This document shows positions 1-64,000 of a stretch of 64,000 bases of DNA, piece by piece (the first letter of the stretch is position 1; each line of letters begins with the position of its first letter). Under the pieces are notes generated by a model that worked only from the letters and a program-made list of their open reading frames with translations, was not told where the DNA came from and made no database searches. Made by a program: the position numbers and the translations under genes. Source of the stretch: Candidatus Methanoplasma cognatum (lineage in GTDB: Archaea; Thermoplasmatota; Thermoplasmata; Methanomassiliicoccales; Methanomethylophilaceae). The DNA is taken from positions 478,984-542,983 of the forward strand of contig WRLM01000001.1 in the NCBI GenBank assembly GCA_009777615.1, read 5' to 3'.

Positions 1-2113
1 ACCGACCGGAGCGATACTCTTCTACACCATACCCGGACTGAACGAGGTACAATACACGGCATCGTTCCCCATGAGCAGGGACGAGACCCTCAGCATCAGG
101 GCGTCTCCTGCCATCGGCACATACGGCTTCCTGAGATGGGAAGGTCCGGACGGGATAATCGGTACCAATGAGACAGTTACAGGCATGTCTTTGCCTTCCA
201 CAGGTGCAACAGCGGCATACAATGCTGTCTACGCCGCAACAGGAGACCTTCTCACCATAACGATGACGCAGACCGGAGGAGCGGGAGCGACGCTCTCGTA
301 CATCCTGAATGGCGTCGATTATCTGTACTCGGCACCCTTCACGGTCCGCAAGAGCGCTGACAGCGTATCTATCTCTGCTTCATCATACGGAAGCTTCGAC
401 GGCGTGAGATGGCAGGACGATATTGGCAACATACTGTCCCTGACCCCGGTGTCCGGGAACCTGAACCTGTCGGTATACGGTTCCGCTGTCACGATAACTG
501 CGGTCTTCGCCGCACCCGGCGACAGAGTGATCGTCACTCTGTCGTCCGAGCCTGCGGGAGCGGTCCTCTTCTACACAATATCCGGACTTAACGAGGTCCA
601 GTACACAACATCGTTCCCGATGAGCAGGAGCGAGACCCTGAGCGTCAGGGCGTCCGCGACCAACGGCACATACGACTTCCTCAGATGGGAGATCCCAGGC
701 GGGTCGATAGTCGGCACAAGCGAGGTTGTGACCAGTATGTCCCTACCCTCTACAGGCACGACTGCAACCTACAAGGCCGTCTATGTCGCACCCGGTGACA
801 GGATAATCGTCACCCTGGCGTCCGAGCCCGCAGTAGCGGTCCTCTTCTACACCATACCCGGGCTGAGTGAGACACAGTACACAGTACCGATCCCCATGAG
901 CAGGAGCGAGACCCTGAGCGTCAGGACGTCCGCAACCGCGGGCGTGTACGATTTCCAGCAATGGGAGGATTCCGGCGGGACGATAGTAGGAACGATTCCC
1001 GTCGTGACCGGTCTCTCTCTGCCGCTATCAGGAAATACGGAGACATTCACAGCATATTTCACCACATCAGCGGAGTACCAGATAACTGCCGACTCAGGTC
1101 CGCACGGATCGATATCTCCGTCCGGAGTGATCAGTGTTCTGCCGGGAGGGTCTCAGATGTTCAATTTCGTTCCCGATTCAGGATACACAGTGAACGCTGT
1201 GTACATTGACGGCATAAGGATATCCGGAACGCCGAACAGCTATACCTTCCAGAACGTCAACGGAGATCATACGATCCGCGTAGAGTTCTCTGTCAGGCAA
1301 TATCGTATCACCGCGACATCAGACGCAGGATCTACGATCTCTCCGAGCGGACAGGTAAATGTCCAGAGGGGGTCGGATCAGATGTTCTCGTTCTCAGCTG
1401 CCGACGGATATGTGATAACCGCAGTGATAGTGGACGGAGTATACCTTTCGCAGGAAAGGGTGGATCTCGGATACTACACTTTCAATAACGTGGCCGCGAA
1501 CCACTCCATCGAAGTGAAGAGCGAGACCGCAGACATAACTCTGATAATAGACCTGATGGAAGGAAAGGGATACGCTGAATACAGCGTGGACGGTTCAGAA
1601 TTTGTGAGGTATTACGATGTTATCACTTTGCCGGGAGGCTCTGACATAGTCGTAAGAGCAGTTGCGGACAAAGGATATGAGTTCAGCAGGTGGGTAACGC
1701 CGTATGTAGAGACCACGCCGCAGATATCCTTCCAGAATGTCTTCGGACCTCTGCATCTTGAGCTGTATTTCTCCGGGTCGGGATCATCTTCTGATCCCGC
1801 CATCTCGATCTCAGAGATGTTCATCATCATACTGCTGATCGTACTGCTGGCCGCAGGCTTGCTGATATTTGTTATCTTCTACAGAAGGTCGTACGATGTC
1901 ATCAAGGTGGGTCATTCGGAAGCCATAATCGGTAAGGACAAAGCGCGGAGAAAGAAGGCGTACCGTTTCTCAATAGAAGGGGCCCCGTCCGGAACTGTGT
2001 CCTACCGTGTCGGAGAGGATGGAATGTGGAAGACGATCACTCCCGACTCCGGAGGGGAATATGTCATACCGAAGGAGGATGTCATTGACAAGCTGACGAT
2101 AGAACATCGCTGA
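1..2113 (+). CDS. Repeat-rich membrane-anchored surface protein, 5' end cut by window
   Basis: The reading frame is open from base 2, so the start lies to the left. The visible 700 residues hold about 92-residue repeats (recurring FYTI-GLNE-QYT, PMSR-ETLS-RAS and FLRWE blocks, with copies starting near bases 2, 551 and 827). Two shorter modules with GSISPSG / STISPSG motifs follow, resembling the bacterial InlB-type/Flg_new repeat modules. Near bases 1818-1890 is one hydrophobic span followed by YRRS and a basic cytoplasmic tail of about 65 residues, so the repeats should face outward. Adhesin-like proteins of this build are common in gut methanogens. The binding target is unknown. Membrane topology is inferred from hydrophobicity alone. 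Confidence 0.8.
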   Translation, partial: PTGAILFYTIPGLNEVQYTASFPMSRDETLSIRASPAIGTYGFLRWEGPDGIIGTNETVTGMSLPSTGATAAYNAVYAATGDLLTITMTQTGGAGATLSYILNGVDYLYSAPFTVRKSADSVSISASSYGSFDGVRWQDDIGNILSLTPVSGNLNLSVYGSAVTITAVFAAPGDRVIVTLSSEPAGAVLFYTISGLNEVQYTTSFPMSRSETLSVRASATNGTYDFLRWEIPGGSIVGTSEVVTSMSLPSTGTTATYKAVYVAPGDRIIVTLASEPAVAVLFYTIPGLSETQYTVPIPMSRSETLSVRTSATAGVYDFQQWEDSGGTIVGTIPVVTGLSLPLSGNTETFTAYFTTSAEYQITADSGPHGSISPSGVISVLPGGSQMFNFVPDSGYTVNAVYIDGIRISGTPNSYTFQNVNGDHTIRVEFSVRQYRITATSDAGSTISPSGQVNVQRGSDQMFSFSAADGYVITAVIVDGVYLSQERVDLGYYTFNNVAANHSIEVKSETADITLIIDLMEGKGYAEYSVDGSEFVRYYDVITLPGGSDIVVRAVADKGYEFSRWVTPYVETTPQISFQNVFGPLHLELYFSGSGSSSDPAISISEMFIIILLIVLLAAGLLIFVIFYRRSYDVIKVGHSEAIIGKDKARRKKAYRFSIEGAPSGTVSYRVGEDGMWKTITPDSGGEYVIPKEDVIDKLTIEHR

Positions 2114-2165
2114 TTCCAAAACCCTTTTTAACCTCTTTCAAACAATTTTTTTTACATTTTTCTAG
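2114..2165 (+). terminator. T-rich archaeal terminator
   Basis: Directly after the surface-protein stop codon come several T tracts (runs of five to eight T). This is the usual archaeal intrinsic termination signal, and no strong hairpin is needed. Confidence 0.55.
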
Positions 2166-2235
2166 TCAAATCTGCGCCGAAGGGACACACATACACTCAT
2201 CAAAAGCACATCACTTTCAGCAAAAATGTTATTAC

Positions 2236-2256
2236 GGACAGGACCAATCACTGTCC
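2236..2256 (+). promoter_or_regulatory. Hairpin immediately before argF start
   Basis: GGACAG (2236-2241) and CTGTCC (2251-2256) are perfect inverted repeats ending one base before the argF ATG. An alternative AGGAC/GTCCT pairing also exists. It could be an operator or an RNA element that hides the start. There is no Shine-Dalgarno site here, so its role is open. Confidence 0.35.
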
Positions 2257-2257
2257 T

Positions 2258-3172
2258 ATGGCAAAGAGAAATCTGATATCGGTATTGGATATGAAGGACG
2301 AATGGCCCGATCTTGTGGAATTAGCCATAAAACTCAAGAAAGAACGCGGCAGTCACAATGCCCCCCTCAAGGGCAAGACACTGATAATGATATTTGAGAA
2401 ACCCAGCACCAGGACGAGGATCTCTTTTGATGTAGCCATAACCGAGCTCGGAGGCCATGCGCTGTACATCGACGCATCGAAGCTGCACATGGGCCACGGT
2501 GAGACGGTCGAGGATACCGCTAAGGTCATGAGCAGTATGGCGCACGGCATAATGTACCGCGCTTACGACTACAAAGTAATGGACACGTTCGGAGATGCCG
2601 CGACGATACCAGTCATAAGCGGACTCGACAATCTGGAGCATCCCTGCCAGGCTCTTGCGGACATGGCGACCATAAAAGAACGGAAAGGGTCCTTCCGCGG
2701 CAAGAAGCTTGTGTATCTGGGGGACGGGAACAACGTATGTAACTCCCTCCTCTATTCCTGCGCCATAATGGGATTGGACATGGTGGCGTGCTGTCCGGCA
2801 ACAAGGATGCCGAATGCGGAGATAATGCTGGGCGCAGCGCGCATCGCAGATGCGAACGGAAGCAAGATAACCGCTTCCCACGATCCGCGGGAGGCATGTA
2901 AGGATGCGGACATACTCTATACAGACACATGGGTCTCAATGGGAGACGACACTCCCGTCGATAAAGCCGTCAAGATATTCAGTATGTATCAGATAAACAA
3001 GGAGATGCTTTCGATAGCGAAGAAGGACTGCATCGTCATGCACTGTCTGCCCGCCCACAGAGGGTATGAGATAACGGCCGAGGTCATCGACGGCCCGCAG
3101 AGCGTCGTGATAGATCAGGCAGAGAACCGTCTGCACGCTCAGAAAGCGGTGCTTTACACACTCCTCAAATGA
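2258..3172 (+). CDS. argF: Ornithine carbamoyltransferase
   Basis: This 304-residue enzyme should make citrulline from ornithine and carbamoyl phosphate in arginine synthesis. The carbamoyl-phosphate site FEKPSTRTR is near residues 46-54. HPCQALAD is near 129-136, and the ornithine-side Cys motif MHCLPAHRG is near 264-272. Length and motif order are those of full OTCs rather than aspartate carbamoyltransferase. No other arg gene lies nearby. Its last 8 bp overlap the end of the convergent DHH gene, so the two transcripts are antisense at their 3' ends. Confidence 0.95.
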   Translation: MAKRNLISVLDMKDEWPDLVELAIKLKKERGSHNAPLKGKTLIMIFEKPSTRTRISFDVAITELGGHALYIDASKLHMGHGETVEDTAKVMSSMAHGIMYRAYDYKVMDTFGDAATIPVISGLDNLEHPCQALADMATIKERKGSFRGKKLVYLGDGNNVCNSLLYSCAIMGLDMVACCPATRMPNAEIMLGAARIADANGSKITASHDPREACKDADILYTDTWVSMGDDTPVDKAVKIFSMYQINKEMLSIAKKDCIVMHCLPAHRGYEITAEVIDGPQSVVIDQAENRLHAQKAVLYTLLK

Positions 3173-4580
3173 TCTGGGAGGAGACGAGGTCTTCCACGAT
3201 ATCCAGGAACTCCTCTTCCTTACCTTTGGGTATCGTTGCTCCGGCCGCGACCTTATGGCCGCCGCCGTAACCGCCCACCATCTCAGACGCGGTCTTCATT
3301 ATGAAAGAAAGGTCCAGCCCGCGGTCCGTAAGGGCCCGGTTGGCTCTTGCCGACACCTTTATCCCGTCCTCAGCCTCCGCGAACGCGAAGATGGGAAAGT
3401 CTCTTTTAGCTTCCCCGGAATTGAGCAGCATGCCTGCGACTATGCCGACGACCGTCTCCCTGACCTCTGGTCCGGCATCGAAATATTGTAGGAACCTGCG
3501 CTCTTTCAGGAGCCGGTTCTCTTTTATGTAGCTGATAGCGGAAGAGATGTGTTTCCTGTGGTCCGCGCGGTTCCTTTCCGCATCCTCCAGCGCCGTAAGG
3601 TCGCCGCGGCAGATCCTCAGGCCGGTCACGGCGTCGTCGTATCTTCCGCATGAGTTCAGCACCGTAGCGAATTCTTTCACATCCCTCAGACCGGTGCATG
3701 ATCCGTATCTTGTGATCGTGTATATCTCGCCGATCAGCCTTTTCTTCAGATCGCCGTCTTCGATGTAAGACAGCAGACGGTCCGAAGCCCTCTTCCTTTC
3801 GTCATCGGTAAGGTCCCTCCAAGCCCTTTGCCTGTCCCCGCTTTTAAGGGGTATTTTAAGGTCGGAGAAGAACGCCGCGCTTCCGGGGCCGTTGTCGCTG
3901 ATCCCCGGTATCGGAGGGTCGCTGCTGTATTGAAGGAATTGTACGAGGGGCCTGTAATCCCGCCCGAAGTAACGCACATCCTTTTCTACGGCAACATCTC
4001 CGGCGGAGACCGCTTCGTCCAAGATGGCCCTGTTGTATCCGACGAGTTTGGATTCCCGGTTGTCCTGAAGATCGCCGACCGCACCTATTATGGCAAGGTA
4101 TGCCTGGTCCTTGTTTTTAGGGTCTATGGTCTTCGAAAGCAGATAGGTCATACCCGCGCCGCTGACCTCGTACGAACCGGATACGCCGTACATATGGGGG
4201 TTCAGATGGTGGATGCCGCCGAAGTCATCCAAGGATGTCTGGTCGATCCTCCATTTCGGGTCAGGGACATGATGGTCCGTGACCACTATGCCCGACCTTT
4301 TGAATCCCGAAAGATAAGCGCTGCCGAGGTCGCAGATCCACACGATATCTTGTTCAGACCCGTTTATCATGGAGATGGTTTCCTCGGTGATCTTCTTCTC
4401 GAACAAAAGCGTGTAGCTCTTGCCGAGCCTTTCCAGGGTAGCGGCGGCGATACCACCGGCAGCTATGCCGTCAGCGTCGATATGGGTTATGACGAGGACG
4501 CTCCCGGCGGACCGGACGGCGTCGGCCGCCTTCTCCAGATCCCTTATCAGTTTCTCACAGTAAACGCTGTCTGCATCCAT
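3165..4580 (-). CDS. DHH-family phosphoesterase, archaeal RecJ-like nuclease
   Basis: A 471-residue protein with the motif set of the RecJ/DHH family: THIDADG near residue 33 (motif I), VTDHH near 101 (the DHH motif) and a C-terminal GGYGGGH (DHHA1 domain). Archaeal members act as single-strand-specific exonucleases, some of them bound to the GINS/CMG replication complex. The present protein could instead cut short oligonucleotides. The ATG at 4580 was chosen because AAGGAA lies just upstream. Longer in-frame extensions lack a ribosome site and homology. The gene is convergent with argF. The 198 bases between its start and the next gene show no gene. Confidence 0.85.
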   Translation of the reverse strand: MDADSVYCEKLIRDLEKAADAVRSAGSVLVITHIDADGIAAGGIAAATLERLGKSYTLLFEKKITEETISMINGSEQDIVWICDLGSAYLSGFKRSGIVVTDHHVPDPKWRIDQTSLDDFGGIHHLNPHMYGVSGSYEVSGAGMTYLLSKTIDPKNKDQAYLAIIGAVGDLQDNRESKLVGYNRAILDEAVSAGDVAVEKDVRYFGRDYRPLVQFLQYSSDPPIPGISDNGPGSAAFFSDLKIPLKSGDRQRAWRDLTDDERKRASDRLLSYIEDGDLKKRLIGEIYTITRYGSCTGLRDVKEFATVLNSCGRYDDAVTGLRICRGDLTALEDAERNRADHRKHISSAISYIKENRLLKERRFLQYFDAGPEVRETVVGIVAGMLLNSGEAKRDFPIFAFAEAEDGIKVSARANRALTDRGLDLSFIMKTASEMVGGYGGGHKVAAGATIPKGKEEEFLDIVEDLVSSQII

Positions 4581-4778
4581 GTTCCTTGACCGCATCAGCA
4601 TAACAGAACCATAAGAAATACTATTGTATGGGACCAGATCGGGCAGAAGTTCAAGATGCAGTAATGCTCCTGATGTCATTCGTCCAACAGATCGTTCCGT
4701 TTTGCGTATTCATCTATCCTCTGCGGCCTTGCCTTCAAATTCAGAATTGTTAAAATCAAGCAACTGCATCATGAGAGT

Positions 4779-5501
4779 ATGCGGTCATTCGAGATACTTC
4801 CCGGCGTAAAGGTCACCAACGACAGGTGCCTGATATTGGACGACGGGCCGACCGCTGTTCTCGGGGACCTCCATCTGGGCTATGAGAGCGCTCTTGAGGA
4901 AGAGGGCATGTACATCCCCAGGATGAACACTGAATCCATAAGGGACGCGCTGAACAATATCCTTTCGGAATATGAGCCGGAACGAGTGGTGCTCCTCGGA
5001 GATATCAAGCATGACTTCAAAAGATCCAGGCGCGAGGCGAGCGCGGAGGTGAAGCGGATAGTGGGGCTTTTGACAGAGGCCTCGGACGTGATCGTCATAA
5101 AAGGGAACCACGACAATTTCCTGCAGAACATCCTTTCCGACGTAGGGCTGATGGCTGCCGACTATATCGATCTGGCAGGGTTCAGAATGGAGCACGGGCA
5201 TGTGGATTCGGGGGTCAGGCCGGTAATAATAGGGCACGAACACCCTTCAGTGAGGATACCGGGCGCCATGAGCGGAGGCATGAAGATACACTGTTTCGTC
5301 CACCAGAGAAAGGACGGCGTGATCGTCCTTCCTCCATTCAGCCCGTTCTCGGCAGGCAATGATCTGGTGCTTGACGGGAAATGCATCATGGCGCCCGCAC
5401 TCGGCGGCTCCGATTACCCGGACGCGGACCTATACGGCGTATCTGACGTGGGGATAATCAAACTGGGGAAATTGAAGGATGTCATGGATATAACGGTCTG
5501 A
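4779..5501 (+). CDS. ICC-like metallophosphoesterase
   Basis: A 240-residue calcineurin-like phosphoesterase with GDLHLG near residue 29, GDIKHD near 74, GNHD near 107 and two C-terminal metal ligands (EHGH and GHEH). These are the five blocks of the family. Archaeal relatives (COG1407) are often annotated as putative phosphohydrolases, some placed next to DNA helicases. Nothing here names the substrate. The gene is divergent from the DHH nuclease, which could hint at a shared nucleic-acid role. Confidence 0.85.
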   Translation: MRSFEILPGVKVTNDRCLILDDGPTAVLGDLHLGYESALEEEGMYIPRMNTESIRDALNNILSEYEPERVVLLGDIKHDFKRSRREASAEVKRIVGLLTEASDVIVIKGNHDNFLQNILSDVGLMAADYIDLAGFRMEHGHVDSGVRPVIIGHEHPSVRIPGAMSGGMKIHCFVHQRKDGVIVLPPFSPFSAGNDLVLDGKCIMAPALGGSDYPDADLYGVSDVGIIKLGKLKDVMDITV

Positions 5502-5553
5502 TACCGCTTCTCCGTCAGCCACTATAAAGCTATGAAGAACACAACCCCACCCA

Positions 5554-5590
5554 GTTAAATAACAGTACTCTATTTAGGTTTTTCAGGAGA
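5554..5590 (+). promoter_or_regulatory. Promoter and ribosome site of mtbA-like gene
   Basis: A TATA-like GTTAAATAA (5554-5562) lies about 45 bp before the start, giving a short leader that contains AGGAGA (5585-5590) nine bases before the ATG at 5599. Confidence 0.5.
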
Positions 5591-5598
5591 TAGTTCAT

Positions 5599-6639
5599 AT
5601 GTCAATGACTCCAAAAGAAAGAGTGCTCTCAGCAATGAGAGTGGAAGAGCTCGACAGGCCTCCTGTTGCTATTTTCACCCAGGCCGCCACGATCACCCAG
5701 ATGGACAAAGTCGGCGCCGCTTGGCCGGAGGCCCACAAGAACGCAGAACTTATGGCAAAACTCGGGACCGCGCAGGCGGATATCTTCGGGTTCGAGTGCG
5801 TAAGGGCGCCGTTCTGTCTCACAGCAGAGGCCGAGAGGCTCGGTTGCAAAGTGCAGGTAGATAAGAAGGACGCCGCGCCTATGATAAAGGAGCACCCGTT
5901 CCACTTCGACCCCATGATGGGGGAGTATGACGACCCGGCAAAGCTCATGGCCCCTGAGGAATTCATAAAGGGCGGAAGGCCCGCCGAGGCCATCAAAGCG
6001 ATGGCCCTCATGAAAAAATCCCACGGCGACAACTACGCCCTGGTAGCAGGAAACACCGGTCCGTTCACGCTTGCAGGCCACATGGTCAGCACTGAGAACC
6101 TTGTGTTCGGAATGATGATGGCCCCTGAAGAGGTCGAAAAATGGACCGCTGCGATCAACCCCGTGGTGAAAGCGTACACACAGGCGCTCGCAGACGCAGG
6201 CGCGGACGTGATCCAAATGTCCGAGCCCTCCGCATCCACCGACATGCTCGCGCCCGACATGTTCGAGCCGGCATCCGGTAAGTTCGTAAGGGAAAGCCTT
6301 GGGAAAGTGAAGGACGCGTTCTCGTCCCTCCACATCTGCGGCGACACGTACCCCATACTGGATGGTATGATCGCCACCGGCGTCACCGGACTTTCGATCG
6401 AGGAGAAGGTCGACCCCCTCAAAGCGACGGAGAAAGTGGCGAAGAGGGCCGCGCTCATCGGAAACGTAGGATCGGTCAGGCCCCTCTTCCAGGGGACGGC
6501 GGATGAGGTCAAAGCAGCCGCAACGAACTGCGCAAAGGCAGGATTCAACGTGATCTCGTCCGGATGCGGTATCGCAACCGCGACGCCTGACGCCAACATG
6601 CTGGCGCTCGCAGAGACAGTAAAGGCATTCAAACGCTGA
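5599..6639 (+). CDS. mtbA: Methylcobamide:CoM methyltransferase, MtbA/MtaA type
   Basis: A 346-residue protein of the uroporphyrinogen-decarboxylase-like methyltransferase family. It moves the methyl group from a methylated corrinoid protein to coenzyme M, making methyl-CoM for MCR. The zinc ligands expected of MtaA/MtbA are visible as H245-x-C247 (LHICGD) and C323 (SGCG). The start is supported by AGGAGA. MtaA (methanol) and MtbA (methylamines) cannot be separated by eye, so the symbol is provisional. It lies about 1.1 kb upstream of the mcr operon, so the last two methyl-transfer steps are encoded close together. Confidence 0.85.
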   Translation: MSMTPKERVLSAMRVEELDRPPVAIFTQAATITQMDKVGAAWPEAHKNAELMAKLGTAQADIFGFECVRAPFCLTAEAERLGCKVQVDKKDAAPMIKEHPFHFDPMMGEYDDPAKLMAPEEFIKGGRPAEAIKAMALMKKSHGDNYALVAGNTGPFTLAGHMVSTENLVFGMMMAPEEVEKWTAAINPVVKAYTQALADAGADVIQMSEPSASTDMLAPDMFEPASGKFVRESLGKVKDAFSSLHICGDTYPILDGMIATGVTGLSIEEKVDPLKATEKVAKRAALIGNVGSVRPLFQGTADEVKAAATNCAKAGFNVISSGCGIATATPDANMLALAETVKAFKR

Positions 6640-6733
6640 TTCTGAATCAAAGCCCTTCACAAACATTTTCCATCTTTATTACATTGAAATATCCTTCCGC
6701 AATGTTTATTCTCCCGCAGACCGATATCCCGTT

Positions 6734-7444
6734 ATGTCCGAGATTCTGAGAACGAACGCCGAACACGCTGAGAAACTTAGATCGATCCTTAAACTCAGGT
6801 CGGAGCCGGTGGCAGTAAAGCTGATCAAAGAAGGGGAATCATATCCGGACGGGTCGGAGATGCCCGGATCTCAGCTGAGTTACTGCCAAGCGGTTTTCCG
6901 AGCAAAGGGCGGAGAATGCCTCAAAGTACCTTTTGAGATGACGAACTGCCACGTGGGGGCGGCAGTGCTCGGTATGACCGAGACACCGGGCAAAGTGGCG
7001 TCCGGCGAATTCCACGCCGGCGTCGGGATACATGATTCCGTTGATGCGGCCAAGAGGATGATAGACGAAAGGCTGATTATCCCTTACAAAACGTCGGGGG
7101 CGGCGGTGTGTCCGCTGGGAAAGGCGGACTTCGTTCCTGACGTGGTGATATTGATCGACATCGTCGAAAGGATATATTGGGTGGTCTCCCTGATGAAAGC
7201 GGAGGAGGGAGGCCGCGCCGCGTTCAGCACGGCTCCGTTCCAGTCTGCGTGCGAGGACGCTACCGCCGTTCCGATGATGACCGGCTCCCCCAACATATCG
7301 CTGGGGTGCTTCGGGTGCAGGAAGAGGACGGATCTGGCCGCCGACGAGCTGGTCTGCGGGATCCCTTACAGCCTGATCCCGGAATACGTTTCCAGGCTGG
7401 AAAAATATTCGGAGGGTCCGATCGCAAAGGCGAAAAGAGACTGA
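6734..7444 (+). CDS. DUF169 family protein
   Basis: A 236-residue protein with the DUF169 pattern: an N-terminal LRSEPVAVKL block, then SYCQAVFRA, and a C-terminal cysteine cluster LGCFGCRKRTDL followed by VCGIP. DUF169 proteins are frequent in methanogens and other anaerobes and have no proven reaction. The conserved cysteines suggest metal or corrinoid chemistry, but that is only inference. A TATA-like GTTTATTC at 6704-6711 lies 27 bp before the ATG with no Shine-Dalgarno site, so the mRNA is probably leaderless. It lies between the CoM methyltransferase and mcr, which favours a link to methyl metabolism. Confidence 0.8.
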   Translation: MSEILRTNAEHAEKLRSILKLRSEPVAVKLIKEGESYPDGSEMPGSQLSYCQAVFRAKGGECLKVPFEMTNCHVGAAVLGMTETPGKVASGEFHAGVGIHDSVDAAKRMIDERLIIPYKTSGAAVCPLGKADFVPDVVILIDIVERIYWVVSLMKAEEGGRAAFSTAPFQSACEDATAVPMMTGSPNISLGCFGCRKRTDLAADELVCGIPYSLIPEYVSRLEKYSEGPIAKAKRD

Positions 7445-7457
7445 GCACGTCAGTGTT

Positions 7458-7474
7458 ATCTTTTTTGATTTTGT
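7458..7474 (+). terminator. T-rich terminator after DUF169 gene
   Basis: A run of six T followed by TTTT-rich sequence lies 14 bases after the stop codon, and then the long mcr leader region begins. Confidence 0.5.
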
Positions 7475-7632
7475 TAACATCAAAATATGTTCATACGTAC
7501 GACATGATGTTACTCTTAAGAACATATAAATATAAGAGATAGAACAAAAACGTCCGAACCCGAAGTTTTACGCACTGTTCAAATGGCCGAAAAAGGTCAA
7601 ACTTTATCGGAAAGAGGCGCTTTTTCACATGG

Positions 7633-7720
7633 TTTTATATTGAATAACACGTTACTTGTTTTTGCAAGGGGTGTGCGAAAAAAATCACCGTTTTTCGCGA
7701 ATTATTCGAAAAAGGAGGTA
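7633..7720 (+). promoter_or_regulatory. mcr operon promoter and strong ribosome site
   Basis: TTTTATATTG (7633-7642) is a good archaeal TATA box. A leader of about 55-60 nt follows, ending in AAAGGAGGTA (7711-7720), the strongest Shine-Dalgarno site in the window, four bases before the mcrB ATG at 7725. This suits a very highly expressed operon. The 280-base gap between the DUF169 stop and mcrB holds only this control region. Confidence 0.7.
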
Positions 7721-7724
7721 TAAA

Positions 7725-9053
<1,329 letters not shown>

Positions 9054-9060
9054 GGTCATT

Positions 9061-9483
9061 ATGTTGAGTGAACCAACTGTAGAATATGCAGGAATTCCGC
9101 TTCCTGAAGTGGAGGTATTCTCCCACGTGCTGCTGAGCGCGGACACAACCGAGAAAGTGTTGAACGCGCTCGACCCTATTGACCACATCAGGCAGATAAA
9201 CATGACCGGAGAGAGCATATCGAAGGTCCTGGGCAGCGGGCCTGGCAAAGGGCTTCCCAACAACCACTCCGAGCGCAAGGTGATAATGGTCGGCGGACGC
9301 GAAGTTGAGCTGAAGTATCAGGTCGGAGCATTCTACATCGAACTGGATGTGGAGAACGAGGAGATGCTGGAGGAAGCAGTGGAGAAAATAAGGGCCGCAT
9401 GCGAGGCGAACATGCCGCGCGGGTTCGACATCACAGTAGGAAGATACTCAAAATACAGAAAGACACTCAGAGATTACAAATAA
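9061..9483 (+). CDS. mcrD: MCR operon protein D
   Basis: A 140-residue McrD homologue between mcrB and mcrG, as in other methanogens. McrD is not part of the mature enzyme. Work on Methanococcales and Methanosarcina suggests it binds immature apo-MCR and helps assembly. The start at 9061 follows a GAGGTCATT site. An [13 protein letters not shown] stretch near residue 55 is typical of the family. Confidence 0.92.
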
Positions 9484-9494
9484 AGGTGAAAAAT

Positions 9495-10271
9495 ATGTCA
9501 ACATATAAAAGACAGTTCTACCCCGGAACAACATCCCCTGCCAAGAACAGGAAGAAAGTGATGGACCCTAAGGTAAAATTGAAGAAACTTCGCGATATCT
9601 CCATGGACGACGTTGTCAGGATCATGGGACACCGCCAGCCAGGAGAGGACTACAAATCCATCCACCCCCCGCTCGAGGAGGGAAAGGAGCCCGACTGCCC
9701 GATAAGGAAGCTCGTCGTGCCGATAGATGGAGCAAAGAAAGGAGACAGGATCAGGTACATACAGTTCACTGACTCGGTCTACTTCGCACCCATATCCCCG
9801 TACCAGAGGGCATGGATGTACCTTTCGAGGTACAGAGGCCTTGACACCGGAACACTGTCCGGAAGGCAGATCATTGAAATGAGGGAGAGGGACCTTGAGA
9901 AACTCGCCAAAGAGATGATCGACAACGAGACCTTCGACCCCGCACTGACAGGTATCAGAGGCGCAACCGTCCACGGACACGCGTGCCGTCTCGACGAGAA
10001 CGGACTGATGTTCGACGCCTGGCAGAGATATGTTTGGGACAAGGACAAGAAAGAGGTTGTGTACGTTAAAGACCAGGTCGCAGTACCCCTCGACAGAAAG
10101 ATATCCCTCGGCAAGCCGGCATCGATGGCCGACCTCAAGAAGAGGACGACAATCTTCAGGGCAGACGGGGTAGACATGAGGGATGACAAAGAGGTCACCG
10201 CATACGGGCTCAGGATCCACAAACTCAGGACGCTCGGCGGTTACCAGCCCTTCAATGTAAAGGATGTGTAA
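9495..10271 (+). CDS. mcrG: Methyl-coenzyme M reductase gamma subunit
   Basis: A 258-residue McrG, full length. It starts with the conserved YKRQFYPG and carries [13 protein letters not shown] near residue 42 and the [15 protein letters not shown] block near 160. AAAGGTGAAAA sits before the ATG at 9495. The gamma subunit closes the F430 pocket in the hexamer. Two bases separate its stop from mcrA, so translation is probably coupled. Confidence 0.97.
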
Positions 10272-10273
10272 AC

Positions 10274-11938
10274 ATGGCAGCCAAACAGAAAGAGAAGCTT
10301 TTCATGGACGCGGTCAAGAAGAAATTCAAAGAAGACCCGACCGACATGGAGACAAAATACTACATCTACGGAGGATGGAAACAGTCCAAGAGCAAGGTCG
10401 AATTCCAGAAGTCGGCCCAGGCGATCGCCAAGAAGCGCGGCTTCCCGATGATGAACGAGGACATCGGTGTCCCGCTCGGACAGAGAGCATGGATGCCCTA
10501 CCAGCTGTCGCACACCGACATATACGTAGAGGCGGACGACCTCCACTGCGTCAACAACGCCGCGATCCAGCAGGCATGGGACGACATCAGGAGGACCATA
10601 CTCGTGGGACTGGATTCCCCGCACAACACCATCGAGAAGAGGCTCGGAAAGGAAGTCACCCCCGAGACGATCAACAACTATCTCGAGGCGGTCAACCACA
10701 CGATGCCCGGAGGAGCGATCGTTCAGGAGCACATGGCGGAGGTCAACCCCGCACTGGTGTACGACTCGTACGTTAAAGTGTACTCCGGAGACGACGAGCT
10801 CATCGACGAGATCGACAAGAGGTTCGTCATCGACATCAACAAGCTCTTCCCCAAGGCCCAGGCAGAACAGCTGAAGAAGGCCATCGGAAAGACCCTGATG
10901 CAGGCGGTCCGCGTTCCGACCATCGTCGGAAGGCTCATGGACGGCGCAACTGTTTCGAGGCACGCGGCCATGCAGATCTCTATGGCTTTCATCTCGTCCT
11001 ACAAACTCGCGGCGGGAGAGGCAGCGATCGCAGACTTCGCGTACTCCGCGAAACACCAGTCGATCAACATGGGTACGATGATGCCCGCAAGGCGCGCAAG
11101 GGGACCCAACGAACCCGGCGGAATACCCTTCGGATTCTTCGCTGACATGATACAGTCTGACCGTGTCTACCCGGACGACCCCGGAAGAGCGGTCCTGGAG
11201 ACGGTAGGTCTCGGCGCGGCCATATTCGACCAGATATATCTCGGCGGATACATGTCCGGCGGTGTCGGTTTCACGCAGTACGCAACTGCTGCATACACCG
11301 ACAACATCCTCGACGACTACGTTTACCACGCGATAGATGTGATCAAGGACAAGTACGGCGGATTCTGCAAGCTCGACCCCACGAAATACGACGAGCTCAT
11401 GAAGCTCGGAGACGAGATCAACGCGTATGCATTGGAGATGTACGAGAGATACCCGGCCATCATGGAGACGCACTTCGGCGGATCCCAGAGGGCAACAGTC
11501 GCCGCTGCGACGACCGGTATCGCCGGAGCGATGGCGACCGGTATCGCGGACTGCGGTCTGAACATGTGGTACCTTTCAATGCTCCAGCACAAGGAGAGGA
11601 CCGGAAGGCTCGGATTCTACGGGTACGACCTGCAGGACCAGTGCGGTTCCGCCAACTCCTTCGCATACAGATCCGACGAGGGTCTGCCTGCTGAGCTCAG
11701 AGGCCCCAACTACCCCAACTACGCGATGAACGTCGGTCACCTCTGCGGATACGCAGGTATCGCAAAGGCGCCCCACGTCGCTCGCGGAGACGCGTTCACT
11801 GCAAACCCGTACATACGTGTCGCATTCGCCGACCCCAGCCTGATCTTCGACTTCGCCAACGTGACGAAGGAGATCGGAAGAGGCGGACTCAGAGAGTTCG
11901 TCCCGGCCGGCGAGAGGACCGCGGTCATCAAAGGCTGA
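10274..11938 (+). CDS. mcrA: Methyl-coenzyme M reductase alpha subunit
   Basis: A 554-residue McrA, complete, carrying the active site. By comparison with the Methanothermobacter numbering, Q151 (in IVQEHM) is the likely Ni-F430 ligand. F333 and Y336 lie in the [12 protein letters not shown] block. H261 and R274 match the methylated His and Arg, Q405 matches the methyl-Gln, and G450 in [11 protein letters not shown] matches the thioglycine. The YcaO at 14883-16091 probably makes that thioamide. Which modifications really occur cannot be read from DNA. mcrC is absent from this operon and lies at 20.9 kb. Confidence 0.98.
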
Positions 11939-11943
11939 TCCCG

Positions 11944-12231
11944 ATGATGGTGGGGGACATACTCAAATACATCCCGACGTCAACGGTCGGAAAGGTAACG
12001 GACATCAGGGAAAGAGACGGAAGGGCCTGGGTAAAACTGGACCTGACCGGACTGTACTATGACGCCGAGTACCTTAAGACCGCAGACCCGTCGGAGTATG
12101 TTGAGGTGTCCTACAAAGAACGCGAGAAAGGCCCCGCAGGCCGGGAAGGCGCCGAGGCCGCCATCGAAGAACTCCGCAGGACGGAGGAAGAGGTGGACAT
12201 AAGGCGCTTCACACCCAGCGGCGGCGGCTAA
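11944..12231 (+). CDS. DUF2098 family protein
   Basis: A 95-residue protein starting 5 bases after mcrA, so it is probably the last gene of the mcr transcript. Residues 1-50 form a short beta-rich DUF2098 module (VGDILKYIPTSTVGKV, then WVKLDLTGLYYDAEYL). The C-terminal half is charged. DUF2098 is largely limited to methanogens, and its function is unknown. Its place directly behind mcrA suggests a role near MCR. Confidence 0.75.
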   Translation: MMVGDILKYIPTSTVGKVTDIRERDGRAWVKLDLTGLYYDAEYLKTADPSEYVEVSYKEREKGPAGREGAEAAIEELRRTEEEVDIRRFTPSGGG

Positions 12232-12235
12232 ACCA

Positions 12236-12257
12236 TTTCCATTTCCCTTTTATTTTT
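12236..12257 (+). terminator. T-rich terminator of mcr operon
   Basis: Successive T tracts (TTTCC, TTTCCC, TTTT, TTTTT) begin a few bases after the DUF2098 stop, consistent with archaeal termination. Confidence 0.55.
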
Positions 12258-12343
12258 GACATGCTTTCTGCAAAGCCCGTATGAACACTGACCGTGCGGT
12301 GGGTTCGGGACGCATGTTGACGTGTCTTCCGATAGTAAGAAAA

Positions 12344-12371
12344 TGCCGCCGGCGGATGCCCGCCGGCGGTA
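12344..12371 (-). terminator. GC-rich hairpin terminator of propeller protein gene
   Basis: Two copies of the self-complementary 10-mer CCGCCGGCGG (12346-12355 and 12360-12369) separated by ATGC make a 10-12 bp stem. Read on the minus strand it lies about 20 bases past the stop of the surface-protein gene and is followed by ATTTTCTT. It may also end stray mcr transcripts. Confidence 0.65.
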
Positions 12372-12391
12372 TCAATATGTTTGACGGATGA

Positions 12392-14542
12392 TCAGGGATT
12401 CTCTTCCTCCTCATCCTTTCTCCTCTTGGCAAAAAGAATTATGAAGAATATCCCGATGAGGGCGATCACTGCAAGAATTGCTACCAACCAGATGCACGCG
12501 TCGGGGATCGAGATGCCTGTGGAGCCGGGCTTGGAATCAACAGGGCTACTCACCGTGATGGAGAAGTCCTTCACGAAGGGAGTGCCCGGCGCCTTGCCGT
12601 CCGCTATCGTGGCGGTGACCACCACAACGCCGGCCTTATTGGTCGTCAGCGTGTTGCCATTGAGGGAGGCACCGGTGCCCCCGTCGCTCTTAAGCGACCA
12701 TTTGATCGTCTGGTTTGTTGCGTTGGAAGGGGTCACTATCCCCGTCAGGGTGATCGACGTCCCCACCGTTAAATAAGAAGGCACCCCTATTATGTTAGTC
12801 ACCGGAATAAAGGGATCCGATGGTGGTGTAACAGGAGCCGTCACTGTGATGGTGAAGTCCTTCACGAAAGGCACGCCCGGAGCCGTGCCGTCTGTTATCT
12901 CGGCGGTGACGACTATAGTTCCTGAGTGGGAGGCTGTGAGATTTGCGCCGGCGAGCGTCGCTCCTGTCGAACCAGCGCTCTTCACGGACCACGAGATGAC
13001 CGTGTTGGTGGCATCGGAGGGCACCACGGTGCCTGTGAGAGCAATGGTGGCCCCCGCCGCCATCGAGGACGGCAATCCTGATATGTCTGTGACGGGGACG
13101 AAGGGTTCAGTTCCATATTTCACAACTATGGCATCAATGGTGCCTTTCCCGGCCACGCCTGACCAATCGCCATTGCCGAAGGAGGCGTTGGGAGAATACC
13201 CCGCGGCGGCGAAACCGCCGCCGGACACCGCCGCCACACCATAGAAGCCATCGCTGCCGGAGCCGCCGAAGTTGTCCTTCCACTCTACTGCGCCATCCTT
13301 GTCATACTTCACTATGATGGCGTCACTGCCGCCTTTTCCGGTCACACCTGACCAGTCGCCCGTGCCGTCGAAGGAGGTGCTGGCGGAACTCCCGGCGGCG
13401 GCTATGCCGCCGTCGGTCGCGACTGCCACATCTTGGAAGTAATCGGCGCCCGTGCTGCCGAAGTTATTCTGCCATTCGACTACGCCGTCCTCGTCGTACT
13501 TCACTATGATGGCGTCATTGCCGCCTTTTCCGCTCCCGGCCGGCCAGTCGCCCGTGCCGTCGAAGGAGGTGCCGGCGGAATACCCGGCGGCGACGAAGCT
13601 GCCGCCGGGTGCAGCCGCTAATCCATAAAAGTAATCGCCGCCAGTGCCGCCGAAGTTCTTCTGCCATTCGACTATGCCGTCCTCGTCGTACTTCACTATG
13701 ATGGCGTCATCGCCCCCCTTACCGCTCCCGGCCGGCCAGTCGCCAGTGCCGCTGAAGGAGCCGGCGGCGGAACTCCCGGCAGCAACGAAGCCGCCGTCGG
13801 GTGCAGCCACCACTCCATAAAAGAAATCACTACCGGCGCCGCCGAAGTTCTTCTGCCATTCGATTATGCCGTTCTCGTCGTACTTTACTATGATGGCGTC
13901 ATCGCCCCCCTTACCGCTCCCGGCCGGCCAGTCGCCCGTGCCGCTGAAGGAGGCGCTGACAGAATACCCTACAACAACGAAGCCGCCGTCTAGTGCAGCC
14001 GTCACTTCGCGAAAGACATCGTTACCCGAGCCGCCGAAGTTCTTCTGCCATTCCACTGTGCCGTTCTCGTCATACTTTACTATGATTGCGTCATTGCCGC
14101 CTTTTCCGCTCCCGGCCGGCCAGTCGCCAGTGCCGCTGAAGGAGCCAGTGGCGGAATACCCGACAGCAACGAAGCCGCCGTCTAGTGCAGCCGTCGCCCC
14201 GTAAAAGTAATCGGCACCCGAGCCGCCGAAGTTATCCTGCCACTCTATTGCACCGTCCTTGTCGTACTTCACTATGGTGGCGTCATTGCCGCCTTTTCCG
14301 GTTGTGCTTGACCAGTCGCCGTTGCCGAGGGAGCTGTTGTCGGAAGTCCCGACGACGATGAAGCCGCCGTCTAGTGCAGCCGCCGCCGCGTTAATGTAAT
14401 CGCCGCCAGAGCCTCCGAAGTTGTTTACAAACGAAATGTCCTCCTCAGCCGCCGAAACCGCGGCAACGGGCACGGCGGCAAGGACCATTACCGCCGCCAG
14501 CAGGACATACATGCCCTTCTTATTTTTTGAATTACTGTGCAT
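12392..14542 (-). CDS. Surface protein with seven propeller-type repeats and two Ig-like domains
   Basis: A 716-residue protein. Residues 1-32 are a signal peptide ending around AVSA. Residues 36 to about 475 hold seven repeats of 62-64 residues, each with NFGG-G-D, DGGF, GDW, GKGG-DAI and VKYD-DG motifs, the number expected for one seven-bladed beta-propeller. Two bacterial Ig-like domains of about 88 residues follow, each ending in PFVKDF-ITV. The C-terminus has a membrane span and a basic KRRK tail that would anchor it in the membrane. A role in adhesion or ligand binding is inferred. Repeats are also similar at DNA level, so blade number could change by recombination. Confidence 0.82.
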   Translation of the reverse strand: MHSNSKNKKGMYVLLAAVMVLAAVPVAAVSAAEEDISFVNNFGGSGGDYINAAAAALDGGFIVVGTSDNSSLGNGDWSSTTGKGGNDATIVKYDKDGAIEWQDNFGGSGADYFYGATAALDGGFVAVGYSATGSFSGTGDWPAGSGKGGNDAIIVKYDENGTVEWQKNFGGSGNDVFREVTAALDGGFVVVGYSVSASFSGTGDWPAGSGKGGDDAIIVKYDENGIIEWQKNFGGAGSDFFYGVVAAPDGGFVAAGSSAAGSFSGTGDWPAGSGKGGDDAIIVKYDEDGIVEWQKNFGGTGGDYFYGLAAAPGGSFVAAGYSAGTSFDGTGDWPAGSGKGGNDAIIVKYDEDGVVEWQNNFGSTGADYFQDVAVATDGGIAAAGSSASTSFDGTGDWSGVTGKGGSDAIIVKYDKDGAVEWKDNFGGSGSDGFYGVAAVSGGGFAAAGYSPNASFGNGDWSGVAGKGTIDAIVVKYGTEPFVPVTDISGLPSSMAAGATIALTGTVVPSDATNTVISWSVKSAGSTGATLAGANLTASHSGTIVVTAEITDGTAPGVPFVKDFTITVTAPVTPPSDPFIPVTNIIGVPSYLTVGTSITLTGIVTPSNATNQTIKWSLKSDGGTGASLNGNTLTTNKAGVVVVTATIADGKAPGTPFVKDFSITVSSPVDSKPGSTGISIPDACIWLVAILAVIALIGIFFIILFAKRRKDEEEENP

Positions 14543-14631
14543 ATTTACCCTCCATGATCGAGCCGTTCGCGGACTGGGTCCAGAAAATGTCTGCCGGACG
14601 CGACGATTGGCTTTATGACAGTTTGATACCC

Positions 14632-14654
14632 CTTTAAAATATATATAATATATG
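14632..14654 (-). promoter_or_regulatory. TATA-rich promoter of propeller protein gene
   Basis: A long AT stretch (CTTTAAAATATATATAATATATG on the plus strand) lies about 95 bp upstream of the ATG at 14542. The rest of 14543-14882 shows no convincing gene, only a small CCCGG-TTTTT-CCGGG hairpin near 14785-14805 that could end the ycaO transcript. Confidence 0.45.
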
Positions 14655-14882
14655 CTTTCCTACTTATTTTTGGATATATGGGGGTCGCTTTATTACTTCT
14701 GAAAAGAATTCCTTCCGCGAGCTTGCAAAGATGTCTTTTTCCTCATGACTAATAAACAAGTCCCCGGTCGCGAAATCAGCTTTATAGGCCCCCGGTTTTT
14801 CCGGGAACTGTGAAAGATCCACGTGAAGACGCGGCGGTTATGCCGCGATGGTTTACGCAGATCGTAGGTCTCGGGACACCGC

Positions 14883-16091
14883 TCACGAAGGCCACATGCC
14901 GCGGAGCCTGGCGCCTTCTCTCTCCGGGTCCATGGTCGACACCTCAAGGCCCGGAACGGTCATTCTTACCACAGGTACTCCCGCCTCAGGTCTGGTAAGG
15001 TTGGAAACGATGACCATGTCGAACCCTGTTTTCACAAGCCTGTCGAGGACGACCTCTATGTCGTCCAGAACATAAGGGGTGGAAAGGTCCTTCATGTCCT
15101 TCAGGCGGACCTTCTCCTCAAGATCCGTATACCAGACCGTGTTCACGGTCTTGACCTTCTCGTATCCCATGTCCTTCGCTATCTTCAGCAGCCTCGCGTT
15201 GCCCTTCACGCCGTGTTTGTGGGTAGTCCTGCTTTGCGCTACTTCGGTGATGGCCCTTATGCAGGCTATCTCAGGGGACAGGTGGGTTCCGACGCCGATC
15301 GTAAGAAGCTCCGGGTCCTTTGTAACGGTGTCATCAGCGGCCGCGCCGATGGTCGGGATCCCTATATCATGTGTAAGGTCTTTGAGATGGATCTTTATGC
15401 CTTTATCTTCCATCTTCTTCAGAAGTCTTCCCGGCAGGGAATCCTCTTCCAAAACGACGTCGGCAAATGCCCTGCCCCGCTCCTCCGCCATTGACCAGGC
15501 GTCCCTTTCGATAAGTTCGAACAGTGCATGCAGTATCGCTTCTTCGATGGTGTTACCTGCGGCGATGCCGTTGGTGTGGTACCTGAACAGCGGAAGGTCA
15601 CCGTCGGGGAAATAGGGATGGAAAACGCCGCACGCGGGGACCCATATGGGCGATCCCCTGAACATCTCGAACCCCTCGACCCAGGCTATCTCTGCCGTGT
15701 CATATATGTCAAGCGTCCTGTTTGGAAGGATAAGGTCCTTCGGGTCCACCGTAAGGCCCACTTTCTTGGCCTGTTCAAATGTCCCGTATACAAGTTCGTC
15801 AGTATCCCGCTGCTCAGCGCTGTATCTCTCCATGGCCTCCATCGCGGCAGACGCCTTCGCCTGCTCCGGGGTAGCACCTTTGCCGTTGTAGTTCTTGACC
15901 GCCCCCGCTGAGGCTCCTGGGCGGTCCACCGCGAACACCGGGATCCCAATATTGTCAAGGGGAGTGATGTCTTCAGGATCGCATATTCCCACCTGCGGAA
16001 GTATAGGGAGAACTCTTTCCAGGGTCTTTTCGGGAGGGATTATCCTAATCCCCGTCTCTGGCGAATATTTGGGGCATCTGTTCAGCATCAT
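14883..16091 (-). CDS. ycaO: YcaO-type cyclase, methanogenesis marker 1 (MCR thioamidation)
   Basis: A 402-residue YcaO-superfamily enzyme of the methanogenesis marker 1 group. Conserved blocks include KGATPEQAKASAAMEAMERYS near residue 72, FRYHTNGIAAGNTIEEAILHAL near 168 and ELIERDAW near 191, which form the ATP/Mg site in this family. In Methanosarcina the homologue is needed to turn an McrA glycine into thioglycine, usually with TfuA. No TfuA is seen next to it here. A TATA-like GGTTAAATCAG about 25 bp before the ATG and the lack of a Shine-Dalgarno site suggest a leaderless mRNA. Confidence 0.9.
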   Translation of the reverse strand: MMLNRCPKYSPETGIRIIPPEKTLERVLPILPQVGICDPEDITPLDNIGIPVFAVDRPGASAGAVKNYNGKGATPEQAKASAAMEAMERYSAEQRDTDELVYGTFEQAKKVGLTVDPKDLILPNRTLDIYDTAEIAWVEGFEMFRGSPIWVPACGVFHPYFPDGDLPLFRYHTNGIAAGNTIEEAILHALFELIERDAWSMAEERGRAFADVVLEEDSLPGRLLKKMEDKGIKIHLKDLTHDIGIPTIGAAADDTVTKDPELLTIGVGTHLSPEIACIRAITEVAQSRTTHKHGVKGNARLLKIAKDMGYEKVKTVNTVWYTDLEEKVRLKDMKDLSTPYVLDDIEVVLDRLVKTGFDMVIVSNLTRPEAGVPVVRMTVPGLEVSTMDPEREGARLRGMWPS

Positions 16092-16135
16092 GAGTGCGGC
16101 AGGATTACTGTCATCTGATTTAACCGCATAGGGTA

Positions 16136-16684
16136 TCAGAGGTCGTTATACCCCACAAGCACGCTTGCCAGCCTGGGATCGTCCTGAAGTTTGTAGTATG
16201 TTCTCATCATCAGATCGCAGGTCGGCGCGGGGCTGCATGAGATTACATCCTTGCAGCCGTTGCCCTCGTTCAGCTCCGGGAACGATACGGGAGGCATGAT
16301 GAAGTTCTCCCCGCCCATCCCTTTGACGTTCGGGAACAGGACAAATGCATCCGAAAGCCATACGACATCCTCTCTGCCCAGATATTCTTTCGCATTGAAG
16401 GGAAATACCTCCAGCCCCATGACCTCTCCTTTGTCGGATATCAGGACCACCGTGGGCTCGGGAGGAGGCCTGAAACGGGGGTCCTTTATTATCGCGATGA
16501 CGTGCTCTTTTCCGAGCGCCTCGCTGAACCCTTCGTTGCGCACGGCTATGCTGCCCATGGCCGTGACCTTCTCCTCTTCTTTTTTCATCTGGTCAAGGAT
16601 CTCTTTGTTAAGGTAGAACGCGTTCACGACGCCCCTCATATTCCTTATTATTTCCAAAGGTTTACAGGTGGTTTCTTCCTTCAT
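16136..16684 (-). CDS. Conserved hypothetical protein upstream of ycaO
   Basis: A 182-residue soluble protein that I cannot assign. It has no signal peptide or membrane span. Features are a central PRFRPPPEPTVVLIS strand region, an acidic GREDVVWLSDAF segment, and a C-terminal cluster GCKDVISCSPAPTCD with three cysteines that could bind metal. TTTATAATTATT (about 16701-16715) lies some 25 bp before the ATG with no ribosome site, so the mRNA is probably leaderless. It ends 45 bases before ycaO on the same strand, which makes a link with MCR maturation possible. It does not look like TfuA. Confidence 0.6.
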   Translation of the reverse strand: MKEETTCKPLEIIRNMRGVVNAFYLNKEILDQMKKEEEKVTAMGSIAVRNEGFSEALGKEHVIAIIKDPRFRPPPEPTVVLISDKGEVMGLEVFPFNAKEYLGREDVVWLSDAFVLFPNVKGMGGENFIMPPVSFPELNEGNGCKDVISCSPAPTCDLMMRTYYKLQDDPRLASVLVGYNDL

Positions 16685-16774
16685 AAATAATAGGATGGAA
16701 AATAATTATAAACAGTTAACGATGAGAGACCGATAATGGGACGGCATCGCCACCGCTGTTGTGGGAGACGCCGT

Positions 16775-17098
16775 TCATTCTACTTTTATCGTGACGTCCC
16801 TTTTCAGACCTAGATCACCGGCGACCTCGATGGCCTTTATGACGCCGCAGGGCACGGGGCAGGCGGCGTGCGGTATGCAGTCGCTCGCATGCTTGTAGAC
16901 CTCGGTCTTGTTCATCTCTTCTTCTACCTCGGTATAGGGGCATACGGACTTGAGGGTCCAGGACATCTTTAGTATATTGGGGCAGTCGCTTTGTATGTCG
17001 ATATCGACCATCCCTGTGTCGGGGTTCGCCTTTGCCGTAATGACAGTTTTCATCTTGCATACGCCTGCGTCCACAGTGACCTTGCACTCATCGCTCAT
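16775..17098 (-). CDS. Small cysteine-rich protein, DUF6951-like
   Basis: A 107-residue protein with seven cysteines, including C5, C14, C39, C53 and a C-terminal CIPHAACPVPCG cluster, suggesting metal or Fe-S binding. Its start ATG overlaps the stop of the upstream DUF2111 gene (ATGA at 17095-17098), so the two are translated from one message. Similar small Cys-rich proteins occur in methanogens with unknown function. The family name is a tentative recollection. Confidence 0.6.
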   Translation of the reverse strand: MSDECKVTVDAGVCKMKTVITAKANPDTGMVDIDIQSDCPNILKMSWTLKSVCPYTEVEEEMNKTEVYKHASDCIPHAACPVPCGVIKAIEVAGDLGLKRDVTIKVE

Positions 17099-18072
17099 TC
17101 TTCATCACTCCTTAATCTGATCAAATTGTTTGTTCCGGCCATGCTCCTGATGTCAACGACACCTATCGCCGCTATCACTCTGTTGTCGAGCTCTATCGGC
17201 GTCACGATGACCCTTATTCCTTTATAAGGTCCGGATATTGCGACCTTCCTTATAGTGGTACCTGCATTAATTACTTCCTCAAGGACCGCGCCGGTGTATG
17301 CGTTGTCGATGACCTTTTCGTTCTCTATCCTTATACCCAGGTTGTCCCTGCTCTTCGCACAGACGGGAAGGCCTCCCACCAAATCGTGTATCGCGAAGGC
17401 AAGGGAAAGAAGCTCGCTCCCCGTGCTCCTCTGCGTGAGGACGTCGTCAAGCTCGCGCCGTATATGCAGCCCGCCCATGAGATCCAGGCCGGCGGTCACC
17501 GCGCCCAGCTCCGCCGCCTCTGTACTGGAGGCTGTGCCGATGATCACCACATCCCCGTCGCTGATGTCGAAACAGCCCCTGAGAGCGGCCTCCACGGCCT
17601 TGTCCACCGGATAGTATGAGCCGGGGAATATCAGCACGCCTTTGGAGCAGACAAGCGTGGTCGCACCTACCGCCCCCTTCTTTATAGCAGCGTCCCTCTC
17701 CTCGCATCCGAACTTGACATTCACGGCGGCGCCGGGGACCCTGACCGCACAATCCTTCTTGCCGATGGTCAGCTCGGGGAGGCTGACACTGTGCACATCC
17801 ATCCGGATAGCCTTCCAAGTATCCATGCCTTCTTTGGTGAGGGAGACGCCGTTTTTGTTGATGGCGATCAGCCCGTCCTCATGCAACATGTTCAATATCG
17901 TCCTTGTGCTCCCTTCTCCTATATCCAAAAAGGATGCAAGGCTCTTCCTGCCCAGCGGGCTCTCCCGGCTTATGCAGTATAGTGTCTTCCATACATGGTA
18001 ATCTCCGAACTTTGGTATCGGCCCCCCCAGCCTGGAAGCATTCCTGTATGCCATCATGGTTGTATATAACAT
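17095..18072 (-). CDS. Winged-helix DUF4443-like / DUF2111 fusion regulator
   Basis: A 325-residue protein. The N-terminal ~75 residues form a winged helix (SPLGRKSLASFLDIGEGSTR, then MLHEDGLI, then LTKEG). The middle part is unassigned and includes a Gly-rich VIIGTASSTEAAELGA stretch. The last ~85 residues match DUF2111 (FAIHDLVGGLPV, GPYKG, VIAAIGVVDI). DUF2111 is a methanogen-specific family and could sense a ligand. I chose the ATG at 18072 for its AGGTTGG site and the TATA-like CATATATTCC about 40 bp upstream. Later ATGs at 18057 and 18054 are possible. It probably controls its own operon. Confidence 0.65.
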   Translation of the reverse strand: MLYTTMMAYRNASRLGGPIPKFGDYHVWKTLYCISRESPLGRKSLASFLDIGEGSTRTILNMLHEDGLIAINKNGVSLTKEGMDTWKAIRMDVHSVSLPELTIGKKDCAVRVPGAAVNVKFGCEERDAAIKKGAVGATTLVCSKGVLIFPGSYYPVDKAVEAALRGCFDISDGDVVIIGTASSTEAAELGAVTAGLDLMGGLHIRRELDDVLTQRSTGSELLSLAFAIHDLVGGLPVCAKSRDNLGIRIENEKVIDNAYTGAVLEEVINAGTTIRKVAISGPYKGIRVIVTPIELDNRVIAAIGVVDIRSMAGTNNLIRLRSDEE

Positions 18073-18317
18073 CCAACCTAAAAAAGGTAACGTCCCGCAG
18101 ATTACGGAATATATGGAGACGCACAGCCCTTTCTTCCGGACCTTGAGAATAACGCTTGCGTTTTTAAGAAAAACAATAAAGAACATGATGCCGGCGCGCC
18201 GGTCTCCGGAGACGCCGCCTAACACGGCTAGTAATATATTCCGCCGACAGTCGATTCTATTTAATCGTGCATATGTATAACGGCGCATCTGAAAAGAACA
18301 TACTAGGGGGAAAGGCC

Positions 18318-18980
18318 ATGGATCTGGAAGAATATAAGAAAAAAGCGGCTGAGCAGGACGACTGGGCTCCAGGCTGGGAAGCCATCGACGCGTGTCTTGA
18401 ACCGATCTATCGGGATCAAAAGCCGCGGCACTTCGGTACGCACTTCCACGCCAGGGCCATCATGGGCGGCGACCAGTACCTGGACGGGTACAGCGTGTAC
18501 GAATCGCCGCACGGGCATGTGCACATAGTGACCTACGGCATGTCGGAACTCTATACGAATGAGGAGTCCTTTGGCGGAGAATGGAGCAAATGGGGATATG
18601 AGATGACGATCCGGCTGCCGTCCTGCGGAGAAGCGGACTTCATGTGGGCCATCGATGTGCTGTCGAAACTGGCCCGTTATACCTACACGTCAAAAAGGTT
18701 CCTGGAGCCTATGCAGTACATATCCGGCGGCGGCAACCCCATCAAAGCGGAATCAGACACCAAGCTGACCGGGCTGCTAGTGATCAATGATCCGGAACTG
18801 TCGGGAACGGATACTCTGTACGGGCGGCTGGACTTCCTGCAGCTGGTCGGCATAACGCAGCCGGAGCTGGATGCGGTAATCGCAGACCCAGACCAAGCCA
18901 GGACGCTGACGGAGAATATGCGTAAGGACGATCCTTTTTTCGTCACAGACCTCGGCCGCACCAAGAACTACATTGGGTAA
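18318..18980 (+). CDS. Suppressor-of-fused (SUFU) domain protein
   Basis: A 220-residue protein resembling the SUFU domain: a WEAIDACLEPIY start, then PRHFGTHFHA, YDGYSVYE-like and HIVTYGMSELY, and GYEMTIRLP in the middle. SUFU-domain proteins are widespread in bacteria, often in immunity or toxin-neutralising loci, and their role there is mostly unknown. AGGGGGAAAGG lies before the ATG at 18318. No toxin-like partner is seen next to it. It was probably gained from bacteria. Confidence 0.75.
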   Translation: MDLEEYKKKAAEQDDWAPGWEAIDACLEPIYRDQKPRHFGTHFHARAIMGGDQYLDGYSVYESPHGHVHIVTYGMSELYTNEESFGGEWSKWGYEMTIRLPSCGEADFMWAIDVLSKLARYTYTSKRFLEPMQYISGGGNPIKAESDTKLTGLLVINDPELSGTDTLYGRLDFLQLVGITQPELDAVIADPDQARTLTENMRKDDPFFVTDLGRTKNYIG

Positions 18981-19112
18981 TTCGGTTTCCCCGGTCTCTG
19001 TGATCACCGGAAAACACCATATTCCCGACCCTGCTCCGTCGATCCGTTTTGTATGGTCGTTCCGCTGTCGTGTTAGGATCCCGTTGCGGATGGAGTTGTT
19101 ATCTGCAGTAGA

Positions 19113-19142
19113 CCCACAGCTTTAAACGACCTGTGCTGTGGG
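19113..19142. promoter_or_regulatory. 8-bp inverted repeat upstream of atwA
   Basis: CCCACAGC and GCTGTGGG form a perfect 8-bp stem with a 14-base loop, about 120 bp before the atwA start. It could terminate the SUFU gene or be a regulator site. The 280-base gap 18981-19260 shows no gene. Confidence 0.35.
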
Positions 19143-19230
19143 ACATTATCACTTTTCTATGAGTTGAGCGGAAAGGATGCGGAATGTACACGCGCACACG
19201 CATGCGGATGAGAGACCGCGTCTCACCACA

Positions 19231-19240
19231 CTTTATATCT
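19231..19240 (+). promoter_or_regulatory. TATA box for leaderless atwA operon
   Basis: CTTTATATCT is centred 26 bp upstream of the ATG at 19261, so transcription should start at or within a few bases of the start codon. No Shine-Dalgarno site is present. This decides the start over an in-frame ATG at 19177. Confidence 0.6.
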
Positions 19241-19260
19241 TTTGTAGGCTTTGTCAGTGC

Positions 19261-20844
19261 ATGGTAGAGCCGGTCGATCTTTTGACCATTGAGAATGTGA
19301 CCAAGACCTTCAACGGAAGAACCGTCCTTAACAACGTAAGCGCAAAGATCTCGACAGGGAAGGTGCTGGGACTAATAGGGAAGAGCGCGGCGGGAAAAAG
19401 CGTACTCATCCACATGATCCGCGGCAGCGAGGGATACGGTCCGGACTCCGGACGCATACTGTATCACGTGAACCGCTGCCCCAAATGCGGTAACATGGAC
19501 CTTCCCGTTTCCGGCGCCAAATGCTCGAAATGCGGCGCAGAGACCAAAGCCGAGAGCATAGATTTCTGGGGCCTGAAAGAACATGACCCGGTCAGGGATG
19601 AGCTCAAAGGCCACATAGCGATAATGATACAGAGGACATTCGCATTGTTCGGAGACAAATCCGTGGTGGAGAACATCTTGGAGGCGTTGGACGCAAACGA
19701 CCCGAAACGCGTGGACAAGGCGGTCGCGCTGCTGGAATTTGTCAACATGACCCACCGCGCGACGCACATAGCCAGGGACCTGTCCGGAGGGGAGAAGCAG
19801 AGGATCGTGATGGCCAGACAACTGGCCAAAGAGCCGCTGTTCTTCTTGGCGGACGAGCCGACCGGAACATTGGACCCCTACACCTCGGCGCTTATCCACG
19901 AAAGACTCGTGGAGTATGTGAGGAAACACAACATATGCATGGTCCTGGCGTCGCACTGGCCGGAAGCGGTCGTTGAGATGTCCGACCACGCCTTGTGGCT
20001 GGATGCGGGCAATGTCATTATGGAAGGGAACCCGAGGGAAGTAACGGATAAGTTCATGGAAGAATACCGCTTCGAAAAGTCCGCCGGAAAGGAAGTGGGC
20101 GAACCCCTCATCGTTCTGGAGAACGCTATAAAGCATTACTTCTCCGTTTCGAGAGGAGTGGTCAAAGCGGTCGACGGCATAAGCCTCGATATCAAAGAAA
20201 AGGAGATATTCGCGCTGGTGGGGCTGTCCGGAGCAGGTAAGACCACCACGTCAAGGATGATAGCGGGAATGACACCCGCAACCTCCGGCAAAGTGAAAGT
20301 AAGGATAGGGGACGACTGGGTGGACATGTCGGAGGCCGGGCTCGCCGGCAAAGGAAGGGCCACGCCGTACATAGGGTTCCTGCACCAGGAGTATACCCTC
20401 TATCCATTTGACACGGTGCTTCAGAATCTTTCCACATCCATTGGGATGAAGATGCCCGCCGAACTTGCGAAGATGAAGGCCATACAGGTGCTCTTCAGCG
20501 TGGGTTTCCCGAAAAAGGACATGGAGAAGATACTTTACGCATACCCTGATTCGCTGAGCGTCGGCGAATGTCAGAGGATAGCCTTCGCCCAGGTGCTCAT
20601 CAAAGAGCCGAAGATAATAATCCTGGACGAGCCGACCGGCACCATGGATCCGATCACCAAGGTCATAATCGCGAAGTCCGTGCTCAAAGCCAGGGATACG
20701 CTGGACGAGACGTTCGTCGTCGTGAGCCACGACATGGATTTCATCACGAACTGCTGCGACCGCGCCGCATTCATCAAGAACGGCAAGATCGTCGACATAG
20801 GCTCGCCGGACAAGATAATCAGCGAGTTCGACAGGCAGCAGTGA
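19261..20844 (+). CDS. atwA: MCR activation component A2, double ABC ATPase
   Basis: A 527-residue protein with two fused ABC ATPase domains. The first has Walker A at 40-47 (GKSAAGKS), signature LSGGEKQ at 174-180 and Walker B at 194-200. A zinc-ribbon insert has C73, C76, C88 and C91. The second has Walker A at 321-328 (GLSGAGKT), a degenerate signature LSVGECQ and Walker B ILDEP. Component A2 uses ATP to help reduce Ni(II)-F430 and activate MCR. It has no membrane domains, so it is not a transporter. It opens an eight- or nine-gene operon of MCR activation genes. Confidence 0.95.
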
Positions 20845-20853
20845 GTTGATCCT

Positions 20854-21474
20854 ATGAAAAAACAGATCGGCAGGCACCTAAGTTTCGTTGAGTGCAGGGA
20901 GTCGATGGGCCTGGGCGTCGGCGGGGGAATGGCGCAGAGGGCGACGATATCCGAAAGCGGCATGGACGTCGTGGTGGTGGCGATGGGCCCCGGAAGGAGG
21001 CATATAACCAAGCCGGTCTGCGAGATAACCTACGCTCTGAGAGAAGAAGGCATAGACACGAGCGTCCTTGTCGTGAACGCCGGTTCCGGGGTGCCGGCCG
21101 ATGCGCCCGACATGACCACGACCTCTTACTTCGGTCTTGATCCGATAGAGGTCGAGAGGATACAGCAATACAAGCTTGCGATAATACACCTCGGCAACGT
21201 AAGGCAGCACATAATATACAAAGCAAGACTGATCCTGAGGAATGTGGACATCCCGGCGGTGGTGGTAGCGCAGGCGCCGGTGGATTATGAGGACTTTGCG
21301 GCCATCGGCATAAGGACGAAGAGGGTCATGCCTTCCGATGAGGATATCAAAACCCGCGGGGAGATAAAAGAGATCGTGACGGGAGTCATCAGAGGAGTGA
21401 CCGCGCCGCAGGATAAGCTGGACGAGATAGTTTCTAAGGTGCAGAAAGCGCTGCCGCCCCGGGGTGATGAGTGA
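20854..21474 (+). CDS. mcrC: MCR operon protein C
   Basis: A 206-residue McrC homologue with the family start [20 protein letters not shown] and the [11 protein letters not shown] block near residue 71. McrC belongs to the ATP-driven complex that activates MCR, working with A2 and marker proteins. In many methanogens it lies inside mcrBDCGA. Here it has moved behind atwA, 9 bases after it, which groups it with its functional partners. The last bases overlap or abut the start of mmp3. Confidence 0.93.
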
Positions 21475-21475
21475 C

Positions 21476-22987
21476 ATGAAGGTCATCGTGAACGGGAAGG
21501 ACAAGGACCTGAAGGACGGCGCGGTGCTCAAGGACGCCGTGAAGGGCGAGGCCCATTATCCCGATTCTATCATATCGATCCGCCTCTCCACCGAGAGGCT
21601 GGTCGAGGAGACGGACGACTTCGAGCTTTTGACGTCGAAAGGATCGATGGTCATCCACCTTGACGATACCGACGGCGCGAAACTTTGGAAGTCCTCGATA
21701 TCAAAGATAAAAGGCGCGACCACAAGATGGTCCACCAGGGAGATAGTGGCCTTTGGCTCTTTCCCGACGGACATCCCCATGGACAGGGCGGAAAGGCAGT
21801 ACAGGAGATATGACTGCTTCTTCACGCTCGGCGGGTTCGATAATCACACCACTTATATGATGATCGCAAAGAAGGACCATGTCAGATCCTACGGCGCCAA
21901 TATCGGCAACATAGGGAGGGTGACCCTCGGGAGACATGTACTGGAGGCGATGGCCGAGGGGGAGGAACTGATCGGGATCCGGCCGATAGTCTCCGAGGCA
22001 AGCAGCGAGAACATAATCGTCACCAAAGATCCGGAACATCCCCTGGAGGCCGGTTATTCGATAGACACGAACGTTCTGATAAAGCTTGACGCAGGGTCCC
22101 CGGCATCCGCAGAGCAGATATTGGCGATAGCTTCGAAAGGGTATGTCAACATCACGCACTCGTCCGGAACGCTGACGGGATGCAGCGACGATCTGGATGT
22201 GAAGATACCGGACGAGAGCCACTCCACCAGGGAGAAAGGGAGCGTAGCGGTAAGGAACACGGGACACGGCACAGGACACATACTCTTCTACAAAGAAAGG
22301 AGGCAGTCCAGTCCGGCGCATAACAGCGCGGGGACGGTAGCGAGGGGGATAGGGATAATATCCGAGGCCGCCAAGGGAGACAAGGTCACGGTGGTCACGG
22401 AGCCGGTGAGGGCCCTCTCGGTGGGCATGACGCAGTCGGAGGGGGAAAAATTCCTTTTGGAGCTTGGTCTGAAACAGAAGAGGACCGGTAACGCATCCGA
22501 CGATGCGGTCATAGTTGACCAGGCCCCGGAGGCAACGCTCAAGGCGATATCGGACGGGCTTGTAGAGACGTTCGGCGTTCCGAAGGAGAAGGTGTTCAGG
22601 ATACAGCTGGACGAGTCCCGCCAAAGCGACGTCTATTATTTCAGAAAGGTCACCGGCCTCAGCCATAAGCCGGTCGGCACGCTCAAGACGCAGTTCTCGT
22701 TCCCCGGGATGCCGATGGTAACGTTCTACGGGGACGAGGAAAGATCGAAGAACCTTTTCCCCCAGGAACCGTTCAAAAAATGCAAAAAAGGAGACATCGG
22801 GATAACGAACCAGTCGAGGCCGCACCACGGACTCATCGGGGTCAGGCTCGGGGACAGCAAAGAATACGGCCCTACGGGAGAAGAGCCGTACGGAACGAAC
22901 CTTGTCGGCAGGTTCCTCGGCGATCTCGCCAAATTGGGTGAGACAGAGGAAGAAGAGATCATCTACATAGTGGAGGAGAAACGATGA
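21476..22987 (+). CDS. mmp3: Methanogenesis marker protein 3
   Basis: A 503-residue member of the methanogenesis marker 3 family (UPF0288), with an N-terminal MKVIVNGKDKDLKDG segment that looks like a small ubiquitin-like beta-grasp fold. Later blocks include GRVTLGRHVLE, HNSAGTVARGIG and QSRPHHGLIGVRL. Mmp3 has been found with McrC, Mmp7, Mmp17 and A2 in MCR activation preparations. ATG 21476 was chosen for its GGTGATGA site. The earlier codons GTG 21464 and ATG 21467 are possible. It overlaps mmp6 by ATGA. Confidence 0.9.
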   Translation: MKVIVNGKDKDLKDGAVLKDAVKGEAHYPDSIISIRLSTERLVEETDDFELLTSKGSMVIHLDDTDGAKLWKSSISKIKGATTRWSTREIVAFGSFPTDIPMDRAERQYRRYDCFFTLGGFDNHTTYMMIAKKDHVRSYGANIGNIGRVTLGRHVLEAMAEGEELIGIRPIVSEASSENIIVTKDPEHPLEAGYSIDTNVLIKLDAGSPASAEQILAIASKGYVNITHSSGTLTGCSDDLDVKIPDESHSTREKGSVAVRNTGHGTGHILFYKERRQSSPAHNSAGTVARGIGIISEAAKGDKVTVVTEPVRALSVGMTQSEGEKFLLELGLKQKRTGNASDDAVIVDQAPEATLKAISDGLVETFGVPKEKVFRIQLDESRQSDVYYFRKVTGLSHKPVGTLKTQFSFPGMPMVTFYGDEERSKNLFPQEPFKKCKKGDIGITNQSRPHHGLIGVRLGDSKEYGPTGEEPYGTNLVGRFLGDLAKLGETEEEEIIYIVEEKR

Positions 22988-23406
22988 GCGAGGAAAGGGA
23001 GACCAGGATAATCATGATATCCCCCAATTCAATGATAACGCCTGACCAGCTGGTCAGGGAGATGCATGCGATGGGGAAGGAAGTGACGGCTAAAGAGACA
23101 TGCTACGGAACGGTCCTGGAGGGCCCCAGAGCGCCCGTCAGGGAAGTGCTGGCGGCAATAAGGGAAAAGTATCCCTATGATGTCTATTCAAAAGTAAGGG
23201 CGTACCCCGCAGGGGACCCGAGGAGGTGCCGCGCGCAGCACGGCACAAGGCCCGGGTTCGCACAGCTGGAAGCGGAATGGGAGGCCCTTCCCATGATACA
23301 GCATGGTTTACAGAGCTGCGACAGAGGAGACGGTTTCGAGGTCCCAAAGGAAAAAGAGAAATTTCCAGCAGAAGAATTCAAAAAGATATGTGAGGCAAGC
23401 CGATGA
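22984..23406 (+). CDS. mmp6: Methanogenesis marker protein 6
   Basis: A 140-residue protein of the methanogenesis marker 6 family, with the typical CRAQHGTRPGFAQLE stretch near residues 80-94 and several cysteines (C40, C80, C104). Its function is unknown. It starts with an ATGA overlap on mmp3 and ends with one on mmp5, so all are made from one message. Confidence 0.88.
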   Translation: MSEERETRIIMISPNSMITPDQLVREMHAMGKEVTAKETCYGTVLEGPRAPVREVLAAIREKYPYDVYSKVRAYPAGDPRRCRAQHGTRPGFAQLEAEWEALPMIQHGLQSCDRGDGFEVPKEKEKFPAEEFKKICEASR

Positions 23407-23837
23407 AAGTATTCATAGATCCGCCGAACAGCCTTATCCTGTTCGATCTGGTAGAGAGATTCGGGCATGAGCCCTTGGCCGCGATGGCCCCGATCCAAGA
23501 AAGGATAGACATGGCCGAACTGGACATGCCGCCGATGAACGTCACCCTGGACGATGTGGTCAGAGGCCTCAAGTATGCGGGGATCGAGGTCCCCTCCGGA
23601 ATAAGAGGGAGGCTCGCGCTCTGGGGCCCGCTGATCGACGAGGCGGACGCCGCGGTGTCAATGCTGGAGCCGGCCTTCAACTTCGGATGCGTCGGGTGCG
23701 AGAGGTCCAACGAGATGGTGAAATATCTGATACGCCGGAGGGGGATCCCGTATCTGACTATCAAATACCCCGAGAACGAGGAAGAAGCTAAGGCCGCCGT
23801 CGGCCTCATGAAGGAATTCCTGGAGGGACTCAAATGA
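23403..23837 (+). CDS. mmp5: Methanogenesis marker protein 5
   Basis: A 144-residue protein of the methanogenesis marker 5 family, with N-terminal [19 protein letters not shown] and a later [13 protein letters not shown] motif holding two cysteines in a C-x2-C pair. Role unknown. ATGA overlaps at both ends place it firmly in the operon. Confidence 0.88.
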
Positions 23838-25054
23838 TAAAGATCGCACAACTGTCATGCGGGACCGAGTACAGCAGCGTCCAGTATGAGGTGGAGAAGG
23901 CGGCGCGTTCGGTCGGGGCCAAAGTGGTCTATCCCGATGTGTCCTATGCGGATGTGAACGAGGCCGTGAAAAGGTTCGGCTTCAACCCCCGCTCACCGCA
24001 GCTGAAACTGATGATAGCGAGGGCGGCCCGTCTCGCCGACGAGAGATATGACGCCGACGCGGTATTCATAACCACATGCTTCAGATGCGCCGAGGCCGCG
24101 CTTGTAAGGAATGAACTTAGACGGTTCATCCAGGAGAACACGAAGCTTCCGGTCGTCACATACTCGTTCACCGAGAGGCTCAAAGCCGCGCAGCTGCTTA
24201 CCAGAATGGAGGCCCTGGTCACAATAGTGACAAGGAAGGACGTTCTGGCAAGAGAGAGGCAGACCGGGCTGACGGCGGGCGTCGACTCCGGATCGAGCAC
24301 CACCAAGGCAGTGGTAATGGAGAACAACAAGATCATAGGGAAGGATTGGACCCCGTCGGGGGATGTGGTCCAGACGGCGACAGCCGTCCTCGGGAATGCC
24401 ATGAAGGAGGCTGGCGTAGAGCTCAAACAGATAGAGGCGCTGGGCGTTACCGGGTACGGGAGATACACCCTCGGCAAACACTTCAACGCAAAGCTGATCC
24501 AAGAGGAACTGACAGTGAACTCGAAGGGCGCCGTGTGGCTTGCCGACAGGCAGCGGGGGGAGGCCACCATACTGGACATCGGAGGGATGGACAACAAGGC
24601 CATAACCGTAAGGGACGGGGTCCCTGACAATTTCACAATGGGAGGCATATGCGCCGGCGCATCCGGACGTTTCCTGGAGATGACATGCAAGAGACTGAGG
24701 ATCGAGATCGAGGACCTCGGCAAGCTCGCCGATAAAGGGAACTGGCGCAACGCGAAGATGAATTCATATTGTTCAGTGTTCGGGATACAGGACCTGGTGA
24801 CCACTCTGAGCGACGGGAAATCCTTTGAGGACGTGGCCGCCGCCGCCTGTCACTCGGTCGCCGAACAGGTATATGAACAGCAGCTGCAGGAGATAGACGT
24901 CCGCCGCCCGATAATACAGGTGGGCGGAACATCCCTCATATCCGGGCTGGTGACCGCCGTGGGCGAGGTGCTCGGCGAGAGGCCGATCGTTCCTCCCAAC
25001 TCCCAGTATATAGGGGCGCTCGGCGGAGCGCTGCTCAGCTCAGGGTTCCTTTGA
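23834..25054 (+). CDS. mmp15: Methanogenesis marker protein 15, ASKHA ATPase
   Basis: A 406-residue protein. The first ~140 residues are the marker-15-specific region with [11 protein letters not shown]. The rest is a BcrAD/BadF-type ASKHA ATPase like the activators of 2-hydroxyacyl-CoA dehydratases: [13 protein letters not shown] near residue 153, DIGGMDNK near 243, and a [10 protein letters not shown] cysteine that in the family holds the bridging [4Fe-4S] cluster. By analogy it could push low-potential electrons with ATP, which suits MCR activation, but this is inference. Confidence 0.88.
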
Positions 25055-25063
25055 GGTGTGCGG

Positions 25064-25633
25064 ATGGACATAGAGACGGTAGCGGAGGACAAGTTCGGAG
25101 CGGCGTCGTACGAGAACCTGTTCAGGGAGATAATGTCCGATATAGGCAAGGCCTTCCAGATGGAGAAGGCCCTGCTGGTCCTCAGACCGGAGATACCTCT
25201 GTTCATCTTTTCGATAAGGCTGAGGACGGAGCCCGCCAGCAGAACAGTCGCCGACGTTTCCAACATCCGGACGGAGGGCGGTACGATCCACATCACCATC
25301 ACCGACGAGAGATATGCCCCCGACATCCTGAGGGAGCTGTGGGCAAGATTCGGCAGGGACAGCGTGAGGCAGCAGACAAGGTTCGACATGGAAGTTGACG
25401 GCGCGCCGGAGAACGAGGTGGGATCCATCGTGGTGGCGTCAGGGGAGGAGTACATGAAGGAGATCGTCGGATCGATATGGAGATCGATGCCGGAAGGCAT
25501 CAGGAACCGCCAAACATACATCGACGGGCCGGTGATAACCGTGGTGGCCACCGAAGAGGTATTCGAGCCCCATATGCTGGAAGAAGGCATGGGCTTCCAC
25601 AGGAAAATGACGGAAGGTGGAAAAGATGTTTGA
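25064..25633 (+). CDS. mmp17: Methanogenesis marker protein 17
   Basis: A 189-residue protein of the marker 17 family. It lacks recognised catalytic motifs, and two ferredoxin-like alpha/beta units are possible. Mmp17 has been found in the MCR activation complex. The start ATG 25064 has GAGGTG seven bases upstream. A GTG two codons earlier is less likely. Its end overlaps mmp7 by 8 bases. Confidence 0.85.
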   Translation: MDIETVAEDKFGAASYENLFREIMSDIGKAFQMEKALLVLRPEIPLFIFSIRLRTEPASRTVADVSNIRTEGGTIHITITDERYAPDILRELWARFGRDSVRQQTRFDMEVDGAPENEVGSIVVASGEEYMKEIVGSIWRSMPEGIRNRQTYIDGPVITVVATEEVFEPHMLEEGMGFHRKMTEGGKDV

Positions 25634-26570
25634 GGTCCTGATGTACGACGGGGGAGTATACAGGGCGGAAGAGCTCATCGAACTCGTAGAGGACGTCGGA
25701 GGGGTCATCATCCAGAAGACAAGGTCCTCACAGATGATGACGATCACAATGTCCATACCGGAAGAGGACCGGAATTCAATAACGGAATTCTGCAAAGAGA
25801 TAGGCGGAGAGGTCAGGGCCGTTCCGCTGGCGGGGACCGAGATAGCGGTCGTGGGCCCGACCCTCGGACGGCACCATATGCCGCATCCCATATGCGACAT
25901 CGCGGAGCACCTCAGGAGACAGGGCGCGATCACCGTTGTCATGGGGCTTGCGAGAGGGAGAGGCAAACTGACCGCCCAGATAAGCATGGAAGAGAAGATG
26001 ATCGTCGACGAGTACGACGCCGCAATATTCTCGCTGGGTAATTTCAAAGCGTGCGTAGAGGCGAAGATGGACCTGCTCAGCGGCGTGAAGGTGCCGACAA
26101 TATTGGTATCCGGTCCGAAACCGGACGGCGCCGAGGGGAAGTGCGACGCGGTCGTGCACGGGGTCGGAAGGAAGGCGGCAAGAATGAGGACCCCTCCGGA
26201 AAGGGAGAAGCTGGATGAGATCGCCGACAATGTGGAAAAGGTCCTGAAGGATAAGAAAAGGCTTCTGGATGAGGATCCTCTCTTCATACACCCGGCGGAG
26301 ATAAAGCGGCTTCTCGAAGAGTACGAACCGGTCGACATGTGCCTCAGGCCCGCGCCGGTCGTCCTGCATCTGGACGGCCTGAGGGTCAAGATAGGGTACG
26401 ACGAGCATCATAAGAATATAGAAAAAATGGAGATATACGGCCGCAGGATCGGAGACATATGCAGGCTGTCCCCTTCCAAGATCAACGACAGCAGCATAAT
26501 CATCAGGATAAAGACGCGGTCGGAGGTCCTGCAGGAAGACTCGAAGAGAAAGGGTGCGGATGATCCGTAA
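25626..26570 (+). CDS. mmp7: Methanogenesis marker protein 7
   Basis: A 314-residue protein of the marker 7 family with GPTLGRHHMPHPICDIAEH near residue 76 and FSLGNFKACVEAK near 135, both carrying His/Cys residues fit for cluster binding. Mmp7 is one of the proteins that co-purify with McrC and A2 in MCR activation. ATG 25626 is preceded by GGAAGGTGG, which favours it over the GTG at 25617. Confidence 0.88.
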   Translation: MFEVLMYDGGVYRAEELIELVEDVGGVIIQKTRSSQMMTITMSIPEEDRNSITEFCKEIGGEVRAVPLAGTEIAVVGPTLGRHHMPHPICDIAEHLRRQGAITVVMGLARGRGKLTAQISMEEKMIVDEYDAAIFSLGNFKACVEAKMDLLSGVKVPTILVSGPKPDGAEGKCDAVVHGVGRKAARMRTPPEREKLDEIADNVEKVLKDKKRLLDEDPLFIHPAEIKRLLEEYEPVDMCLRPAPVVLHLDGLRVKIGYDEHHKNIEKMEIYGRRIGDICRLSPSKINDSSIIIRIKTRSEVLQEDSKRKGADDP

Positions 26571-26982
26571 AGGAACGTATGTCCTGATATTCGACCTCCC
26601 CGACATTCGGGTAAAAGTGGGAGCTCTGGGTATGGTCGATCTGAAAAGGGGGACATATTGTTATGTGGGCAGCGCGATGAATGGTCTCGACCAGAGGATA
26701 AGCAGACATCTCTCTGAGAACAAGAAGACACACTGGCACATTGATCATCTGACAAAAGAATGCTGCAGGATCGAGGCGTATGAGGCCGTACAGCCGGGAA
26801 TGACGGAATGTGCGCTCGTCGGCATTGTGGAGAAGAACGGAGGAGCGGGCGCCGTGAAAGGATTCGGGTGTTCGGACTGTAAATGTGTCACGCACCTCTT
26901 CTTTTTGGAGGGGGGATCGGAGGAAAGACTTCGTTCCGACCCTCGTTTGATACGGCATGTCAGGCAACATGTACGCGGCTGA
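26560..26982 (+). CDS. DUF123 / GIY-YIG-like endonuclease domain protein
   Basis: A 140-residue DUF123 protein. It starts GTYVLIFDLPD, then GTYCYVGSAM (a GIY-YIG-like pair), RISRHL, HWHIDHL and CSDCKCVTHLF. DUF123 resembles GIY-YIG nucleases and is sometimes fused to endonuclease III in archaea. It overlaps mmp7 by 11 bases and is therefore last in the MCR activation operon, although a nuclease has no evident job there. It may be a hitch-hiker, or may have another role. Confidence 0.82.
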   Translation: MIRKGTYVLIFDLPDIRVKVGALGMVDLKRGTYCYVGSAMNGLDQRISRHLSENKKTHWHIDHLTKECCRIEAYEAVQPGMTECALVGIVEKNGGAGAVKGFGCSDCKCVTHLFFLEGGSEERLRSDPRLIRHVRQHVRG

Positions 26983-27011
26983 TGCCAGTGAGCTATGCCA
27001 TCTGCACAACC

Positions 27012-27024
27012 CTTATAATATATC
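27012..27024 (+). promoter_or_regulatory. TATA box of tandem oxidoreductase gene
   Basis: CTTATAATATATC lies about 60 bp before the ATG at 27078, giving a leader of some 30 bases. Confidence 0.5.
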
Positions 27025-27077
27025 ATTCGCTACCCGCTTTTAATCAAAGCCGCGCTTTAAGGGCACGGGGGCAAGTC

Positions 27078-29786
27078 ATGAATTCATCGAATGGGAACAA
27101 ACCGGAAGCGAACGCAGATTTTATCGAAGCGACCAGAATGATGATCGGAAACGAGAATGTCAAGATATGCGACAGCAGGTGCGAAAGCGCAGACATATGC
27201 GTAATGCCGGACAATACGGAGGACATCTCCAAGGTGATCGCCGTTGCGAGGAAATACGGAGTCAGCGTGGCCTCAAGCAACAACCCTTCCTGGTCACTGG
27301 ACGGAACAAAGAACGCCGGCGGAGTACTCGTCGATCTGTCGAAGCTCAACAAAATAATAAACATCGATCCCGTTGCGATGACCGTAAGGGCCGGAGCGGG
27401 ATGCACGTTCGAATCCCTGATTGAAGAATGTTCGAAGAAAGGTTTCTCACTCGGTTCATACCCCTTCGACAGGTCATCCGCCGTCGGAACATGGGCGGTG
27501 TCGAACCAAATCGGCTACGGATCATACAAATATGGCGGCCCCAGGGACAATGTCGTCAACCTTCAGGCGGTGGTCGGGGACGCATCGATAATAGAGACGG
27601 GGTACGACAACATAGGCTACTACATGTCGGGATACAACCTCACGCAGATGTTCTCCGGATCACAGGGAACCCTTGGGGTTGTGACCGAAGTAACACTGAA
27701 ATTGGTCCCCAAAGGGGTCAGCAGGTTCGCCGCATATGGTTTCGCCGCCATTGAAGGCTTGCAGGATGCGGTCAAGAAGATCATCCAGCACCCCAGCATA
27801 AAGCCGCGCAGCATAGCCTGGTGCGCGGAAGATAAAATGATCGCTCTCGAATTGGACGGCGCTGAGGGTTCCGTCGATCTGGAAGAAAGGTCTCTGGATT
27901 CGATCATGGAAAGCATCCAGGCCGTAAAGGCGGCCAAGGAGGATGCGTGCAAGATGTGCAGCGCGATATGCGGTTCCAAATCTGCTATGGCTAAAGCGAT
28001 AGTTCCGGTAAAGAACCTGAAGGACCTCATCACCGCATGCGGCGGGAGGGCATATGGCACCATCGCCGACAGCAGCACAGCCTTTGTGATATCGTCGGAC
28101 GGCCTTCTTGTCGAAAAGGCGGCAAAGCTCGGAGGCAGGGCCCCGGAGTTCGACTCGTTCAAATGGAACCCCTCCTCGCTTGAGGAAAAAGAGCAAACAA
28201 ACCTTGAGAGGGAGGTCACTCCGAAGATAATATCGGCCCTGGAGGAGGCGGTCGGAAAAAGCAATGTCACCACCAACGGCGTTGACATGATATTGTACAG
28301 CAAGGACATGGCGCCGCTGCCGAAGGAGGCGGGCATAGCGTTCAAGAACATTCCGGACGTGGTAGTGAGGCCGTCGTCAGTGCGCCAGATATCCGAAGTG
28401 GTGAAGATCGCCCACAGGCACGGCATACCGGTGATCCCCAGAGGCAATTCGTCGTGGGGGCTGGGAGGATGCATGCCTACAAACGCGGGCATCGTCGTGG
28501 ACATGTCCTCGAAATTCAACAAGGTCATGGAGATAAACACCGAGGAACTGTACGTGAAAGCGGGGGCCGGATGCACATGGAAAAATCTGCTCGAAACGTG
28601 CATGAAAAAAGGCTACATCATAGGATCATACCCGTCAAGCTTCCCCTCGGCGACCCTGGGCGCATGGATCGCCACAAACGGGATGGGTATCGGATCGTAC
28701 AAATACGGAGGGGCGAAGGACAATATACTGAACATGGAAGTGGTCCTCTCAGACGGAACGATACTCGAGACGGGCGACAGTCACATGGGATCGTACAACA
28801 CGGGATACAACCTTAACCAGATATTCTCCGGTTCCGAGGGAACGCTTTGCGTATTCGGAACGGTCACTTTCAGGATCTATCCAATGGGAGTCATCAGGCC
28901 GACGGCTTACTGCTATCAGAACCTGAAGGACATGCACGAGACCATACAGAAACTGGTAAACCATCCCAGCATCAGGCCGCTGCATGTGGCCTTCTCGGAT
29001 GAGATGCACTTCGCCAACCAAAGGAAGGCGGGCGTGCATGCGCCTGACACGAAGAACCTTCTCCTTCTCACGCTGCAAGGGGATAAAGACTTTGTCGAGC
29101 GGGACATAGCGGAACTGGATGTCATCGCGGCGGAGCTCGGAGGAGTGAGGATCGCCGACTCCATAGCCGAGCACGAATGGGAAGAGAGATGCTATGAGTT
29201 CAGAGCGAGGAAGGTCGGCGTCGGAGAGATACCCGCTGAGATCATTGTTCCGGTCTCGATATGGGGAGAGTTCACGGACGAGTGTTACGACGGCTTCAAG
29301 AAGATGAAGATGGAGCCCGGAGGGGTCATCGGCGTGATAGTGGACCGCAACACGACCATGTTCATGCCTTATTACTTCAAGGACGACGAGTCCATGCTGG
29401 GAATGACGGCTTTTGCGTTCAACTTCTATCTTGGCGACAGGGCTGTGAAGTACGGGGGAAGGACCACCGGATTCGGTGTGTTCTTCGCATGGAACCTGGA
29501 CAATATACACGATGCAGCCACCGTAAGATACATGAGAGAGATGAAGACGCAGTTCGACCCGCGCGACGTGATAAACCCCGGACACCTGGTCTGCGGTACG
29601 ACAAGGTTCGGCATAAAGATGGGCAAACAGCTCATGGGGATCGGCAGCGCCATGATACAGGCGGTAAAGAAACTCATGCCCGCGAACACCACCTTTGCGG
29701 ACAACAAGAAGAGGTTCAGATACAATGAGCTCGAACGCCGCAAAGATGCGGACAGGACCCACAAGCTCGGCGACGGGACCGAATAA
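27078..29786 (+). CDS. Tandemly duplicated FAD-linked oxidoreductase (GlcD/lactate dehydrogenase type)
   Basis: A 902-residue protein made of two FAD_binding_4 (PCMH-type) modules. Both copies keep the same blocks: an AGAGCT-(F/W)-(E/K) motif, GSYP, GSYKYGG, then (M/N)SGYNLTQMFSGSQGTLG in copy 1 and NTGYNLNQIFSGSEGTL in copy 2. The second copy carries the full C-terminal oxidase domain ending in a DPRDVINPGHLVCG motif. Single GlcD-like proteins in methanogens have been proposed to work with HdrD, but no HdrD is encoded nearby. There are no Fe-S cysteine motifs of the Glp/HdrD type. The substrate is unknown. Confidence 0.85.
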   Translation: MNSSNGNKPEANADFIEATRMMIGNENVKICDSRCESADICVMPDNTEDISKVIAVARKYGVSVASSNNPSWSLDGTKNAGGVLVDLSKLNKIINIDPVAMTVRAGAGCTFESLIEECSKKGFSLGSYPFDRSSAVGTWAVSNQIGYGSYKYGGPRDNVVNLQAVVGDASIIETGYDNIGYYMSGYNLTQMFSGSQGTLGVVTEVTLKLVPKGVSRFAAYGFAAIEGLQDAVKKIIQHPSIKPRSIAWCAEDKMIALELDGAEGSVDLEERSLDSIMESIQAVKAAKEDACKMCSAICGSKSAMAKAIVPVKNLKDLITACGGRAYGTIADSSTAFVISSDGLLVEKAAKLGGRAPEFDSFKWNPSSLEEKEQTNLEREVTPKIISALEEAVGKSNVTTNGVDMILYSKDMAPLPKEAGIAFKNIPDVVVRPSSVRQISEVVKIAHRHGIPVIPRGNSSWGLGGCMPTNAGIVVDMSSKFNKVMEINTEELYVKAGAGCTWKNLLETCMKKGYIIGSYPSSFPSATLGAWIATNGMGIGSYKYGGAKDNILNMEVVLSDGTILETGDSHMGSYNTGYNLNQIFSGSEGTLCVFGTVTFRIYPMGVIRPTAYCYQNLKDMHETIQKLVNHPSIRPLHVAFSDEMHFANQRKAGVHAPDTKNLLLLTLQGDKDFVERDIAELDVIAAELGGVRIADSIAEHEWEERCYEFRARKVGVGEIPAEIIVPVSIWGEFTDECYDGFKKMKMEPGGVIGVIVDRNTTMFMPYYFKDDESMLGMTAFAFNFYLGDRAVKYGGRTTGFGVFFAWNLDNIHDAATVRYMREMKTQFDPRDVINPGHLVCGTTRFGIKMGKQLMGIGSAMIQAVKKLMPANTTFADNKKRFRYNELERRKDADRTHKLGDGTE

Positions 29787-29791
29787 ACTTT

Positions 29792-30475
29792 TTACTTGAT
29801 CATTTCAAGGATCGATGCGACCCCCTCAACGACGGGTATGTCCGGATCGATCCTTTTCCAGCTTTCAAGAGTGTTTCCGCCCGTGAGCACTCCGTAAAAT
29901 CCGGCGCCGGAGTCTCTGGCCGTAAGCCAATCCATTTTGCTGTCGCCGATGAAGAGTATCTCTTCGGGTCTGACCCCCAATGCGTTACCAAGATTGACCA
30001 TCGCTTTGGGGGAAGGCTTCGCCTCGTTATCAGGAAAATCATCCCGGGCAATTATCACGTCGAAGAGGTCGAGCACATTGTTCTTTCTGAGTATGAACTC
30101 GGCATATGAATGCCCCCCTTTTGTCAATATGCCGGTCTTATAGCCTTTCTTACGCAGATCGCCGACCGCCTCCGCCGCTCCGTCGAACGGTTTGGATACA
30201 TCCGCATGTTCCATTTCTATCATCGTAGAACGGCCCGCGATGCGTTTGCGCAGTGAAAGGGCATCATTCCCCCTTCCGTTCCTCTTCAGCCAATCTATGC
30301 CGCTTTCCAGTTCGCCGGCCGTACCTTCCGTTCTGACGACAGCGTGCTCCGGGACCCCGATCTCCATCAGCTCGTCAAAAACGGCATTGGCCAGCTTGAC
30401 ATAGTCTATTTTAGTGCACATGAATGTTCCGTCCATGTCTAAGCCGACAGCTTTGTATCGGGGGTCCAATGCCAT
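29792..30475 (-). CDS. HAD-family hydrolase, phosphoglycolate-phosphatase-like
   Basis: A 227-residue HAD phosphatase with nucleophile motif GLDMDGT at residues 11-17, motif II GILTKGG near 115, and a C-terminal GDSKMDWLTARDSG holding the Mg ligands. The cap is helical, as in Gph and beta-phosphoglucomutase. Substrate unknown. TTAATAAAAAGC about 25-28 bp before the ATG suggests a leaderless mRNA. It converges on the tandem oxidoreductase with only 5 bases between. The 190 bases upstream (30476-30668) show no gene. Confidence 0.82.
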   Translation of the reverse strand: MALDPRYKAVGLDMDGTFMCTKIDYVKLANAVFDELMEIGVPEHAVVRTEGTAGELESGIDWLKRNGRGNDALSLRKRIAGRSTMIEMEHADVSKPFDGAAEAVGDLRKKGYKTGILTKGGHSYAEFILRKNNVLDLFDVIIARDDFPDNEAKPSPKAMVNLGNALGVRPEEILFIGDSKMDWLTARDSGAGFYGVLTGGNTLESWKRIDPDIPVVEGVASILEMIK

Positions 30476-30668
30476 GAGAATAGATTGCGATGCTTTTTAT
30501 TAACTTTGGGATGGACGACCGTCAGCGAGGCCAATATCCGGAACTCATGCAGATCTGGTCCTTATTGCGGCCCGAGTCCCTGTTTGCGCACATAAAGGCG
30601 ACCGAAGTACAGATGACAGCAGGCCTCCCCGACGCCGGCGGGCCTGGTATTTGTTCGTAAATGCCCGT

Positions 30669-32189
30669 TCACTCCCATTCAACCGTGGCCGGAGGCTTCG
30701 ATGTTATATCATAGACCACGCGGCTTACGGACGGTATCTCGGCCGTGATGCGCGACGATATTTTGTTCAGCGTTCTGTGAGACAGCGGAGAATAATCGCA
30801 TGTCATGAAATCATCGGTCGTAACGGCCCGGACCGCGATGACCCGGTCGTACGTCCTGTCATCGCCCTTGACGCCCACCGAACGGGTATCGGTCAGAACG
30901 GCGAAGTATTGGTCCGGCCGTTTTCTCATGCCGTCGATCTCTTCCCTAAGGATGGCGTCGGCCTTTTTCAGGATATCCAGTTTATCTTCGGAAACCTCGC
31001 CCATAACGCGGACGGCAAGCCCCGGTCCGGGGAACGGCTGGCGCTTTACAAAGGATGAGGGCAGTCCTAATTTTTTGCCGATGGCCCTGACCTCGTCCTT
31101 GAAAAGTCCTGACAGCGGCTCAATGATCTCTGCGAACGCAAGGTTGTCCGGAAGTCCCCCGACATTATGGTGGCTCTTTATGGTCGCGCCATGTCCGCCG
31201 CCGGATTCGACTATATCGGGGTATATGGTCCCTTGTGCTAAAAAGCGGATATCTCCGAGTTTTGCGGCCTCCTCTTCAAAAACACGGACGAACTCTTCCC
31301 CAATTACCTTCCGCTTCGTCTCCGGATCAGTGATCCCCTTTAATTTGGAAATAAATCTTTTCTGTGCGTTGACCCGTATGAAGGAAAGCTGCCGGTCTGA
31401 GAACAACCTTTCCACTTCGTCCCCCTCATTCAGCCGCATGAGGCCGTGATCGACGAAAACGCAGATAAGCTGCCCCGGTACGGCCTTGGAAAGCAGACCT
31501 GCGCATACCGACGAATCGACGCCGCCGGACAGGGCGAGAAGTATCCGTTCGGTTCCGACCTTTTCCCGTATACATCTGATCTGATCATCCATGAAGTCTT
31601 CCAGTCTGTGGTCCCCCGAGGCGCCGCAGACGTCGTACAGGAATCTTCGGATGATCTCCCGCCCCCCGTCTGTATGTTTGGCCTCAGGATGGAACTGCAC
31701 GCCGTAGAGCTTCCTCCCCGCATCCTCACAGGCGGCGGCACAGGAGGATGTGGCAGCCGTCATAACGAAACCTTCCGGGAGGCGTGTCACCACGTCCCCG
31801 TGGCTCATCAGTGCGTCGAAGGGCTTGTCAGTGCGGCCGAACAGCGCTGACTGTCTCAGGACGGTCACAGCGGCCCGCCCGTATTCCCCCGCACCGCCGG
31901 GAGCGACCTCGCCACCTAGCATGCGGCACATCATCTGCATGCCGTAGCATATGCCGAGAACGGGTATACCCAGGCCGAAAAGCTCTGGATCGCATAAAGG
32001 CGAACCGGGCGCATACGCACTCTTCGGCCCGCCCGTCAGAATGATACCGACAGGGTCCAGGCGCCGGATCTCATCAGCATTGATGTCTCCCGGCATTATC
32101 TCGGAGTAAATGGACAGTCCTCTGACAGTGCTAGCGATCAGTTCCTTATATTGGCCGCCGAAGTCGAGTATCAGCACAAGTTCGCTCAT
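30669..32189 (-). CDS. guaA: GMP synthase (glutamine-hydrolysing), fused two-domain form
   Basis: A 506-residue enzyme making GMP from XMP, ATP and glutamine. The N-terminal class I amidotransferase has GICYGMQMM (nucleophile Cys) and HPEAKHTDGG. The ATP-pyrophosphatase has the LSGGVDSSV P-loop, and the dimerisation end YDITSKPPATVEWE is intact. Many archaea split GuaA into two genes; this fused form is the bacterial layout. ATG 32189 was chosen for its GGAGGGGG site, and a 35-residue upstream extension is spurious. Confidence 0.95.
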   Translation of the reverse strand: MSELVLILDFGGQYKELIASTVRGLSIYSEIMPGDINADEIRRLDPVGIILTGGPKSAYAPGSPLCDPELFGLGIPVLGICYGMQMMCRMLGGEVAPGGAGEYGRAAVTVLRQSALFGRTDKPFDALMSHGDVVTRLPEGFVMTAATSSCAAACEDAGRKLYGVQFHPEAKHTDGGREIIRRFLYDVCGASGDHRLEDFMDDQIRCIREKVGTERILLALSGGVDSSVCAGLLSKAVPGQLICVFVDHGLMRLNEGDEVERLFSDRQLSFIRVNAQKRFISKLKGITDPETKRKVIGEEFVRVFEEEAAKLGDIRFLAQGTIYPDIVESGGGHGATIKSHHNVGGLPDNLAFAEIIEPLSGLFKDEVRAIGKKLGLPSSFVKRQPFPGPGLAVRVMGEVSEDKLDILKKADAILREEIDGMRKRPDQYFAVLTDTRSVGVKGDDRTYDRVIAVRAVTTDDFMTCDYSPLSHRTLNKISSRITAEIPSVSRVVYDITSKPPATVEWE

Positions 32190-32305
32190 TCCCGCCCCCT
32201 CCCAAGGATATTCGTGCGACGGTCCGGCGCCTTTCCCCCGTGTGATGAGGGATCCAAGCACATTACTGTGTCGAAGGTCGGCATGGAAGGGCAAATACCA
32301 CCGAG

Positions 32306-32319
32306 AATATAATATATAC
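32306..32319 (-). promoter_or_regulatory. TATA box for guaA
   Basis: On the minus strand, TATATATTATATTC lies about 120 bp before the guaA start, giving a leader near 90 bases. guaA may therefore be transcribed apart from purF. The 204-base gap 32190-32393 shows nothing else. Confidence 0.5.
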
Positions 32320-32393
32320 GGGGACCCGCGGAAATTCTCGCGGCCTGAATACAGGGGGCGCGGCCGGAACAGAGGCGAGCACGGACAAACGGC

Positions 32394-33800
32394 TCAGCGG
32401 CCGTTCTCAAGCGTCATTTGGGACAGATGCGTTCCGCCAGGTATTCTAACAGGATATCTGCCGTCAAGGCATGCCATGCACAGATCGCCCTCTGGTTTCC
32501 CGATGGCCTCCACAAGTCCCCCGATGCTTATGTACCCCAGGCTGTCTGCCCCTACCATTCTGCATATCTCTTCTTCGGTGCGTCCCGCCGCGACGAACTG
32601 GTCCATGGATTTCATATCCACTCCATAATGGCAGGGCGCGATGACCGGCGGGCATCCGATCCTTACATGCACTTCTTTCGCTCCCGCTCCCCTGAGCATC
32701 TTGATCAGTTTTTTAAGCGTCGTACCCCTGACGACGCTGTCATCGACCACGACAAGGCGTCTGCCGGACACAGTGCTCTTTATGGGGTTCATTTTCATCG
32801 ACACCGCCAGCTCCCTCTCTCTTTGATCAGGGAGGATGAAGGTCCTTTCTGCAAAGCGGTTCTTCATGAATCCCTCCTCATACCGCATCCCCGACGCTAT
32901 GGAGAACCCTATGGCCTGCGCGCGTCCGGAGTCCGGTATCGGTATCACCGCGTCAGCGTCAGCGGGATGCTCCCTCGCCAATATCTTTCCGATACTCTTT
33001 CTTATGTCGTAGACCTCTCTCCCGTCGATAACGGAATCCGGTCTGGCGAAGTACACCCATTCGAACATGCAGTGCGCCCTGCGTCTGTCGGAAACACCGG
33101 GATAAGAAATTAAACGGTCGTGTTCCGCTTCAACGATCTCTCCCGGCGCGACATCCCTTATGAACGTGCCGTTCAGAGCGTCTATCGCCGCACTTTCGGA
33201 TGCTATGATGTGCCCTCCGCCCGTCCTGCCTATGCATAACGGCCTGATCCCGTGCGGATCGCGGATGCCGAACAGTCTGCCGTTGATTAGAACCGTAAAA
33301 GAATAAGCCCCCTCTATTTCTTTCATCATGCTCCTCATGGCCTCTATCGGGTCGCGCCGCCGGGTCATGTGCTCGGTAAGCGACCTTACCGCAAGCTCGG
33401 TGTCCGAGTCCGTAAGGAATGACACTCCTGACATCAGGTACCTTTCCTTTAGTTCCGCATAGTTGGTTATGTCGCCGTTGTGCGCAATGGCCACCGTTCC
33501 AAAGCCGGTCTCGACGGTAAGCGGCTGTGCGTTCATTACGCCCTTGGAGCCGGCCGTCGAGTACCTTACATGGCCGACGCCGCAATGCCCCCTCAGAGAT
33601 TTGACCGCATTGTGCTTTATGGCCTCCCTCACTGACCCAGAACCCTTCTCGGTGACGATGTCCTTTCCGTCAAAGACAGAAATCCCTGCACTTTCCTGGC
33701 CTCGGTGCTGCATTATCATCAGGGCCTTGAAAATATCATCAGCAACATCAGCCGTGCGGCATACCCCCACGACGCCGCAGCTGTGCTTCGGACCCGTCAT
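32394..33800 (-). CDS. purF: Amidophosphoribosyltransferase
   Basis: A 468-residue enzyme for the first committed step of purine synthesis, making phosphoribosylamine from PRPP and glutamine. The catalytic Cys is residue 8 (HSCGVVGV), implying removal of a seven-residue propeptide. QHRGQESAG is near 33, and the PRPP loop VVVDDSVVRGTT is near 345. GAGGGTGAT precedes the ATG. A minus-strand TATA-like TTTTATTAAG near 33890 suggests it also has its own promoter. Confidence 0.95.
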   Translation of the reverse strand: MTGPKHSCGVVGVCRTADVADDIFKALMIMQHRGQESAGISVFDGKDIVTEKGSGSVREAIKHNAVKSLRGHCGVGHVRYSTAGSKGVMNAQPLTVETGFGTVAIAHNGDITNYAELKERYLMSGVSFLTDSDTELAVRSLTEHMTRRRDPIEAMRSMMKEIEGAYSFTVLINGRLFGIRDPHGIRPLCIGRTGGGHIIASESAAIDALNGTFIRDVAPGEIVEAEHDRLISYPGVSDRRRAHCMFEWVYFARPDSVIDGREVYDIRKSIGKILAREHPADADAVIPIPDSGRAQAIGFSIASGMRYEEGFMKNRFAERTFILPDQRERELAVSMKMNPIKSTVSGRRLVVVDDSVVRGTTLKKLIKMLRGAGAKEVHVRIGCPPVIAPCHYGVDMKSMDQFVAAGRTEEEICRMVGADSLGYISIGGLVEAIGKPEGDLCMACLDGRYPVRIPGGTHLSQMTLENGR

Positions 33801-33942
33801 CGCATCACCCTCATCCTTTGAGCCAGCAGGCGGAGTTCCCCCGGCAGGTCAGCCCCAGTTACGGGCGGACTGTCTGTGTAGGGTGACCCCCTTAATAAAA
33901 CATCGTTCGCTGAGACCGTGCGACCCGCGCGCCGGACGGAGA

Positions 33943-36111
33943 TCAGTTCCCGATCTCTTCCTCAATCGAGTTCTCATACAGATGTTTCAGCTCCTCCAGA
34001 TCGAAACTGAACCCGTTGAAGGTTATGTCGCTGCCTCCGCATTTACCGAGGCGTTTGTAGGGAGCTTTACAGTGTCTTTCGAACTCCGCCGGATCGGCCG
34101 TCGAAACCACGTATCTTCCGGTGATCTCTCCGAACAAAGCCTTCAGCGGTTCGACGGTGCCTATGAGGTCCCCCGTGAACCCGCTGTCCCCCAGGAACGA
34201 CCCCTCCAAGACCGCGCCCAGCAGACCTCCTTCGGAGACATCCGCCGCACCGCAGATCAGTCCTCTGTCGCGCAGACAGAATATCGTTTCCGCAAGCAGG
34301 TGTTCCAGCCGCGCGTCGGCCTTGTCGACCTCCCCGCCGAGGAAGTCGAAACACGCCATCTGGTACAGCGACGCGCCCACGTGCGAATCCTGTCTCATCT
34401 CCCTGCCGAGCAGATAGAGCGTCTCGCCGCCGCCGAAGCATGATCTCAGGAGGTCCTTCGCGGACTCGGCGTATCCGACCATGCCGACAGTCGGCGTAGG
34501 ATAGACGCGGATGTCTTCGCATTCGTTATACAGCGAGACGTTTCCCGATACGACGGGTATCGTCAGTTCGCGGCAGCCGTCCGCCAAACCGTCGATCGAT
34601 CTTATCAGCTGGTACCCCACCTCTTTTTTTTCGGGGTTGCCGTAATTAAGGCAGTCGGTCACCCCGAGCGGTCTGTATCCTGATGAGACTAGGTTGCGCC
34701 ATGATTCGTAAACGGTGTTTCTGGACCCGTTATAAGGATCAAGGAACACCTGTCTGCCGTTGGAATCCATCGTCAGACCCAGGACCCCTCCTTCTTCCGG
34801 AAGCCAGATCCCGGCCGCACCCGCTTTGCCGGGGGTCACGGCGGTCCTGCCGCCGACGGTGTGGTCATACTGTGTGTAGATCCAGCTTTTCGAGGCAAAG
34901 TTAGGATCCCCCGCGACCTTTCTGACAGCTTCTTCAACGCTCATGGTCCGGTCCGGCGTCCTGTTCCGGTATTCAGAGATGTATCTTGGCTCTGTTTCAC
35001 TCAGGTCGTAAAGTACGCCATTGTTAAGCGCCGAGGGCGGCACATTCGCAACCATCACTCCGTGCATGAACAGGCGGTACTCCGGTTCCGGCACGGTCCT
35101 GCCGATCTCGTTTGCCGGTATCTCGTATTTATCCGCTATGTCCAGGACCTTCCGCACGCCCGCCGCCGTTGTGACGAAGATCATGCGCTCCTGGGATTCG
35201 GAGAGCATTATCTCCCACGGTTCCATACCGTCTTCGCGGAGGTGAACCCTGTCTAGGTAAAGCTCCATTCCGCAGCCGCCTTTATATGCCATCTCTGACG
35301 TAGAGCTCAAAAGCCCCGCCGCGCCGCAATCCTGGCATGCCAGGACCTCATCCAGGCCCAGTATCTCAAGTGTAGCTTCGATAAGGACCTTCTCAATGAA
35401 CGGGTCGCCGATCTGGACCGAGGGACGGTCGTCTCTGGAACTTTCGCTCAGCTCTTTTGATGCGAACGACGCTCCGTGGATCCCGTCGCGTCCCGTATGG
35501 GAACCGACGATGACGACATGTCCCCCCGCCGGCGCGGATGATGTCTTGATGTCCTTTTTGCGGGCGATGCCTACGGCCATGACATTTACGAGCGGCGAGG
35601 TCTCATAACAGGCGTCGAACCCGACCTCTCCTCCGACCGTCGGCACCCCGATCGAGTTGCCGTATGCGCTGATGCCTTTAACCACGCCGCTGAACAGATG
35701 TTTCGAGCGGTTGCTGTTCCGGCCCCCGTCGATCCTGCCGAACTTAAGCGAGTCCAGCAGCGCGACCGGTCTGGCGCCGAGGGCAAGAACATCTCTGATT
35801 ATGCCGCCTATGCCTGTCGCGGCGCCATGGAACGGCTCCACGGCCGAAGGATGGTTGTGCGACTCCGCTTTGAAGAATATCACCATGTCTCCGATCTGTA
35901 CTCCGCCGGCGTTCTCTTCGCTGTGCAGGGACCCTTCCTTAGGGAACCTTGTAAGGTATTTACGCGAATGGCTGTAGCCGCAGTGTTCCGACCACATCGC
36001 CGAGAACAGGTATGTTTCGATATCGTTCGGCACGCGGCCAATCTGCTTTACTATCTCTTTATACTCAAGGTCCGTGAGGCCGAGTGCCGAATGGAGTTCC
36101 GCCATTTTCAT
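33943..36111 (-). CDS. purL: Phosphoribosylformylglycinamidine synthase subunit II
   Basis: A 722-residue small-type PurL that makes FGAM from FGAR, ATP and ammonia supplied by PurQ, with PurS as scaffold. Visible blocks are SEHCGYSHSR near residue 43, FKAESHNHPSAVEPFHGAATG near 90, and DCGAAGLLSSTSEM in the middle. Its ATG shares a base with the purQ stop (TGATG), so translation is coupled. A GTG one codon earlier is possible. Confidence 0.95.
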   Translation of the reverse strand: MKMAELHSALGLTDLEYKEIVKQIGRVPNDIETYLFSAMWSEHCGYSHSRKYLTRFPKEGSLHSEENAGGVQIGDMVIFFKAESHNHPSAVEPFHGAATGIGGIIRDVLALGARPVALLDSLKFGRIDGGRNSNRSKHLFSGVVKGISAYGNSIGVPTVGGEVGFDACYETSPLVNVMAVGIARKKDIKTSSAPAGGHVVIVGSHTGRDGIHGASFASKELSESSRDDRPSVQIGDPFIEKVLIEATLEILGLDEVLACQDCGAAGLLSSTSEMAYKGGCGMELYLDRVHLREDGMEPWEIMLSESQERMIFVTTAAGVRKVLDIADKYEIPANEIGRTVPEPEYRLFMHGVMVANVPPSALNNGVLYDLSETEPRYISEYRNRTPDRTMSVEEAVRKVAGDPNFASKSWIYTQYDHTVGGRTAVTPGKAGAAGIWLPEEGGVLGLTMDSNGRQVFLDPYNGSRNTVYESWRNLVSSGYRPLGVTDCLNYGNPEKKEVGYQLIRSIDGLADGCRELTIPVVSGNVSLYNECEDIRVYPTPTVGMVGYAESAKDLLRSCFGGGETLYLLGREMRQDSHVGASLYQMACFDFLGGEVDKADARLEHLLAETIFCLRDRGLICGAADVSEGGLLGAVLEGSFLGDSGFTGDLIGTVEPLKALFGEITGRYVVSTADPAEFERHCKAPYKRLGKCGGSDITFNGFSFDLEELKHLYENSIEEEIGN

Positions 36112-36728
36112 CACTTCTCCCTCAGCGCCGTTTCGATGATCTTAAAGATCTCGCGCCCGTCTGTGTTGCCTGTCTCTTCAAAGAACGCCCTCTCGGGGTG
36201 CGGCATCATGCCGATTATGTTGTTCTCGCGGTCATAAAGTCCGGCTATGTCCCGAACGGAGCCGTTGGGGTTGCCGATGTACGTAAGGAATATCATATCT
36301 TCGGGAACGCTGTCCGCCAGATATCGCCCTTCGCCGTGTGCGATCGGAAGGGTGATCTCCGTTCCCGCGTCCGTTCTCAGCCTGACATCCCCGCAGATGA
36401 ACCGCATGTCCCGGTTATCGGTAAGAACCCCCGGAAGAAGGCCCGATTCGCATAATATCTGAAAACCGTTGCATATTCCTATGACAAATCCGCGTCCAGC
36501 CTTCACATATTCTCTGACGGCGTCCATAACGGGGCTGAATTTGGCCAGCCGCCCGGAACGGATGTAATCGCCGTACGAAAAGCCGCCCGGAAGGAGGACG
36601 ACATCGTATCCGTCCAGAGACCGTTCGGAGTGCCAGACGAGGTCCGTTTCCCAGCCGAATCCCTCGCATGCGGCCTTAGTGTCCCTGTCGCAGTTCGTTC
36701 CCGGAAACACTATCACTGCCGCTCTCAT
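36111..36728 (-). CDS. purQ: Phosphoribosylformylglycinamidine synthase subunit I (glutaminase)
   Basis: A 205-residue class I glutamine amidotransferase feeding ammonia to PurL. It has VFPGTNCDRD at the N-terminus, GGFSYGDYIRSG, GICNGFQIL with the nucleophile Cys, and MPHPER with the catalytic His. The start at 36728 forms an ATGA overlap with the purS stop. An in-frame start five codons earlier lies inside purS. Confidence 0.95.
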   Translation of the reverse strand: MRAAVIVFPGTNCDRDTKAACEGFGWETDLVWHSERSLDGYDVVLLPGGFSYGDYIRSGRLAKFSPVMDAVREYVKAGRGFVIGICNGFQILCESGLLPGVLTDNRDMRFICGDVRLRTDAGTEITLPIAHGEGRYLADSVPEDMIFLTYIGNPNGSVRDIAGLYDRENNIIGMMPHPERAFFEETGNTDGREIFKIIETALREK

Positions 36729-36991
36729 AGGTCCATCTCGCAAAATCTTTCAATATCATATTTTTCCAGGACCGGATTGGAGAGCACCTCTCGGCAGATG
36801 TTCTCCACCTTTGCTCTGGCTTCCCCCTCGTCCGCTCCGTTCACGGTCACGGAAAAGTATTTCCCGACCGACACGCCCGGCTGCGCTTCAATCCCCGTGC
36901 GTTTCAGGACGGTCTCGATCGCGGAACCCTGCGGGTCGCGGATCCCATTTTTCAATGTCACAACAATGTCTGCCCTATATCTCAAATTCAT
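36725..36991 (-). CDS. purS: Phosphoribosylformylglycinamidine synthase subunit PurS
   Basis: An 88-residue PurS, the small subunit that joins PurQ to PurL. It shows the family's RADIVVTLKNGIRDPQG start and VSVGKYFSVTV strand. GAGGCGGGG precedes the ATG at 36991. It heads the purS-purQ-purL run. Its ATG overlaps the stop of a small upstream frame (see 36988-37188). Confidence 0.93.
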   Translation of the reverse strand: MNLRYRADIVVTLKNGIRDPQGSAIETVLKRTGIEAQPGVSVGKYFSVTVNGADEGEARAKVENICREVLSNPVLEKYDIERFCEMDL

Positions 36992-37188
36992 CCCCGCCTC
37001 TTTCCTATATCTGCAAAATATGCATACTTTTTGCCCCCAACTGGCTCCGAGCGGACGAGCCGCGCGGCGGCTCCGACACACAGAGGGCCAAACTTATGTT
37101 CCGGCCGGTCCGGGACGATCCTCTCACCGCGGTAAAACTTCCGCAGGGGGAAGGACGCCTGCCATTCCTCGATTCCCATGCGGTTCAT
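36988..37188 (-). CDS. Possible small ORF leading the purSQL operon
   Basis: A 66-codon frame whose stop overlaps the purS ATG in ATGA fashion, just like the purS-purQ joint. Its ATG at 37188 has AGAGGGA close upstream. The product is basic (rich in Arg and Lys), soluble, and unlike anything I know. The position suggests translational coupling, or a leader with control function. It could also be chance, since the purS start already has its own ribosome site. The rest of the purS-purC gap (37189-37409) holds only the divergent promoters. Confidence 0.35.
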   Translation of the reverse strand: MNRMGIEEWQASFPLRKFYRGERIVPDRPEHKFGPLCVGAAARLVRSEPVGGKKYAYFADIGKRRG

Positions 37189-37409
37189 AATCCCTCTTGA
37201 GTACGGAACGGATGAGGCCCAGAAAAAGAGGGTGCGGGCGGTCAGTTCTTTTCTTAAAGCCCGACCGACCGCATAAAACCGGGTAAACAGCATAGGGCGG
37301 AGTTATTTTTCATTGCTAATAAATCTTTCTTATTAGAAAAACTCGGACCTATTCATGAAATGGGACCAGCAGTGAGAAGATTTAATATCCCTTGCTGTTA
37401 ACCCCCGGT

Positions 37410-38315
37410 ATGAAGCTCATCCGCAAGGGTAAGGTCAAAGAAGTCTACCAGGCGGACGGCGATACGCTGGAGTTTGTTTTCAGCGACAATATTTCCGTTT
37501 TTGATAAGATCATTCCATCCTCCATCCCCCACAAAGGAGAGACGCTCTGCAGAACAGCGCTGCATTGGTTCAGTTTGCTGGAGAAGATCGGGATAAAGGG
37601 GCACCTGATCGAGTATCTGCCGCCGAACGGGATGAGGGTGAAGAGATTCAGCATCATTGAGGATTACGATAAAATAAACACGGACACAACCAATTATCTC
37701 ATTCCGCTGGAGTTCATATGCAGACATTATGTGGCCGGATCCCTCATGGACCGCATAAGCTCTGGCAAGGTCTCTCCGGAGGCGCTCGGATTCCCAAAAG
37801 GCCATGAGGTGAAGTACGGGGAGAAGCTTCCCCGCCCGTATTTAGAAACAACAACGAAACTGGAAGAACATGACAGAGAGTTGGACGAAGAGGAGGCCAA
37901 GAAGATCGCCGGACTTACCGATGAGGATTACAAAGGCATACTGGACACTATCCTTGCCATCGATAAGATGATCGAAGAGGAGGCGGCGAAGCGCGGCCTC
38001 ATACATGTGGACGGAAAGAAAGAGTTCGGATACGACGAGGTCCGCAACCTGGTCGTCATTGATACTTTCGGCACCTGCGACGAGGACCGCTGGTGGGACC
38101 TGGGATCATATAAAGACGGGGAGGTGGTCGAACTGAGCAAAGAATTCGTACGCCAGCACTACCGCGAGACAGGGTATCACGCCGAACTGAGCGCTCTCCG
38201 GGAGAAGGGGCTGCCCGACATACCCATACCGCCGCTTCCGGAAGACATAGTGAGAAGAGTGACCGACCTCTATGCGGGCATGTTCGAGAGAATAACCGGA
38301 GAGAGGTTCCGCTGA
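37410..38315 (+). CDS. purC: Phosphoribosylaminoimidazole-succinocarboxamide synthase
   Basis: A 301-residue SAICAR synthase that joins aspartate to CAIR. It has LIRKGKVKEVY at the N-terminus (phosphate-binding region), SVFDKIIPSSIPHKG near 29, a PLEFICRHYVAGS block near 99, and a DTFGTCDEDRWW block near 213. ATG 37410 was chosen over a TTG six codons upstream. It is divergent from purS, so the shared 0.4-kb region probably controls purine synthesis on both sides. Confidence 0.95.
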   Translation: MKLIRKGKVKEVYQADGDTLEFVFSDNISVFDKIIPSSIPHKGETLCRTALHWFSLLEKIGIKGHLIEYLPPNGMRVKRFSIIEDYDKINTDTTNYLIPLEFICRHYVAGSLMDRISSGKVSPEALGFPKGHEVKYGEKLPRPYLETTTKLEEHDRELDEEEAKKIAGLTDEDYKGILDTILAIDKMIEEEAAKRGLIHVDGKKEFGYDEVRNLVVIDTFGTCDEDRWWDLGSYKDGEVVELSKEFVRQHYRETGYHAELSALREKGLPDIPIPPLPEDIVRRVTDLYAGMFERITGERFR

Positions 38316-38366
38316 TCCCCGAATACCGGAGCGTTAACTCTGCTCCGCGTGTTCCCCGGTTGAAAG

Positions 38367-38669
38367 GGCGTCAAGTCATGATAGTACCCCCCCTTCTGTT
38401 TCAGGCAGCATTCAACTACGCGCTCTACCCGCCGGTCTCGGGCGGTCATCCCGGCTGTATGAGTTTGCTCCGATGAGGTGTCGCCGTTTCACCATATCCT
38501 TGGGAACGTCACTGTCCGCAGATCATCCTTAACCAAGGCTGTGTCGTTTCTGGGCCCTTGCCAAAGCTCTCGCCTTACCGGATTTCCCGGTTCATCTTGC
38601 CCTGTGGAGGAGGGAAGTTCCTCAGCTGGATCGAATCCTACCGTCGGCTGCCCTTCATCTCTTGACGCC
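38367..38669 (-). ncRNA. rnpB: RNase P RNA
   Basis: The catalytic RNA of RNase P, which trims tRNA 5' ends. Read on the minus strand, GGCGTCAAG (38669-38661) pairs perfectly with CTTGACGCC (38375-38367) as helix P1. Between them come GAGGAACTTCC (conserved region I), CTCCACAGGGCAAGATG, GGGCCCAGAAACGACAC, ATGGTGAAACGGC followed by CGGAGCAA, GAATGCTGCC, and ACAGAAGGGGGGG (conserved region V). The order and spacing match archaeal type A RNase P RNA at about 303 nt. Exact ends are set by P1 and could differ by a few bases. The rest of the 0.5-kb gap after purC is empty. Confidence 0.88.
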
Positions 38670-38812
38670 AATAGTATACAAAATCGGTATTTTTCTTTAA
38701 CGGTCAGACAGAATCAATAATGTCGGCAGTGTTGCCCATTCATTATACCCGACCTAGATCAAATAATTCATCGATAGAGCGCTGTCAGTTGTGTATGGCT
38801 CTCGAACATCCT

Positions 38813-39127
38813 TTATGCCATGGCAATTATTACAAACAAACAAAGAACACATATGACAACTCCCATGCCCCATGCCCCTACGACGGCTAGCTTTACGGAT
38901 GTAAGAGAACTCCCGTCATCGAACCGTTCGGTTGCTGTTGCCCATTTCCATTTACCCAATTTAGCCATTATTTCAGCGCATAATCCAATTATAACAACCA
39001 ATGTTGAAAAAAATGATGCCAGATATACAAAAATGATCGAGGCGCTAAGCAATGCAGAAACAAAAGTTAAAGCACTGAATCCAATTATTGAACATATCAG
39101 GGTCTTTTCTTTTCTTTCGTCGTTCAT
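38813..39127 (-). CDS. Small membrane protein, unknown
   Basis: A 104-residue protein with an MNDERKEK start, two adjacent hydrophobic spans (about 10-50) and a third at the C-terminus (about 80-103). A polar WKWATATERFDDGSS loop lies between. GAGGCGCTGGGT lies upstream of the ATG. No family recognised. It lies in an AT-richer stretch with the next small membrane protein. Confidence 0.55.
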   Translation of the reverse strand: MNDERKEKTLICSIIGFSALTFVSALLSASIIFVYLASFFSTLVVIIGLCAEIMAKLGKWKWATATERFDDGSSLTSVKLAVVGAWGMGVVICVLCLFVIIAMA

Positions 39128-39222
39128 ACCCAGCGCCTCACTGAAAAACCGCTACCTGATACAACACTGAATAAAAGCATAATGGCGGCCATTATAGAGC
39201 CGCCGGTTTTATTTTGTCCTCA

Positions 39223-39423
39223 TTAAACCTTAACGGTTCTGCTTGATAAGAAGAACCAAATTCCCACCGACAGGTCTATCCCGCCAAGGATGAATAGTAC
39301 CCATGATACGTTAGACAATATAGGTATGAATAATGTTATCACAGCAAACAGCAGAATTCCGATTCCGCCCGCCATCATCATTTTTCCAAACATACGGCGC
39401 GGATTGTTTGATATCGTTTCCAT
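39223..39423 (-). CDS. Small two-span membrane protein, unknown
   Basis: A 66-residue protein with a polar N-terminus and two hydrophobic spans (about 17-37 and 41-60). AGGTGG lies upstream of the ATG. No family recognised. It is probably a separate gene from 38813-39127, with 95 bases between them. Confidence 0.5.
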   Translation of the reverse strand: METISNNPRRMFGKMMMAGGIGILLFAVITLFIPILSNVSWVLFILGGIDLSVGIWFFLSSRTVKV

Positions 39424-39628
39424 AGTGCCACCTAAAGAACATATGGGAAATGATACAATAAAAACTATCGCAGACTGTCCCTAAGATGAAGACGAGAACG
39501 GCAAAGCAGGCTACTTATTTTGGTTTCCAAGATTGTTTCCATCCCTCTTGTTCCGGCTCCATTTCGCATCCCGCATTGTACTTTTAGAAATATATTAAAT
39601 ACATTCAAAACATGTTTAGTAAGCAATC

Positions 39629-40183
39629 ATGAATTCAAAGGACAAGAAGGGAGAGATAATCCACAGGACCGCCGAGCTGCTGTCTTCGGCGGACGGCGCA
39701 TCTGATATTACTACAAGAAGGATCGCCGAGAATGCCGGAATAAATCCCGCGATGGTGAACTATTACTTCGGCTCCAAAGAGAACCTCCTGAAAGAAGCGA
39801 TATCGGCGATGAACGGAGACCGCCGGACGGAAACGCCCCAAAGCGGCGGCGGTTCCAGGAAGGCGATGTTCGATTATCTTGTAGGAATATGTGAAACGAA
39901 CATGCAATACGCCGGATTCGGACTGAGCAGGGACACTGTTTCTTTTTCGAACGATGTCAAGAAGGCATCCTCGGTCCTTTTTGAGATGAAGGGATCCCAC
40001 GACGGCAAGAAACCCGATAAAGAGGATGCGGCCCGGATATTCAGGACAGTGTGCTTCCTTATGGCAGCATCCTTGGATCCGGAAGGATTCGCAGAATGCT
40101 CCGGGACTGACATCCGCGTGAAGAGTGAGTTAAGATCATCGGTATCGGGTCAGCTTGATATCCTGCTTGGGGATTCCCTGTAA
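39629..40183 (+). CDS. TetR-family transcriptional regulator
   Basis: A 184-residue repressor-type protein. Residues 6-50 are the TetR helix-turn-helix (DITTRRIAENAGINPAMVNY, then YFGSKENLL). The C-terminal ligand domain is not specific enough to name an inducer. A TATA-like AAATATATTAAATAC lies about 30 bp upstream with no Shine-Dalgarno site. Its target may be the small membrane proteins next door or the gene itself. Confidence 0.85.
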   Translation: MNSKDKKGEIIHRTAELLSSADGASDITTRRIAENAGINPAMVNYYFGSKENLLKEAISAMNGDRRTETPQSGGGSRKAMFDYLVGICETNMQYAGFGLSRDTVSFSNDVKKASSVLFEMKGSHDGKKPDKEDAARIFRTVCFLMAASLDPEGFAECSGTDIRVKSELRSSVSGQLDILLGDSL

Positions 40184-40240
40184 GAAATCACCACTAGAAC
40201 AGTAGGAAATATTTTACCGCTTTATCTGATTATATGTCTT

Positions 40241-40678
40241 ATGCTCATATCCTCAAAGGGACGTTACGCGCTCAGATGCATGCTAGATATCTCGCTGAAC
40301 GGCCTGGAGGAGAACGTGAAGCTGAAGGATATCGCTGACAGGCAGGATATCCCGATAAAATATCTTGAGCAGATCGTCTCTTCCCTCAATAAGGCAGGCT
40401 TTGTCATAAGCGAGAGGGGGCCCAAAGGCGGCTACCGCCTTTCGAAGGCTCCCGAAGAGTACACAGTGGGGATGATAGTGAAACTGATAGAGGGAGATAC
40501 CGCACCTGTCTCGTGTTTTTCCGAGGACTGCGAGAGGTCGGATCGTTGTGTGTCAATGATATTGTGGAAAAAGCTCAATGAGGCCGTGAACTCTGTCCTC
40601 GAAGGTACCACTCTCGCTGATATGATAGATTGGAGCTCCAAGGGCAGATTCATCGAGATAGAGATCCCGGATTACTGA
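40241..40678 (+). CDS. Rrf2-family regulator, IscR-like
   Basis: A 145-residue Rrf2 protein. The winged helix includes [31 protein letters not shown] and RGPKGGYRL. Three cysteines in [12 protein letters not shown] (near residues 88-99) match the Fe-S binding site of IscR/CymR-type sensors. It converges on the cysK-iscU-iscS operon with a 7-base overlap, so it probably tunes Fe-S or cysteine supply. Archaeal Rrf2 proteins are usually seen as gained from bacteria. Confidence 0.88.
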
Positions 40679-41601
40679 AACATCTCCGTTGAAAGATATC
40701 TCTCTCCGGTGTCAGGGGCTATGAACACTATTGTCTTACCCTTATTCTCCGGCAATTTTGCAAGCTTCACAGATGCGGCGAGCGCCGCCCCTGATGATAT
40801 TCCCACAAGCAGACCCTCTTTCTTCGCGGTTTCTCTGCCGAACGCTAATGCCTCTTCTCCGGAGATCCTGACAATCTCGTCTATCACGGACATATCGAGG
40901 ATCGCCGGGACGAACCCCGCCCCTATCCCCTGTATCTTGTGAGGCCCCGGGTTCCCGCCGGAGAGGACATCCGACTCCGCGGGCTCGACTGCCACGTTTT
41001 TGATATTCGGGTTCTTGGACTTAAGGTACTTTCCGGCTCCGACGATGGTTCCTCCGGTGCCGACCCCTGCGACAAAGATGTCTGTCTTTCCGCAGGTGTC
41101 GTCCCATATCTCCGGCCCGGTCGTGAGCTCATGGAATTTCGGGTTCGCCGGGTTCGTGAACTGGCTCAGTATTACGCTGCCAGAGATCTCTTTCGCAAGC
41201 TCATTGGATCTGGCGATCGCGCCCTTCATACCGTCCTTGCCGGGCGTGAGGACGAGTTCGGCGCCGTACGCGCTCAGAAGGTTACGGCGCTCCATGCTCA
41301 TCGTTTCAGGCATGGTCAGGATGAGCCTGTATCCTTTGGAAGCGGCTATCGCCGCCAGCCCGATGCCCGTGTTGCCGGACGTCGGCTCTATGATGACCGC
41401 GCCTTTTTTGATTAAGCCCCTTCTTTCGGCGTCGTCTATCATCGCGAACGACGCCCTGTCCTTCACACTGCCCGTGGGGTTCCTGGATTCCAGCTTGGCG
41501 ATGATCTTTGCGTTCAGGCCGTGTTCTTTCTCGATGTTCTTAAGCCTCAACAAAGGCGTTCTGCCAATAAGGTCTGTAAGATTCTCATGTATCATATCCA
41601 T
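40672..41601 (-). CDS. cysK: Cysteine synthase A (O-acetylserine sulfhydrylase)
   Basis: A 309-residue PLP enzyme making cysteine from O-acetylserine and sulfide. The PLP lysine is in NPTGSVKDR near residue 43, the substrate loop is PTSGNTGIG near 72, and the phosphate loop is GVGTGGTI near 178. Start ATG 41601 shares its A with the iscU stop (TGATG). It lies last in iscS-iscU-cysK, linking cysteine supply to sulfur release for Fe-S clusters. Confidence 0.93.
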
Positions 41602-42050
41602 CAATCTTCTTCATGCAGATCTTCGTGATGGCTGTCGTGTATGTCGTCGGCGGGTTTTTCGAGCCCGTCTATCTTTATGCCATTCTTGTCGGCGTAGTCC
41701 CACAGGGCGGCACGCACCGCCTCTTCCGCAAGGACGGAGCAGTGAACTTTGATCGAGGGCAGGCCGTCCAGAGCGTCCATGACGCTTCTGTTGGTAAGTT
41801 TGAGTGCCTCGTTTATGTGCTTTCCTTTTATGAGCTCGGTCGCCATGCTGCTGGTGGCCACTGCCGCGCCGCAGCCGAAGGTCTTGAATTTAACGTCTTT
41901 GATGAAGCCGCCTTCGTCTATGTCGAGGTACACCCTCATGATGTCCCCGCATTTTGCGTTGCCAACCGTGCCGACGCCGCTTGCGTTCTCTATCTCCCCC
42001 ACATTCCTGGGGTTTGTAAAATGGTCCATCACCTTTGCGCTGTATTGCAT
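41601..42050 (-). CDS. iscU: Fe-S cluster scaffold IscU/NifU-N
   Basis: A 149-residue scaffold on which [2Fe-2S]/[4Fe-4S] clusters are built. The three ligand cysteines are in [15 protein letters not shown] and [11 protein letters not shown]. The C-terminal tail ([17 protein letters not shown]) is unusually rich in His, Asp and Glu and might bind metal. One base separates it from the iscS stop. Confidence 0.92.
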
Positions 42051-42051
42051 T

Positions 42052-43236
42052 TCATGCCTCCTTGTTCTTAATGGCGTCCTCGTACAACGGGGACATTGAT
42101 CTTAGTTTAGCCACCACTTCCTTCAAAGCCTCGACCGTATAGTCGAGTTCTTCCTTTGTGGTGTGTTCGGACATGGTCATTCTCAGGGACCCGTGGGCGA
42201 TCTCATGCGGCAGCCCTATCGCCAGGAGCACATGCGACGGGTCAAGCGAGCCGGACGCGCATGCAGATCCCGTTGAGGCCGCGATCCCTTTCATGTCGAC
42301 CATCATGAGCATCGACTCTCCCTCTATGTATCTGAAGCTGATGTTGGCATTCCCGGGAAGCCTTCTTTCCCTGTCGCCGTTGAGTCTTGAGTGCGGTATC
42401 TCCTTCAGCAATCTGTCGATCAGGTAGTTCCTCATCTCGGTCACCTTGACAATATTCTCGGCCATTGTTCCTTTGGAAATCTCCGCCGCTTTTCCGAACC
42501 CTACTATTCCCGGAACATTCAGCGTTCCGGCCCTTCTTTTCCTCTCATGGGGTCCGCCGTGCATCATTGGTGCGAGCTTCACGCTGTTCTTCATGTAAAG
42601 CATGCCGACGCCTTTGGGCCCGTTGACCTTGTGCGCGCTGGCGCTCAGCAGATCGATATTCTCTTTCTCCACATCTATGGGGATGTGTCCGAAGGCCTGC
42701 ACGGCGTCGGTATGGAACAGTATTCCCTTGGAGCGTGCGATCTCTCCGATTTCCTTTATGGGCTGTATGGTGCCGATCTCATTGTTAGCGTATATCACGG
42801 ATATCAATATCGTATCCGGGCGGATGGCGGCCTTGAGCTCATCAATTTTTATTATTCCTTTGTCGTCCACGCCTACGAAAGTGACATCGTAACCTTCCCT
42901 TGCGAGGAACTCGCACGTTTCCATCACGGCATGGTGCTCGATCGCCGATGTAATGATATGCTTCCCCTTGTCTTTTTTCATATACGCTACGGATTTGATG
43001 GCCCAGTTGTCGGACTCGCTGCCGCCGGATGTGAAATAGATCTCGTTATCCTTTGCGTTGATCAGGTTCGCTATTATCTTCCTTGCCTTCTCGCAGGCCG
43101 CGCTGCATTCGGCGCCGAAGGAGTGGATGCTGGAGGGGTTGCCGTACATCTCCGTGAGATACGGCATCATCGCATCAAGGACCTCGGGATTCAATCTTGT
43201 CGTGGCGGCATCATCCAGATAAATGATCTTCGGCAT
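42052..43236 (-). CDS. iscS: Cysteine desulfurase NifS/IscS
   Basis: A 394-residue PLP enzyme that takes sulfur from cysteine for IscU. It has a YLDDAATT start, IEHHAVMETC near residue 97, the PLP lysine in SAHKVNGPKGVG near 201, and the catalytic Cys loop in STGSACASGSLDPSHVL near 320. ATG 43236 is preferred over 43248 because GGTGAAACGA lies before it. It is first in the operon. Confidence 0.93.
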   Translation of the reverse strand: MPKIIYLDDAATTRLNPEVLDAMMPYLTEMYGNPSSIHSFGAECSAACEKARKIIANLINAKDNEIYFTSGGSESDNWAIKSVAYMKKDKGKHIITSAIEHHAVMETCEFLAREGYDVTFVGVDDKGIIKIDELKAAIRPDTILISVIYANNEIGTIQPIKEIGEIARSKGILFHTDAVQAFGHIPIDVEKENIDLLSASAHKVNGPKGVGMLYMKNSVKLAPMMHGGPHERKRRAGTLNVPGIVGFGKAAEISKGTMAENIVKVTEMRNYLIDRLLKEIPHSRLNGDRERRLPGNANISFRYIEGESMLMMVDMKGIAASTGSACASGSLDPSHVLLAIGLPHEIAHGSLRMTMSEHTTKEELDYTVEALKEVVAKLRSMSPLYEDAIKNKEA

Positions 43237-43408
43237 TCGTTTCACCATGTTTTCATGTCAGATTTCATACTATTTTGATATGAATTAATGGAAGGAGTGA
43301 ATCTCACAATATATAATTTTTTGTTATACGCCGTGCCGGAGGGGCTGTGTGGCAGATCGAGACAGTTTTCTCACAGGCTGTCTCCCCCTGCCAAAGAAAA
43401 ACGTGCTG

Positions 43409-44158
43409 TCAGTCCGGCTCAAAGACGAGTATCCCTTCGTCGACCAGCCTCTCAAGGGCCTCTTCCGCCTCTTCGCAGCCCTGTTCGGCAGAGAGCATGT
43501 ACCATTCCGCCGCTTCCTCATAATCCTGAGGCACCCCCCAGCCCTTCTCATACACCTCTCCCAGGTTGTACTGTGCGTTCTCGTCCTCCTGTTCAGCGGC
43601 AAGCAGGAACAATCTTACGGCCTCCTCATGGCTCTGATAGCACCCGCCCCTTCCCGTCTGGTGCATGAACCCCAAAGCGTTCTGCCCCGCCGCATCCCCC
43701 TGTTCCGCGGAAAGTCTGAACCATTTCACCGCTTCCTCGTCGCTCTGAGGCACGCCTGTTCCGGCCTCGCACATTATGCCCAGATTGAACTGCGCGACAG
43801 GATCCCCCTGTTCCGCGGATAGCCGGTACCATCTTGCCGCCTCTCCGTAATCCTGAGGCACGCTTTCTCCGTCATAGTACAATCCGCCCATGAGGAACTG
43901 TGCGTTCATATTCCCCTGTTCCGCGGAAAGCCTGAACCATTTCTCCGCTTTCTCATAATCTTCGTCATCATAGTACAGTCCGCCCAAGTAAAGCTGTGCT
44001 ACAGGGTCACCCCTCTCGGCGAAAAGCCTATACCATTTCTCCGCTTTTTTGTAGTCCTGACGTACGCCTTCTCCGTTCTCATACATCAGTCCGAGTTCGC
44101 ATCCCGCCTTGGCATCTCCGCTCTCCGCGAGCTTCTTCAGTTTACTGATATCGTCCAT
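43409..44158 (-). CDS. Sel1-repeat protein (249 residues)
   Basis: Built almost wholly of about seven Sel1-like TPR repeats of 34-36 residues (A-YNLG-MYE-G-GVPQDYEEA-KWYRLSAEQGD pattern), ending VFEPD. No signal peptide is seen. Sel1 repeats form helical solenoids for protein binding. A second Sel1 protein lies 4 kb away (48261-49364). Partner unknown. The repeats are alike enough for unit gain or loss. Confidence 0.8.
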   Translation of the reverse strand: MDDISKLKKLAESGDAKAGCELGLMYENGEGVRQDYKKAEKWYRLFAERGDPVAQLYLGGLYYDDEDYEKAEKWFRLSAEQGNMNAQFLMGGLYYDGESVPQDYGEAARWYRLSAEQGDPVAQFNLGIMCEAGTGVPQSDEEAVKWFRLSAEQGDAAGQNALGFMHQTGRGGCYQSHEEAVRLFLLAAEQEDENAQYNLGEVYEKGWGVPQDYEEAAEWYMLSAEQGCEEAEEALERLVDEGILVFEPD

Positions 44159-44313
44159 ATGGCGGAAATGATCGGTACCTATACATATTTTTTTTTGGAA
44201 CCTATATTTTGTTGGATAATTTTTTTTGAGTTTTTTGGTAATCCATTATGCCATTCGCCGCCGCCGGTCCGTTTGCGCGCTTCGAACGCAGAAAAAAGGC
44301 AGCATTCATTACA

Positions 44314-44396
44314 CATTTATTCGTAATTTACGAATATAATTTTTTGAAATACACATTTATTTGTATGCCGAGAGTTTTAATATACATTGATTCGTA
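44314..44396 (+). promoter_or_regulatory. Repeat and palindrome array at phosphatase-like gene promoter
   Basis: Three related 12-mers, CATTTATTCGTA (44314), CATTTATTTGTA (44354) and CATTGATTCGTA (44385), are spaced 40 and 31 bp apart, close to whole helical turns. The first overlaps a perfect palindrome TTCGTAA-T-TTACGAA (44320-44334). A TATA-like TTTTAATATAC (44375-44385) lies between the second and third. The layout fits cooperative regulator binding around the promoter. Confidence 0.5.
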
Positions 44397-44463
44397 TTTT
44401 TCCTCACGGTATGGGTTCGGGTTCCAGCGGAAACACGGGCACAGGCCGAAAAGGAGCGAAAAA

Positions 44464-47400
44464 ATGCAGACAATAACGAAACAGAGCGCAATCGTGGTGC
44501 TTCTGGTCATGGCAGTGTTGCTTCCTTGCTTGTACATCGGGGTAGAGGCAGGGGGAGGACAGCATTCCAACAATGCGGGATCACACAATGCGCGGGACGC
44601 GGACAGTCTACAACCATCTTACAACGGACCTTTCTATTTTGATGATTATACTAATAATGGCGTAAGCACCATCGCCATCGGCGCGGGACTGCCGAAGAAG
44701 ATGCAGCCTGCTCCGGCAGAACTTCTTATCAGCTTTGTATACATTGGTATCGACAATGCTTCCTCCGGCACTCATAGTTTTGTAGAGATATACAACCCGA
44801 ATGACTTTGCTGTCGGGCTGACAGGAACGTATGCACTCCACTACAAGAGCATGGCCGGTTCCAGCGAAATGAAATATTTCACACCAGACTGGATCAAATT
44901 GGATCTCGCAGGCGAGATACCTGCGGAACATTCCTTCCTGGTGAACCTTGGCGAGACCGGTTCCCTCCCGGGCGGGAATGCCCAAGTGGGCCGTCTTGAC
45001 CTTAGAGACAAGACCTTTGACCAGAGTTTTGTCTGGCCAAACGGCATTAAAGGCTACAACAAGGGCGTGAAGTTCGTCCTCACATCCAACCAGGACCAGC
45101 TTCCGAACACTTTGGCAAATCCCTTCGACGGCGACGGCGCAGGGCAGATCAATGGCTACGTGGACATGTTCGGCGTATCCGGCAACGATAACACATCTCC
45201 TTCGGTCGACGGTTATGAGACCGAGCGCTTACTTGCGAACGACAATGAGGCGCAATCCAAACAGAAAGGGTTTGCCCGCATAAACAAAGACAGCGGGATC
45301 AAATATCAGGATACTGACAACAACCTGCGAGACTTCCAGCAGGTTGACTTCAGAAGTTCGGACCTGACGGACCCCACACGCATTCCGCGCAGCATCGAAG
45401 ACGGGGCATGGGGAGAGTCCGGAACGATCGCGGGAACATTCGCCGCAGAGACCCTGACCCTGACGCCCGGTTCCACCGAGCGCGACATGAACTTCACATG
45501 GTACAGCGACAGGGAGGACGCATCCGCGTCGGCGGTCCAGATAACGAAGACCTCAAGCCTGGTGAACGGACAGTTCCCGGCTGACGGTGTTATAACGGTC
45601 ACCGGCACCTTCGGCGACGCTTCCAGCGGAAAGAGCTGGCATAAGGCCGGGGTCACCGCACTCGAGCTTGACACCGAATATGCGTACCGTGTTTCCAACG
45701 ACGGGACATACTTCAGCGAGATCTACACATTCAGGACCGCCTCCGCAGGGAACTTCCAGTTCATCGCGGTAGGCGACCCGCAGCTGGCCAACAACCAGGA
45801 TTCCGACAGCATCAACCCCGTGACCACCACGGCGGCGGGCTGGCAGAACACCCTGAGCCTTATCAGCCAATACTTCCCCGACGCACGCTTCATGGCGGGC
45901 ACCGGAGACCAGGTCGATACGGCCACCAATGAATCGCAGTACACCAACTACTTCGCACCCGAGCAGCTGCGCAGCCTGCCCGTGGCGCCGTCGGTGGGCA
46001 ACCACGAGGGCACCGCCGGCAACTTCGGATGGCATTACAACCTGCCTAACGAGACCTCCGGCAGCTACTTCGGCAACTATTGGTACACATACAACAACGC
46101 TTTGTTCGTTGTCCTCAACACTGCGCCTTACCCGGCGAACCAGAATGACCTGAACCAGTACATCCCGGTGATGGACGCGACCCTGAAGGCGGCGACGGAT
46201 GCCAACCCCGACGCCGCATGGATCTTCGTGCAGCACCACAAGTCCACGGCGTCGCCGGCCTCGCACCAGACCGACGCCGACGTTCTGGTCTGGACCCCGG
46301 CATTCAACGCCCTGATGGACAAGTACGGCGTGGACTTCGTCTTCGCCGGACACGACCATGTTTACTCAAGGAGCTGGTCCATACTCGGCGGCGAGAAGGT
46401 GGAGGGAATCGATTATTCCCTTGACAATGTGACCAACCCTGCCGGAACGATATACTTCACCCTCAGCACCGCCAGCGGCCTGAAATACTACGACTTCCGC
46501 ACGACCGCCCCCGGAAACCCTGCATGGGTCAGCGGGAACGACGGTCTGTACTTCGAGGACAAGAACGGAGTCAGGGACCTCAGCGGCATCACCGGGAAAC
46601 CGTGGTACACCAACATCGGCATTCAGGTGAAGGTGCCCCAGTTCACGGTAGTGGACGTCACCGCGGACAGCGTGACGGTTACAACCTACCGCACGGACAC
46701 CATGGCGGTAATCGACAAGTACACTGTGTTCAAGACGACCGCCCCGGCGGTTCTGGAGAGCATCAGTGTGAGCGAGTACCCGGCGAAGACCGAGTATATC
46801 ATCGGCGAGTCCCTTGACCTGACCGGCATGGTCGTCAACGCCGTATACAGCGACGGAAGCACCAAGACCGTTACAGGTTACGGTACGGACCCGGTGAAAG
46901 GCAAGACCTTGGACACGATCGGGACACAGACCGTCACCGTAGCGTACATCGAGGACGGAATGCTTTACACAACGAACTTCACGATCACCGTCGGCCTCCC
47001 GGTGGTTCTGGAGTGCATCGTCGTGAGCGAGTATCCGGTAAAGACGGAATATTTCGTCGGCGAGTCCCTTGATCTTACCGGTCTTGTTGTGACCGCCGCG
47101 TACAGCGACGGAAGCACAGAGATCGTAACGGACTACATCGCATACCCGGCGGAGGGCACGGTCCTGGATGATATCGGCACGCAGGTCGTTCTGATAGCAT
47201 ACGCAGAGGACAGCGTCACCATGCTGGCATGGTTCGACGTCACGGTGGTCCCCATCCCGGTGGTTCTGGAATGCATCGTCGTGAGCAAGTACCCGGTGAA
47301 GGCCGGGTATATCGTCGGCGAGTCCCTTGACCTTACCGGCCTGGTAGTTACCGCCGTATACAGCGACGGAAGCACCAAGGCCATAAAGGGCTACGCCGCA

Positions 47401-47856
47401 TACCCGTCGGCGGGCACAGTCTTGGACTCGGTCGGAACACAGACCGTAACGATCGCTTACATAGAGGACGGAACCCTCTATATGACGAACTTCACGGTCA
47501 CGGTGGATCTCCCGCCGGTCCTGGAGTGCATCATCGTGAGCGAGTACCCGGTGAAGACCGGGTATATCGTCGGCGATCTCCTTGACCTGACCGGCCTTGT
47601 TGTAACTGCCGTATACAGCGACGGAAGCACCAAGGTCGTCACCGGTTACGGTACCGTTCCTTCAAAGGGCGCGGTCCTGGATTCGATCGGAACACAGACC
47701 GTAACGGTCGCATACATTGAGGACGGGATGTTCTGCACAACGGACTTCACGGTCACAGTGGACGGCAAGTCCGTGCCGAGCGGTTCTGTCCTGAGCATGA
47801 ACGAAGAGGAGCTCGACCGCGAGAACGGCGACGGAGGGAACACCGGCGACGTCTGA
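44464..47856 (+). CDS. Secreted purple-acid-phosphatase-like protein with lamin-tail and Ig-like domains
   Basis: A 1130-residue protein. Residues 1-30 are a signal peptide. A lamin-tail-like domain begins near 89 (FVEIYNPND). An FnIII-type phosphatase N-domain lies near 328-430. The metallophosphoesterase core follows, with GDPQ near 436, GTGDQVD near 480, GNHEG near 512, VQHHKS near 589 and AGHDHVYSRS near 628, so all metal-ligand blocks are kept. Four Ig-like (group 3) repeats of about 85 residues fill 763 to 1100, each with SLDLTG and YSDGST. It has no membrane anchor and an acidic tail. AGGAG supports ATG 44464. The substrate is unknown; an outer-surface phosphatase is likely. Confidence 0.82.
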   Translation: MQTITKQSAIVVLLVMAVLLPCLYIGVEAGGGQHSNNAGSHNARDADSLQPSYNGPFYFDDYTNNGVSTIAIGAGLPKKMQPAPAELLISFVYIGIDNASSGTHSFVEIYNPNDFAVGLTGTYALHYKSMAGSSEMKYFTPDWIKLDLAGEIPAEHSFLVNLGETGSLPGGNAQVGRLDLRDKTFDQSFVWPNGIKGYNKGVKFVLTSNQDQLPNTLANPFDGDGAGQINGYVDMFGVSGNDNTSPSVDGYETERLLANDNEAQSKQKGFARINKDSGIKYQDTDNNLRDFQQVDFRSSDLTDPTRIPRSIEDGAWGESGTIAGTFAAETLTLTPGSTERDMNFTWYSDREDASASAVQITKTSSLVNGQFPADGVITVTGTFGDASSGKSWHKAGVTALELDTEYAYRVSNDGTYFSEIYTFRTASAGNFQFIAVGDPQLANNQDSDSINPVTTTAAGWQNTLSLISQYFPDARFMAGTGDQVDTATNESQYTNYFAPEQLRSLPVAPSVGNHEGTAGNFGWHYNLPNETSGSYFGNYWYTYNNALFVVLNTAPYPANQNDLNQYIPVMDATLKAATDANPDAAWIFVQHHKSTASPASHQTDADVLVWTPAFNALMDKYGVDFVFAGHDHVYSRSWSILGGEKVEGIDYSLDNVTNPAGTIYFTLSTASGLKYYDFRTTAPGNPAWVSGNDGLYFEDKNGVRDLSGITGKPWYTNIGIQVKVPQFTVVDVTADSVTVTTYRTDTMAVIDKYTVFKTTAPAVLESISVSEYPAKTEYIIGESLDLTGMVVNAVYSDGSTKTVTGYGTDPVKGKTLDTIGTQTVTVAYIEDGMLYTTNFTITVGLPVVLECIVVSEYPVKTEYFVGESLDLTGLVVTAAYSDGSTEIVTDYIAYPAEGTVLDDIGTQVVLIAYAEDSVTMLAWFDVTVVPIPVVLECIVVSKYPVKAGYIVGESLDLTGLVVTAVYSDGSTKAIKGYAAYPSAGTVLDSVGTQTVTIAYIEDGTLYMTNFTVTVDLPPVLECIIVSEYPVKTGYIVGDLLDLTGLVVTAVYSDGSTKVVTGYGTVPSKGAVLDSIGTQTVTVAYIEDGMFCTTDFTVTVDGKSVPSGSVLSMNEEELDRENGDGGNTGDV

Positions 47857-47888
47857 GCGGAAGAAAAAACGAGGGAACCAAACACAAA

Positions 47889-47930
47889 CCCGGCCGGCGC
47901 ATGAGCGTCGGCCGGCATATTCTTTTTTTT
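47889..47930 (+). terminator. Intrinsic terminator after phosphatase-like gene
   Basis: An 11-bp GC-rich stem (CCGGCCGGCGC with GCGTCGGCCGG, ATGA loop) is followed by T8 at 47923-47930, close to a bacterial rho-independent terminator. Confidence 0.75.
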
Positions 47931-48102
47931 ATCGAGCTTTATAATTACAAAACAGATCAGTCCCGTCGTCTCGCCGTAGGGGGCATCAAGCCAAAAGCGG
48001 AGGGCGGGAACTGCCTTTGTTCATTATTCTTTGGAACAGTAAACAACACTCAAAGGCCCATAACAAAGCTTATTTATTGAATGCACATTCAACGCACATT
48101 AC

Positions 48103-48186
48103 GCAGAGGTAGTCAAGTCTGGCCAACGACGCAAGGTTGAGGGCCTTGTCCTTAGTGGTCCGAGGGTTCAAATCCCTTCCTCTGCA
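48103..48186 (+). tRNA. tRNA-Leu (anticodon GAG)
   Basis: An 84-nt class II tRNA. Acceptor GCAGAGG pairs with CCTCTGC, and the discriminator is A48186. The anticodon stem CAAGG/CCTTG encloses TTGAGGG with anticodon GAG. The variable arm is long, and the T-arm is GAGGGTTCAAATCCCTT. CCA is not encoded. A TATA-like CTTATTTATT lies about 25-30 bp upstream. The 0.17-kb stretch before it holds no gene. Confidence 0.95.
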
Positions 48187-48260
48187 CTATTATATATTCT
48201 GAACGGAGCCGTTTTTGTAAATCAGGTCGCTTCAAATATCCATAACACGGTGACTTGGAC

Positions 48261-49364
48261 ATGGAAATTTTCAGATCTCGGGAAAAACATCGGAAGGACC
48301 GGGATGAAACAAGGATCGATAAGCCGAAGGATATAAGGAAACGTCTTGCTAAGGCGGAGAGGGGTGATGTCAGGGCCCAATATGAGGCCGGCATTATGTA
48401 TCAGGAGGGCCGAGGCGTGCCTCAGGATCATGAAAAAGCGGCAAAGTGGTTAAGGCTCGCGGCGGAGGGGGTAAGAAACAGCGACGATTTCATTCCGTTC
48501 TGTATTGACATCCTGTTGTACGACATGGGGCTGAACGATCCCCAGGACTATGAAGAAGCGGCCAAATGGTTCAGACGGGTGGCGGAATTAGGCCTCTCAG
48601 ATAATGCTGTGAGCTGGGCTCAGGCGGAAGAGGAGACAGCATTTTGGATGAAGCTCGGGGCGGAGCACGGGAACGTTCACGCTCAGTTCAGTCTCGGATT
48701 GATGTATCAGGAAGGCAGCGGCGTACCTCAGGACTATGAAGAATCTTCCAAATGGGTAAGACTCGCGGCGGAGCACGGGGACCCGCTCGCTCAATGCAAC
48801 CTCGGGTACCTGTATGAGAACGGCCTCGGGGTGCCGAAGAATTATAGGGAAGCCGCAAAATGGTACACGGCCGCGGCGGAGCAGGGAGACTATTCCGCCC
48901 AGGACAGTCTCAGCCGCATATACGAAAACGGCCAGGACATACCTGTGGATCAGAAAGAAGCCGTGAAGTGGTATGGACTATCCGCGGAACGAGGGACCCC
49001 GGATTCCCAATTCAAACTCGGCCTGAGATTTTATATGGGGCGGGGTGTGCCCCGGGATTACAAAGAGGCAGCAAAATGGTACACTCTTGCGGCGGAAGGA
49101 GGGTCCTCGCATGCACAATTCGGCATCGGTAATATGTACGAAGAAGGGCTGGGCGTGAATAAAGATTACAAAGAAGCGGCGAAGTGGTACGGTCTTGCGG
49201 CCGAGCAGGGGGATCCAGCAGCACAATATCACCTCGGCCGTCTGTACGAAGAAGGGCTGGGTGTGGCTCCGGATGTCCGGAAGGCCGCCGGGCTGTATGG
49301 GCTCGCAGCCGGTCGGGGACATGCCGCCGCGAAGGAATGTCTTGCGCGTCTGCAAGCCCTGTGA
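48261..49364 (+). CDS. Sel1-repeat protein (367 residues)
   Basis: A basic N-terminus of about 30 residues (FRSREKHRKDRDETRIDK) is followed by about eight or nine Sel1 repeats of 36 residues with the AQY-LG-MYEEGLGV-DYKEAAKWY-LAAEQGD pattern. No signal peptide. ATG 48261 fits a GGTGACTTGG site better than the TTG two codons earlier. It begins 75 bases after tRNA-Leu. Likely a protein-binding solenoid with unknown partner. The charged N-terminus sets it apart from the Sel1 protein at 43409-44158. Confidence 0.8.
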   Translation: MEIFRSREKHRKDRDETRIDKPKDIRKRLAKAERGDVRAQYEAGIMYQEGRGVPQDHEKAAKWLRLAAEGVRNSDDFIPFCIDILLYDMGLNDPQDYEEAAKWFRRVAELGLSDNAVSWAQAEEETAFWMKLGAEHGNVHAQFSLGLMYQEGSGVPQDYEESSKWVRLAAEHGDPLAQCNLGYLYENGLGVPKNYREAAKWYTAAAEQGDYSAQDSLSRIYENGQDIPVDQKEAVKWYGLSAERGTPDSQFKLGLRFYMGRGVPRDYKEAAKWYTLAAEGGSSHAQFGIGNMYEEGLGVNKDYKEAAKWYGLAAEQGDPAAQYHLGRLYEEGLGVAPDVRKAAGLYGLAAGRGHAAAKECLARLQAL

Positions 49365-49410
49365 GCCGCCCCTAGGTAATTTGATATAGGCTCCTATCGG
49401 TACATAATGC

Positions 49411-49647
49411 ATGGAAGAATACAGGATAACGAACAAAGAGATGGCGGAACTCAAACAGACGATGGGTTTCAGGCTGACGGATGCGCGGTGGAATGAGCTT
49501 GTGGGATGCCACCCAGACGGGTGCACGAATGCGGAGATGATAGAGTTTGTCAAGAAGTGGATGGACCCGCCGTACAAGGTTGATGAGAACATCGACGCGT
49601 ATCTGGAAAGGACTTTGAAAGCATACGTAAGCTTCGTAAGGGGATGA
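49411..49647 (+). CDS. Small hypothetical protein (78 residues)
   Basis: A soluble, mostly helical protein with NKEMAELKQTMGFRL near residue 8 and GCHPDGCTNAEM near residue 32. A TATA-like TTGATATAGG lies about 28 bp upstream without a ribosome site, so it may be leaderless. I do not recognise it. Good codon use and a clean promoter support it. Confidence 0.55.
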   Translation: MEEYRITNKEMAELKQTMGFRLTDARWNELVGCHPDGCTNAEMIEFVKKWMDPPYKVDENIDAYLERTLKAYVSFVRG

Positions 49648-49658
49648 CCGCAGGCCGC

Positions 49659-50045
49659 TCAGCCGACCTGGCGGCTGTCGAGCGGTTTTATGATATTCTC
49701 GTCTGAAAGGGATATCTTTCCTCTCAGATACCAATTGTTAACAGCGATGTCCAGTTTTGTCCGGATATCCGCCGGGTCTTCCTTCTTATTCTCCGATCTT
49801 CCCATCACGCCAGCCAGTTCCCGGATCTCATTGCAGGTCTCGACGGACATGGTATGTTCGTGAACAGAGCTGCAGCAGCGCCTTCTTATTGTCAAAGGCA
49901 GCTGTTCATCGGAAAGCAGTCTGTCTATGAAGATCGTCAGGACATCCTCATATGACAGATCCGCATGCAGCGACTCTTCGGGCTCAGTTCTCACGATAAC
50001 ATCATATATCAATCGACCCGCCTCCGCCGTAAGCATATAGTTCAT
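49659..50045 (-). CDS. Hypothetical protein (128 residues)
   Basis: A soluble protein with an acidic SYEDVLTIFIDRLL helix and a CC pair in RRRCCSSVHEHTMS. No family recognised. It is convergent with the 78-residue gene and divergent from the FNT gene, which is unusual for a spurious frame. Codon use fits the neighbourhood. Real but unknown. Confidence 0.5.
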   Translation of the reverse strand: MNYMLTAEAGRLIYDVIVRTEPEESLHADLSYEDVLTIFIDRLLSDEQLPLTIRRRCCSSVHEHTMSVETCNEIRELAGVMGRSENKKEDPADIRTKLDIAVNNWYLRGKISLSDENIIKPLDSRQVG

Positions 50046-50104
50046 GTCGTTAATCTTCTTATACTATACTGAACAATACTCCGGGCAGTGGATGGGGTGG
50101 TGCA

Positions 50105-50710
50105 GTGGATGTTCTGAAGATAATTGTGAGTTCCATCCTCGGCGGCATTATGATCAGCATAGGCGGGATAGCCTGCCTTCTGTCGGATGATAAGCTCATC
50201 GGGGCGCTGATCTTCACCGTAGGTCTCTTCGGGATATTGACGTATAAGTTCGGGCTGTACACCGGAAAGGTCGGCTACGCACTTGAGAATCCGCCGATAT
50301 TCCTGGCGGATGTAGCCCTTACCCTAATCGGCAATTTCATAGGATGCCTGATGATGGGATTGGCCTTCCCCCTGGACCAGGCCGTGACTTCCTGCGAAGT
50401 AAGGCTGGCGGCCGATGAACTTGCGGTGTTCTTCAAATCGATATGCTGCGGTCTGCTGGTCTTCATCGCCGTGGACCAATACAAAACGAAGAAAAGCTAT
50501 CTTGCCCTTTTCATCTGCATACCCGCGTTCATACTGGCAGGGTTCGAGCACTCCATCGCGGATATGTTCTACATCGCTTCGGCTGGAATGTTCGACCTGG
50601 ATTCGCTCGTTTTCCTTCTGATGGTGATATTGGGTAACGGGATAGGCTGCCTGGCGATCCCCGCCTACAAAAGGTATTTTGAGAAGGCAGAGCCGGACCC
50701 CATGGCCTGA
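50105..50710 (+). CDS. Short formate/nitrite transporter (FNT) family protein
   Basis: A 201-residue protein with about six hydrophobic spans and FNT marks: GGIMISIGG at the N-terminus, GLYTGKVGY, GNFIGC, GFEHSIADMFYI (the conserved His region) and ILGNGIGC. Usual FocA/NirC proteins are 260-290 residues. This one lacks part of the N-terminal region, but the whole core seems present. GTG start with GGGTGGTG upstream. It could carry formate, acetate or hydrosulfide. Direction and cargo are unknown. Confidence 0.78.
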   Translation: MDVLKIIVSSILGGIMISIGGIACLLSDDKLIGALIFTVGLFGILTYKFGLYTGKVGYALENPPIFLADVALTLIGNFIGCLMMGLAFPLDQAVTSCEVRLAADELAVFFKSICCGLLVFIAVDQYKTKKSYLALFICIPAFILAGFEHSIADMFYIASAGMFDLDSLVFLLMVILGNGIGCLAIPAYKRYFEKAEPDPMA

Positions 50711-50894
50711 TGTCAGACTGCCGACCGGGCACGACACCCCGCCCCCTCTGGATGAGGGCGGGCCAGGCTAAAACGCCAAAGGAAAGCGAGTGGCCTCACT
50801 GTCGGATGATCTCCCAGTGTCTATGATCGTCTATGGCAAAATTGGGCCCATACATGGCCTGTTGTTGAGATAGAAGTGGTGAATATTTAAAAGA

Positions 50895-50940
50895 GTGACA
50901 TTTACAGTGACATTTACAGTGACATTTACAGTGACATTTA
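50895..50940. repeat. Nearly four tandem copies of a 12-bp repeat
   Basis: GTGACATTTACA is repeated head to tail three times plus ten bases of a fourth, in the gene-free gap 50711-51026. The same gap has four scattered TATGGCC/ATGGCCTG motifs (near 50853, 50940, 50972 and 50999). No hairpin or ORF is evident. It lies at the 3' side of the Roco gene. Confidence 0.85.
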
Positions 50941-51026
50941 TGGCCTGTATCTTCATATCACATAAACTTCTATGGCCCTTTTTTCTGTGTTTATGAGGTA
51001 TGGCCTGAACATTTGAGACCTATGAG

Positions 51027-54000
51027 TTACTGGCCGATGAGCGATTTTAACCATGTGAATATGGCGGGATTGTCCTGAACAAACTTTGAAAATTTAGAAA
51101 CAAGTCCCGGCATTTCCTTTCCGGCTTTCATGAAGAAATCTCTAACCGTACCCCACCTTTTCTTTTTATCTTGAATAGGATTTTTATATTCTTCTAACGC
51201 TGATTCCAGCTGCTTGGCTTCGTCAAGTGTCATTTTACCATATTCTTTGGAATTTAAGAACGCTTCTATAGCCTTCAAAAATTCATCCATCTGTGCGGAG
51301 GTTGCTTCGGATGGCAGGTTATCTACCCAGTTTACATAGTTCGTCGTATGTGTTTCCTGAAATGTGCTTACTCCCCTTTGTTTCCCCGTATTAACGTTTA
51401 CGTTACCGTCCCTGCCATAGACTACGTTACTGTCCTTATAGACATTCACAGTCGCACCTCCCATTCTGTCGTTTTCTATTTCATCATCGGTGTGTATTAG
51501 ACGCAACAATACTCTTGGGTCTGCATATTGTTTCGTCTCTTCTAAATATATTCTGTTTGCACCATCGTGATATTGGTCCAAAACTACGGAATATTTTATT
51601 TTTCCACTTTTTCCGTCAATGCGGTAGTGGATATATTCATCAAATTTAAGGTTCAGCTGCTTCAATATGTCATTAAGCTTATCCCTGATATGGCTCAAAT
51701 ATTCTTTTTCTCCATCCTGTTCCGTTGAGCCTACAAAGGCGTGGATCTTCTTTTCTTCAAGATCCATACGCATAAGCACTCTCCTTTTTCCATCTCTGCT
51801 TATGAATCCTGCGCCGTTCAACCAAACGCAGTCCTTGTCTAAATCATCAAACATTTTTATCATCAGGCGATGTATGGCATTATATGGCATATACTCGGCC
51901 TCCCATGAAAGATGCAACGATTGTTCTTCGTCAACAAAGCCTTTAGCAGCATCTGGGGTGGTTTTGTTCAATTTAAGTGGGACGAACACAACGTCGCCAC
52001 ACTTGAGGGAAATTTCAAATTGCGCCATTACATCAAGTACGAAATCTATCTCCTCACCTTTGTATGTATATTTAGTTATGTCATTGGGATGAGCTTTTTC
52101 TATAACCTTTTTGACAGTGCTATGTTCAATAAAGGCATTGTTCTTCTCCGTCTTGGTGATTAGTCTGTATATGCCGCCGGTGATCCAATTGGGATTCAAC
52201 ACCGTTATATTTTGAGCAGCGTAACCGATATCCTGCCCTTCATAGTAGTACGATATGCCCAGATCTTTGAACCAGCGCAGTAGCCAACTCTGAATATCAA
52301 CGTTTGTCTCGTTCGCTCTCTTACATATTTCAACGTAATCCTCCTGTTTGATATATGGACTGCTCATTGCTTCCAATGCTTCTTTGATTGGAAACCATTT
52401 ACTATTGAAGATGCTCGTGAACATCTCACCTTTTTCAACAGCCTTGTCTATACAAGTTTTCAGGTCCTCAATGCCGATGTTTTTTTTAGCGGATGTTCTT
52501 ACCACTGGCAGTTGTAAATTAGGATACAGTTTTTTCAAATCGGCTTCATTTACGGCCGCATCTTCTGAGTGGTCAATTTTATTGATGACGAGAATAGCCG
52601 GACAATCCGGCGCGAATGCTTCCACGGTCTTAAGCCAGTGTGTGGCGGTTCTATTGAAGAACTGGTTTTCGCGGGCATCTAGAACGATGACATATACTGT
52701 TCTCGACGTTAAAAAGCATTTATGCATGGTGTGCATAACCTCCTGTCCGCCAAAATCCCATATCCGAAGCGTGACATCTTTTCCCAAAATGTTTCTTTTA
52801 TGCTTTTTTATTAAAATGCCGTCCGTGGGAGGTCTGTCTGGTATATATTCATCATGTTTTACAATTCGTTCGATAAGAGATGTCTTTCCGACCTCTCCGT
52901 CCCCTAAAAAGATGATCTTGCATTCATTGATGTTTGTTATGTTTTTATAGAATTCCTGTATGAAATCCAACGGCATCTCGAAAAGACTTATGGGCATTTT
53001 CAGCAGCTTTGTATCAAATAGGGCAATTCCATGAGAGGAAAACTGATCATACTCGAAACTCAACCCCAGGAAAGCTATTGACTTTGGAATAATAGGCACA
53101 GTAAGGCCGGATAAATTCAGACGATGTAAGTTGCTTAAACCTCCAAGCTCCTCTGGTATCTCTTTCAGCTCGTTGTCACTTATATCAAGCGAAGTGAGGT
53201 TTTTCAGTCCTCCTATGAACGCCGGCAGTTCTTTCAGAAAGTTGTCACTTATATCAAGCGAAGTGAGGTTTTTCAGTCCTCCTATGAACGCCGGCAGTTC
53301 TTCCAGAAAGTTGTTACTTATATCAAGCGAAGTGAGGTTTTTCAGTTCCCCTATGAACGCCGGCAGTTCTTTCAGAAAGTTGTAACTTATATCAAGCGAA
53401 GTGAGGTTTTTCAGTTCCCCTATGGATGCCGGCAGTTCTTTCAGAAAGTTGTTACTTATATTAAGCGAAGTGAGGTTTTTCAGTTCCCCTATGGATGCCG
53501 GCAGTTCTATCCGATGGTTGCTCCACATACTAAGCGAAGTGAGGTTTTTCAGTTCCCCTATGGATGCCGGCAGTTCTATCAGCCTGTTGCGGCCTATACC
53601 AAGCGAAGTGAGGTTTTTCAGTTCCCCTATGGATGCCGGCAGTTCTTTCAGATCGTTGTCACTTATATTAAGCGAAGTGAGGTTTTTCAGTCCTCCTATG
53701 AACGCCGGCAGTTCTGTCAGATGGTTGCCCCATATACTAAGCGAAGTGAGGTTTTTCAGTTCCCCTATGAACGCCGGCAGTTCTGTCAGATCGTTCCTCC
53801 ACATACTAAGCGAAGTGAGGTTTTTCAGTTCCCCTATGAACGCCGGCAGTTCTTCCAGCCCGTTGTAACTTATATCAAGCGAAGTGAGGTTTTTCAGTTC
53901 CCCTATGAACGCCGGCAGTTCTTTCAGCCCGTTGTAACTTATATTAAGCGAAGTGAGGTTTTTCAGTCCTCCTATGAACGCCGGCAATTCTTTCAGCCCG

Positions 54001-54503
54001 TTGCCGCTTATATCAAGCGACGTGAGGTTTTTTAGTCCTCCTATGAACGCCGGCAGTTCTTTCAGATCGTTGCCGCCTATATCAAGCGAAGTGAGGTTTT
54101 TTAGTCCTCCTATGAACGCCGGCAGTTCTTTCAGAAAGTTGTCACTTATATCAAGCGAAGTGAGGTTTTTCAGTCCTCCTATGAACGCCGGCAGTTCTTT
54201 CAGATCGTTGTCACTTATATTAAGCGAAGTGAGGTTTTTCAGTCCTCCTATGAACGCCGGCAGTTCTTCCAGCCCGTTGTAACTTATATCAAGCGAAGTG
54301 AGGTTTTTCAGTTCCCCTATGAACGCCGGCAGTTCTTTCAACAAAAAGGGGCACTCTCTTATAACCAGACATATGATCTCATTCCCTTTAATAACCGCTT
54401 TAAATGGAAAGGGAGATTTTTCCATCTCTTCCACAGAATCATAAAACTTGAATTTTATATTTGATTTGTTTTTTAATGTTTCAAAAAAATCACTGGGCCC
54501 CAT
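51027..54503 (-). CDS. Roco protein: LRR-Roc-COR GTPase
   Basis: A 1158-residue protein. A short N-terminal region (1-57) leads to 17 nearly identical 23-residue leucine-rich repeats (58-448; LPAFIG-LKNLTSLDIS-N pattern) and one divergent one. A Roc GTPase domain follows: P-loop GDGEVGKT 534-541, DFGGQ 583-587, NKID 641-644. A COR domain comes next (about 690-1000), then a C-terminal region of about 150 residues I cannot place. Roco proteins dimerise through COR and act as nucleotide-regulated switches. Bacterial and some Methanosarcina members exist. GGAGGAAGAA precedes the ATG. The gene is AT-richer than its neighbours, which suggests transfer. Confidence 0.92.
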   Translation of the reverse strand: MGPSDFFETLKNKSNIKFKFYDSVEEMEKSPFPFKAVIKGNEIICLVIRECPFLLKELPAFIGELKNLTSLDISYNGLEELPAFIGGLKNLTSLNISDNDLKELPAFIGGLKNLTSLDISDNFLKELPAFIGGLKNLTSLDIGGNDLKELPAFIGGLKNLTSLDISGNGLKELPAFIGGLKNLTSLNISYNGLKELPAFIGELKNLTSLDISYNGLEELPAFIGELKNLTSLSMWRNDLTELPAFIGELKNLTSLSIWGNHLTELPAFIGGLKNLTSLNISDNDLKELPASIGELKNLTSLGIGRNRLIELPASIGELKNLTSLSMWSNHRIELPASIGELKNLTSLNISNNFLKELPASIGELKNLTSLDISYNFLKELPAFIGELKNLTSLDISNNFLEELPAFIGGLKNLTSLDISDNFLKELPAFIGGLKNLTSLDISDNELKEIPEELGGLSNLHRLNLSGLTVPIIPKSIAFLGLSFEYDQFSSHGIALFDTKLLKMPISLFEMPLDFIQEFYKNITNINECKIIFLGDGEVGKTSLIERIVKHDEYIPDRPPTDGILIKKHKRNILGKDVTLRIWDFGGQEVMHTMHKCFLTSRTVYVIVLDARENQFFNRTATHWLKTVEAFAPDCPAILVINKIDHSEDAAVNEADLKKLYPNLQLPVVRTSAKKNIGIEDLKTCIDKAVEKGEMFTSIFNSKWFPIKEALEAMSSPYIKQEDYVEICKRANETNVDIQSWLLRWFKDLGISYYYEGQDIGYAAQNITVLNPNWITGGIYRLITKTEKNNAFIEHSTVKKVIEKAHPNDITKYTYKGEEIDFVLDVMAQFEISLKCGDVVFVPLKLNKTTPDAAKGFVDEEQSLHLSWEAEYMPYNAIHRLMIKMFDDLDKDCVWLNGAGFISRDGKRRVLMRMDLEEKKIHAFVGSTEQDGEKEYLSHIRDKLNDILKQLNLKFDEYIHYRIDGKSGKIKYSVVLDQYHDGANRIYLEETKQYADPRVLLRLIHTDDEIENDRMGGATVNVYKDSNVVYGRDGNVNVNTGKQRGVSTFQETHTTNYVNWVDNLPSEATSAQMDEFLKAIEAFLNSKEYGKMTLDEAKQLESALEEYKNPIQDKKKRWGTVRDFFMKAGKEMPGLVSKFSKFVQDNPAIFTWLKSLIGQ
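53160..54332 (-). repeat. 17 x 69-bp direct repeat array (LRR-coding)
   Basis: Exactly 17 units of 69 bp encode the 23-residue repeats of the Roco protein. DNA identity between units is very high, even at silent sites (each holds AACCTCACTTCGCTT-type segments). Such homogeneity implies recent expansion or gene conversion and could let unit number vary between strains. Confidence 0.92.
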
Positions 54504-54812
54504 TTCTTCCTCCGCTCCCGACCATTTTATTTGTTTCTGACGGCACAGGCCTCACATCGCAGCAATTGCGCTCTCAAACTTTAACACTTTTCATTCTGCA
54601 GTTGAATGAGGGGTCCCAGCGGCGGTACCTCCCCATGTGCGCCAAGGACCAATACATATATGCACGACAAGCTAGGGATGTATTTTTTAATGGATTGTTG
54701 GGAAGAAGTACAGCAAAGATATTTGAATCAACTATCGCCGAATGGTATAGTGAATGGGTTGAGAGGACGGGCGGCCGACAAACGACCGCCCTCCCGCCCG
54801 ATCCGGCTCGGA

Positions 54813-54838
54813 ATAAAAAAGGATGGGCCGGGAGGCCC
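54813..54838 (-). terminator. Hairpin terminator of dehydrogenase gene
   Basis: On the minus strand, GGGCC-TCCC-GGCCC followed by ATCC and TTTTTT lies shortly after the stop of the dehydrogenase gene. A second inverted repeat (GGGCGG.../CCGCCC, near 54768-54792) stands further on. The 348-base gap 54504-54851 holds this and the Roco promoter only. Confidence 0.65.
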
Positions 54839-54851
54839 GTGGGTATAAAGT

Positions 54852-56078
54852 TCAAGCACTCTTCACGGAAGCCTTTGCCTTTTCTATGTAGCCGTTCCAG
54901 ACCTTCTCAAGGTCTGGCCTCTGCACAGTCTCCATAATGTACTGTGCGAATTCGTCCCCGGTGGCACCCGTGTTCCTTCCGGTCATCACGAGCTTCCTTT
55001 CGAACTGGACGCAGACGTCTAGCGCCATGTTCAGTTTCTTTCCTTTCTCCGCCTCGCCGATGTGGTCCATCATCAGGGCCACCGCTTTGATCATGCTGCA
55101 CGGGTCGGCATATTGTCCCCTGCCTTCATCCACCATCCTCGGAGCAGATCCGTGTATTGCTTCGAACATGGCGTATCTCTTGCCGATGTTGGCGCTTCCA
55201 GCGGTTCCGACGCCCCCTTGTATCTGCGCCGCCTCATCCGTGAGTATATCTCCGTACAGATTGGGCAGTACCATAACCTTGAAATCGGACCTTCTTGCGG
55301 GGTCTATGAGCTTCGCCGTCATGATATCGATGAACCAGCTGTCCCATTTCACCTCGGGGTATTCTTTGCCGATCCTCTCCATGGTGGAAAGGAACTTTCC
55401 GTCGGTGGTCTTGACGATGTTGGCCTTTGTCACAAGAGAGAGATAATTAAGCCCGCTCTTTTTGGCGAAATCGAAGCCGGCCCTGACAATCCTGTCCGTG
55501 CCCTGGGTGGTCGCCACGCAGAAGTCCATGGCAAGGTCATCGGTGACGTCTATCCCGTCGCTTCCGAGGGCGTAGCTTCCCTCGGTGTTCTCCCTGAAGA
55601 ATGTCCAGTTGATCCCAAGCTCCGGGACCGAGACAGGCCTCACGTTGGCAAAGAGGTCGAGTTGCTTCCTCATCGCGACGTTAGCGCTCTCGATGTTCGG
55701 CCAGGGATCCCCTTTGCTGGGGGTTGTCGTAGGCCCTTTGAGTATCACATGGCACTTCTTCAGTTCTTCAAGAGTGTCGTCGGGTATAGCCTTCAGGACC
55801 GCAGCCCTTCTCTCGATGGTGAGTCCGTCGATGATCCTGACCTCCGCCTTTCCCGCTTTTATCTTATCGGCAAGCAGGAACTCCATCACTTTCTGGGCGG
55901 ACGCGCAGATATACGGCCCTATGCCATCACCGCCGCAAACCCCTATTATAAGTTTGTCAAGTTTGGAATAATCGGTCCAGTCTCCCTCTTTCTTGAGGTC
56001 CTCGACCCTTTTGAGCTGTTGTCTTAGCAGTTCGCCGTACCTTTCCTGTGCGGCCTTTATGGATGCTTCATCTGCCAT
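54852..56078 (-). CDS. Isocitrate/isopropylmalate dehydrogenase family enzyme
   Basis: A 408-residue member of the beta-decarboxylating dehydrogenase family, with GGDGIGPYI near residue 49, an RENTEGSYA substrate loop near 164, KANIVKTTDG near 217, NLYGDILTDEAAQIQGG near 274, and EAIHGSAPRM near 307. The N-terminal 40 residues form an extra charged helix. Substrate choice among isocitrate, isopropylmalate, homoisocitrate or tartrate-like acids cannot be settled by eye. The general length and the SAPR form of the last motif lean to isocitrate dehydrogenase. ATG 56078 has a weak GAGATGAT site. Confidence 0.8.
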   Translation of the reverse strand: MADEASIKAAQERYGELLRQQLKRVEDLKKEGDWTDYSKLDKLIIGVCGGDGIGPYICASAQKVMEFLLADKIKAGKAEVRIIDGLTIERRAAVLKAIPDDTLEELKKCHVILKGPTTTPSKGDPWPNIESANVAMRKQLDLFANVRPVSVPELGINWTFFRENTEGSYALGSDGIDVTDDLAMDFCVATTQGTDRIVRAGFDFAKKSGLNYLSLVTKANIVKTTDGKFLSTMERIGKEYPEVKWDSWFIDIMTAKLIDPARRSDFKVMVLPNLYGDILTDEAAQIQGGVGTAGSANIGKRYAMFEAIHGSAPRMVDEGRGQYADPCSMIKAVALMMDHIGEAEKGKKLNMALDVCVQFERKLVMTGRNTGATGDEFAQYIMETVQRPDLEKVWNGYIEKAKASVKSA

Positions 56079-56144
56079 TAATATCATCTCGGAATCGGAA
56101 TCACCGTAATAAAAATAATGGTACGCCGGCCGCCCTTTGAGAAG

Positions 56145-56153
56145 ATTATATAG
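56145..56153 (+). promoter_or_regulatory. TATA box for leaderless MMPL gene
   Basis: ATTATATAG is centred 26 bp before the ATG at 56175, with no Shine-Dalgarno site between, so the transcript likely begins at the start codon. Confidence 0.55.
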
Positions 56154-56174
56154 GTCGATGCAATCTCCCCGTTA

Positions 56175-58757
56175 ATGATATTCGAAAAGCTCGCGGACCT
56201 GGTCTTCAGGCGTTCAAAACTGATCGTCGTGATATGGATAGTGGCTCTGATCTGCGCAGTGCCTCTTGCCCTCAAAGCGGGAAGCGTGCTTGATTATGAT
56301 ACCAACAACATGGCCGGGCCGGACGCTGAGTCCATCAAAGGCGCCGAGATGATAGGGGAATATTTCTACAGCTCGGATGTTCAGATAGAGAGCGCGGCCC
56401 TTCTCGTGGCGAGTTTCGATACGCCAGCGGGAAAGCTGAACGCGCTGGGCCTGTATCAGTCGATCTCCGATGAGCTCCCCGATTATGTCGACGAATACGG
56501 CGACCCGAAGATATCGCTGTTCCTGATAAACGGAGTATTCACCGATGAAGATGACGAATACAAAGGGGTCGTGATATATGCCGTCATTTATAGTCAGCGG
56601 ATGACCGACGATAACCTGGTGATAGGCGATACGCCGAGCTTCAGGGACTTAGTCAGCGGGGTCCTGCCCGCTGATTCCGGGGTCACGGCATATGTCTCGG
56701 GGACACCCGCGATATCCTATGATACGGAGAAGAATGCATCCCAGGACCTCTCAAGGATCGATGTGTTCTCCATATTGATGATCCTGATACTGGTGGGACT
56801 CTTCTTCAGGTCCTTCGTGACGTCGGCGATGCCGCCGATGACCATCGGTGTGGCCTTCGGCGCCGTTCTCGCCCTGATGTTCATCGTAGGCTCGTTCCTT
56901 GACATAATCTACATGACAGAGATGCTTCTGCTTGTGTCCATGCTGGGCGCCGGGAGCGACTATTGCATCTTCATTCTGGCGAGGTATAGGGAAGAGCGGG
57001 TCCATGGGGCGGATCACGAGACCGCACTCAAAAGAGCGGTGACCTGGGCGGGGGAGTCGATAACGACCTCCGGCCTCGCGGTGATGATAGGGTTCGGCGC
57101 CATGTCCATCTGCTCTTTCTCGATGATAAGCTCGATGGGAGTGATGCTCGCCATCGGCATAGTCGTAGCGCTCGTGGCGGCGCTTACTCTGATATCATCA
57201 ATACTTGCAATATTCGGAGAGAAACTGTTCTGGCCGACTAAAGCGGCGTCGCTCATGGAGGGGGGAAAAGCGCATAAGGGATGGCACGGAAAACTGTCCC
57301 GCGCCGGACACGGATATTTCACCAGGTCGGTCAAATTTTCGTTAAAGTATTCAAAAGCGATCATAGCGGTGGCGGTGCTGCTCACAATACCTGCCGCATT
57401 CATAATGGCAACCTCCCCATCGTCCTACAACATGATCGGAGCGATGTCGACCGGAGAGGGGATAGACGGCCTGAACGAGGTGCAGGAATACTCCAACGGC
57501 GGCATGATGATGCCGAACTATGTCATCTTTGAAACGGCCGAACCGTTGGGGAACATAACCGAGATGACCTACTTCGGCACGGTGTTCGGCCTGCTTTACT
57601 GGGATATGGGCAACCCGAACGTTCCAGATTATCTGAATAGGCTGTCGACGTTGTCGTCTTCGTTATCAGAGGATGATAATGCCGGAGAGGTATGGGGAGT
57701 TTACGCATGGCCCGCGCTGGTCGGAAAGGCTGCGCTGGAGGTCCCGAGAGGAGGGATGTCCGATCACGACTACACAATAGCGGTGTATTCGAAGGCAGCG
57801 TCCGAACTGCCGGACACCCTGTCGAAACAGATGCTTACTCCGGACCCCGGGTCCGGCCAGAATACGCTGGGGAGTCTGGTGTCAGGGTACGAAATGCTCA
57901 TGCTCGGCGGCGCCGGGGCGCAATATGACGACCCGAACATGATCGCCGCCGTTGATTATGTTCTGAACTACAAGCTCGCGGCCTCCGTTGGCGGTGTGAG
58001 CGGAAGCGGAACATCATTTGACATCACCTATGTGAAATACACCCTCATAACCAAGGATGAGGCGATGGCCGACCGTTCCATGGAGACGATCAAATTCATG
58101 GACAGGACGATGTCTAAGTTCGCCGAGGACAATCCCGACCTGGTAGCAAACAAATGGCTCACCGGAAGCGCCGTCGTCATGTACGAGGTGTCCGAACTGG
58201 TAGGCAGCGAGTTCCTGAAGGTCGAGGTGCTTGCGGTGGCCCTGATATTCATCCTGCTGTTCTTTGTGATGAAATCTTATGTTACGCCGATACGTTCGAT
58301 ACTGACGATCCTCATGAGCGTAGTCTGGACAGTGGCGATGACCCACCTGATCTTCGGCAACCTTCTGGGAGAGGGGGTGATGTGGATGATACCCATTATC
58401 CTGATCGTGGTGTGCCTCGGTCTGGGCATGGATTACGACATCCTGCTGACAACGCGCATCAAAGAGAACCGTCTGTACAGAGGAAAGAGCAACGACGAGG
58501 CAATAACCTACGCGGTCACCCACTCCGGTTCCGTCATAACGATATGCGGTCTGATAATGGGAGGAGCGTTCGGCACGCTGATGCTCTCAAGCACCACCAT
58601 GCTTCAGGAGTTCGGTTTCGCTTTGAGCTTCGCGATACTGGTGGACGCGCTGCTTGTGCGCACGTATATCGTGCCGGCGGCGATGCACCTTCTGGGCGAC
58701 TGGAACTGGAAAGGTCCCAAGTTCCTGCACAAGAAAACACCAAAACCGCCCGAGTGA
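56175..58757 (+). CDS. MMPL/RND-family transporter
   Basis: An 860-residue membrane protein with the RND/MMPL plan: one span near residues 13-33, an outer loop of about 150 residues, then a five-to-six-span bundle with GAGSDYCIFILARYREE near 260. The same arrangement is repeated in the second half (spans from about 685), with GLGMDYDILLTTRIKE near 752. The GxxxDY motif carries the proton-relay Asp of MMPL proteins. Archaeal members are thought to move lipids or hydrophobic compounds. The gene stands alone, with no partner membrane-fusion protein, as normal for a single-membrane cell. Confidence 0.88.
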   Translation: MIFEKLADLVFRRSKLIVVIWIVALICAVPLALKAGSVLDYDTNNMAGPDAESIKGAEMIGEYFYSSDVQIESAALLVASFDTPAGKLNALGLYQSISDELPDYVDEYGDPKISLFLINGVFTDEDDEYKGVVIYAVIYSQRMTDDNLVIGDTPSFRDLVSGVLPADSGVTAYVSGTPAISYDTEKNASQDLSRIDVFSILMILILVGLFFRSFVTSAMPPMTIGVAFGAVLALMFIVGSFLDIIYMTEMLLLVSMLGAGSDYCIFILARYREERVHGADHETALKRAVTWAGESITTSGLAVMIGFGAMSICSFSMISSMGVMLAIGIVVALVAALTLISSILAIFGEKLFWPTKAASLMEGGKAHKGWHGKLSRAGHGYFTRSVKFSLKYSKAIIAVAVLLTIPAAFIMATSPSSYNMIGAMSTGEGIDGLNEVQEYSNGGMMMPNYVIFETAEPLGNITEMTYFGTVFGLLYWDMGNPNVPDYLNRLSTLSSSLSEDDNAGEVWGVYAWPALVGKAALEVPRGGMSDHDYTIAVYSKAASELPDTLSKQMLTPDPGSGQNTLGSLVSGYEMLMLGGAGAQYDDPNMIAAVDYVLNYKLAASVGGVSGSGTSFDITYVKYTLITKDEAMADRSMETIKFMDRTMSKFAEDNPDLVANKWLTGSAVVMYEVSELVGSEFLKVEVLAVALIFILLFFVMKSYVTPIRSILTILMSVVWTVAMTHLIFGNLLGEGVMWMIPIILIVVCLGLGMDYDILLTTRIKENRLYRGKSNDEAITYAVTHSGSVITICGLIMGGAFGTLMLSSTTMLQEFGFALSFAILVDALLVRTYIVPAAMHLLGDWNWKGPKFLHKKTPKPPE

Positions 58758-58765
58758 TCGGGCAC

Positions 58766-59368
58766 TCAATCCCCTTTGATTATTTCCCTTAATCTGTTCA
58801 TCACTTCGGAAGGGTCCTTCTTTGCCATCAAGGGGCTTCTTAAACAGACCCCTCTGCATCCCGCATCCATGGCCCTTCCCGTCGTGTTGATATCTATCCC
58901 TCCGACGGCGAAAACAGGCACGTTCACAGCGTCGCACACCGCCCTCAGATCATGGATCCCCCTGCCTATGACGCCCGGCTTGCAGGAGGTCTCGAAAACG
59001 TTGCCGTAGATCAGGTGGGTCGCGCCCGCGGCTTCCGCCTCTACAGCCTCGGTCAAAGAGTGGACGGAAACCCATATCTCCTTGAACTTCTCCAGCTTTT
59101 CTTTCTCGGTCTTCAGTGTGTCGAAGGACACCTGCACGCGCCCGTTGTTGATGGCCGAGGCGATCTTTATGAATGAGTTGACGCAGAAATCCACACGGTG
59201 GTTGCTGCAGATCCTGGCACATTCTATGGCAAGATATCTGTATTCTCCTTCGGAGATGTCCTTCTCCCTGAGTATTATCATATCCGGGGACGAAGCGGCG
59301 ACCGCCTCCACCTGCTCCAGGAAATCGTGCGCGGCGCTGATCTTTCTGTCGGTTATTGCGATGATCAT
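58766..59368 (-). CDS. tenI: ThiE-like protein, probable thiazole tautomerase TenI
   Basis: A 200-residue TIM-barrel of the ThiE/TenI family. It keeps IILREKD near residue 31, NVFETSCKPGVIGRG near 124 and VFAVGGI near 155. The ThiE signature HLGQ-D is replaced by QVSFD, and the pyrophosphate-binding set is incomplete. As the last gene of a complete thiazole operon that already has ThiE, it is best read as TenI, which tautomerises the thiazole phosphate. ATGA overlap with thiH. Confidence 0.75.
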   Translation of the reverse strand: MIIAITDRKISAAHDFLEQVEAVAASSPDMIILREKDISEGEYRYLAIECARICSNHRVDFCVNSFIKIASAINNGRVQVSFDTLKTEKEKLEKFKEIWVSVHSLTEAVEAEAAGATHLIYGNVFETSCKPGVIGRGIHDLRAVCDAVNVPVFAVGGIDINTTGRAMDAGCRGVCLRSPLMAKKDPSEVMNRLREIIKGD

Positions 59369-60516
59369 ACTCTCACGTAATCATTGAACACCGGCTGCAG
59401 ACCTCTTTCGATCAAAGCCTTCCTTATCTGCTGCACGTTCCTTGAGTCCGAGATATCGAATTGCTCGTCGCCCTTCTTCTCCTCCGCATGCCCGCCGATC
59501 CCCACCGACACACCGGCGGACATCCTGTTGGCGCACAGCATGACGATGGTGTCTCTGAAATTGGGGCTTTCCCTTGACGATATGGTCTGCCCGGAGAATG
59601 GCATGAAGATGCGGTATGCCATTGCCAGCTGGTAGAGGTTCCTCTCAGACACCGTTTCAGCGGTATATTTCCCGTTAATGAACGGCCTCAGTCTCGGAAG
59701 GGAGAATGATATCTCAGCGTGAGGATATTTCCTCTGCAGCTGATGTGCGTGCACGCCGCATGCCAAGGCATCCTTCCTGAAATCGCCGAGTCCCAGCAAG
59801 GCGCCGAAGGCGACGCCTCTCATACCTCCCATCAGCGCTCTTTCCTGTGCGTTGAACCTGTATGAGAACACCCTCTTCGGACCGAAGAGATGAAGTTCGG
59901 CATATCTCGCCGGATCGTAGGTCTCTTGGAAGACCGTGACGTAATCGGCGCCGCATTGGCGGAGGTACCTGTATTCGTCGACATTCAGAGGATAGATCTC
60001 GACCCCGACATTTCTGAAGTGCTTCGCCGCCATCTTCACGCAGTCGCCTATGAATTCCACTCCGGACATCTTTCTCGAATCGCCTGCCAGAAGGAGGATC
60101 TCCGCAAGACCGGACTCTGCGATCTTCAACATCTCCGATTCTATCTCCTCTAAAGAAAGCTTCGCCCGGTTGATCCTGTTGTCTCTGCTGAAGCCGCAGT
60201 AGATGCAGCCGTTGTCGCAGTGATTCGATACGTAAAGCGGGGTGAACAGCGTCACCGAGTTCCCGAAGAACCTCCTCGTCTCTTCGCTGGCTCTTACCGC
60301 CATATCCTCCAGACGCGCTTCGGCGGAAGGTGAGAGGAGGGATGCAAAATCCCTGACATCCAAGCGCTCTTTGCCCAGGGCTTCCTCCACGTCCGCAACG
60401 GTGAATGAGGACAGGTCCACTTTGGAGACCTTGGATAAAGTGTCTGCCATCACGTTCGACGATATCGATTCCATGTGCTGATGGTAATCTTCGGCATCAG
60501 TGGGTTCTCTGGTCAT
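59365..60516 (-). CDS. thiH: 2-Iminoacetate synthase ThiH (radical SAM tyrosine lyase)
   Basis: A 383-residue radical SAM enzyme that splits tyrosine into p-cresol and dehydroglycine for the thiazole ring, the oxygen-independent bacterial route. The cluster motif [12 protein letters not shown] (C-x3-C-x2-C) is near residue 107, with the family's [10 protein letters not shown] just before it. TTGGGAG precedes the ATG, and the start overlaps thiG. Use of tyrosine rather than glycine oxidase suits a strict anaerobe. Confidence 0.93.
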
Positions 60517-61285
60517 TCCATGCTCCCAAGAATCCCCTGAGCGGGCTGGATGCTTCCCCTCTGTTCTGAAGTACTCTGCCGGGCTTCGACAGGAATGCCA
60601 TGCGTCCGGCTTCGATCGCCATTTTGAATGCTTTTGCCATCAGCGGTATGTCGGTCGCCGTTGCGATGGCGGTGTTCGCCATCACCGCCGCGCAGCCCAT
60701 CTCCATCGCTTCGCACGCCTGCGACGGCCTGCCGATGCCGGCATCGACTATCACCGGAAGGTCCAGCTCGTCTATCAATATTTTTATGAAATCCTTCGTC
60801 AGCAACCCTTTGTTGCTCCCTATCGGTGCGCCGAGCGGCATTATCGCGGACGCTCCCGCATCCGCCATCGAACGCGCGGCGGAAAGGTCCGGCATCATAT
60901 AGGGCATAACTATGAACCCCTCTTCGGCAAGCATCTTCGTGGCCCTTATGGTCTCGCAGTTGTCCGGAAGTAGATACCTCGAATCCTTGATTATCTCGAT
61001 CTTGATCATATCTCCGCACCCGAGTTCTCTGGACAGCATAGCGATGCGCATGGCCTCTTCCGCGTTCCTCGCGCCGGAAGTGTTAGGCAGCAGCGTCAGC
61101 CCTTCGGGGATGTAGTCGAGTATGTTATCTTCTCCTCCGGCGTTAGCCCTCCTAACCGCAAGCGTGGCCACCTCCACGCCCCCGTTCTCCATGACCATCT
61201 TCGTCATCTCGAGGGAGAACTTCCCCGAGCCGAGTATGAATCTGGAATTGAATCTCTTGTTGCCTATCTTGAGTTCGTCAGTCAT
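60497..61285 (-). CDS. thiG: Thiazole synthase ThiG
   Basis: A 262-residue TIM-barrel that builds the thiazole phosphate from dehydroglycine, DXP and ThiS thiocarboxylate. The Schiff-base lysine lies in [10 protein letters not shown] near residue 96. Later blocks are [11 protein letters not shown] near 151, [10 protein letters not shown] near 177 and VMANTAIA near 195. The start lies one base after the thiF stop. Confidence 0.93.
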
Positions 61286-61286
61286 T

Positions 61287-61925
61287 TCACAAATCCTCCT
61301 TCATCAATAATGATACGACCATGTTTGCCATATGTCCGGCGCAGATGTTCACCCTTGGCGACATAAGGCCTCCTTTCATACCCTCCATGTCAACGCCGTC
61401 GCCGCAGATGTAAAGGTCCGAGAATAGTTTTTCTGTTCTTATCTCATTGGACCTTCCGAATCCCGCCATTCCGGAGCCGGATACCACTTTGATCCCCGGA
61501 CATTTTTCCAGCAGCGTGTTGATGAGCATCGCCTTCTCGGACGGAACGTCGAAAGCTTCGCAGACAATGCAGCACCCTCCGAAAATATCAGGGATGTTGG
61601 ACGGGCTCAGTTTCATTTGATGCTTCTTTATCGTCATGTAAGGGTTGATCCTTTTCAGTTGTTCTTCGGTCATGTCGACCTTCGCGCGCCCTACCTGATC
61701 AAGATAATAGTTCTGTCTGTTTATATTGGTAATGTCGACGAAGTCAAAATCGACTATGGTCAGGTACGATACTCCGGCCCGGGCAAGCATTGAGGCTATG
61801 TTGGATCCGAGGCCTCCCAGCCCCGCTATGCCTATCTTTGCTTTTCTTATTACGTTGTGGATCTCCGGCGAATGTCTGGCACACAAGGCCTCGTCAAGAT
61901 CTTCCTTGCTTGGGAGCGTCATCAT
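61287..61925 (-). CDS. thiF: ThiS adenylyltransferase ThiF (short clostridial type)
   Basis: A 212-residue E1-like enzyme that adenylates the C-terminal glycine of ThiS. It has the [10 protein letters not shown] nucleotide loop near residue 33, then [13 protein letters not shown] with the ATP-binding Arg. It lacks the paired zinc-binding CxxC motifs of E. coli ThiF/MoeB and is shorter, like the forms common in clostridia. It overlaps thiS by ATGA. Confidence 0.88.
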
Positions 61926-62116
61926 CCCCCTCCGACGAATCCCACTATCTCAACGGAGTCTTCACTCTTCAGAACGACGCCGGCGTATTCCGATCTGGGA
62001 ACGATCTTCCCGTTCAGTTCGACGGCCACCCGGTCCTGTCTGTAGCCGGTGCTTAATATAAGGCTTTCCAGTGTCATCGGCGAAACCAGCTCCAGATACT
62101 TTCCGTTGACGTTCAT
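61922..62116 (-). CDS. thiS: Sulfur carrier protein ThiS
   Basis: A 64-residue beta-grasp sulfur carrier ending in VGGG, the Gly-Gly tail that is thiocarboxylated. AVELNGKIVPRSEY in the middle is typical of ThiS. Its stop overlaps the thiF start. Confidence 0.9.
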   Translation of the reverse strand: MNVNGKYLELVSPMTLESLILSTGYRQDRVAVELNGKIVPRSEYAGVVLKSEDSVEIVGFVGGG

Positions 62117-62135
62117 GCTATCTCTATCGGTCTTC

Positions 62136-62765
62136 TCAGATATTAGGTCTTACTTTCAGTATCATATCTCTCAGCTCATGAGCGGCAGCGGGGATATCCT
62201 TCTGTGACACCACCGCGGAGACCACGGCGGCGCCGTCCGCGCCCGCGCGGATGACGTCTTGGATATTTCCTCTGTTGATCCCGCCGATGGCCATCACCGG
62301 TATGTCCACAGCCTGTCTGACCGTGAAAACGGCGTCTAGGCCGCGGCCGTGCTGCGCATCATGTTTGGTGGACGTCCTGAATATCGAGCCCACGCTTACA
62401 TAATCGGCCCCCCCAGACTCGGCGTCGGCCGCCTCTTCGGCGTTGTGGACGCTCACTCCTATGATCTTGTCCTCACCGAGCAGTTCCCTGGCGTCCCCGA
62501 CGGGTATGTCAGACTGGCCGAGATGCACTCCGTCGGCGTCGGACAGTATCGCAATGTCCACCCGGTCGTTAACGATGAAGAACTTCGCATACTCGTCCGA
62601 CAGGGACCTGATCATTCTGGCCTGCTCGAGCATCTCTTTTCCGTCGGACCCCTTCATCCTTAATTGAACTATATCGGCCCCGCCGGAATACGCAAGCCCG
62701 GCGACCTCGGCCTCGGATCGGCCGTTGGAAAGAGAGCGGTCCGTTATCACGCAGAGTTCGAACAT
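62136..62765 (-). CDS. thiE: Thiamine-phosphate synthase
   Basis: A 209-residue TIM-barrel joining HMP pyrophosphate and thiazole phosphate. It keeps IVQLRMKGSDGKEM near residue 33, FFIVNDRVDIA near 62, GVHLGQSD near 79, and the GSIFRTSTK phosphate-binding loop near 127. It is first in thiE-thiS-thiF-thiG-thiH-tenI. CTATTAATAGG is centred 27 bp before the ATG with no ribosome site, giving a leaderless operon message. No TPP riboswitch consensus (CUGAGA...GGAUGA) is seen in front. Confidence 0.93.
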   Translation of the reverse strand: MFELCVITDRSLSNGRSEAEVAGLAYSGGADIVQLRMKGSDGKEMLEQARMIRSLSDEYAKFFIVNDRVDIAILSDADGVHLGQSDIPVGDARELLGEDKIIGVSVHNAEEAADAESGGADYVSVGSIFRTSTKHDAQHGRGLDAVFTVRQAVDIPVMAIGGINRGNIQDVIRAGADGAAVVSAVVSQKDIPAAAHELRDMILKVRPNI

Positions 62766-62829
62766 GATATCCGATTGTCGGACCCCTATTAATAGTGTTC
62801 AAAATCGTCTGCTCTATGGCGCCCCCCGC

Positions 62830-62870
62830 CCGACTTAAAAAGATAAAGTGTATCCTGTGTCCAGGATACT
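62830..62870 (-). terminator. Hairpin terminator of acetate transporter gene
   Basis: GTATCCTG and CAGGATAC form an 8-bp stem with a 4-base loop (62850-62869), extended by AAAG/CTTT. On the minus strand it is followed by TTTATCTTTTT, about 20 bases past the transporter stop. Confidence 0.65.
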
Positions 62871-62886
62871 TTATTAAAGTCTGTTA

Positions 62887-63429
62887 TCAAAGGGGCAGTA
62901 TCTGCTTCTTATACTGTTCGGCGTACATTTCGGCAGATGCGATGTATATCGCCGCCGCTGCGGCTATGATGCCAGCCGCTCCGCCCAACTTTGTGAGTAT
63001 ATCAATTTCCAGAAACGCACCGCTGGTCAGCAGGATCAATGTCAGGTCGATGAGCACGAAGGTTATGATGAAAGACTTAGGGCTCTTGAGCGTACCGAAC
63101 GTCATACATATGACCAGTATGGTGAATATGAGGAAGAAGGTCGACATCGAGGTATGGTCCGGCGTGCCTAATGTCTCTGCATGCAGTAGGCCGAAAGCTA
63201 CCCAGAAAAGGCCCAACAGTGTGAATACTGTCGCTGTGAACATACTGTTCCTCTTGAACTCGATCGCTCCCGCGATGATCTGTGCGAAACCGCCCATGAA
63301 TATGGCGGCCGCGATTATTGTCGCATCCATTTCAAAAAATCCGAGGTTGTGTACTGAGAGCAGAATTACTGCCAAGGCAAACCCGTAAAGGCCTAATGTG
63401 ATGGGGTTTGCTATTTCATTTGAAGTCAT
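62887..63429 (-). CDS. Acetate transporter of GPR1/FUN34/YaaH (SatP) family
   Basis: A 180-residue protein with six hydrophobic spans. NPITLGLYGFA near residue 8 and AAAIFMGGFAQIIAGAIEF near 40 are the family signatures. SatP-type channels let acetate or succinate pass with protons. Many methylotrophic methanogens need acetate as a carbon source, so uptake is a sensible role. GGTGA lies about 8 bases before the ATG. The gap 63430-63681 shows its AT-rich promoter and no gene. Confidence 0.88.
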   Translation of the reverse strand: MTSNEIANPITLGLYGFALAVILLSVHNLGFFEMDATIIAAAIFMGGFAQIIAGAIEFKRNSMFTATVFTLLGLFWVAFGLLHAETLGTPDHTSMSTFFLIFTILVICMTFGTLKSPKSFIITFVLIDLTLILLTSGAFLEIDILTKLGGAAGIIAAAAAIYIASAEMYAEQYKKQILPL

Positions 63430-63681
63430 TAAGATTTCACCTGAGGTGTATCATATGCCCTAGTTTATTTAATTAACCAAGCGCGGTGAGAAAAGATTCA
63501 TTTTTTCTCCATCGGGTCTCCGATATTGGAAATTACGGTATATATCCGGGCCGGGGCTTGAACGCCTGCCTGGCCGGAAATGAAAGGACAAAACGCATGA
63601 ATATCGTCGGTCAGCTGTCAAGCCTAGGCTCCGGTCATGTTCAAAAGATCGTTAAAGGCGGGAACGCCGCCTTGGTTTGGT

Positions 63682-64000
63682 TCAGAACTCGCAGCGCTTG
63701 CTGAGTTCCGCTGGAAGGTACATGGGGCGTACCGGATAGCCTTCGGTCTCGCTCCTGATCCTCGATATGAGCTCATCTGCGGTCACGTCGATATCTTTGT
63801 TCTCGGATCTGACATAGACCTTCAGCTTTCCGCTCTTCAGCTCGTTCTCGCCGATGACCGCGCTGTATGAGCACCAATCCTGCTTAGCCCGCCTCACTTT
63901 CTTTCCGACGGTCGCGTCGGTGTCGTCGACGGATACCCTGATCCTCTTCGATCTGAGGCCGGCGGCTATCTCCTTGGCCGCCTGGACGTAGTCCTCGGAC
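63682..64000 (-). CDS. thrS: Threonyl-tRNA synthetase, C-terminal part (start outside window)
   Basis: About 105 residues of the anticodon-binding end of an archaeal ThrRS, open at the window edge. Its end reads GYPVRPMYLPAELSKRCEF, the hallmark ThrRS terminus (RP-LP-LLSLRP type). Before it comes VGKKVRRAKQDW and a short strand SGKLKVYVRSE. The missing part, to the right, should hold the catalytic core. Confidence 0.85.
   Translation of the reverse strand, partial: SEDYVQAAKEIAAGLRSKRIRVSVDDTDATVGKKVRRAKQDWCSYSAVIGENELKSGKLKVYVRSENKDIDVTADELISRIRSETEGYPVRPMYLPAELSKRCEF

Follow-up and report, generated by a model that had tools for sequence, protein, structure and literature searches.

What would a Roco protein, from the family related to the Parkinson's kinase LRRK2, do in a methanogenic archaeon, and why are its leucine-rich repeats (LRRs) so alike? 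We analysed a 64-kb window (the whole stretch of DNA under study, 64,000 nucleotides) from Candidatus Methanoplasma cognatum. The earlier note on this DNA was right to call the host a methanogen because mcrA lies within the window. A congener, Candidatus Methanoplasma termitum, comes from the termite gut and has a published complete genome of 1.49 Mb (PMC5011839).

The gene is a single unbroken frame (Table 1). Pfam recovers LRR, Roc (9.5e-27, residues 529–644), COR-A (4.4e-23) and COR-B (6e-7) in that order, all above the curated cut-offs, which bears out the earlier reading of an LRR solenoid joined to a Roc-COR switch. Roc directly precedes COR in the 1158-residue protein, the arrangement that marks the Roco family. 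The P-loop, DxxG-type, NKxD and SAK motif classes are all present in the Roc domain, and the nucleotide-binding motifs are intact (GDGEVGKTS at 534, DFGGQE at 583, NKID at 641 and TSAKK at 670). The best solved match is Chlorobium tepidum CtRoco (6hlu, 8r4b), collinear over residues 127–1068, and the dimerisation role given to COR-B is taken from that protein (PMC6337361). The full-length predicted model contains an LRR solenoid with pLDDT about 53–77 in the first units and 80–95 in the remaining ones; Roc-COR reaches about 25–55 in this model, built from 6 sequences, so that only the LRRs are confident and the inter-domain geometry was not read. A search of the whole source genome with the protein returned no other Roco.

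Table 1. Features of the Roco gene and its flanks, in window coordinates.
Feature	Residues	Position	Strand	Basis
Roco gene, LRR-Roc-COR plus C-terminal helical domain, 1158 aa		51027..54503	-	ORF, Pfam
N-terminal cap	1-56	54336..54503	-	helix and beta hairpin in predicted structure
17 tandem LRR units, 23 aa / 69 bp each	57-447	53163..54335	-	TRF, protein register
Diverged 18th LRR, EIPEELGGLSNLHRLNLSGLTVP	448-470	53094..53162	-	protein register
Roc GTPase domain, motifs intact	529-683	52455..52919	-	Pfam, motif reading
COR-A	702-836	51996..52400	-	Pfam
COR-B, dimerisation half of COR	861-958	51630..51923	-	Pfam
Asn/Gly-rich linker, predicted disordered	1015-1052	51348..51461	-	sequence, predicted structure
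C-terminal helical domain, about six helices, candidate effector/adaptor	1053-1158	51030..51347	-	prediction
Downstream flank of inserted segment, 47% GC		50711..51026		GC; congeners without Roco
Upstream flank of inserted segment		54504..54851		GC; congeners without Roco

The genomic setting points to a foreign origin. As the earlier note had observed, the gene stands isolated between what read as an FNT-type gene and an isocitrate/isopropylmalate-dehydrogenase-like gene, and it is AT-richer than its surroundings (GC 42% and GC3 47%, versus 53–55% and about 70% in the neighbours). In two congeners the same two flanking genes adjoin without a Roco, lying roughly 70 bp apart in one and roughly 140 bp in the other as judged from match coordinates, and no orthologue was found in any sampled congener. 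COR-A was detected in just 1 of 147 genomes of the order, and so in none of the 146 other than the source genome, and in 2 of 293 genomes sampled in the phylum. The closest relatives, at about 50% identity, come from the Clostridiales MAG TD116_bin47 and number at least five Roco genes or gene fragments, several of them in tandem. The tree joins these with the Methanoplasma protein with 100/100 support and places the phylum's other Roco apart. At 42%, the GC content of the gene is intermediate between the Clostridiales MAG Roco genes (35%) and the host (53–55%). Because its closest relatives are these tandem Clostridiales genes, sequence comparison indicates that the Roco was almost certainly acquired horizontally from bacteria, at a site with no insert in congeners. 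Vertical inheritance was rejected on the absence across the order together with the tree, and bacterial acquisition, which the earlier note had missed, is the best account. Flanking target-site repeats of at least 9 bp were not found around the segment. Just downstream of the gene, at 50894–50940, the 12-bp sequence AGTGACATTTAC occurs about four times without mismatch, with TATGGCC motifs scattered nearby; these are possibly a scar or a regulatory element.

The array itself is highly regular. TRF reports a period of 69 bp and 17.1 copies with 90% matches and no indels over 53161–54340, and the protein register gives exactly 17 consecutive 23-residue units. Pairwise DNA identity between units averages 88% (range 75–100%); units 1 and 7, 2 and 10, and 3 and 16 are identical pairs of non-adjacent copies, and the longest exact repeat within the array is 97 bp. 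The 17 units of 69 bp described previously are therefore there, whereas "almost identical" was slightly strong, and the units fall short of uniform near-identity, their differences clustering in five codons. Recent homogenisation is supported: in a set of 17 arrays of at least five units, drawn from Rocos and other LRR proteins, none of the others equals this one in mean identity or falls as low in silent divergence (pS 0.129 here over an 11-unit run and 0.153 over all 17 units, versus 0.32–0.75 in the 16 other arrays). The contrast that had been drawn with ordinary LRR divergence holds in that this array is the extreme of the 17 surveyed, but high-identity arrays also occur in other Rocos. 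A Roco on plasmid pNsp_j of Nostoc sp. ATCC 53789 carries a 69-bp array of 22.6 copies with 88% matches by TRF, in which some units are 100% identical, and the array of a Leptospira LRR protein averages 82% identity. The Methanoplasma Roco thus belongs to a known kind, and its array is the extreme of a tendency rather than unique. Two further repeat proteins are encoded elsewhere in the window. One (12395–14659, minus strand) has a membrane-anchor-like C-terminus and about six 64-residue (192-bp) repeats that are partly homogenised (82% TRF matches), and the other (44248–47856, plus strand) is a large, secreted protein of metallophosphatase-like type that contains four Ig-like repeats of 255 bp each, its gene adjoining a Sel1-repeat gene (48255–49364).

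The differences between units are concentrated in a few places. Each unit is hypervariable at codons 16, 18, 19, 21 and 23 and nearly invariant at the others, such that DNA identity is 95.2% across the 18 scaffold codons and 61.3% across the five variable ones. These five codons hold 73.5% of the amino-acid differences between units; among 33,649 sets of five codons, only 2 attain this level. Here pN is 0.416 and pS 0.215 (pN/pS 1.9), compared with 0.056 and 0.144 (pN/pS 0.39) in the scaffold, ratios that, within a recombining array, are descriptive and do not amount to a formal test of selection. The five codons correspond to the x positions in and just after the LxLxxNxL motif, which in established LRR structures form the concave side and rim of the solenoid; in the predicted structure, strands fall on codons 14–18 of each repeat, so that codons 16 and 18 lie in the sheet. 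The array thus combines high DNA identity between repeats with hypervariable surface codons, as do the immune-type repeats of fungal HNWD and brown-algal ROCO proteins. The 17 units carry 14 distinct surface segments. All four allelic combinations are present in 23 of 55 informative site pairs (four-gamete incompatibility), which indicates exchange between units, and adjacent units are more similar than in shuffled order (p 0.0015). Since the protein has no second match in the genome, this exchange most simply occurs within the locus. On the basis of the uniform scaffold and of differences focused on the concave face, we can conclude that the array recombines and is homogenised while its putative binding face stays diverse. 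The concave-face focus had not been noticed before.

The other end of the protein is harder to place. Beyond the disordered Asn/Gly-rich linker, the last 105 or so residues are predicted to fold into about six helices with pLDDT near 80, and Pfam returns nothing significant in the last 140 or so. The earlier note could not assign this region and proposed a search of structure libraries; when run, that search matched no PDB fold or viral structure, so the region stays outside any Pfam family or solved fold. Searches for a known effector or EAD at the C-terminus gave no match in Pfam, PADLOC, PDB folds or viral structures, and Spectrin-like and SHOCT-like matches fell far below cut-off. The domain is common to the Methanoplasma Roco and two Clostridiales paralogues. 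Some TD116_bin47 paralogues lack it, ending just before it, while others retain it, and among 398 genomes of that Clostridiales phylum the only strong matches are in TD116_bin47's own paralogues, the same search giving three further short matches (E 0.002–0.008). The LRRs of these tandem paralogues have diverged to an ordinary degree.

A function has been predicted for proteins of this kind. Prokaryotic AP-GTPase (Roco) proteins are predicted counter-invader systems whose LRRs evolve fast and whose C-terminal domains fall into at least 24 kinds (PMC8195603), and the Methanoplasma protein likewise has N-terminal fast-evolving LRRs fused to Roc-COR. Because that work places prokaryotic Rocos among conflict systems, the earlier statement that their job in archaea is unknown overstates the gap, although the role stands as a prediction. 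Related Rocos sit in conflict-type contexts. Those of Nostoc and Calothrix end in CHAT (6.5e-35) and EAD1 (2.3e-26); plasmid Rocos of Haliscomenobacter hydrossis have type I restriction-modification genes alongside and BREX brxC in the vicinity; and on Photobacterium toruni plasmid NZ_CP101696.1 a Roco sits between TniB/HTH and TniQ/Csy2, inside an apparent type I-F CRISPR-associated Tn7-like transposon. No defence genes were recognised beside the Methanoplasma Roco, for which PADLOC has no model, and phage records contained no Roco. The repeat pattern also has parallels in immune receptors: in the brown-algal ROCO candidate immune receptors four concave LRR sites are positively selected (PMC11378527), and in the Podospora HNWD proteins concerted evolution of WD40 repeats together with four selected codons generates recognition specificities (PMC1805685). 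Since the published prediction, the C-termini and neighbourhoods of relatives and these repeat-pattern parallels agree, we infer that the Roco is, on balance, probably a conflict (immune) receptor of NLR-like type, gained horizontally, encoded by a single gene and equipped with a recombining LRR sensor.

Such a receptor would use the LRR solenoid as its sensor, holding on its concave face a ligand, perhaps a protein from a virus or another invader. Binding would move the LRRs relative to the Roc-COR switch, and GTP would drive a dimer to an open monomer, as in the GTP-driven monomerisation of Chlorobium CtRoco (PMC11052575). Opening might then release or cluster the C-terminal helical domain, a putative effector or recruiter of one. 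Within the array, the 69-bp units would exchange sequence by unequal crossing-over or conversion, which would keep the scaffold uniform and reshuffle the surface variants and could so create new specificities with the fold unbroken. A stronger version, which we offer tentatively and hold less likely than the receptor role itself, is an evolvable, near-adaptive archaeal receptor in which unit recombination creates new binding faces within populations, as a prokaryotic counterpart of HNWD and the brown-algal ROCOs; it would link GTPases of the LRRK2 family to immunity in archaea.

The pattern in the array could have arisen in other ways. Were it the passive product of slippage and conversion, with the surface simply its least constrained part, relaxed constraint alone would predict more variation at solvent-exposed x positions, and several other LRR arrays do vary much there. 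Relaxed constraint should however bring pN towards pS, not to a pN/pS of about 1.9. Moreover, the surface codons differ by multiple bases alongside nearly fixed silent sites, which barely vary across the array, and x positions elsewhere in the unit, for example 10, 13 and 14 (K, T, S), do not change at protein level; we therefore regard neutral concerted evolution as improbable. An assembly artefact or contamination, with the array length or the placement of the gene in error, is far less probable still. Short reads do not assemble high-identity NLR repeats reliably (PMC12222747) and the GC content of the gene does differ from its surroundings, but the gene is embedded in a contig of 648 kb, the host genes flanking it on either side show synteny with congeners, the frame is intact, 14 different surface segments resist simple collapse and the longest exact repeat is within the span of ordinary reads. 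Hypermutation of the surface codons by a diversity-generating retroelement (DGR) is barely credible and was rejected: codons 16 and 19 include AAC/AAT-like variants, but codons 18 and 21 do not resemble adenine-specific mutation and no DGR reverse transcriptase was found in the genome, where the sole RVT_1 match scores under the curated cut-off and comes from an RT_UG5-nitrilase protein on another contig. That reverse transcriptase (C2:163350-163784; PADLOC E=6e-138) is a DRT-type candidate defence gene.

The most serious competitor concerns function and not the array. In a sensor or signalling Roco outside immunity, the LRRs would bind a surface or peptide of the cell itself, a host or a neighbouring cell, in adhesion, kin recognition or stress, and Roc-COR would signal to a partner. 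In Dictyostelium and vertebrates, Roco roles extend to chemotaxis and cytoskeletal control, and prokaryotic functions are essentially unknown (PMC6337361), and the protein carries no identified toxic effector. Its presence in 1 of 147 genomes, the mobile-element and defence context of relatives and the diversified binding face nevertheless fit an arms race better, and we consider a role of this kind rather unlikely.

We therefore return to the conflict receptor. A diversified surface on a homogenised scaffold indicates that the LRRs track a changing ligand, and the same combination makes the immune hypothesis directly testable. If this is correct, an archaeon would, by way of transfer between microbes, share a strategy with fungi and brown algae.

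Among known systems, the AP-GTPase conflict systems share the LRRs, Roc, COR and variable C-terminus, the sporadic distribution and a donor-like lineage with multiple copies (PMC8195603), whereas the Methanoplasma Roco has a C-terminus without an assigned family, a single copy, the most homogenised LRRs surveyed and a methanogen host of the Methanomassiliicoccales type. CtRoco (6hlu, 8r4b) and Methanosarcina barkeri Roco2 (4wnr) are the best-matching solved Rocos and are collinear through LRR-Roc-COR; unlike them, the Methanoplasma protein carries 17 near-copy units, and its C-terminal helical domain lies beyond the stretch that aligns with the solved chains. The pNsp_j protein of Nostoc (LRR-Roc-COR-CHAT, 1717-3272) also bears a homogenised 69-bp LRR array on a Roco, but it ends in a CHAT protease-like domain, its pS is 0.44–0.46 and it has no replacement excess at concave codons. 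The brown-algal ROCOs combine LRR-Roc-COR with shuffling 23-residue units (PMC11378527); there the units are separate exons subject to alternative splicing, whereas those of Methanoplasma are contiguous codons, whose diversity must come by DNA recombination. In the HNWD/HET-E NLRs (PMC1805685, PMC12222747), concerted repeats with hypervariable surface codons are likewise placed under the control of an NTPase switch, but these proteins use a WD40 propeller, a NACHT ATPase and a multi-gene family that exchanges repeats, in contrast to the LRRs, the Roc GTPase and a genome in which no second LRR locus was found.
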